This document shows, one piece after another, positions 1 to 32,944 of a stretch of 32,944 nucleotides of DNA. Both the position numbers and the translations under genes were made by a program. Origin of the DNA: Gilvimarinus chinensis DSM 19667 (lineage in GTDB: Bacteria; Pseudomonadota; Gammaproteobacteria; Pseudomonadales; Cellvibrionaceae); assembly GCF_000377745.1 (NCBI RefSeq), contig NZ_KB898716.1, positions 1 to 32,944 of the forward strand, written 5' to 3'. Within the stretch, counting starts at the first letter, position 1; each line of letters opens with the position of its first letter. Under the pieces are notes generated by a model, which ran no database searches, was not told the origin of the DNA, and saw only the letters and a list, made by a program, of their open reading frames with translations.

Positions 1-95
1 CGGCTTCGGCTTCGGCTTCGGCTTCGGCTTCGGCTTCGGCTTCGGCTTCGGCTTCGGCTTCGGCTTCGGCTTCGGCTTCGGCTTCGGCTTCGGCT
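1..95. repeat. Hexanucleotide microsatellite, 15 copies of CGGCTT, coding for (Ala-Glu)n
   Basis: Fifteen perfect CGGCTT copies plus five further bases start at the first base of the window, so the tract may extend leftward. On the minus strand it is in frame with chpA and reads GCC-GAA repeated, giving (Ala-Glu)15-Ala from residue 1130 onward. Every unit is identical at the DNA level, with no synonymous changes. This indicates recent expansion by slippage or recombination. Because the unit is six bases, gain or loss of copies keeps the reading frame and changes only linker length. Confidence 0.97.
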
Positions 96-3000
96 AACAG
101 GCTATTGCTTGTACTGCCCCCGTCAAGCCAATGAGTTAAAGCCGCATCTATTTGTGGAGGAATTGGCTGTAAATTTTGTCCCGCTGCCACTGCATCCACC
201 ATATCCAGTAGAGCGGAGTGTATATTGACAAGATCCCTGCACAGCCCCTCACTGCAGAATAATTCTTTAGCAAGAACGCGCAGATAAACTTGATGCAATT
301 TATCCCCCAAGCTAGCCATGGGCGGTAAATTAGCGTGTGCAGCTCCCCGCGTCAGATTTTTTAATTCCTCGACTACAGGTAATAATTGCTCTAAGTTATC
401 CGGCGTAGATTCCCACTGTTCAATCAATTGATCAGCGTCCAGGAGAAGATTCATCTCCTCCGCCATAAAAATCTCTAACAGCTCAGGGTCTACAGGGCGT
501 TTCCCATTGGCATCGGCTTCTTGCAACTGAGCAAGTGGAGCAACGTATATTTCACGCAGCTCAGCCACACGCGCCATGTATTGCTCCAGTTTAGGGATAA
601 CAACATCGCGCCCATCGTTAATATCGTCGAGTGCCGCCCTTGTATAATTCACGCCATCGTGTAACAGCTGTAAGATATCGTCATTGATATTAACTTGATA
701 ACTGCGCAGCTCTTTTACAAACTTTTCTAAAGGTGTAGCCAATTCCGCGATAGGGGTAACTTCAGCCATGTGCGCACTACCTTTGAGGGTGTGCAAAGCT
801 CGTTGCATATCATCACTGGGGGGCTCAAAAAGTGGGCGGGCGTCATCCATTCGTTGAATATAGTTTTCAACAATCGCCAGGTGAGACAGCGCCTCACTGC
901 CGAAAATATCCCATAACTGGCTGTCAGAGTCGTCCTCTTCTATTGTATTGACTGCAAATGACTGCGTTTGCGATGTCTCTTCACTGTCGAGCAAGTCCGT
1001 CGGTTGGGCGGGGCTAGACATTGCGAAAGCATGTAAATCATGCGGTGTTTCGCCATGGGCCAGCTGCTCTCCCTGCTCACGCATTCTATGAATTAACGCA
1101 AGGTTCGGTGTAGGCTGTTTCTCCGCAAAGGCCTGAATCATATCGGGTAAAACGGAGCGAACATTCTCAATAAAAGTGACGTGAGACGTTGCAGCAGTTA
1201 TAGAACCGTCGATAATGCGATTAAGCATATTCTCTACGGACCACGCCAATTCACCGATATCCGTAGCCCCTACCATGCGACCACTGCCTTTCAGTGTATG
1301 AAAAGCACGACGAAACTCAGTTAATGATTCGGCGTCTTCAAAATCCTGAGCCCAACGCGGAAAGTATTCATTAATTGCCTCTGTAACCTCCTGAGCCTCT
1401 TCGATAAAGATCTCAAGTATTTCCTCATCGACGACATCGTCGTTGTCATTATTTGCGGAAATATTTAAATCACGCCCTTCTTCTGAAGGGGGTTCGTTAT
1501 GATTGGTTTCAGTGGCAAATTGATCGATTTCACTCTCACGTAAAGAATCTTCGCCCGGGCTGGCTTCTTGCGCGTTTGCAGCAAGTTCAATCTCTTCCAC
1601 TTGGATCTGCGGCTCGGCAGGCGAATCGTCGCCTAATGCTGAAGCGTAAGCATTTTGTAATTGATCAGCTAAGTCTTCTGCACTGACTGCGTCCTCTTCT
1701 TGACTTAACGGCTCCTCACCTTCTGCTTGTGGAGTTTCAGATGAAGCGGGGGAATCCGAATTCAAGGAAGAGAACTTAGTAACAGCGTATCCTAATTCTG
1801 CAACGCTTTCTTCAGCTACAAGCAGCAAAAGATCGTTTTCTTCTTCGCTACTCTCGCCACCTAATCGCTCTAAATAATACTCAACACTGGTAATCGCATC
1901 GGCTAGCGTATCTAGGGTTGACCACTCAGGCGTCAGCTCCTTATCCAACAACTGCTCTTGGATATACCGCGCACAGGCACCCAAAATTTTAGCTGGACGT
2001 GGTAGCGGCAACATATCCAAACTGCCTCGGATATCACGCAACATTTGTGGCACATTCAGCAAATGCTCACGATTCCACTGAGACGCAATATACTCAACAA
2101 TCGCATCCTTAGCGTGTTCTAGCCCATTGCGCGACTCTCGCATGACCGAGGCTTTCGCATCTGACAATGTAATGCCAGCTTGGTCTTTTACGATTTTGTC
2201 AGGGCTTTTACCCGCATTTGCAGCCAACACATCCAGCTCGCCCTCGATATCCATAATTCGATTGGCTACAGCAATTAATTGCTCGTCGGACAGTTCGGTA
2301 TCTGCATTAACTGCCAGCTCTAATGCAGCACCTTGCTCTAAAATATTCCGGCGTAAGTCAGCAACACCCAGCACAGCCATTGTGTCCGCAACACGCTTAA
2401 TAATACCTACGGCGTTTGATAAAGAGTTATCATCTCCAGCACCAGCTAAAGAGTGGTTTAACGCCAGCTTTACGCCATCCAATTCAGCTTTTAAAGCCGT
2501 AACAACAGAGCGCATCGCCTCAGGATCTGGAGACGCCAATGAATGATCGCCGTCTGAGCTTTCTTTGGAATCCAATAAAGCCGATTCTAAGCGGTACTTT
2601 TTGTACACGTTCTCCAGAAATGAATCACTTGAAAAATTGTGTACGTGTTTACCCGAGCGGGCAACGTAATACAGTAGGTTTTTCAATAATTCATTTTCTG
2701 TATAAACATTTAGGGCTTTTGTTCCGTGTACTGCCAACACTTTAATTTCACGGTCCAGGCGTCGCAGCAAATTTTTTACCGAAACACTAGACTCCACTGC
2801 ATCCATTTCTAACGCTTCGGAAAGTGCTACGGCTATTTCCCACAGACTTTGTCGTGGTGTGCCACTCGTCAACCGATACAAACGCTGAAAAGCTTTGTGC
2901 AAATAAAGCAGGTTTTCATCGGCATTGACTGATTTAATAAAACCAGCCGCCGCGTATTGATACATCTGCCGCAACTTTACGACTGTGGCTTTAAACTGGG

Positions 3001-3481
3001 CATCATCCTTAATGACGGCAAGGGGCGCACCCGACACCTTTTTAGCAGGCGCCAAGTCGGGCATGAATAAATTCGTATCTGACAGAAGAGATTCGCCGCG
3101 TACCGTACGTAAATCGTTCAGCAGAGGTAACACCACTAAAGGATTATCGTTGCGACTGGTTTTCACTTGATCGAGATAAAGCGGAAACTGCAAGATAGCA
3201 CGCATCAATACTTCAGCCCCCTCACTCGGGTTGGCTACCGTATCGCTAATCATTGCTTGCGTCAGTAATTCCATCTCTTCGGCTAGCATAGCGGCGCCAT
3301 GGAATTCCACCATTTGCAGGCTACCGCGGACTTGATGAATATGAGTAAGGCAGAACTTTAACCTAGCTTTGTCGTTGGTATCCTGTACATAGGATTCCAG
3401 CGACTGCCTGGCCTGCTTCAAGGTTTCAGCGATTTCGTGAATAACCCAGTCCAGAGCCGCAAAATTGCGATTATCAACCAT
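1..3481 (-). CDS. chpA: ChpA, type IV pilus chemosensory histidine kinase (N-terminal 1160 residues, cut by window edge)
   Basis: CheA-type kinase of the Pil-Chp pathway, which receives signal from PilJ and phosphorylates PilG and PilH to control pilus extension, retraction and often cAMP. An open frame runs from ATG at 3481 to the left edge without a stop. The start sits 12 bases after the pilK stop, with GAGGAAGG just upstream. Two clear histidine phosphotransfer motifs are visible, HTLKGSG with His728 and HTLKGSA with His897. An N-terminal helical region has HQVRGS (His49), where Arg replaces the usual Lys, and more divergent helical bundles lie between. Residues about 500-650 are an acidic linker. 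The sequence ends inside an (Ala-Glu)n tract at 1130-1160. The kinase, CheW-like and receiver domains expected of ChpA (about 2470 residues in P. aeruginosa) would lie to the left. Operon position supports the call. Confidence 0.93.
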   Translation of the reverse strand, partial: MVDNRNFAALDWVIHEIAETLKQARQSLESYVQDTNDKARLKFCLTHIHQVRGSLQMVEFHGAAMLAEEMELLTQAMISDTVANPSEGAEVLMRAILQFPLYLDQVKTSRNDNPLVVLPLLNDLRTVRGESLLSDTNLFMPDLAPAKKVSGAPLAVIKDDAQFKATVVKLRQMYQYAAAGFIKSVNADENLLYLHKAFQRLYRLTSGTPRQSLWEIAVALSEALEMDAVESSVSVKNLLRRLDREIKVLAVHGTKALNVYTENELLKNLLYYVARSGKHVHNFSSDSFLENVYKKYRLESALLDSKESSDGDHSLASPDPEAMRSVVTALKAELDGVKLALNHSLAGAGDDNSLSNAVGIIKRVADTMAVLGVADLRRNILEQGAALELAVNADTELSDEQLIAVANRIMDIEGELDVLAANAGKSPDKIVKDQAGITLSDAKASVMRESRNGLEHAKDAIVEYIASQWNREHLLNVPQMLRDIRGSLDMLPLPRPAKILGACARYIQEQLLDKELTPEWSTLDTLADAITSVEYYLERLGGESSEEENDLLLLVAEESVAELGYAVTKFSSLNSDSPASSETPQAEGEEPLSQEEDAVSAEDLADQLQNAYASALGDDSPAEPQIQVEEIELAANAQEASPGEDSLRESEIDQFATETNHNEPPSEEGRDLNISANNDNDDVVDEEILEIFIEEAQEVTEAINEYFPRWAQDFEDAESLTEFRRAFHTLKGSGRMVGATDIGELAWSVENMLNRIIDGSITAATSHVTFIENVRSVLPDMIQAFAEKQPTPNLALIHRMREQGEQLAHGETPHDLHAFAMSSPAQPTDLLDSEETSQTQSFAVNTIEEDDSDSQLWDIFGSEALSHLAIVENYIQRMDDARPLFEPPSDDMQRALHTLKGSAHMAEVTPIAELATPLEKFVKELRSYQVNINDDILQLLHDGVNYTRAALDDINDGRDVVIPKLEQYMARVAELREIYVAPLAQLQEADANGKRPVDPELLEIFMAEEMNLLLDADQLIEQWESTPDNLEQLLPVVEELKNLTRGAAHANLPPMASLGDKLHQVYLRVLAKELFCSEGLCRDLVNIHSALLDMVDAVAAGQNLQPIPPQIDAALTHWLDGGSTSNSLLAEAEAEAEAEAEAEAEAEAEAEAEAEAEAEA

Positions 3482-3493
3482 CTAGCGCCTTCC

Positions 3494-4357
3494 TCATTGT
3501 TTTTTATACTCTTGCCGGATATACGCTTGTACGGTCTCATTACTGACCCGTTTCATAAGCGGGTGCTCCCAGTCGGCAGACTCGCCCAAACCTATTACCA
3601 ACAAGCCACCTGGTTTTATGCGCTCTACCAGGGAATTTAAAATATCTCTACGTAACCAGCGACGGAAATACACCAATAGGTTCTGACAGAAAATCACATC
3701 CATTTGAACTTTAGGCATTTCACTGATTTGCATTACATTGCCGTGGGTAAAGCAAATCCGATCTCGCAATTTGCGTACGATCTCGTAACTACCATCGTTA
3801 CTAACACTGGTATAACGCTTGGCCTCTTCAGCGGTCATTTGCTCCAACGACCGAGGTAAATACCTACCTAACCGCCCTCTCGCTAAAGCGGTGGAGCTGA
3901 TATCCAGCGCTGTGACGCCGTAGTAGGGCTCCAGCTGCGCCAGTTCAAAACAGTCATTGACTACCATTGCCAGCGAATACGGCTCTTCACCCGTAGAACA
4001 GCCGACACTCCATAAATCAAAGCTTTGACTGAGTTGACGATTATTGATTTTTTCTTGCAGATAGCGCCGTACGTACTCGAACGACGCTCGATGGCGGAAA
4101 AAGCTGGTCTCTTTGACGGCAACACGGTCTATTAAAATTGACCACTCTAGTCGCCCCTGTAAACCATCAGTTACCAGTGAGTAATAATCGCTGTAATCAT
4201 CGTAACCAAGTTCTCGCATGCGGATACTCAGTTGCGACTGCAACAGCGACTTTTGCATTGGCACCAGCTGTATTCCCGCGCGCTCTTCGAGCAGGCGGCT
4301 CCAAGCGGAGAACTCACTGTCACTGAGATCGGCAATTGTCCGTAAAGACCAGCCCAT
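3494..4357 (-). CDS. pilK: PilK, CheR-type chemoreceptor methyltransferase
   Basis: SAM-dependent glutamate methyltransferase of the Pil-Chp system, expected to methylate the cytoplasmic domain of PilJ. The protein is 287 residues, close to the usual PilK length. It has the CheR N-terminal helical domain, then KETSFFRH at 82-89, the SAM-binding loop WSVGCSTGEEPYS at 116-128, and CQNLLVYF at 224-231, where Gln replaces the Arg common in CheR (CRNxLIYF). The ATG at 4357 is fixed by an in-frame TGA a few codons upstream. It lies between pilJ (28-base gap) and chpA (12-base gap) and is probably cotranscribed. No pilus-specific motif is visible beyond context, so the name rests on homology plus operon position. 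Confidence 0.93.
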   Translation of the reverse strand: MGWSLRTIADLSDSEFSAWSRLLEERAGIQLVPMQKSLLQSQLSIRMRELGYDDYSDYYSLVTDGLQGRLEWSILIDRVAVKETSFFRHRASFEYVRRYLQEKINNRQLSQSFDLWSVGCSTGEEPYSLAMVVNDCFELAQLEPYYGVTALDISSTALARGRLGRYLPRSLEQMTAEEAKRYTSVSNDGSYEIVRKLRDRICFTHGNVMQISEMPKVQMDVIFCQNLLVYFRRWLRRDILNSLVERIKPGGLLVIGLGESADWEHPLMKRVSNETVQAYIRQEYKKQ

Positions 4358-4385
4358 AATTCAGCCCATTGACAACGTCTGCGAT

Positions 4386-6584
4386 CTAACCAGAGTGGCG
4401 CTGAGAGTTTTCCAGCTCGTCATCAATGTCGATGTCAACCTCGTCACTCAAATCCAGCACCTCAGTTTCTTCCAGCTCATCGGTCGTGTAATCCGACGCG
4501 CTATCTACCTCTAGCTCAATAGCAGGGGTAGGAGCCGCCTCATAAGGGGCCGTCTCACCAGTATCTTCTTCTGGCAGCTTAAAGCCCGCAACAGACTCTC
4601 GAAGGTCCATCGCCATAGCCGCCAAGTTACCAATCGACTGTGCCGTAGCGCTGGTACCAGCAGAGGTTTGAGTCGTAATTTCTTGAATTACATTCATCGT
4701 ATTCGAAATATGGCCTGCAGAAGACGCCTGTTGACGAGCGGCGTTAGAAATATTCTGAATCAACTCTGCAAGGCTTGTGGATACGTTTTCAATTTCTTCT
4801 AGCGCCACACCGGCGTCCTGAGCAAGACGAGCACCACGAACCACTTCCGAGGTGGTTTGCTCCATCGAGATAACGGCCTCATTAGTATCGTTCTGAATGG
4901 TTTTAACCAGCGCTTCAATCTGTTTCGTCGCGGCAGCCGAACGTTCTGCAAGGCGTTGCACCTCATCCGCAACCACCGCGAAGCCGCGGCCCGCGTCACC
5001 GGCCATCGAGGCCTGAATCGCAGCGTTAAGTGCAAGAATGTTGGTCTGGTCAGCAATATCGTTAATCAACGATACAATGTCACCAATCTCCTGTGACGAT
5101 TCACCCAATCGTTTAATACGCTTAGAAGTATCCTGAATCTGTTCACGAATCGTATCCATACCATTGATGGTGTTCTGTACCACCTTGGCACCGTTACTGG
5201 CGATAGATACGGCTCGCTCCGCTACCGCTGCTGACTCAGAGGCGTTGGCAGATACCTGGTCAATGGTGACCGCCATTTCATTTACCGCCGCCGATGCACC
5301 AGCAATTTCCTGCGCCTGGTGCTCAGAGGCTTCAGCAAGATGCAATGCAGTCTGCTGCGTTTCTTGCGCGGCAGCCGATACGTTTACAGCCGTATCGTTA
5401 ATTCGCGCCACCAAGACCCGAAGCTGGTCAATGGTGTAGTTAATAGAATCGGCAATCGCACCGGTGAAATCCTCGGTCACCGTCGCGGTGGTGGTCAGAT
5501 CACCGTCAGCCAAGTCAGCCAGCTCATCCAGTAAACGTAGAATGGCCGTTTGGTTTTGCTCGTTAGTTTCAGCCGTTACCGCCAAGCGACGACGTGTACC
5601 TAAATAAATTAAGACACCGATCACGCCCAAACAAATGATGGCTGCAGCCGCAAGAGCAAGTAGCACGTTATTGTTGAGCGGGCGCTCTTCGCCTTGTACC
5701 GAAACCTTATCGGTAATATCACTTAATGACTGCAAAAGTACTGGTGTTTGATCCAGTACAGCTTCTTCCGCCTGGCGCGCTTCGAACAGAGCAGGCGCCC
5801 CTTCAAAGATGGTCTGCACCGAGCCACTGACCGTTTCAAACAACGAGGCAATTTCTTCGAGACTGGCACGAGCATCTGGGTCGGTAACCACAGAGATGCC
5901 CATCATTTCGTCACCTTCACGCATCGCCTTCAATACACGACCGTAAATATTGGCGTCGAGGTTAAATTGATCCGCCACTTTAGTGGCGTCTTCATCACCA
6001 CCACGCAACATTTTATCCACGTTACGGCCAATCCGCTCAGCACGCCAAGATTGCATGCGCGCCTGGGATACCTGCTCGGCAGGGGCATCGGTCTCCAGCA
6101 AAATTTCAACAATGATGTTGTGCTGTGACTGCAGAGTGGGCAGGTTATCGTTTAGCTCCTGACCTACCTGATTCAGGAAAACGATCGTTTCCTGGTTCTC
6201 TAGAATGGTTTCTGCATTCGCTTTCAGCTCTTTCCATACCGAACCATACCCATCAAACTCTGCCCGCAACTCTTCACGGGTGCGAGCATCAGCATTTCGC
6301 AAGGTTTCCCAGGTGTTCGACATGCTATCCACCACCGTCGAAAGCTCCGTGAATGCCTCTTTTTCCCCCGAGGTCGCATCACGAGCAAGTGACGTCAGGC
6401 GGAAAGCCTGAGCGCGAAGCTCTGCGGTTTGTTGCAAGTAACGCTGATCGTTATCCGCGTTTTTTTGCACCAGCACAAGGACAACCAGCGTGGCAATTGC
6501 AAAAATTACCAATAGCACGCCAGCAAGAACAATCGCAGGATTGCTCTTGACCGTCCCGGCGATAGTTCTGGACTCAGTTTTCAT
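4386..6584 (-). CDS. pilJ: PilJ, type IV pilus methyl-accepting chemoreceptor
   Basis: Inner-membrane chemoreceptor that feeds ChpA through PilI. The protein is 732 residues. There is a short N-terminal cytoplasmic stretch, TM1 at about 17-40, and a periplasmic helical region (41-300) of the PilJ type. TM2 is at about 306-329, followed by HAMP and a long coiled-coil signalling domain. The conserved hairpin tip is at 507-550, including [12 protein letters not shown] and [18 protein letters not shown]. The last 55 or so residues form a strongly acidic, probably disordered tail rich in Glu, Asp and Thr, and no CheR-tethering pentapeptide (NWETF type) is seen. This makes it longer than the 682-residue P. 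aeruginosa protein. GGGAG lies just before the ATG at 6584. Confidence 0.95.
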
Positions 6585-6705
6585 TGACTCACTCCCGACC
6601 GACTTTGTAGCTTGTTGTAAATTGTTGGTTAAGGGTCAATCTGGCCGTCTTTGATGTGCGGCGACCAAAATCCCTCTTGAATTTCATTCCGGTAATACGC
6701 TCGAA

Positions 6706-7248
6706 TCAGTCTTTAGCCGCGCTGGTAAAGCGCTGATCCCGAGCCAACTCTGATAGCTTAAATACATTCCATTGCTGTCCGGCGACGATGTAACTGCCTT
6801 GGACGTAGGGTCTAATTGCCTCAACCAAGTCCCCACTGTCATTGCGGTAATCGTCCACGGGAAAGTGCTGCATGCCAAAAACCTGATCGACGATTAAGCC
6901 TGAATACAGGGTTTCAGTCTCCAACACCAACACTCTGCGGCGCTTACGCCCCCCGACCAACCGACCACCACAAAACGCGGCCAAGTCAAACAGAGGCAAT
7001 AAGCGACCACGCACATTAGCCACCCCACGCACCCAAGGCTGAACGCCGGGTAAATGAGTGAAATTAGGAACTTCCAGCATTTCCGCCACTTCATCCATAG
7101 AGGCGACAAAATAGCTTCCCAGCAACGTGAAGCCTACCCCGCTCCACTGCTCGCGCGCATCCAGCTGCGCGGGCAAACCACGCGCTGTATTGCGGCTAGC
7201 CTGAGCTAATTGCGCAAGTACTTTAAACGCACTCGATTGCTCTGCCAT
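6706..7248 (-). CDS. pilI: PilI, CheW-like coupling protein
   Basis: Adaptor expected to link PilJ to the ChpA kinase. The 180-residue protein has a CheW-type fold from about residue 45 to 165. It contains the typical stretch PWVRGVANVRGRLLPLFDL, in which a strand-turn-strand segment precedes the core beta barrel, and then the VLVLE and LIVDQVFGM strands. This length and the PilI-specific N-terminal extension of about 45 residues match Pseudomonas PilI. It is preceded by pilH (54-base gap) and followed by pilJ (121-base gap). The ATG at 7248 has a GGAAC element at ribosome-binding distance. No unusual feature is seen. Confidence 0.92.
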   Translation of the reverse strand: MAEQSSAFKVLAQLAQASRNTARGLPAQLDAREQWSGVGFTLLGSYFVASMDEVAEMLEVPNFTHLPGVQPWVRGVANVRGRLLPLFDLAAFCGGRLVGGRKRRRVLVLETETLYSGLIVDQVFGMQHFPVDDYRNDSGDLVEAIRPYVQGSYIVAGQQWNVFKLSELARDQRFTSAAKD

Positions 7249-7302
7249 AAATTTGGTTCCGTTTCTTAAGCGTTTGAACCACGCCCTAAGCCTTATCGGC
7301 TA

Positions 7303-7665
7303 TCAGGCCATCACCTCGTTTATGGCGTCCATAAGAACATCTGCGGTAATAGGCTTGGCCAAGTAAGCCTTTGCGCCCTGGCGCATTCCCCACACCCGAT
7401 CAGTTTGTTGATCTTTGGTGGTGACGATTATTACAGGAATGTTAGCGGTTTCTGGTGCTTTCGTTAGCTGGCGGGTCGCCTGAAAGCCGTTTAACCCCGG
7501 CATGACAATATCCATTAACACCACGTCAGGTTTTTCTTTTTTAGCCAGTTCCACACCCTCTTCACCGTTGGGTGCGGTCAAAACTGCATGGCCACTTTTT
7601 TCCAGCATGGTGGTTAATTTATAAGTTTCGGTTGGCGAATCATCAATGATTAGTACTCTGGCCAT
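7303..7665 (-). CDS. pilH: PilH, single-domain response regulator
   Basis: A stand-alone CheY-like receiver of 120 residues, phosphorylated by ChpA and in Pseudomonas associated with control of pilus retraction and signal dampening. It starts MARVLIIDDSPTE, with acidic residues at 8-9. The phosphoacceptor Asp lies in VVLMDIVMPGLNGF (about residue 52), the conserved Thr in IIVTTKD, and the Lys in AYLAKPI. A GGGG element lies just before the ATG at 7665. It is 58 bases after the pilG stop. The DIVMPGLNGFQ sequence distinguishes it from PilG (DIMMPRLDGYQ). Confidence 0.94.
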   Translation of the reverse strand: MARVLIIDDSPTETYKLTTMLEKSGHAVLTAPNGEEGVELAKKEKPDVVLMDIVMPGLNGFQATRQLTKAPETANIPVIIVTTKDQQTDRVWGMRQGAKAYLAKPITADVLMDAINEVMA

Positions 7666-7723
7666 GGAATCCCCAATAATAAGTAATCTAAGTCTTAGGT
7701 TATTAGTGTTATGGCTGCTTTTT

Positions 7724-8119
7724 TCAGGAGGCTTTAGCCTGTTTTACATGTTCTTCGATCGCCCCAAGCAACTCACTTTTGCTAAACGGCTTGGTCAAGT
7801 ATTGGTCAGACCCAACAATCCTGCCCTTCGCTTTATCGAACAACCCATCTTTGCTCGACAACATAATGACCGGCGTGGATTTAAACTCCGTATTATTTTT
7901 AATCAAAGCACAGGTTTGATAGCCATCGAGTCGGGGCATCATAATGTCCACAAAAATGATGTCCGGGCGCGAATCAGCAATTTTTGCCAAAGCGTCAAAT
8001 CCATCGGTTGCCGTTATAACTGTACAACCGGCTTTCTTCAGGAGTGTTTCAGCGGTACGACGAATCGTTTTACTGTCGTCGATCACCATGATTTTGAGAC
8101 TTTCCAAGCTAACGTCCAT
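7724..8119 (-). CDS. pilG: PilG, single-domain response regulator
   Basis: CheY-like receiver of 131 residues, first gene of the pil-chp operon. In Pseudomonas, PilG promotes pilus extension and stimulates the adenylate cyclase CyaB. Residues 9-130 read almost as Pseudomonas PilG: KIMVIDDSKTIRRTAETLLK, the phosphoacceptor Asp in IIFVDIMMPRLDGYQ, VIMLSSKDGLFDKAKG and YLTKPFSK. An upstream in-frame ATG at 8209 would add 30 residues without family support. ATG 8119 has AAAGG nine bases upstream and gives the family length, so it is preferred. It is divergent from gshB across 329 bases that probably hold the operon promoter. Confidence 0.95.
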   Translation of the reverse strand: MDVSLESLKIMVIDDSKTIRRTAETLLKKAGCTVITATDGFDALAKIADSRPDIIFVDIMMPRLDGYQTCALIKNNTEFKSTPVIMLSSKDGLFDKAKGRIVGSDQYLTKPFSKSELLGAIEEHVKQAKAS

Positions 8120-8173
8120 ACATACTGACCTTTGCGTTGTATTTTTTTGGATCTGCCAAGACGCATCGCGCAC

Positions 8174-8188
8174 CTTGGTATAACCAAG
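8174..8188. promoter_or_regulatory. 15-base perfect palindrome upstream of pilG
   Basis: CTTGGT and ACCAAG flank a three-base centre (ATA). The right arm ends about 70 bases before the pilG start at 8119, a position suitable for an operator or for a small hairpin in the pil-chp leader. No known regulator site is recognised in it. Confidence 0.4.
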
Positions 8189-8385
8189 TACCCTAGCGCC
8201 CGGCCGCAAACAATCCGAGTTTATTTATACGACCAACTTTTAACATAGTTTTTAGGCATTATCTATAAATGGCTTGATATATTCGTATATCTAAAGTTAA
8301 TGCTCGTTGATATTACTCTCAATTATGACAATACGGGCTTGCGCGCTCATCATTGAGCGGATAACTTTAGCCCTTTTAAAGCAAC

Positions 8386-8419
8386 GCCCTACCCGCCGTA
8401 AATTACGGCTAAATAGGGC
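8386..8419 (+). other. Nested hairpin in the gshB leader
   Basis: The outer arms GCCCTA (8386-8391) and TAGGGC (8414-8419) enclose an inner perfect stem GCCGTAA (8395-8401) / TTACGGC (8403-8409) with a one-base centre. Two short internal loops (CCC and TAAA) separate the stems. It ends 29 bases before the gshB ATG and has no T-run after it, so it does not look like a terminator. It could be a structured 5' leader or an operator. Confidence 0.45.
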
Positions 8420-8448
8420 AACCGCCACAGCACAACTGGATCCCTCTA

Positions 8449-9414
8449 ATGAGCTTAAAGATCGGTGTAGTGATGGACCCCATCGCTGACATAACTTACT
8501 ATAAAGATACGACCTTGGCGCTGCTTTTAGCCGCCAGCGAGCGCGGCCATGAGCTCTTTTATATGGAGCCAAAGGATTTATACCTCAGCCGAGAGCAGGC
8601 GCGCGCGTTCACCTGTCCGCTAAAGGTGTTTGACGACGCAACCCGTTGGTACGAACTCGACTCACCCTGCGATATGGCACTTGGCGAGCTAGACGCCATA
8701 TTGATGCGCAAAGACCCGCCATTCGACACAGACTATATATACAGCACTTATATTCTTGAAGCTGCGCAACGGCAGGGGGCGATGATCATAAATGACCCCG
8801 CCAGCCTGCGTGACTGCAATGAAAAGATCTTCGCCACCCAGTTTCCTCAGTGCTGCCCCCCCATGATCGTAAGCGCGCGAATGGACCAACTTAAGAGCTT
8901 CCATAAAGACCATCAGGATGTCATCTTTAAACCCTTAGACGGCATGGGCGGCAGCGGCATATTCCGTTGCCGCAGTGACGATCCAAACATAGGCTCCATT
9001 CTAGAAACCCTGACCAATCATGGTCGACACCTGATTATGGCGCAAAAATTCATCCCAGAAATCAGCAACGGAGATAAACGGATTTTGGTTGTGGGGGGTG
9101 AAGCAATCCCCTATGCCCTGGCGCGAATTCCCGCCGCAGGTGAAACACGAGGAAACTTGGCCGCCGGTGGCCGCGGCCAGCCACAACCACTGACTGAACG
9201 CGACCACTGGATTGTCAGCCAGGTATCACAGCAACTTGTAGAACGTGGGTTGTTGTTTGTAGGGCTCGATGTGATTGGCGATTACTTGACTGAAATCAAC
9301 GTCACCAGCCCCACCTGTGTGCGCGAAATCGATCGCGCTTACGACACCAGAATCGGTGAAAAACTGATGCTCGCCATTGAGCACACCCTGGCTTTGCAGG
9401 CTACCCAGGCATGA
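8449..9414 (+). CDS. gshB: Glutathione synthetase
   Basis: ATP-grasp enzyme that joins gamma-glutamylcysteine and glycine to make glutathione in the cytoplasm. The protein is 321 residues, the usual length for the bacterial enzyme. Family blocks are in order: GVVMDPIADI near the N-terminus, AILMRKDPPFD at 83-93, SLRDCNEKIFATQFP at 119-133, the flexible ATP-binding loop KPLDGMGGSGIF at 161-172, RIPAAGETRGNLAAGGRG at 226-243, and EINVTSPTCVREID at 282-295. The ATG at 8449 agrees with Pseudomonas GshB, which also begins a few residues before VMDPI. The stop overlaps the next gene by four bases (ATGA), implying translational coupling. The leader carries hairpins. Confidence 0.97.
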   Translation: MSLKIGVVMDPIADITYYKDTTLALLLAASERGHELFYMEPKDLYLSREQARAFTCPLKVFDDATRWYELDSPCDMALGELDAILMRKDPPFDTDYIYSTYILEAAQRQGAMIINDPASLRDCNEKIFATQFPQCCPPMIVSARMDQLKSFHKDHQDVIFKPLDGMGGSGIFRCRSDDPNIGSILETLTNHGRHLIMAQKFIPEISNGDKRILVVGGEAIPYALARIPAAGETRGNLAAGGRGQPQPLTERDHWIVSQVSQQLVERGLLFVGLDVIGDYLTEINVTSPTCVREIDRAYDTRIGEKLMLAIEHTLALQATQA

Positions 9415-10334
9415 ACGCTGGCTCTACCGCAGGCAATTCCGTCGCCGTAGGCGTCGATACCAGCATCAACCCTCTCGATCGATTAAGCTTTACGGTGTTC
9501 GTCGCAATCGTCGCTCACGCCCTGCTGATTTTCGGCCTGACCTTTAGCCTTCCTAAGGCCGGAGATCTGAGCCCGACGCTAGAAGTAACCCTGGCTAATT
9601 ATCAATCTTCTAAAGCCGTAGACAACGCCCGCTTTCTCGCTCAACATAACCAAGAAGCCAGCGGCACAGAACTCGCCGATCAAGAATTAACCACCAACCA
9701 ACCCGCGGACTTCGCTGCACCGCACATCAAACCCGTCAACCCCGTGCCGCAGGTTCAAGCTGCTTCCCAGCAGCAGGCCAGCCAAACTCAACTTATTACC
9801 AGCACCGAAACAGCGTCCCGGCAAGTTCAACAGCATGCTGACACAGAAAATCAACATCAAGAAGATGAGCGTGAAGGTGTGCCGGACGAACAACCTTTGG
9901 TATCCCCAGAAATCGCAAGCCTACAGGCTAAGCTGGATCGACAGCGCCAAGAATACGCAAAGCGCCCACGCTTACGCCGCCTGACCTCTGTGGCCACCAA
10001 AACGGCTCCCGAGGCTGAGTACCTTCTGAGCTGGAGCCGAACAATAGAACAAGTGGGTAATGATAATTACCCACAGCAGGCACTCACACAACGCCTCACG
10101 GGCAAGTTGCGCATGGCCGTCACTATTAACCCCAATGGCACCATCCGCGAACTCGAGCTGTCGGAGTCATCCGGCATAAGCGTTCTGGACGAAGCTGCCT
10201 TACAAATTGTCCGTCTCGCAGCCCCTTTTGACCCCATCCCACCAGAGGTGCGCGAAAACTATGATCAGCTGCAAATTATCCGCACCTGGTCATTTGAAAT
10301 AGATGGGCTCAGCACCGCATCGGCCAGCCCCTGA
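9411..10334 (+). CDS. TonB-family energy transducer (TonB3-like)
   Basis: Inner-membrane protein of 307 residues that would span the periplasm and transmit force from an ExbB/ExbD-type motor. There is an unusually long cytoplasmic N-terminus of about 24 residues, one membrane helix at about 26-47, and a polar Gln/Glu-rich periplasmic linker (about 60-190) lacking the Pro-Lys repeats of classical TonB. A C-terminal TonB domain runs from about 215 to 295 (LTGKLRMAVTINPNGTIRELELSESSG, DEAALQIVRLAAPFDPIP). The position after gshB and before yqgE matches P. aeruginosa tonB3 (PA0406), reported to be needed for twitching motility. No exbB or exbD is adjacent. The start overlaps the gshB stop. Confidence 0.85.
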   Translation: MNAGSTAGNSVAVGVDTSINPLDRLSFTVFVAIVAHALLIFGLTFSLPKAGDLSPTLEVTLANYQSSKAVDNARFLAQHNQEASGTELADQELTTNQPADFAAPHIKPVNPVPQVQAASQQQASQTQLITSTETASRQVQQHADTENQHQEDEREGVPDEQPLVSPEIASLQAKLDRQRQEYAKRPRLRRLTSVATKTAPEAEYLLSWSRTIEQVGNDNYPQQALTQRLTGKLRMAVTINPNGTIRELELSESSGISVLDEAALQIVRLAAPFDPIPPEVRENYDQLQIIRTWSFEIDGLSTASASP

Positions 10335-10390
10335 CCACCTTGAGTTTGCCTGCTTTTACCCCAATAATTGCCTCCATGACCCAAAGTGAC

Positions 10391-10966
10391 ATGAAAAACT
10401 CTTTAGAGCCTGGCTCACTGCGCAATCACTTTTTGATTGCCATGCCCGGCATGACCGATCCACACTTTGCCCATAGCGTGACTTATATATGTGAGCACTC
10501 GAATGAAGGTGCCATGGGCATTGTCGTCAATCTTCCGATGGACCTAACCCTGAAGGACATTTACGAGCAACTTGAACTAAGCACCAACCATGACTCTGCC
10601 GAACATCCCGCCCTAGCGGGTGGGCCTGTAAGCGTTGAACGGGGCTTTGTTCTACACCCAACCAATAGCGAACAGTCCTGGCAATCCACCATTCAGGTCT
10701 CAGCAGACATTTCCCTGACCGCCAGTCGAGACATTCTTGAGGCCATGGCTGAGGGCCGCGGCCCTGAAAATACTTTGGTCGCACTGGGGTATGCCGGCTG
10801 GGAAACGGGTCAATTAGAACAAGAGATCATCGATAATGCCTGGTTGACCGTTCCCGCCGATCAGCAAATTCTTTTTCATACCCCGACCGAGCAACGCTGG
10901 GCAGCGGCGGCCCGCAATTTAGGCATTGACCTTAATTTAATTTCCAGCGTTGCAGGGCACGCCTAA
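10391..10966 (+). CDS. yqgE: YqgE/AlgH family protein
   Basis: Conserved small cytoplasmic protein of unknown biochemical role (UPF0301), named AlgH in Pseudomonas from an alginate regulation phenotype. The chosen start, ATG 10391, gives 191 residues. The protein then begins MKNSLEPGSLRNHFLIAMPGM, which matches the family N-terminus. In-frame ATG 10376 (five residues more) and TTG 10340 are possible but lack a better ribosome-binding site. Typical blocks are HFLIAMPGM, HSNEGAMGIVVN, AGGPV, GFVLH and ALGYAGWETGQLEQEI. It lies between tonB and ruvX, the frequent yqgE-ruvX pair, and its TAA overlaps the ruvX ATG by one base. Confidence 0.92.
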   Translation: MKNSLEPGSLRNHFLIAMPGMTDPHFAHSVTYICEHSNEGAMGIVVNLPMDLTLKDIYEQLELSTNHDSAEHPALAGGPVSVERGFVLHPTNSEQSWQSTIQVSADISLTASRDILEAMAEGRGPENTLVALGYAGWETGQLEQEIIDNAWLTVPADQQILFHTPTEQRWAAAARNLGIDLNLISSVAGHA

Positions 10967-11379
10967 TGGCCGCGATACTCGCTTTTGATTACGGCACTCG
11001 CAGCATAGGCGTGGCAACAGGGCACAGCAAAACCCGTATGGCCTCGCCCTTAACCGAGCTGCGTGCCCGCGACGGAATTCCCAACTGGGATGATATACAA
11101 AAACTGTTGGATGAATGGCAACCAGACTTGATCCTGGTAGGGTTACCATTAAATATGGATGGTAGCGAGAGCGAGCTAAGCAAAAGGGCTCGAAAGTTTG
11201 GCAATCGACTTCATGGCCGATTTGGCTTGACCGTAGAAATGGTAGACGAACGCCTTTCAAGCTTTGAAGCCAAAGCAGAGCATCGCGCGGCGGGCGGCTC
11301 AAGCCATTACAAAAGCGACCCGGTAGATGCCATCGCCGCACGCTTGATCTTAGAAACCTGGCTAAACCAGGACGCATAG
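10966..11379 (+). CDS. ruvX: RuvX/YqgF, putative Holliday junction resolvase or pre-16S rRNA nuclease
   Basis: RNase H-fold protein of 137 residues. In E. coli YqgF is essential and has been linked to 5' maturation of 16S rRNA, while in other bacteria RuvX cleaves Holliday junctions. Visible family motifs are ILAFDYGTRSIGVATG at 4-19 with the first catalytic Asp, LILVGLPLNMDGSES in the middle, VDERLSSFEA with the Asp-Glu pair, and the C-terminal DPVDAIAARLILETWL. Length is normal for the family. It is coupled to yqgE through a TAATG junction. Nothing is unusual. Confidence 0.95.
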   Translation: MAAILAFDYGTRSIGVATGHSKTRMASPLTELRARDGIPNWDDIQKLLDEWQPDLILVGLPLNMDGSESELSKRARKFGNRLHGRFGLTVEMVDERLSSFEAKAEHRAAGGSSHYKSDPVDAIAARLILETWLNQDA

Positions 11380-11435
11380 GCAGGAACGACTCTGCATGCA
11401 ATAATAATAAGGCCATATTCAACCCCGGTGCCCCC

Positions 11436-12599
11436 TTGTCCAGTCTGCAACTTCCGCCCTTATCGCTTTATATCCACATCCCATGGTGCGTCCGCAAATG
11501 TCCTTATTGCGACTTTAACTCTCACCAGGCAGACGCGCGCCTTCCCGAGGCAGAGTACATAACCGCCCTAGCAAAAGACTTAGCCGCCGACGCCGAACTC
11601 GCCCAAGGACGCAAACTCAGCAGTATTTTTTTTGGCGGCGGCACCCCCAGCTTGTTTAGCGCCCACGCCATTAGCCAAATATTAGATCAGGCCGAGAAAC
11701 TCATAGGCTTTAACCCTGACATAGAAATTACGCTAGAAGCCAACCCGGGTACGTTTGAGCAGGAGAAGTTTGCTGGCTTTCGTCGCGCAGGGGTCAATCG
11801 CCTGTCAATAGGCATACAAAGCTTTGCCGATGCGCAGCTACAAGCCTTAGGGCGTATACATGACGGCACTGCCGCAAAACAAGCTGTAGCCACAGCCCGA
11901 AAAGCCGGTTTTGAAAACATCAATTTGGACTTAATGCACGGCCTACCCAACCAAAGCCGCGATGCAGGGCTTGAGGATTTACGTACCGCAATCGACTATG
12001 CCCCTGAACACATCAGCTGGTATCAGCTGACGATCGAACCGAACACCGTATTTTACAACCTGCCTCCGCAGCTTCCCGAAGAAGACACCTTGGCCGATAT
12101 TCAAGATGACGGTCATTGCCTCTTGCAAGCGGCAGGCTACCAACGCTATGAAGTATCGGCCTATGCACGTGGCCCCCAGGCCAAGCATAATCTTAACTAT
12201 TGGCAGTTCGGCGACTACCTTGGCATAGGCGCAGGCGCACATGGAAAAATCACACAGCCCGATGAAAACATTATTTTTCGTCAATGGAAAACCCGCCAGC
12301 CAGATCGTTATTTGACGGCCCACCTGGGGCCTGGCCGCTATCCCAACCCAGCAATTGCCGGTCGCGAAAGCATTGCACCAGACGCCCGGCCACTGGAGTT
12401 TCTCCTTAACGCTCTGCGCTTGGTGGATGGCTGCGCCCCCCATATTTATCAGCAGCGAACCGGGCTAGACCTCTGCTCCTTACAACCCCAGTGGCAAAAA
12501 CTCCAAGACCAACAGCTCGTCAAACCGTTAACCCATCGTATTGGCACCAGTGAACGGGGGTTACAATTTCTAAACGAAGTCCTCGGAAAATACAGTTAG
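11436..12599 (+). CDS. hemW: HemW-like radical SAM protein, heme chaperone
   Basis: Radical SAM protein of 387 residues resembling oxygen-independent coproporphyrinogen oxidase but of the HemW class, proposed to hand heme to respiratory proteins. YIHIPWCVRKCPYCDF at 12-27 has Cys18, Cys22 and Cys25 for the iron-sulfur cluster. It also contains SIFFGGGTPSLF, EITLEANPGTFE, RAGVNRLSIGIQSF, NLDLMHGLPNQS and the C-terminal HemW domain (LEFLLNALRLVDG). The start is uncertain. No in-frame ATG lies upstream of the cluster, and TTG 11436 is the only plausible bacterial start near the expected N-terminus, without a good ribosome-binding site. It follows ruvX by 56 bases. Confidence 0.92.
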   Translation: MSSLQLPPLSLYIHIPWCVRKCPYCDFNSHQADARLPEAEYITALAKDLAADAELAQGRKLSSIFFGGGTPSLFSAHAISQILDQAEKLIGFNPDIEITLEANPGTFEQEKFAGFRRAGVNRLSIGIQSFADAQLQALGRIHDGTAAKQAVATARKAGFENINLDLMHGLPNQSRDAGLEDLRTAIDYAPEHISWYQLTIEPNTVFYNLPPQLPEEDTLADIQDDGHCLLQAAGYQRYEVSAYARGPQAKHNLNYWQFGDYLGIGAGAHGKITQPDENIIFRQWKTRQPDRYLTAHLGPGRYPNPAIAGRESIAPDARPLEFLLNALRLVDGCAPHIYQQRTGLDLCSLQPQWQKLQDQQLVKPLTHRIGTSERGLQFLNEVLGKYS

Positions 12600-12671
12600 T
12601 CAAAATGTCAGCAAAATTATTGTCCACTGCTACACTTAAGCAACCAGCTCACAGGCCAGCAATAAAAGTCG

Positions 12672-15065
12672 ATGCCGACATTTTCACACTACACGCGTAA
12701 CAACCCGATCGCCACCCGCCTCTTAGGGCTGATCATTCTTTGCAGCTCTTTAATTACCCTAATTGCAATAGTCTTACAGCTTTATACCAGCTTTAACGAC
12801 GATGTCTCTGCACTGGAAAAACGGCTGGACCAAGTCCGTATCAGCACTCTTGCCAGCATCACCAAAAGCCTGTGGGGGTTTGATCAGGACCAGCTTCAGG
12901 TTCAGGTCGATAGCGTACTCGATGTCGCCGATGTCGTTCAGGTTAAAGTCGACTGGCTGGACTGGAACAACAAACCTCAAGTACTGACCGTCAGCAAAAA
13001 CTCGATTAATGACAAGAGCATTGTTTTTAATCCATCACGCTATTTAATCAAACACTACGACCTTATTTATCAGGATGAAGCCACCAAACCACAAAACCTG
13101 GGGCAACTTACCATCACGGCTAATTTGTCCAGCATTTACGATAAGCTCTGGGAACGAGCGCTGTTTATCGCGCTGATTCAAGGTACAAAAACCCTACTGA
13201 TCTCAATACTTATTCTCTGGCTGATACACACCCTGCTCACTCGGCACATGGATACCATTGCCCAATATGCCCGGCGACTGAACCTGAACAAATTAGCCAC
13301 TCCGCTCACCCTTAATCGAGTCAAAACAGACCCCCGGCCAGACGAGTTAGACAATGTCACCAACGCCATAAATCACATGCGCGAAACTTTATTGGAAGAC
13401 CTGGAGCAGCGGCGAACCATGGAGCTGGCTCTATTGGCAGAACAGGAAGAAAGGCTGGAAACTCAACGTCAAAAACTCGCAGCCGAAGATGCCAGCCGTG
13501 CTAAAAGTCAATTTTTAGCCACCATGAGTCATGAAATCCGCACCCCCATGAACGGGGTTATCGGTATGTTAGAGATGTTACGCGACACTCCGCTGGACGA
13601 AAATCAAAAACACTATTTGGATGTCATCCATCGCTCTGGCGAAACCTTAATGGAAATCATCAACGACATTCTCGACTACTCAAAGATCGAAGCCGGGAAA
13701 ATGCAACTTGAACAAACCACGTTTGATTTGCTCGCGCTGGTGGAAGATACCGTTCAGCTATTCGGTCCCACAGCCAATAAACGGCGCATTGAGTTGTACT
13801 GCTATATTGCCCCTCAGGTACCGCAGCACATCATCGGGGACCCCACCCGTTTACGGCAAATCATTATCAACCTCATGGGCAACGCCTTTAAATTTACTCA
13901 GCAGGGCTGTATCAGTCTAGAAGTTATGCCGGCTGCACAGTTCTCAGAATCACTCCCGGAGCTGATGTTTACCGTAAGCGATACCGGCATAGGCATTCGC
14001 CCCGAAGTTCAAGAACATCTATTCGATGCCTTTAACCAGGCCGAGGTTACCACCTCTCGAAATTACGGCGGTACAGGTTTAGGGCTGGCCATCTGCAAAA
14101 GCCTCTGCGAACTCATGCACGGACAGATCGGCGTAAGCAGTGTCCGGCATGAGGGGTCACGATTTTGGTTTACGGCGCGCTTTGACCCCACTCAGAAGTC
14201 TCGTACCAGCCCACCCGCCACTGGACTAGAGGGAAAAACGTTGCTGCTGGTTGAGCCGAGCGAACCCATCAGGCTCTTAGTTCGCAGGCTATGCCAAGAA
14301 TGGGGCATCAGCCTCTTTGCCGCCGCTCAGACTGACTCGGCCCTCGAGATCATCCAGCAAGAAAAAATCGATGTCCTGGTTGTTTGCCAAGAACTTCTTT
14401 CCATGTCTGGCCTGGACTTCATAGCAAGAGTACGGAAAAACGAAAACCAGACCGAATTGCCAATTCTCCTACTTTCCGGCTCAGAAGAACCTATAAACAG
14501 TAATGTTCACCAACACCCGCTATGTATTGCCAACATATTGCGTAAACCGCTGATACCTAGCCAACTGCAGGCTGCACTATGCGACAGCTTGGTTATGCCC
14601 AAGGGCCCTCAAGAGCCTGCACCGCCTTCAACCAAACAAGCCCCAACGCGTTCTTTGTCTCATTTGAACGTACTGGTTGCCGAAGACAACCCCGTTAATC
14701 GCATGGTGATTACCGGCCTACTGAGCAAATTGGCCATTTCTCCAGACGTGGTCGAAAATGGGAAAGAGGCCATTAACGCGGTCAAAAAAGCTGACAGCCC
14801 CTACGACTTAATCCTAATGGACTGCGAAATGCCCGAAGTTGATGGTTTCGACGCCACCCGTGCCATCCGTAAATACGAACGCCTTAACGGCTCTCCCGCC
14901 ACGACAATCGTGGCCCTGACCGCACACGCCCTAGAAGAGCACCGGGAAGCGGTTTTTGCCTGCGGCATGGATCACTTTTTATGCAAGCCCATCACCTTCG
15001 ACAGCCTGTACAAAGCCCTCGACACCCTCAATCTGCGCGTAGAAAAGCTCTCATCCGAGCCATAG
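12672..15065 (+). CDS. Membrane hybrid sensor histidine kinase with pseudo-receiver and receiver domains
   Basis: Sensor kinase of 797 residues with no partner regulator nearby. TM1 is at about 17-38, a periplasmic sensor at 40-160 (no named domain recognised), and TM2 at about 170-190. A HAMP-like linker and coiled coil run to 275. HisKA has [15 protein letters not shown] (His287), and the ATPase has N-box [13 protein letters not shown]1 DTGIGI and G2 GGTGLGLA. A first receiver (about 522-640) is degenerate, with the phosphoacceptor position occupied by Cys572 ([10 protein letters not shown]) and the acidic pocket altered (LLVEPSEP). A second receiver (about 665-785) is intact, with Asp717 in [14 protein letters not shown] and Lys772. 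No Hpt domain follows, so phosphorelay would need a separate Hpt protein. BarA-like in broad layout only. Confidence 0.9.
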
Positions 15066-15254
15066 AGAGACAACAGATAAACACTGCCAATCGTTGCCAT
15101 AGCCTATTTCAGCTTGATCGGTATCTGTGCAGTCCTTATCATCTACCCCATCGAGAAGCTTGATTTAAGCACTTGAGCCCCCACTTACTGTGCTGGGCAT
15201 CCCCAATGCACATACACGCAAATACCCACTAACGGGCCTGGAGACTATTTGACT

Positions 15255-15584
15255 ATGAGTAACGACGCTATTGTTCACGTTACCGACGATTCATTTGAAG
15301 CCGATGTTCTGCAATCAGAACTGCCAGTACTGGTAGATTTTTGGGCGGCCTGGTGTGGCCCCTGCAAAATGATCGCCCCTGTTCTCGATGAGCTGGCCGA
15401 TCAATACGCGGGTAAAATCAAAATCGCCAAAATGGACGTAGACGCTAACAAAGAAACCCCTGCCAAATTCGGTATCCGTGGCATCCCCACCCTGATCATC
15501 TTCAAAGGTGGCAGCGCCGAATCTACCAAGGTAGGTGCATTAAGCCGCGCCCAACTGGTTGAATTTATCGATTCTGCACTGTAA
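15255..15584 (+). CDS. trxA: Thioredoxin 1
   Basis: Cytoplasmic disulfide reductase of 109 residues, the same length as E. coli TrxA. The active site WCGPC is at 33-37, the cis-proline block [11 protein letters not shown] at about 72-82, and [13 protein letters not shown] near the end. ATG 15255 gives the family N-terminus ([14 protein letters not shown]). An in-frame TTG two codons earlier is closer to the GGAG element, but conservation argues for the ATG. It is followed by a hairpin and by the rho promoter. The trxA-rho order is conserved in many gammaproteobacteria. Confidence 0.97.
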
Positions 15585-15596
15585 TTGAGCCAATTT

Positions 15597-15631
15597 CCCC
15601 GCAGCATCCTTTTAATGTCTGCGGGGGCTTT
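15597..15631 (+). terminator. Probable intrinsic terminator after trxA
   Basis: CCCCGCAG (15597-15604) and CTGCGGGG (15619-15626) form an eight-pair GC-rich stem with a 14-base loop, starting 12 bases after the trxA stop. Only a short, interrupted T-run (GCTTT) follows, so termination may be partial. Confidence 0.65.
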
Positions 15632-15658
15632 GCACTTTCCAAACTTTGCCGCTATACT
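15630..15658 (+). promoter_or_regulatory. Predicted sigma70 promoter for rho
   Basis: TTGCAC (15630-15635) and TATACT (15653-15658) are separated by exactly 17 bases. Each box differs from consensus at two positions or fewer. The promoter begins within a few bases of the trxA terminator stem, and transcription would start near 15665, giving a rho leader of about 320 bases. Confidence 0.65.
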
Positions 15659-15988
15659 CCGATCACCTGTTACAGCTCTCGTTAACTCAGTCCATCTTCA
15701 AGCGCAACATACCCGCCAGATTTGGGCCGAGGCAGACTCCCTGAGACTTTCCATACAATTTTCACGATAGCTCTGTAGGGTATTCGGCAACGAATGCTTT
15801 GTAACAAAAACGTAATTGCAGTTTGCGCCATAAAACAACAATATACGCGCAAATTTATAGCGAGCCGCCTGCGGGTTGCTCAACCAAATGATTAGCAACC
15901 CTTTTACACTCTTTCAATCTGTTAATCAGATAAACCATTCAGGCATTAATTTTTCCTGCATAAACTTTTCACTTAACCAAGTCCAACT
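15659..15988 (+). promoter_or_regulatory. Long untranslated rho leader
   Basis: About 320 bases lie between the predicted start site and the rho ATG, without a supported gene. The short open frames here have no family resemblance or ribosome-binding site. Several C-rich, G-poor patches occur, for example 15660-15710 and 15956-15988. In E. coli, rho controls its own expression by Rho-dependent attenuation in a leader of comparable length. Similar control here is inferred from position and length only. Confidence 0.45.
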
Positions 15989-17248
15989 ATGAACCTTACC
16001 GATCTTAAAAAGAAACCCATTGAAGAACTGATTGATATCGCCCGCGAAATGGGGCAAGAAAACCTCGCCCGCTCGCGCAAACAAGACATCATCTTTAATA
16101 TCCTCAAGCGCCACGCCAAAAGCGGCGAAGACATTTACGGCGACGGGGTACTGGAAATTCTACAAGACGGCTTCGGCTTTCTGCGTTCAGCCGACAGTTC
16201 ATACTTGGCCGGTCCCGATGATATTTACGTATCACCCAGCCAAATTCGTCGCTTTAACTTACGTACCGGCGACACCATTGCGGGCAAGATTCGCCCCCCC
16301 AAAGAAGGCGAGCGCTACTTCGCACTGCTAAAAGTTAATGAAATTAACTTCGACAAGCCCGAAAGCTCCCGCAACAAAATTCTGTTTGAAAACCTCACCC
16401 CCCTCTTTCCCGATCAACGTTTACTGCTTGAAGCGGGCAACGGCTCTACCGAAGATTTAACCGGCCGAATCATTGATCTGATAAGCCCTATTGGTAAAGG
16501 CCAACGTGGTCTGATCGTCGCACCGCCCAAAGCGGGTAAGACCATCATGATGCAGAACATCGCTCAGGCCATCACTCGCAACAACCCCGAGTGTCACTTA
16601 ATTGTCCTGCTGATTGATGAGCGCCCTGAAGAAGTGACCGAAATGCAGCGCTCCGTACGCGGCGAAGTGGTTGCCTCCACCTTCGATGAACCACCCGCGC
16701 GTCACGTGCAAGTGGCCGACATGGTGATTGAGCGCGCCAAACGCCTGGTAGAGCACAAAAAAGACGTGATCATCCTGCTGGACTCCATCACTCGTTTAGC
16801 CCGCGCTTACAACACCGTTATCCCCTCCTCCGGTAAAGTATTAACCGGTGGTGTGGATGCACACGCACTGGAGCGCCCCAAGCGTTTCTTCGGTGCCGCG
16901 CGTAACATCGAAGAAGGCGGCAGCCTGTCTATTATCGCCACCGCGCTGGTGGATACCGGCTCGAAAATGGACGAGGTTATTTACGAAGAGTTTAAAGGCA
17001 CCGGTAACCTTGAGCTGCACCTTGATCGCAAGATCGCGGAAAAACGCACCTACCCCGCCATTAACGTACGTCGCTCCGGCACCCGCCGCGAAGACTTGTT
17101 AATGAAAGACGATGAAATGCAACGCGTGTGGATTTTGCGCCGCTTGCTGAACGATATGGAAGATGTAGCGGCTACCGAATTCTTGGTGGATAAGCTAAAA
17201 GACTTCAAAACCAACGATGAATTTTTCCTGTCGATGAAAAGAAAGTAA
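15989..17248 (+). CDS. rho: Transcription termination factor Rho
   Basis: Hexameric RNA-dependent ATPase that ends transcription at C-rich unstructured RNA. The protein is 419 residues, identical in length to E. coli Rho, with near-identical blocks throughout. It has the N-terminal helical domain ([20 protein letters not shown]) and the primary RNA-binding cold-shock-like domain ([19 protein letters not shown]). The Walker A loop APPKAGKT (about 178-185), Walker B region [17 protein letters not shown]-loop VLTGGVDA and R-loop [17 protein letters not shown] follow. No insertion of the type seen in actinobacteria is present. It has its own predicted promoter and terminator, so it is probably monocistronic. 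Confidence 0.99.
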
Positions 17249-17272
17249 GAAACCAGTATATGGTTGACGGAT

Positions 17273-17303
17273 AACGGGGGACGTAAATGTTCCCCGTTTT
17301 TCG
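17273..17303 (+). terminator. Intrinsic terminator after rho
   Basis: AACGGGG (17273-17279) pairs with CCCCGTT (17292-17298), and a T-run continues (TTTTTC). It begins 25 bases after the rho stop. A TATACT at 17305-17310 directly downstream could be the -10 of a ubiD promoter, but no good -35 is seen. Confidence 0.8.
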
Positions 17304-17351
17304 TTATACTTTCCGGCCACCTTATCCCGTAAACCGTTTTCCGGACCCATC

Positions 17352-18839
17352 ATGAAATACACCGACCTTCGCGATTTTATCTCCCAACTCGAAGCGCGCG
17401 GCGAACTTAAACGCATCAGCGTTGAGGTTGACCCTAACCTGGAAATGACCGAAATCTGCGACCGCACCCTGCGCGCAGGCGGCCCGGCCCTCTTGTTTGA
17501 AAACCCCAAAGGTTACGACATTCCGGTACTCGGCAACCTGTTCGGCACTCCTGAGCGAGTGGCCATGGGCATGGGCGAAGATTCGGTGGAAGCACTGCGC
17601 GAAATCGGCAAGCTCTTGGCCTTTTTAAAAGAACCGGAGCCACCCAAAGGCTTAAAAGACGCCTGGGAAAAAATGCCCATCTTTAAACAAGTGCTGAACA
17701 TGGCGCCCAAGGTGTTAAAAAAAGCGCCCTGCCAAGAAGTCATCATTAATGAGCAGGACATCGACCTCGACAAACTTCCCATTCAAACCTGCTGGCCGGG
17801 CGATGCCGCGCCTCTGGTAACCTGGCCACTGGTCATTACCCGCGGCCCCCACAAAGAGCGCCAAAACCTCGGTATTTACCGTATGCAGAAAATCGGTAAA
17901 AACCGTCTGATTATGCGCTGGTTAAGCCACCGCGGCGGCGCGCTGGATTTTCGCGAATGGCAACAAGAGCATCCGGGCAAACCTTTTCCCGTAGCGGTTG
18001 CCTTGGGCGCCGACCCAGCTACGATTTTAGGGGCGGTCACACCCGTGCCAGATACGCTGAGCGAGTACGCTTTTGCAGGCCTGCTGCGGGGTGATAAAAC
18101 CGAGGTGGTAAAAGCGGGCGACAATGAGCTGCAGGTACCCGCCTCGGCCGAGTTTATTTTAGAGGGCCACATCGCCCCGGACGATACGGCGCCCGAAGGG
18201 CCCTATGGTGATCACACCGGCTACTACAATGAAGTCGATAACTTTCCGGTCTTTACCGTCACCCGCATCACCCACCGTAAAGCCCCCATTTACCACAGCA
18301 CCTATACCGGCCGCCCGCCAGATGAGCCTGCGGTACTGGGCCTGGCGCTGAACGAAGTTTTTATTCCGCTGCTGCAAAAGCAGTTTCCGGAAATTGTCGA
18401 TTTTTATCTTCCGCCCGAAGGCTGCTCCTATCGCATGGCCGTCGTCACCATGAAAAAACAATATCCGGGACATGCCAAACGGGTGATGATGGGCGTTTGG
18501 TCATTCCTGCGTCAGTTCATGTACACCAAGTTTGTCATTGTCACTGACGACGACGTCAACGCCCGCGACTGGAAAGACGTCATCTGGGCGATCACCACCC
18601 GCATGGACCCCGCACGCGATACCACCCTGGTGGAAAACACCCCCATCGACTATTTGGATTTTGCCTCCCCCGTGTCGGGTCTGGGCTCCAAAATGGGTAT
18701 GGACGCCACCAATAAGTGGCCGGGAGAAACCGAGCGCGAATGGGGCGAGCCCATTGTGATGGATGAGGCGGTCAAAACTCGCGTGGATGACTTATGGGAC
18801 AGCTTAGGCATAGGCCCTACTGACACCAAAGCGCGTTAA
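17352..18839 (+). CDS. ubiD: UbiD, 4-hydroxy-3-polyprenylbenzoate decarboxylase
   Basis: Prenylated-FMN-dependent decarboxylase of ubiquinone synthesis, which removes the carboxyl group from 3-polyprenyl-4-hydroxybenzoate and needs the flavin prenyltransferase UbiX. The protein is 495 residues (E. coli 497), with matching blocks along the whole length. These include [118 protein letters not shown] and [13 protein letters not shown] near the C-terminus. It has no ubiX neighbour. It starts 104 bases after rho, and two hairpins follow its stop. Confidence 0.98.
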
Positions 18840-18856
18840 TAATTGCTAACACGGTT

Positions 18857-18918
18857 GTCACTCTTACGAGTGCCGTTTATCTTTAGCGGCACTCACAGTG
18901 ACGCCCACTGCAGGCGTC
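18857..18918 (+). terminator. Two hairpins between ubiD and the thuA-like gene
   Basis: The first hairpin has an inner stem GAGTGCCG (18868-18875) / CGGCACTC (18887-18894) inside outer arms GTCAC (18857-18861) / GTGAC (18898-18902). A second stem, GACGCC (18900-18905) / GGCGTC (18913-18918), overlaps its right arm and is followed by TTTAAC. The two folds share bases and are therefore mutually exclusive in part. The second is the more terminator-like, but the T-run is short. Confidence 0.5.
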
Positions 18919-18941
18919 TTTAACAATAACGGAGAAACGCC

Positions 18942-19712
18942 ATGCGCTCATTTACTGCCAGGCTAGCCCTGACAACCGCCCTACTGATTTCAGCCCTCCC
19001 TGCGCTAGCAGAACAATTTAGCGTTCTGTTATTTACCAAAACCGGTGGCTGGCACCATAAATCCATCAATGCCGGTGTGGATGCCATGCAGGAAATGGCC
19101 GAGCGTCATCACTTTAAACTCGACTGGCAAGAAATGTCCGACGTGTTTGCCGATGACCGTCTGAAAAACTACGACGTCATCGTCTTCTTAAACACTACCG
19201 CCGATATTCTTAACGATGACCAGCAAGCCGCCATGGAGCGTTTTATTCAATCCGGCAAAGGCTTTGTCGGCATTCACTCAGCATCCGATACCGAATACGA
19301 CTGGGACTGGTACACCAAAATGGTGGGCCGCACCTTCCACATCCATCCGGCCATTCAAACCGCCGAAGTGGAAGTTCTGGATCGTAAATTCCCAGGCCTT
19401 GAGCGCATGCCCGACCGCTTCCTTTGGACTGACGAATACTATGAGTTTGGTGCCGAGCGCATTGACGGCCTGAATTACATTCTCGCCGTAGATGAAAACA
19501 CCTACGACCCTGTCGCTGACTGGGGCCAGGTTGCCGGTAAAGGCATGGGCTTTCACCCAATTGCCTGGTACCACGAATACGACGGCGGCCGTGCCTTCTA
19601 CACCGGCCTCGGTCACATGCCCTCTACTTACAAAGACAAAATGTTCCTAGAACACATATACGGCGGCGTATACTGGGCTGCAACAGGAAAAGGCTTACGT
19701 ACAAAACAATAA
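18942..19712 (+). CDS. Exported ThuA-like domain protein
   Basis: Protein of 256 residues with a signal peptide (1-23, ending ALPALA before Glu24), followed by a single ThuA-like domain. This is a class I glutamine amidotransferase-like fold found in trehalose utilization protein ThuA and in many secreted sugar-related proteins. Visible features are VLLFTKTGGWHHKSINAG at the start of the domain, NYDVIVFLNTT, GKGFVGIHSASDTEYDW, RFLWTDEYYEF, HPIAWYHEYDGGRAFYTGLGH and the C-terminal GGVYWAATGK. No catalytic Cys of an amidotransferase is evident. GGAGA lies before the ATG. The substrate is unknown. It stands alone between terminators. Confidence 0.85.
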   Translation: MRSFTARLALTTALLISALPALAEQFSVLLFTKTGGWHHKSINAGVDAMQEMAERHHFKLDWQEMSDVFADDRLKNYDVIVFLNTTADILNDDQQAAMERFIQSGKGFVGIHSASDTEYDWDWYTKMVGRTFHIHPAIQTAEVEVLDRKFPGLERMPDRFLWTDEYYEFGAERIDGLNYILAVDENTYDPVADWGQVAGKGMGFHPIAWYHEYDGGRAFYTGLGHMPSTYKDKMFLEHIYGGVYWAATGKGLRTKQ

Positions 19713-19718
19713 TGGTAT

Positions 19719-19750
19719 AAAAAAGCCCGCTATTTCATGCGGGCTTTTTT
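19719..19750. terminator. Strong bidirectional intrinsic terminator
   Basis: AAAAAAGCCCGC (19719-19730) and GCGGGCTTTTTT (19739-19750) form a perfect 12-pair stem with an eight-base loop. The GC core with an A-run before and a T-run after fits termination on both strands. It begins seven bases after the ThuA-like gene. Confidence 0.95.
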
Positions 19751-20095
19751 GTGTCACCAAAGCATTTACGGCCACCACATAAGAGCAATACCGTTAAGCA
19801 TTCACACGAAATAACCGCCGCCTGAGGACCAAGCCAGGCCATCTCCAACAGGGGCCATCGACAGCGATTGTGCAAAATCACCAATACCAGCCTCCTTTTT
19901 CTGATATAACGCCAAACTAATACTCTTAGCTTGCCTATTGACACCAATCAGAGCCACACTAACACTTCTCTTGCACCTGCATGAGCAATAAATGTAAGCA
20001 GCGCCCGGTTAAAGGGCTAAACACCTTATCTATGGAAATTTGTCGTTAAGGCTGCTTAACTCAATAATTGTGAGTGCTATATTTTTTCCGGTTTT
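19751..20095. other. Intergenic region upstream of the GGDEF-EAL gene
   Basis: No gene is supported here. A 70-codon minus-strand frame (19735-19947) overlaps the terminator and resembles nothing known. Near the right end TGCTATATT (20075-20083) has the form of an extended -10 element, but the distance to the start codon at 20096 is very short and no -35 is clear, so the promoter call is weak. The 5' part of the stretch shows nothing recognisable. Confidence 0.4.
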
Positions 20096-22483
20096 GTGAA
20101 ATTTATGACTAAAGCAGGGCCCCAGCCCACATTAACCCAGCCTTTCAAAGTTACTCTTTTGGTCGCCAGCCTGTTAGCTTTGTTGGGTTTAGCCACATTC
20201 CTAACCATAACCATGGTACAACTACAGGCTGCTGCCAGCGCTTACTTAAGTGGGCTAAGCATTTGGAATCAGTCTCAGGTCGCAACTGTCTATCACCTTA
20301 ATCGCTACGCCCAAAATGGTGATGAAGCCGACCTCAACAAAGCGCGAACTTATTTAGCCGTCCCCCTTGCAGACAGACGCGGTCGCCTGGCGATGGAAGC
20401 GGGTGCCCAGCACCCTGTCATTGAGCACGAGTTTATCCAAGGGGGAAGCGACCCAAGCGACGTTGCACTCATGATTTGGCTGTATGAAGACTTTGGCAGC
20501 TTACAGCATTTGCAAACCGCATTCTCCGCTTGGCGTGATTCAGACCCCTATATTCTCGCACTTGAACGCATTGCCGATGACATGCAGGCCTACTGGCAAT
20601 CTCCAACCGGAGCGCCTCATTTACAGCAGTTAATCTCCGAGCTGGATCAAACGAATACGCAGCTACAACATCAAGCCCGAGAGTTCCGTCAAATCATGAC
20701 CGACACCTGCCGTTGGCTGAAGGAACTTTTAAGCCTTATTAGCTTCGTCTTCTTTATTGTATTCGCACTGTTAGCGTCTTGGTTCATTTGGAATTTAGTG
20801 CAACTTCTGCAGGGCACCCAGCAAAAATTCCAGGCAATTTTTGAACAAGCTGCAGTGGGCATCCTGCACTTAAATAGCCATGGCAAGATTACCCGGGCGA
20901 ACCCAGCCATTGCAGAAATTTTGCAGTGTGACAGCCGTCATCTGGAAGGTCTTCACTTACAGGACTTAATCCACCCTGAGGATTGGGATTTACATAAAAT
21001 CCAGCAAGATAAAATGCTCCAGGGTGAAATTTTTCGCTTCACCATAGAACAACGCTTCATCAACGCCAATAAACCCCCTTTGTGGGCCAGGCTTACATTT
21101 TCTTGTGCGCCTAACCGAAACGAAAGCGTCGTCATTGTCGAGGACATTTCCGAATCACGTCGCCTTTCACGCGAGCTTAGCTATCAGGCCACTCATGATG
21201 CACTCACAGGCCTTTATAACCGACGCGCCTTTGAGCGCAGGCTCACGGAATCTTTAAAAAGAGCTCGAGCCGAATCCACCCAGCACACTCTTTGTTTTAT
21301 TGACCTGGATCAGTTCAAGGTTGTAAATGACACATCAGGGCACTTTGCAGGAGATCGTTTATTACAGCAAATTGTTGATGTGTTTCGTCGTGAACTACGC
21401 GAATGCGATATGCTTGCGCGCCTCGGCGGCGATGAGTTTGCCATGATATTAGAAAATTGCCCGCTGGATGTGGCAGGCCGAATTGCAGAAAAACTGCGCC
21501 TTTCACTTGAGTCGTTTTATTTCGCCTGGGATGGACACAGCTACAAAGTCAGTTGCAGCATTGGCGTAGTTTCCATCTCTAGTAACGACAAAGATACTGA
21601 ATCCATTATGCGGGCTGCGGATATTGCCTGCTATTTAGCCAAAGAAAAGGGAAGAAACCGCGTTTATATTTCTCGTGATGATGATCAACACCAACGTCAA
21701 CGCGAAGGAGAAATGAACTGGCTGGCACGCATTCGAGATGCCATGAGTTCTGACCGAATGTTCCTGGATGCGCAAAAAATAATTCCTATTAAAACAAGCG
21801 ACAACAGCATTTCCTATGAAGTACTGGTTCGACTAAAAGACGAAACTGGAAATGTCGTACCGCCTTCGGCATTTTTACCTGCCGCTGAAAGGTTTGGAGT
21901 AGCAGGCCAGATAGATCGATGGGTAATTGATAAAACCCTGTCGTTACTGTCAGCTTACCCCAATCATTTACAACGTTTAAAGAAATGTCACATAAACCTT
22001 TCCGGGGTCTCGCTGGACCAACCCGATATTTACGATTTCATAGCAGACTGTTTTCATCGCTATGCGGTTCCCCCTGAGAAAATCTGTTTTGAAGTCACCG
22101 AAACCGCCGCCGTTAACAATTTATTAGACGCTATCGATCTCATGGAAAAGTTAGGTGAGCTTGGCTGCAGTTTTGCTCTGGATGATTTTGGTACGGGTCT
22201 GTCGTCGTTTAGTTATCTGCGCCGCCTGCCAGCGGACACATTAAAAATTGACGGGGTTTTTGTGCGCGATATTGTCGAAGATAAAACCGACCTTGCCATG
22301 GTTCGCGCGATTAACGAGGTGGGCCAAACACTGGGTAAACACACCATTGCCGAGTTTGTTGAAACCCAGGAAAGCCTGGCGGTGCTAACCGCGATGGGGG
22401 TCGATGCCGCACAAGGTTATGGTTTGCACAAGCCCTCAAACTTTATTGAGCTGCTGCAAGAAACCAACGCTTCTTACACCTAG
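20096..22483 (+). CDS. Membrane PAS-GGDEF-EAL cyclic-di-GMP protein
   Basis: Protein of 795 residues from GTG 20096, or 792 from ATG 20105. TM1 is at about 20-42, a helical periplasmic region at 43-208, and TM2 at about 212-236. PAS runs from about 242 to 355 (FQAIFEQAAVGILHLN). The GGDEF domain carries an intact RLGGDEF active loop (444-448) and an inhibitory I-site RECD (435-438) five residues before it, so diguanylate cyclase activity with product feedback is plausible. The EAL domain has YEVLVR (Glu575, EVL instead of EAL), NLSGVSL, FEVTETA, DDFGTG (696-701), KIDGVFV, EFVE and AAQGYGLHKP. The metal-binding acidic residues appear present, so phosphodiesterase activity is also plausible. 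A bifunctional enzyme or one tuned by PAS is likely. No dedicated neighbour is evident. Confidence 0.92.
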   Translation: MKFMTKAGPQPTLTQPFKVTLLVASLLALLGLATFLTITMVQLQAAASAYLSGLSIWNQSQVATVYHLNRYAQNGDEADLNKARTYLAVPLADRRGRLAMEAGAQHPVIEHEFIQGGSDPSDVALMIWLYEDFGSLQHLQTAFSAWRDSDPYILALERIADDMQAYWQSPTGAPHLQQLISELDQTNTQLQHQAREFRQIMTDTCRWLKELLSLISFVFFIVFALLASWFIWNLVQLLQGTQQKFQAIFEQAAVGILHLNSHGKITRANPAIAEILQCDSRHLEGLHLQDLIHPEDWDLHKIQQDKMLQGEIFRFTIEQRFINANKPPLWARLTFSCAPNRNESVVIVEDISESRRLSRELSYQATHDALTGLYNRRAFERRLTESLKRARAESTQHTLCFIDLDQFKVVNDTSGHFAGDRLLQQIVDVFRRELRECDMLARLGGDEFAMILENCPLDVAGRIAEKLRLSLESFYFAWDGHSYKVSCSIGVVSISSNDKDTESIMRAADIACYLAKEKGRNRVYISRDDDQHQRQREGEMNWLARIRDAMSSDRMFLDAQKIIPIKTSDNSISYEVLVRLKDETGNVVPPSAFLPAAERFGVAGQIDRWVIDKTLSLLSAYPNHLQRLKKCHINLSGVSLDQPDIYDFIADCFHRYAVPPEKICFEVTETAAVNNLLDAIDLMEKLGELGCSFALDDFGTGLSSFSYLRRLPADTLKIDGVFVRDIVEDKTDLAMVRAINEVGQTLGKHTIAEFVETQESLAVLTAMGVDAAQGYGLHKPSNFIELLQETNASYT

Positions 22484-22534
22484 CCCTGAGCCAAATCACC
22501 AGTAACATGCCGCTATCCCCAAAGAGTTACGTTC

Positions 22535-23521
22535 ATGATATTTAAAGCCGCATCGGTTCTTGCCTGCGCCTTCCTGCCCTCCTTGGCCCACGCCGAATGG
22601 ATTTACCAGCAGGCGGATATTATGGGCACTCGTGTTACCGTCACCCTATGGCATGACAATATTGACCGGGGCGAAAATTTAGCGGCTCAGGTGCTGGATG
22701 AAATGCGCCGTATCGATACGCAATACAGCCCCTATAAGTCGCAGAGTGATTTATCGCGGATGAACCGCGAAGCCGCAACGACCGATGCCGCCAACCCCTG
22801 GGGTATTAGCGGCGAAATGACACGCCTGTTAAACAAAGCTCTCTACTACGGCCAACTTACTGACGGCGCGTTCGACATTACCTACGCGTCTCTGGCACGC
22901 TATTACGATTACCGCAAAGGCGAACAGCCCAGTGCCGAGCAGCGCGCCCAACTGTTACCGGCCATTGATTACAAACACGTCGTTCTGGATACCGAGGCGC
23001 ACACGGTCTACTACCGTCATCCGGCGGTGTACGTAGACTTAGGCGGTATCGCCAAAGGCTATGCGGTGGATCAGGCGATCGAGCTGCTGCAGGAAAACGG
23101 AGTCGAGCACGCCAGTGTCAGCGCCGGAGGCGACAGCCGGGTGCTGGGCGATCGGCGCGGCCGCCCCTGGATGGTCGGCATTAAAAAACCCCGTGGCGGC
23201 GATGGTGTGGCTATTACCTTGCCCTTAACGGACGCCGCTATTTCCACCTCGGGCGATTACGAGCGCTATTTTATCGATGACAAGGGTGAGTGGGTGCATC
23301 ACATCATCAACCCGCAAAGTGGTAAAAGTGCCGGTGAGCTGGCCAGCGTCAGTATTATCGGCCCCGAGGGTTTTGATACCGACGCCCTTTCCACCAGTGT
23401 ATTTGTGTTGGGTGTGGAAAAAGGGCTGACACTTATCAACCGCTTGTCCGGCTTTGATGCGGTAGTGATTACCCGTGAAGGTAAGGTGCATTACAGCTCC
23501 GGGCTGGCGGCGGGGGAATGA
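22535..23521 (+). CDS. apbE: ApbE family FAD:protein FMN transferase
   Basis: Periplasmic enzyme that moves FMN from FAD onto Thr or Ser of target proteins such as Na+-translocating quinone reductase and Rnf subunits. The protein is 328 residues with a signal peptide of 20 residues ending LAHA. Family blocks are IMGTRVTVTLW, MRRIDTQYSPYKSQSDLSRMN, YVDLGGIAKGYAVDQAIELL, VSAGGDSRVLG, AAISTSGDYERYF, HHIINPQSGKS and the Mg-binding FDTDALSTSVFVLG. No Cys for lipidation is present, unlike many ApbE proteins. No flavinylated partner is encoded nearby. It begins 52 bases after the GGDEF-EAL gene, so cotranscription is possible. Its GC content is higher than that of the gene before it. Confidence 0.95.
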   Translation: MIFKAASVLACAFLPSLAHAEWIYQQADIMGTRVTVTLWHDNIDRGENLAAQVLDEMRRIDTQYSPYKSQSDLSRMNREAATTDAANPWGISGEMTRLLNKALYYGQLTDGAFDITYASLARYYDYRKGEQPSAEQRAQLLPAIDYKHVVLDTEAHTVYYRHPAVYVDLGGIAKGYAVDQAIELLQENGVEHASVSAGGDSRVLGDRRGRPWMVGIKKPRGGDGVAITLPLTDAAISTSGDYERYFIDDKGEWVHHIINPQSGKSAGELASVSIIGPEGFDTDALSTSVFVLGVEKGLTLINRLSGFDAVVITREGKVHYSSGLAAGE

Positions 23522-23599
23522 AAACGGCTAGACCCTTGCTTGTGCCTTAGTGTTCAGCAATAGTAGGCAGCAGAATTTAACCAACAAAGCCGCAAGTAG

Positions 23600-23641
23600 G
23601 TGACTCTAATCACAGCCGGGCGCGGCGCATGTCTCTACAAT
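23600..23641 (+). promoter_or_regulatory. Putative CRP/Vfr-type class II promoter for the TPR-ExbBD operon
   Basis: GTGA-N6-TCAC at 23600-23613 (GGTGA CTCTAA TCACA) matches the core of the CRP consensus TGTGA-N6-TCACA at nine of ten positions. Downstream, TACAAT (23636-23641) is a good -10 box, and the -35 position has no match. If transcription starts about seven bases after the -10, the palindrome is centred at about -41.5, the class II CRP position. The gene at 23700 would then have a leader of about 50 bases. Confidence 0.5.
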
Positions 23642-23699
23642 AGGGCAAGATCGTGCGGGCTATAACCACAGCATAAGGCTCGCCTCACAGGAAGACACC

Positions 23700-24203
23700 A
23701 TGATTCGAATTCTTTTACTGCTGGCGCTTTGCTTGGGGGCGGCGCCAGTTTTCGCGCAGGCCAGTGCGGACGATGCCGAGGCGCTGAAGCAGAGCGCGCT
23801 TAACCTCAATCGCGATTTGCTGATTCTGGAAGAAGAACTGCTCTACCCGCCCAACAGCCAGGTGGCGGTGTATCTCAGCATGGATGTAGCCGAGTACTTC
23901 GCCCTGGATGCGGTGAAACTGAAAATCGACGACACCTTTGTCGCCGCCGAGCTCTACAGTGAAAAGCAGGTCGACGCCCTGATTCGCGGCGGCATTCAAA
24001 AGCTGTATATCGGTAACGTCAAAAGCGGCAGTCACGAAATAAGCGCCTTTTTTACCGGAATTGGCCCGCAGGGTCAGCCCTACAAGCGCGCCGCCGCCAT
24101 CACCATTGATAAATCCACAGCGCCCGTGGTGCTGGAGTTAAAAATTGTCGACTCCACCGCCAAGCTGCAACCGGTGTTTGAAATCAAGCAATGGGAGCTG
24201 TAA
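23700..24203 (+). CDS. Small exported protein, first gene of the TPR-ExbBD operon
   Basis: Protein of 167 residues, not assigned to a named family here. It has a hydrophobic signal peptide (about 1-19, ending PVFA), then an acidic helical segment (SADDAEALKQSALNLNRD, LLILEEELLYPP). The rest looks like beta strands, with alternating polar and hydrophobic stretches (QVAVYLSMDVAEYFALDAVKL, KLYIGNVKSGSHEISAFFTG, APVVLELKIVD). This could be an immunoglobulin-like or other beta-sandwich fold. AGGA lies before the ATG. The next gene starts inside its last five codons, so the two are coupled. A periplasmic accessory role in the downstream machine is inferred from position only. Confidence 0.75.
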   Translation: MIRILLLLALCLGAAPVFAQASADDAEALKQSALNLNRDLLILEEELLYPPNSQVAVYLSMDVAEYFALDAVKLKIDDTFVAAELYSEKQVDALIRGGIQKLYIGNVKSGSHEISAFFTGIGPQGQPYKRAAAITIDKSTAPVVLELKIVDSTAKLQPVFEIKQWEL

Positions 24204-26125
24204 GCCACAGCCTTTGCCTGGCGTTAGTGGTGTGCCTGAGCGGCGTTGCGAGCGCGGCGCAAAAGCCCGGTGACAAACACAGCGCGGCGCATAACCTGGA
24301 TTATGGCGAGGGCCTGTACCACTACTACCAGGGCGACTACGCCGAGGCGCTCTCGACCCTTGAGCTTGCCCGCCAGCAGGGCGGCATCAGCGGCCATGGG
24401 CACTACCCAGAATTAATGCGCGCCGGTATGTACCTGGCCTACGGCATGACCGCCAAAGCCCGCGCCGAATTCGCCGCCCACCTGGGCCAGGGCGAAGCCC
24501 CCGAGGTACGCGATACCGCGCATTTTTATCTCGCCCGGCTCAGCTATCAGGCGGGCGACTACCCCGCAGCGGCGAATCATTTACAGGCGTTAGAAGGTGC
24601 TTTGCCGGCGTCACTGCAAGACGAAGCGGCGCTGCTCGCAGTGCATTTGCGTATTCAAACCCAGGGCGCGCCCAGTTTAAACAGCGCCCAGAGCTTGCTT
24701 GAGCCTCTCACCGATAACACTTATCTCGCGCTGTTGAATTTAGGCAATAGTGCCTCCCGCGCAGGCGATCCGATTCGCGCGCAAAGCTATTACAAAGCCA
24801 TGCTTGAGGCCGAGCCACCCGAGGATAAAAACCGGGTAGAAGAGTACCTGGCGGTGCGCGACAAAACCTACACCGCCCTCGGCTACAGCTACTTGGGCCA
24901 GCGCGATTACGCCTCGGCCAAGGCCGCGTTTCGCGAGGTAAGGCTGGATAACGCCCTGGCCAATCGCGCCCTGCTCGGCTACGGCTGGGCCGCCGCCAGC
25001 TACCACGACTATGTGCTGGCGCTAAAGCCCTGGCAGGCGCTGCGCCAGCGCTCACTGTTGGACCCGGCGGTGCAGGAATCCTTACTGGCGGTGCCCTGGG
25101 CCTACGAGCAAATTGATGCCACCGGCGCCGCCCTGGGTGCCTACCGCGAGTCGGAGCAGCTGCTTAACACCGAACTTGCGAATCTCGATACCGCCATCGG
25201 CGCCATGAGCCGTGAGGCGTTGCTGGCGCAATTAACCGGCGATGCGCCGCACCCCAGCCTTAACAGCGCCCCAGGCACGCTAAAACAAAACTGGCTTACG
25301 CTGGATAGCGTAAGCGTGATGAGCAGCGATTTAACCTATCTGGATGGGCTGTTAATCAGCGATGAGTTTCAGGCTCAGGTGCAAAGCCTGCGTGACTTAC
25401 TCGCGCTGGCGGATAAGTTCGACCATTGGCGCCACAAGCTCGCTATTTACGGTCAATTGCTGGAGGAAAAACGCAGCCGCCGCGCCGCCCGCGCCCAGCA
25501 AGTAGCCGACAGTGGCCTGCTGCTACAGCCCGCCGAACTGATGCAAGAGCGCGATCAACTGGCCAATACCCTGGCCCAAGTGCGCCAAGAGCGTGATGTT
25601 CTGGCGCTGGCCGAGGGCGACATCGCGGCCTTGTATCAACGGTTACAAAACGCCGAAGCGGCCCTGCAAAGGCTGGCGGGCAGTGGCCGCGCCCCGGCGG
25701 ATGCCGCCGCCAAGCTCAAGCTCTATCGCGGTATTTTAACTTGGCAAGCCGAGCAGAACTTCGCCCACAACACCTGGCAAATTCAAAAGCGTTTGCATCA
25801 GATTGATACCACACTGGAACAATCGCAAACCCGTGCAGCAAGTATTCAAAAGTTGCTGGCAGAAGACCCGGATATCGATGCCGATCTCGCCCGCTTGGCG
25901 CAAATCAGCCAGCAAAACAGCCAGCAGCTGGCCGAGTTGCGCAGCGCCATCAACGCCCGCGCCGAGGCCTTAGCGAATACGCTAACCGAGCATTTACAGG
26001 GCCATCGCGCCCGCCTTAACGACTATCTGGCGCAAACGCGCCTCAGCATCGCGCGCCTGCTGGATGATGCCTATCGCGCCGATACCCCCACAGACGGTCC
26101 GCAGCTGCCCGAGGTGGCGCAATGA
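24191..26125 (+). CDS. Exported TPR and coiled-coil protein
   Basis: Protein of 644 residues with a signal peptide (about 1-22). Residues about 35-330 form tetratricopeptide-type helical repeats such as YGEGLYHYYQGDYAEALSTL, HFYLARLSYQAGDYPAAANH, LLNLGNSASRAGDPIRAQSY and ALGYSYLGQRDYASAKAAF. A second half (about 380-635) is rich in long amphipathic helices with Gln, Leu, Ala and Glu, predicted coiled coil. The start at 24191 overlaps the upstream gene by 13 bases and has no clear ribosome-binding site, fitting coupled translation. The stop overlaps the next start by four bases (ATGA). Likely a periplasmic scaffold. Function is unknown. Confidence 0.85.
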   Translation: MGAVSHSLCLALVVCLSGVASAAQKPGDKHSAAHNLDYGEGLYHYYQGDYAEALSTLELARQQGGISGHGHYPELMRAGMYLAYGMTAKARAEFAAHLGQGEAPEVRDTAHFYLARLSYQAGDYPAAANHLQALEGALPASLQDEAALLAVHLRIQTQGAPSLNSAQSLLEPLTDNTYLALLNLGNSASRAGDPIRAQSYYKAMLEAEPPEDKNRVEEYLAVRDKTYTALGYSYLGQRDYASAKAAFREVRLDNALANRALLGYGWAAASYHDYVLALKPWQALRQRSLLDPAVQESLLAVPWAYEQIDATGAALGAYRESEQLLNTELANLDTAIGAMSREALLAQLTGDAPHPSLNSAPGTLKQNWLTLDSVSVMSSDLTYLDGLLISDEFQAQVQSLRDLLALADKFDHWRHKLAIYGQLLEEKRSRRAARAQQVADSGLLLQPAELMQERDQLANTLAQVRQERDVLALAEGDIAALYQRLQNAEAALQRLAGSGRAPADAAAKLKLYRGILTWQAEQNFAHNTWQIQKRLHQIDTTLEQSQTRAASIQKLLAEDPDIDADLARLAQISQQNSQQLAELRSAINARAEALANTLTEHLQGHRARLNDYLAQTRLSIARLLDDAYRADTPTDGPQLPEVAQ

Positions 26126-29103
26126 ATTGGCATCGCACGCCGTCTTCGTTCACCTTGCCGTTGGCGTTATCGCTGGTGTTGTCGGCCTGTGGCCATAACC
26201 CGGTAGAGGACAGCCGCACCCTGGCAGACCTGCCCGAGCCTGTCATCCCCAGGCACGACGAAGGTGTGGCCGCCGAAAATCTGGAGCAGATAGAAGCCCA
26301 ATACCGCGCCGCCCTGCTGGTGGCCACCGACCCCGAAGTGCGCCACCACATTCAAGTGCGCCTGGCGGATTTAGAAATGGCCCGCAGCGAACAGGCTCAG
26401 CAAGAGGCCCGTACCCTTACCGCCTTTTTCGCCGAGCCCATCAGTCACTATCAGGCGCTGGTAGCCACCTACGAGGCAGACCCGGCGCAATCGGTGGCGA
26501 GCGCGCCAGATGCCCTCTACTACAAGCTCGCCAAGGCCTACGCACTGGACGGTCGCGACCGCGAAGCCGCCGCCACCCTGGACGAGCTGGCGCAGCGCTT
26601 TCCCGATTCCCCTTATATTCACGAGGCGCAGTTCCGCCGCGCTGAGCGCGCCTTTGCCGCGGGCGATTACGAACTGGCCGAGGCCCTCTACCTTGAAGTT
26701 GCCACCAGCCCCACCAGCGCCTTTGCCGATAATGCCCTGTACATGCAGGGCTGGGCCGCGTACAAGCAATCGCGCTACGGCGATGCGCTGGGGCAGTTTA
26801 CCCAGCTGCTGGACGACGCCTTCGCCGGCGCGGTGCTGCCCTCGCAGGTGGCCACGGCGATGTCGCGCATGGACCCCAACCAGCGCAATCTGGTAGACGA
26901 CACCCTGCGGGTGCTCAGCTTTACTTACGCCAACCTCGACGGCGCCCAGTCTATTGCCGAACAGCAGCAAGACATCGGCGCCCGGCCCTATCAATACTTG
27001 CTGTACCAGCAGCTGGGTGAGCTGTACCTGAGCCAAGAGCGCTACCTGGACAGCGCCGATACCTACGCCCGCTTTGTCAGTAACAACCCCAGCGCAGACA
27101 TCGCGCCCGACTTTTCCATTCGCGAAATTGAGGTGTATCAGGCGGGCGGCTTTCCCTCGCTGGTGTTGCCCGCCAAGCGCGCTTACGTAAATCACTATGG
27201 TATTTACAGCAACTACTGGCAGGCCCGCGCCGGTATTGCCACCCCCGCCACCGGTCTGGCGGCGCGTCAGGTGGTGCGCAGCAACCGGCCGCGCAATATG
27301 AGTGCGCAGGCCTTGGCTAAGCTCAAGCTGTATCTGGAAGAGCTGGCGCGCCACAACCACGCCGAAGCGCAGCGTCTGGCCAAAGCGCAAAACGACGCCA
27401 ATGCCCTGGCCCCGTCCCGCGCCGATGTGCGCCGCGCCTACGCCGATGCTGCAGAGCTGTACGAAGAGTTTCTGCTCACCTTCCCGCTGGATGAACGCGC
27501 CGGCGAGATCAACTTCCTGATGGCCGAGGCCTATAACGAAAGCGGCCGCACCATCGCCGCGCTGGGCGCTTACGAAACCGTCGCGTTTGAGCGCATAGAC
27601 GCCACCTATGGCGCGGATGCCGGCTACAGCGCGGTACTGCTGAGCCAAAACCTGATTGAGCGCTCGAAGGCGGGCGAAAACCTGCCCACCGATTCCCTTA
27701 CTGATGAGCCGGTGCAGAGCAAGCTGTGGCAGTGGCAAGAGCGCAAAATCGACAACGCCATTAAATTTGCCGACACCTACCCACAGGATGAGCGCGCCAT
27801 TGTGGTATTAACCCAGGCCGCCCCCGAGCTGATGTACCAGGGTGAGCTGGCGCGCGCCTCGCAGGTGGCGCGACGGGTGATTACCTGGCAGCCCGCCCCA
27901 GAGGGCGACTTGCTCTACACCGCCTGGCTGACTCTGGGGCATTCAGAGTTTGAACAGCAGCTTTACCCCGAGGCCGAGGCCGCCTACTGGCAGGCGCTTG
28001 AGCTACACGCCAACTACGGCCAAAAGCCCGGCTCGCCCACCGCCGCCGAGCTGCGCGAGCGCATTGCCGCCAGCATCTACCAGCAGGCGCAGCTAGCGCT
28101 GGCCAGTGGTGATAACGCCACCGCTATCAATCAGTTGCTGCGCATTCACACCGAGCTGCCGGGTACAAGCATTGCCGCCACCGCCTTGTTCGATGCCGGG
28201 CACACCGCGCAAATGGCCGGTGACTATGCCCAGGCCCAGAGTCTGTTAAGCGAGTTTAAAACCGCCTACCCCAACCATGAACTGAGCGCGCGCCTGCCCG
28301 CCAAACTGATTGTGATTCACGAGGCGCAGGGCAACTGGGCCGCTGCCGCCGCGCTGCTGAGCGCTCAGGCCAGTGCCAATGCTGGCACCGAGTTGGGCCG
28401 CCAGTCGCTGTTAAGCGCCGCCGAGTACTACGATAAAGAAGGCGACTGGGAGCAGGCCCGCGACCACTACCGTGATTACGCCCACAGCTACGCCGAACCC
28501 GTCAGCGAGCGGCTGGAGGTAGAGCTGCGCCTGTCCGAGCTGTACAACGAGGTGGGCGATAGCGAAAGCCGGGATTTTTGGCTGGCGCGCATTGTTAAAA
28601 CCGCGCAGCAAAACCCCACCGAGCGCAGTCGCTATTTGGGCGCGCAGGCGGCGACCACCCTGGCCGAAGCGCCCTACCACCGGTTTAAAAACATCGCCCT
28701 TACCCTGCCCATCCAGCAGAGCCTGGGGCAAAAGCGCAGCGCGCTGGATGCGGCCCTGGCCGCGCAACAGCAGGTGCTGGACTTTAAAGTGGCGGACTTT
28801 ACCACCCGCGCCAATTTCTTTATCGGCGAAATTTACACCTCGCTGGCGCGCGATTTAATGGACTCCGAACGGCCTGCCAACCTCAACGCGCTGGAGCTGG
28901 AGCAATACGATATTCTGCTGGAAGAACAGGCCTACCCCTTTGAAGAAAAAGCCATCGACTTACACGAAGCCAACGCCCAGCGCAGCTGGCAGGGGCTTTA
29001 CGATGACTGGGTCGCGGCCAGTATTCAGTCGCTGGCAAAACTACTGCCCGCGCGCTACGGCAAACAGGAACAAACCGTGGAGGTGGCCCGTGAGATTCGC
29101 TAA
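26122..29103 (+). CDS. Large TPR-repeat lipoprotein
   Basis: Protein of 993 residues with a lipoprotein signal (LVLSAC, Cys23), so anchored to a membrane facing the periplasm. Residue 24 is Gly rather than Asp, so outer-membrane sorting is expected. Most of the length is TPR-like helical hairpins, for example YYKLAKAYALDGRDREAAAT, FRRAERAFAAGDYELAEALY, YMQGWAAYKQSRYGDALGQF, YQLGELYLSQERYLDSADTY-like units, and further sets around 450-500, 630-720 and 760-810. Broad resemblance is to gliding-associated TPR proteins such as AglT and to TPR partners of TonB systems. The start has GAGGTGG seven bases upstream. It ends inside the next gene by 14 bases. GC content is high (for instance 44 of 60 bases at 27241-27300). 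Confidence 0.85.
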   Translation: MNWHRTPSSFTLPLALSLVLSACGHNPVEDSRTLADLPEPVIPRHDEGVAAENLEQIEAQYRAALLVATDPEVRHHIQVRLADLEMARSEQAQQEARTLTAFFAEPISHYQALVATYEADPAQSVASAPDALYYKLAKAYALDGRDREAAATLDELAQRFPDSPYIHEAQFRRAERAFAAGDYELAEALYLEVATSPTSAFADNALYMQGWAAYKQSRYGDALGQFTQLLDDAFAGAVLPSQVATAMSRMDPNQRNLVDDTLRVLSFTYANLDGAQSIAEQQQDIGARPYQYLLYQQLGELYLSQERYLDSADTYARFVSNNPSADIAPDFSIREIEVYQAGGFPSLVLPAKRAYVNHYGIYSNYWQARAGIATPATGLAARQVVRSNRPRNMSAQALAKLKLYLEELARHNHAEAQRLAKAQNDANALAPSRADVRRAYADAAELYEEFLLTFPLDERAGEINFLMAEAYNESGRTIAALGAYETVAFERIDATYGADAGYSAVLLSQNLIERSKAGENLPTDSLTDEPVQSKLWQWQERKIDNAIKFADTYPQDERAIVVLTQAAPELMYQGELARASQVARRVITWQPAPEGDLLYTAWLTLGHSEFEQQLYPEAEAAYWQALELHANYGQKPGSPTAAELRERIAASIYQQAQLALASGDNATAINQLLRIHTELPGTSIAATALFDAGHTAQMAGDYAQAQSLLSEFKTAYPNHELSARLPAKLIVIHEAQGNWAAAAALLSAQASANAGTELGRQSLLSAAEYYDKEGDWEQARDHYRDYAHSYAEPVSERLEVELRLSELYNEVGDSESRDFWLARIVKTAQQNPTERSRYLGAQAATTLAEAPYHRFKNIALTLPIQQSLGQKRSALDAALAAQQQVLDFKVADFTTRANFFIGEIYTSLARDLMDSERPANLNALELEQYDILLEEQAYPFEEKAIDLHEANAQRSWQGLYDDWVAASIQSLAKLLPARYGKQEQTVEVAREIR

Positions 29104-29791
29104 GCCACTGCTGGCGTTATCGGGTGTGTTGCTGCTGAGCGCCTGCGCCAGCTCCCCCGAACAGCCTACTGATGCCGCTACAGCCGAGGCGGAAATGGCC
29201 CAGGCGGAAGCCAGCGAGCAGGCCTTTAACGCCGCGCTACCGCCGGGCCCTGTTACCATTAATCCTTACCTGCAAGGCCCTGCGCCCAAAGTGAGCGCTG
29301 ACATACAAAACAGTTTTGCCACCGCACAGCAGCAAATGACGCAACAGCGCTGGAGTGATGCGCGCCACACCCTGCAAGCGCTGGTGGTGCAGGCGCCCGA
29401 GTTATCCGGCCCCTGGCTTAATCTCGGTATTGTCTGGGTGCAGCTCAACGAGCCTGGTCAGGCCCGCGCCGCCTTTGACCGCGCCCTGGCCGCCAACCCG
29501 CTGAATGTGGATGCCTACAACCATCTGGCGGCGCTGGAGCGGCGCGAAGGCAATTTTGCCCAGGCGCAAGAGCTGTACGAGCAGGCGCTGGCGGTGTGGC
29601 CACACTCAATTGCCAGCCATAAAAACCTGGGTATCTTGCAGGACATTTACACCGGCGACTGGCCCCAGGCGCTGCTGCACTATCAGGCCGCCCAGTACCT
29701 GACCGAGCAAACCCAGGGCGCACCGGATACACAACTGGCGGGTTGGATTATCGACTTACAGCGGCGTATGACCGCACAGGGGGCGCAGTGA
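29090..29791 (+). CDS. TPR-repeat lipoprotein, 233 residues
   Basis: The chosen start is GTG 29090, which has a perfect GGAGG six bases upstream and gives a proper lipoprotein signal (MRFAKPLLALSGVLLLSAC, Cys19). The longer in-frame ATG 28940 would place 50 basic, repeat-antisense residues before the signal and is unlikely. After a polar Ala/Glu linker, residues about 75-215 carry about three TPR units (QNSFATAQQQMTQQRWSDAR, WLNLGIVWVQLNEPGQARAA, YNHLAALERREGNFAQAQEL). It overlaps both neighbours (14 and 4 bases). It is probably an outer-membrane-anchored scaffold with PilF-like general layout but no pilus neighbour. Confidence 0.85.
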   Translation: MRFAKPLLALSGVLLLSACASSPEQPTDAATAEAEMAQAEASEQAFNAALPPGPVTINPYLQGPAPKVSADIQNSFATAQQQMTQQRWSDARHTLQALVVQAPELSGPWLNLGIVWVQLNEPGQARAAFDRALAANPLNVDAYNHLAALERREGNFAQAQELYEQALAVWPHSIASHKNLGILQDIYTGDWPQALLHYQAAQYLTEQTQGAPDTQLAGWIIDLQRRMTAQGAQ

Positions 29792-30129
29792 AGCCGTTAG
29801 TTTTAAACGCAGCAGCTTTTATCGCCGCGCTGTTATTGCCACTGGCGGCGCAAGCGCAGGATGAACGCCTGGAAAGCACAATCACCGGTAATCAGGAGCA
29901 GCCCCAGGTGCTGTACATTGTGCCCTGGCAAACGCCCGACAGCCCCACGCTTAAATACGATGTGGTACGCGACCAGTCCGCCGCCGTGTTTGAGCATTTA
30001 GAGCGCTCAGAGCTTCACCGCGAGTTAAACCTGCTGGATCAGATTGAGCCAGCATCGCAAGCGAGCAATAAAAATGAGACACAGCTAACAGAAACATCGC
30101 AGGCATCACAAACCGATACGAACAACTGA
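29788..30129 (+). CDS. Small exported protein, 113 residues
   Basis: The start is GTG 29788, overlapping the upstream TGA (GTGA) with a G-rich element before it. The longer ATG at 29743 would put 15 non-signal residues in front. A signal peptide (1-23, ending AAQAQ) is followed by a mature part of about 90 residues containing QVLYIVPWQTPDSPTLKYDVV, an FEHLERSELHRELNLLDQI helix and a Ser/Thr/Gln/Asn-rich tail that looks disordered. No family is recognised. A short beta segment plus helix suggests an adaptor that binds a partner in the machine encoded around it. Confidence 0.75.
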   Translation: MKPLVLNAAAFIAALLLPLAAQAQDERLESTITGNQEQPQVLYIVPWQTPDSPTLKYDVVRDQSAAVFEHLERSELHRELNLLDQIEPASQASNKNETQLTETSQASQTDTNN

Positions 30130-30194
30130 GGCATAATGCGCCGGTATTTTGGGGGACGCCCAGCGGCGCAGAGCAACACACAAGGTAAATAACT

Positions 30195-30875
30195 ATGGAT
30201 TTTTTCTCCACGATCGTGCGCTTTTTCCAAAACGGTGGGCCTTTTATGTACCCCATCGCGCTGGTGCTGATTATCGGCCTGGTGATTGCGGTAGAACGCT
30301 ATCTGGTGCTCAGCGCCGCGCGCCGCGCCAACAGCCAGGCGTTTAACCGGGTCATGCCGCTGCTGAAAAAACGCGACTATCAGGGCGTGGTGCAACTGGG
30401 CCGTTCAGACGATGCCCCCATCGCTCGCATCGTTGCCGCCGGGGTGGCGCGTATGGGCCAGTCGGGCAATCGCGACGATATCGAACTGGCCATGGAAGAG
30501 GGCGTATTAGAAGCCATGCCGCGGCTTGAAAAGCGCACGCCTTACTTAGCCACTTTGGCGAATATCGCCACCCTTTTAGGGCTTTTGGGTACCATTATCG
30601 GCCTGATTGCCGCCTTTACCGCCGTGGCTGAGGCCGATCCCGCCGAAAAAGCCACCTTGCTCTCAAACAGTATTTCGGTGGCCATGAACACCACCGCCTT
30701 TGGTCTTATTTCCGCCATTCCGCTGCTGCTGTTTCACGCCATGCTGCAAACCAAAACCACCGAGCTTGTGGACTCGCTGGAAATGACCGGCGTGAAGTGC
30801 CTTAACCTTCTGACCGGCAGCGCCCAGCCCAAAGCGGCCGCCGCCAGTCAGCCCGCTCCCAGAGCCGGGGTGTAA
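30195..30875 (+). CDS. MotA/TolQ/ExbB-type proton channel subunit
   Basis: Inner-membrane protein of 226 residues with three predicted helices: TM1 about 18-37, TM2 about 120-142 and TM3 about 163-184. The TolQ/ExbB signature region is visible as LATLANIATLLGLLGTIIGLIAAF followed by SISVAMNTTAFGLISAIPLLL. The Thr166-Thr167 pair sits at the place of the channel-lining Thr of ExbB and TolQ. It would form a pentamer around ExbD-type subunits and use the proton gradient. AAGG lies before the ATG. It is 65 bases after the previous gene and 9 before the next. The Ala/Pro-rich C-terminal tail is unremarkable. Confidence 0.92.
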   Translation: MDFFSTIVRFFQNGGPFMYPIALVLIIGLVIAVERYLVLSAARRANSQAFNRVMPLLKKRDYQGVVQLGRSDDAPIARIVAAGVARMGQSGNRDDIELAMEEGVLEAMPRLEKRTPYLATLANIATLLGLLGTIIGLIAAFTAVAEADPAEKATLLSNSISVAMNTTAFGLISAIPLLLFHAMLQTKTTELVDSLEMTGVKCLNLLTGSAQPKAAAASQPAPRAGV

Positions 30876-30884
30876 GGCTGGCCC

Positions 30885-31457
30885 ATGCGCTTTAGAAGAC
30901 GGCGCCACAACGAGGAAGCCGAGCTCAACATCACCTCCTTTATGAATCTGATGATCGTATTGGTGCCGGTGCTGTTGCTGAGCATGGTGTTCTCGCGCAT
31001 TACCGTGCTGGAACTCAACCTGCCGGATTCCGCCTCGGCCAGCAGCGCCGAAGACTCCGAGGATATGGACTTTCTGGAAGTGGTTCTCTACCCGGATTAC
31101 CTGGGCATTAACCACCCGGCGGGCAACCGCGCGTTTTCCGTCTGCCCGCACACCGAGGGCGACATGGCAGGTACTCACAACTACGCCGAGCTGACCGAGG
31201 CGCTCAAGCAAATCAAAATCCGCTTGGAAGACGACTACCAGATCGAGAAAAACGACATTGTCCTCCTGGCCCAGCCAGACACAGATTACCAAACCATTGT
31301 CAGCACCATGGACGCGGTGCGCTCGTTTAAAGCCGTGGTGGCCGCCAACGTGGTGGATGCCTCGCTGTTCCCGCAAATCTCGCTGGGCGATGCCCCCGAC
31401 AATGACCCGCTGCGCGATCAGGTGCCCTGCGACACGGTGAGCGGAGGTGCGCCATGA
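30885..31457 (+). CDS. ExbD/TolR-type subunit lacking the proton-carrying Asp
   Basis: Protein of 190 residues with a basic N-terminus (RFRRRR), one membrane helix (about 20-38) and a periplasmic domain (about 60-190). Alignment by eye of the helix start, LNITSFMNLMIVLV, with the E. coli ExbD segment INVTPFIDVMLVLL puts Asn21 at the position of Asp25, the residue essential for ExbD function. The periplasmic part is unusual in holding a Cys pair (Cys87 and Cys182) that could form a disulfide. It has a linker with acidic Ser-rich residues and a terminal ExbD-like strand region (NDIVLLAQPDTDYQTIVSTMDAVR). AAGG precedes the ATG. Its last four bases overlap the second exbD-like gene. Confidence 0.9.
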   Translation: MRFRRRRHNEEAELNITSFMNLMIVLVPVLLLSMVFSRITVLELNLPDSASASSAEDSEDMDFLEVVLYPDYLGINHPAGNRAFSVCPHTEGDMAGTHNYAELTEALKQIKIRLEDDYQIEKNDIVLLAQPDTDYQTIVSTMDAVRSFKAVVAANVVDASLFPQISLGDAPDNDPLRDQVPCDTVSGGAP

Positions 31458-31975
31458 AACAATCACTGCGCGCCAAGCGCATGGCCAAGCACCATCGCCG
31501 CAACCAAGCGGTACCCAAGCTGAACCTGGTATCGCTGATGGATATTTTCACCATCCTGGTGTTCTTTTTGTTGGTCAACTCGTCCGACGTTGAGGTACTG
31601 ACCAACGACAAATCCATCAAGCTGCCAGCCTCCATCGCCGACACAGTGCCCGAAACCACCCTGGTGGTGATGGTAAACGACGAGAACATTCTGGTGGGGG
31701 GCCGTCCGGTTACCGACATTGCCAGCATTGGTGAAGACCCGGAAATCGAGCCCCTGCTAACCGAGCTGGAATACCGCGCCTCGCGCCGCAACATCACCCC
31801 CGAGCAACAAGCCAAGGGCTTGCCCATTACCATCATGGGCGACAAAGCCATCCCTTATACCTTGCTCAAACAGGTTATGAATACCTGCGCCCAGGCGGGC
31901 TACCGAGATATCGCACTGGCAGTGAACAAAACCGCCGACAAACGCGGCGAAGCGCTTGAGGGGGCTAAGCAGTAA
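31454..31975 (+). CDS. ExbD/TolR-type subunit with the conserved Asp
   Basis: Protein of 173 residues with a long basic N-terminus (about 22 residues rich in Lys, Arg and His). The membrane helix begins VPKLNLVSLMDIFTILVFFLL, keeping the proton-carrying Asp (Asp30). The periplasmic domain (about 60-173) ends with the typical ExbD arrangement of a strand and helix (ITIMGDKAIPYTLLKQVMNTCAQAGYRDIALAVNK). GGAGG lies six bases before the ATG. The stop overlaps the next start by one base. It pairs with the Asn-type paralogue directly upstream, so the predicted motor may contain two non-identical ExbD-like chains. Confidence 0.93.
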   Translation: MKQSLRAKRMAKHHRRNQAVPKLNLVSLMDIFTILVFFLLVNSSDVEVLTNDKSIKLPASIADTVPETTLVVMVNDENILVGGRPVTDIASIGEDPEIEPLLTELEYRASRRNITPEQQAKGLPITIMGDKAIPYTLLKQVMNTCAQAGYRDIALAVNKTADKRGEALEGAKQ

Positions 31976-32944
31976 TGGCCCGCCGGCAGACACCAGAATG
32001 GCAATCGCCTTTTGCCCGCAGCGCGGCGGACGACTCGCGCTTTGGCAAAATCCTGATCGGGGCCGTGGCCGTATTTGCCATCGCCGGGGTGGTGGTGCCG
32101 CTCATTCAACTGCCGGAAATTGAACGCGCCGAAAAAGAAGAGCTGCCGCCGCAACTGGCGCGGGTACTGTTAGAAAAACAGGAAATCGAGCCGCCCCCAC
32201 CGCCGCCTGAGCCCGAGCCTGAGCCAGAACCGGAAGAAGAACCAGAACCCGAAGAGCCGCCGGAGCCAGAAGAGGTGCCCGAACCGGAGCCGGAACCCGA
32301 AGTGGTGCCCGAGCCAGAGCCAATCACCGAAGTGGATAAAGCGCGGGAAAAAGCCAAAACCACCGGCGTGCTGCAATTTCAAGACGCCCTGGCGGATATG
32401 CGCGAGGCCATAGATACCAAAGCCGTTGCCAGCGAAAACATCACCCGTGGCCAGGCCGAAGCCGAACGCACCCAGCGCGATTTAATTACCAGCAACGCCG
32501 AAGCCGACAGCGGCGGTATCAACACCGCCGCGCTTTCCACCGACACCGGCGGCGTCGCCCTGTCGGGCCGCGAAACCACCCAGGTAGAAAGCCCGCTGGG
32601 CGGTGAAGATGCCGTAGCCTCCGCCGCGCCCGCCAAAAGCCGCACTGCATCCGAGCGCACCGACGAAGAAATTCGCCAAGTCATGAGCCAGCACGCCAGC
32701 GCGCTGGATCGCTACTACCGCCGCGCCCTGCGCAGCAACCCAGCACTGCAGGGCAAGGTGGTGTTAAAGCTGGTAATCAATCCCGACGGGACACTGGCAG
32801 ACGTGAGTATCGTTAGCTCTGGTCTGAACGATCCGGATTTGGAAGCCAAGGTGTTGGCGCGGGTTAAGTTGATTACCTTCCCGGCGCGTAGTGATGTGAT
32901 TGTTACTACACGGAATTATACTTTGAATTTTTTGCCGCAACTGT
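31975..32944 (+). CDS. AgmX/TonB-like energy transducer (3' end cut by window edge)
   Basis: Inner-membrane transducer of at least 323 residues, whose frame is still open at the right edge. The usual family end is near, so probably only a few residues are missing. One membrane helix lies at about 25-44, followed by a Pro/Glu repeat region (73-116) that is acidic throughout. A polar Ala/Thr/Ser linker leads to a C-terminal AgmX/PglI-type domain (about 230-323) containing VMSQHASALDRYYRRALRS, LQGKVVLKLVINPDGTLADV and VKLITFPA. The domain resembles TonB but has the Q/R-rich helix before it that is typical of the AgmX group. Coupled to exbD by TAATG. It would link the ExbBD motor to the periplasmic TPR lipoproteins. 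Confidence 0.9.
   Translation, partial: MARRQTPEWQSPFARSAADDSRFGKILIGAVAVFAIAGVVVPLIQLPEIERAEKEELPPQLARVLLEKQEIEPPPPPPEPEPEPEPEEEPEPEEPPEPEEVPEPEPEPEVVPEPEPITEVDKAREKAKTTGVLQFQDALADMREAIDTKAVASENITRGQAEAERTQRDLITSNAEADSGGINTAALSTDTGGVALSGRETTQVESPLGGEDAVASAAPAKSRTASERTDEEIRQVMSQHASALDRYYRRALRSNPALQGKVVLKLVINPDGTLADVSIVSSGLNDPDLEAKVLARVKLITFPARSDVIVTTRNYTLNFLPQL
32191..32322 (+). repeat. Imperfect Pro-Glu coding repeat in the TonB-like gene
   Basis: Residues 73-116 of the transducer are almost entirely Pro and Glu, in PE, PEP and PEE units with a few Val. Codons vary (CCG, CCC, CCA, GAG, GAA), unlike the pure (Ala-Glu)n tract of chpA, so this is an older repeat under selection. In classical TonB such segments are stiff rods across the periplasm. 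The Lys-Pro half found in E. coli TonB is missing. Confidence 0.85.

Follow-up and report, generated by a model that had tools for sequence, protein, structure and literature searches.

An Agl-like ExbB-ExbD-ExbD operon with a conserved neutral residue in place of the essential aspartate of its first ExbD chain

The AglRQS motor belongs to the Agl-Glt gliding and sporulation machine of Myxococcus xanthus. This motor, to which the operon described here is similar, consists of one ExbB/TolQ-type protein (AglR) and two ExbD/TolR-type proteins (AglQ and AglS), and is accompanied by GltG-like and TPR proteins. AglQ is a protein of 162 amino acids with an aspartate at position 28 (PMC3169522, PMC3858216). 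A conserved aspartate is predicted in both AglQ and AglS (review, PMC9389320), and the D28N substitution in AglQ abolished proton conductance and paralysed the M. xanthus motor (PMC3858216). The same review leaves open whether the two assemble as homodimers or as heterodimers (PMC9389320). The gliding machinery of M. xanthus needs Group A genes. A Group B core complex of unknown function, comprising GltD, E, G and C with AglR, Q and S, was described in Gammaproteobacteria by Luciano et al. (2011, PMC3169522); its genes are clustered in one region, it is related to the Myxococcus Agl-Glt machine and it is duplicated in Teredinibacter and Saccharophagus (PMC3169522).

The essential aspartate of ExbD is Asp25 in PMC12905483. 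In current models two aspartates alternate, each accounting for 36 degrees and one proton (PMC12215075), giving ten ions per turn (PMC9389320). A review regards ten-fold rotational symmetry as 'almost certain to be a universal feature'; in its view 'an entirely new model' would be required for a motor using five ions per turn (PMC9389320). Heterologous tolR-like pairs have also been reported in PVC bacteria, where they lie beside vWA transducers (PMC12204202).

The window, meaning the whole stretch of 32,944 nucleotides that was analysed, is contig 11 of a 4.07-Mb genome. An operon on the plus strand at its far end encodes one ExbB and two unlike ExbD proteins, ExbD1 and ExbD2, the first of which has asparagine at the position of the essential aspartate.

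The operon and its two ExbD chains

The gene order of the operon is small secreted-looking protein, TPR protein, TPR protein, TPR lipoprotein, small protein, ExbB, ExbD1, ExbD2 and GltG/AgmX-like protein (Table 1). All 41 twelve-kb loci from a scan of named genome contigs combine ExbB and two ExbDs with the GltG-like protein and with the large TPR protein (phmmer, E <= 1e-4). The TPR proteins are possible counterparts of GltC, GltD and GltE, a suggestion based on size and order only; the GltE model scored 26.1 bits against the third of them (cut-off 225), the start of which (about 29090) was estimated by eye. The GltG/AgmX-like protein passed the NCBIfam model NF033768 (65.9 bits, cut-off 40) and remained under the cut-off of 650 for NF033760, GltG (50.4 bits). 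The start of exbD2 overlaps the stop of exbD1 by four bases (ATGA), suggesting coupled translation of the two chains, and exbD2 overlaps the GltG-like gene by a single base.

Table 1. Positions of the operon genes and of the key codons within the window
Feature	Position	Strand	Remarks
Small secreted-looking protein, operon head	23700..24203	+	No family match; homologue in 15/41 loci
TPR protein, possible GltC counterpart	24191..26125	+	Homologue in 38/41 twelve-kb loci
Large TPR lipoprotein, possible GltD counterpart	26122..29103	+	Homologue in 41/41 loci
TPR lipoprotein, possible GltE counterpart	29090..29791	+	Homologue in 39/41 loci
Small secreted-looking protein	29743..30129	+	No family match; less conserved, homologue in 18/41 loci
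exbB (AglR-type pentamer subunit), 226 aa	30195..30875	+	Pfam MotA_ExbB, 102.6 bits
ExbB Val162	30678..30680	+	Aligned with Glu176 of chain 5sv0_B
ExbB Asn165-Thr166-Thr167	30687..30695	+	Thr167 aligns with Thr181
exbD1 (slot 1, AglQ-position), neutral chain, 190 aa	30885..31457	+	Pfam; phmmer; AlphaFold2
Asn21 of ExbD1, codon AAT	30945..30947	+	Aligned with essential Asp of ExbD
Pro28 of ExbD1, codon CCG	30966..30968	+	+7 from Asn21
exbD2 (slot 2, AglS-position), putative proton-carrying chain with Asp30, 173 aa	31454..31975	+	Pfam; AlphaFold2
Asp30 of ExbD2, codon GAT	31541..31543	+	
GltG/AgmX-like TonB-type force transducer, >=323 aa	31975..32943	+	NCBIfam; reaches window end

His and SHLS-like features are present in the TM segments of TonB and TolA (PMC12215075, PMC12204202) and absent from the GltG-like transducer of the window (31975-32943), in whose TM segment neither a His nor an SHLS-like motif was seen by eye; it may therefore dock differently on ExbB. 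Elsewhere in the window, a second TonB_C protein (9411-10334, 55.3 bits) is flanked by what appear by eye to be glutathione synthetase-like and AlgH/YqgE-like genes, and none of the ExbD matches of the genome lies beside it. On the minus strand (2-100) a large gene resembling by eye a chemotaxis-type kinase runs off the window start amid Ala-Glu repeats.

The Pfam cut-off for ExbD (PF02472, 25.4 bits) was passed by both ExbD1 (49.0 bits) and ExbD2 (59.4 bits), and the ExbB of the window was placed in the MotA/TolQ/ExbB proton channel family (PF01618, 102.6 bits). The NCBIfam equivalog cut-offs for ExbD, TolR, ExbB and TolQ were not reached, the best scores against their cut-offs being 22.3/127.3 for ExbD1, 29.4/216 for ExbD2 and 62.2/221 for ExbB. 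Identity as the phage-defence system Zorya was rejected, the only ZorA match to ExbB being a weak one of 15.3 bits. A plasmid search with ExbB returned two distant Vibrio matches.

A sequence-only reading of the window had claimed that ExbD1 has Asn21, encoded by AAT, at the site of the essential aspartate and that ExbD2 retains it as Asp30, and both claims held for genes, codons and alignment. ExbD1 was aligned by phmmer to the solved ExbD chains 6tyi and 7ajq, taken here to be those of E. coli and Serratia, without a gap at the key site and with Asn21 falling on the essential aspartate. The conserved protonatable TM aspartate is present in ExbD2 and missing in ExbD1. In the AlphaFold2 models both residues lie five residues from the start of a helix, which spans residues 16-40 in ExbD1 (mean pLDDT 83.7) and 25-42 in ExbD2 (mean pLDDT 84.1). 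A fold search with the ExbD1 model was weak; ranks 1-4 were ribosomal, the ExbD periplasmic domain 8pek was found at rank 5 (E 0.013, TM by target 0.54) and there was no match at E <= 0.001. Five other ExbD genes are present in the genome, and all five encode Asp at the key site.

Both conserved threonines are present in the window ExbB, where Thr133 and Thr167 align with Thr148 and Thr181 of chain 5sv0_B. This chain is taken to be E. coli ExbB, and the numbering of Glu176 was counted from the alignment to it. Position 166 of the window ExbB aligns with Ala180 of the same chain, four residues after Glu176. A pore-facing orientation of positions 162 and 166 is inferred from the alignment, without a structural result.

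Conservation of the neutral residue in slot 1

Of 58 genomes covered by a protein search, 39 contained ExbD1 relatives, and the window's own genome was among them. With the ExbB profile (E <= 1e-40) the motor type was found in 72 of the 321 genomes that were sampled from the class and in 12 of 349 from the phylum sample. A first survey yielded 142 distinct operons, 140 of them with downstream DNA and the other two stopping at contig ends. Slot 1 was Asn in 138 of the 140 (135 read by HMM, and L071, L112 and L118 by eye), Ser in one (L092) and Asp in one (L146).

Scanning of the named genome contigs found at least 387 relatives, and the best 80 were retained. These were mostly from Gammaproteobacteria (Microbulbifer, Marinobacter, Alcanivorax and many MAGs), the other taxa being Geomonas/Geobacter, Pelobacter, Desulfobulbaceae and MAGs labelled Nitrospirae, Anaerolineales and Myxococcales. 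In the phylum to which the Myxococcales MAG belongs, presumably Myxococcota, related motors were present in 158 of 188 genomes (E <= 1e-25), and in the phylum around Geomonas matches were found in 62 of 148 genomes (E <= 1e-30), many of them to more distant ExbB types; residues were read for only part of the matches from these two phyla. Some genomes of the Myxococcales-MAG phylum carry two complete exbB-exbD-exbD sets of unlike type side by side (L283, L286, L288, L290, L291, L294, L296, L297, L301, L302, L304 and L305).

For the pooled set, 363 ExbB entries were reduced to 312 by removal of 26 without a readable ExbD and 25 duplicates; 13 with one ExbD and one with three (L298: N, D, N) were then left out, giving 298 operons with an Agl-type ExbB (>=100 bits, ExbB profile) and two ExbDs. 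Two loci with two ExbB genes before one ExbD pair (L261 and L317) were each counted twice, so the 298 operons represent 296 distinct ExbD pairs, 44 of these Asp/Asp. The residues in slots 1 and 2 were Asn/Asp in 240 operons, Asp/Asp in 46, Ser/Asp in nine, Cys/Asp in two and Ala/Asp in one. Slot 1 was neutral in 252 operons, and slot 2 was Asp in all 298. Asn in slot 1 was seen in Gammaproteobacteria, in Thermodesulfobacteriota (L207) and in genomes of the Myxococcales-MAG phylum. The lopsided pairing of a neutral with an Asp chain is kept across distantly related bacteria. On a quick ExbB tree at least six exchanges between N, S, C and A were counted at the neutral site, so the trait that is kept is 'not acidic'.

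These counts bear on two rival explanations. A local mutation, sequencing error or pseudogene was conceivable, as one base change turns Asp to Asn, and can for practical purposes be ruled out by the recurrence of Asn in 138/140 and 240/298 operons from several phyla. Alternatively, the Asn chain may actively help to transfer ions, either by acting as a hydrogen-bonding relay or by forming part of a site that binds ions, perhaps Na+. Asn is indeed the commonest neutral residue (240/252), and ExbB offers extra polar groups at Asn165 and Thr166 beside Thr167. However, Ser, Cys or Ala occupies the site in 12 of the 252 chains, the repeated exchanges on the tree involve these residues, and Ala or Cys could hardly replace an Asn relay, so that this explanation is considered unlikely.

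An acidic residue moved elsewhere in the helix was also rejected, since Asp or Glu occurs between -4 and +15 of the key site in only four of the 252 neutral slot-1 proteins. Position -6 is Asp or Glu in 123 of the 252 neutral chains and in none of the 46 Asp slot-1 chains, possibly providing a charge at the cytoplasmic helix end in some lineages; it cannot be a general substitute because the window has Asn15 there. The idea of an asymmetric ExbD pair, put forward by the sequence-only reading, survives both the check for a one-off mutation, Asn being fixed in the first survey, and that for a shifted acid. That reading had also drawn attention to a periplasmic Cys pair on the Asn chain. The pair is real (C87 and C182) and kept in all seven operons of the window's genus after removal of duplicates, but it is not a feature of the family. 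Periplasmic Cys residues were absent from 209 of the 252 neutral slot-1 proteins and numbered one in four, two in 34, four in three and eight in two; their occurrence almost only in even numbers suggests lineage-specific disulphides. The Cys pair was rejected as part of the mechanism, to which this genus-level detail contributes nothing.

No lone neutral ExbD was found wherever the neighbouring DNA could be read. Among the 13 loci with one ExbD, two Agl-type Asn chains lacked a scored partner: L181 lies at a contig end, and the partner in L227 has the Asp but a stop interrupts its gene in this MAG. Another of the 13, L345, has Asp at the key site.

A separate profile was used to read 81 other ExbDs from the class; 78 had Asp, and each of the three with Asn adjoins an Asp chain. 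From one of these exceptions a second family was reached, with the order ExbB, ExbD(Asp) and ExbD(Asn/Ser). A TonB protein (Pfam) follows the ExbD pair in all three loci of this family that were checked (L380, L381 and L382), and L382 also has a TonB-dependent receptor (Pfam). In 30 loci read in following up this family (L424-L453, of which L424 and L437 repeat L380 and L381) all 20 tandem pairs were Asp with Asn (18) or Asp with Ser (two), and all ten single ExbDs were Asp. Pooled over controls and second family, single-ExbD loci had Asp in 77 of 77. The neutral gene is the first of the pair in the Agl-like family and the second in the TonB-linked family.

Covariation of ExbB and a slot-1 proline with slot-1 acidity

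The position of ExbB equivalent to Glu176 was Glu in 44 of the 46 Asp/Asp operons and in none of the 252 neutral/Asp operons, where it was Val (207), Ile (19), Leu (14), Met (eight), Thr (three) or Lys (one). Position 166, equivalent to Ala180, was Cys or Asn in 46/46 Asp/Asp operons and in 2/252 neutral/Asp operons, 240 of the latter having Thr. The Thr181 position was Thr in all 298. Within slot 1, Pro at +7 was found in 246 of the 252 neutral chains versus none of the 46 Asp chains, which argues that the neutral helix is a distinct type and not a decayed one. Such joint change of ExbB and slot 1 would be anticipated for an ExbD1 located within the ExbB pore.

Independent switches are few. 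The ExbB tree comprised 146 rows, among them L345 and other single-ExbD rows under 150 bits, and was built by a quick method with the four focal columns left out and with SH-aLRT support only, without bootstrap. On this tree slot-1 acidity switches five times, four of these on starred branches, and ExbB Glu three times. In the four independent pairs from starred branches, ExbB Glu was concordant in three and did not differ in one, position 166 was concordant in all four, and slot-1 Pro in 3.9 of four on average; none was discordant for any of the three. Sign tests on these pairs were not significant (median p 0.125-0.25), 0.05 being unreachable with so few. Monophyly of the 37 Asp/Asp rows that have ExbB Glu is rejected (AU p 2.7e-66, quick tree). 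Three Geobacteraceae Asp/Asp rows are nested within the neutral/Asp clade (SH-aLRT 97-98, no bootstrap); slot 1, the two ExbB positions and the Pro all set these motors apart from their tree neighbours. The single Asp/Asp lineages L146 and L215 have Val at ExbB 162, Asn or Cys at 166 and no Pro; ExbB Glu is therefore not strictly tied to Asp in slot 1.

The idea that a neutral ExbD is always accompanied by loss of the ExbB Glu was rejected, because 11 of the 21 neutral/Asp loci of the second family in which ExbB could be read retain the Glu. Among single-ExbD loci with a readable ExbB, Glu is found at that position in 45 of 71, the rest having Lys, Gln, Arg and others. By these two counts the change of the Glu is a feature of the Agl-like class and not a law.

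It could be argued that ExbD1 has no motor role, that only its periplasmic domain matters, binding peptidoglycan or GltG, and that its helix is an anchor outside the pore. ExbD1 is divergent as a whole (mean column identity 38% over 48 sequences), and the Cys pairs described above are lineage-specific. Against this, 19 columns of ExbD1 are invariant or almost so, and 10 of them, including N21 and P28, lie in the helix, whose key residue moreover covaries with ExbB; an anchor role is therefore highly improbable.

A further alternative is that a homodimer of ExbD2 (Asp) forms the working motor while a homodimer of ExbD1 (Asn) acts as a regulator that plugs or scaffolds inactive ExbB pentamers, both drawing on a shared ExbB pool. 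A single ExbB gene does serve two ExbD genes, and the dimeric state of AglQ and AglS is itself unresolved (PMC9389320). The evidence against it is that the ExbB positions covary with the slot-1 residue while slot 2 is constant, that no neutral chain was seen without an adjacent Asp chain where DNA was readable, and that the overlap of exbD1 and exbD2 suggests coupled synthesis. This alternative is judged unlikely; nevertheless, in the absence of protein data, a pair of homodimeric motors that share one ExbB remains possible.

A proposed single-carrier motor and its relation to known systems

The reading preferred here is an Agl-like motor of composition ExbB5:ExbD1:ExbD2 with one proton carrier. 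The observations are the key residues and their fixation, the Asp partner encoded alongside, the operon as such and the ExbB covariation; the heterodimer, the 5:1:1 ratio, the number of protons, the step size and the force output are inferred, and the reading as a whole is likely. That ExbD1 is unable to carry protons is probable and is inferred from sequence alone. The inner-membrane motor would consist of five ExbB (AglR-type) subunits, one ExbD1 and one ExbD2, with Asp30 of ExbD2 carrying protons. ExbD1 would take the second axle position, where the neutral Asn21 would be permanently 'protonated'-like and would transfer no proton; it would give the asymmetric pore its shape and would probably contribute to the positioning of the axle. 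Approximately five protons would be used per turn in 72-degree units (or in uneven pairs of 36-degree steps), versus ten in 36-degree steps, and one carrier would give half the maximum torque at equal proton-motive force, by a relation from PMC9389320. The GltG/TonB-like protein, together with the TPR lipoproteins, would pass the force on to the outer membrane. Because 5:1 ExbBD complexes have been reported (PMC12215075), one ExbD chain might lie outside the pore.

A natural asymmetric ExbD heterodimer in an ExbB pentamer with one proton carrier had been proposed by the sequence-only reading. This is supported, with the shared pentamer and the stoichiometry remaining inferred, and it is further backed by the ExbB covariation, by the Asp partners wherever DNA was readable and by the second family of Asp with Asn or Ser. 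It had also stated that an Asp-to-Asn change abolishes proton coupling, which agrees with the paralysis of AglQ D28N in M. xanthus (PMC3858216), yet the state of that dead mutant is the wild type here. ExbB 162 and 166 and Pro28 of ExbD1 are candidate compensating sites, so the coupling rule should be open to dissection through a small number of residue swaps.

A natural motor that is widespread and pairs a single Asp chain with a neutral one provides a direct test of the assumption of two alternating aspartates. The predicted asymmetric axle would explain why there are two different ExbD genes per operon. A bolder reading is that single-carrier 5:2 motors arose at least twice, through slot 1 in the Agl-like family and slot 2 in the TonB-linked family, and that the Agl-like class works without a Glu ring at five protons per turn; this could as readily prove wrong as right. 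If true, it would break the ten-fold alternating-Asp cycle taken as common to ExbBD, TolQR and MotAB-type motors, and would represent a natural gearing of force versus proton cost.

The motor family and the two-ExbD layout were already known. The fixed neutral chain, the ExbB covariation and the second family are apparently new, in that they were not found in the open-access literature searched; with the narrow search terms used, no described neutral ExbD chain was found there. The operon fits the Group B core complex, with aglR-Q-S-like, gltG-like and TPR genes in one cluster. Neither the missing Asp nor the ExbB covariation was found mentioned in the relevant sections of PMC3169522, where the word 'aspartate' is absent.

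AglRQS has Asp in both AglQ and AglS (PMC9389320), whereas slot 1 of the window is a natural Asn; the window differs further in having Val at the ExbB Glu position and in having its motor, TPR and GltG-like genes in one operon. The Asp/Asp clade is inferred to be that of AglRQS. In ten picked Asp/Asp loci the slot-1 Asp lies at residues 23-29, counted from the most upstream Met, and slot 1 of L264 (Asp28, 164 aa) is close to AglQ. Within the Myxococcales-MAG phylum, four neutral/Asp loci examined over 16 kb had GltG-like genes (4/4) and window-like TPR genes (3/4). Two Asp/Asp loci had none of either, resembling the separate aglRQS cluster of M. xanthus. A Geomonas Asp/Asp locus has TPR, ExbB, ExbD and GltG-like genes together.

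The tolR-like pairs of PVC bacteria resemble the operon in combining an unlike TolR-type pair with one tolQ-type gene and a TPR gene; there, however, the transducer is a vWA protein, and no neutral chain is described in the relevant passages of PMC12204202. With the 5:2 motors ExbB-ExbD and TolQ-TolR the window proteins share the Pfam families, the gene order, the equivalents of ExbB Thr148 and Thr181 and one predicted TM helix. They differ from these motors in that the window has two unlike ExbD chains, with the proton-binding Asp in only one of them.
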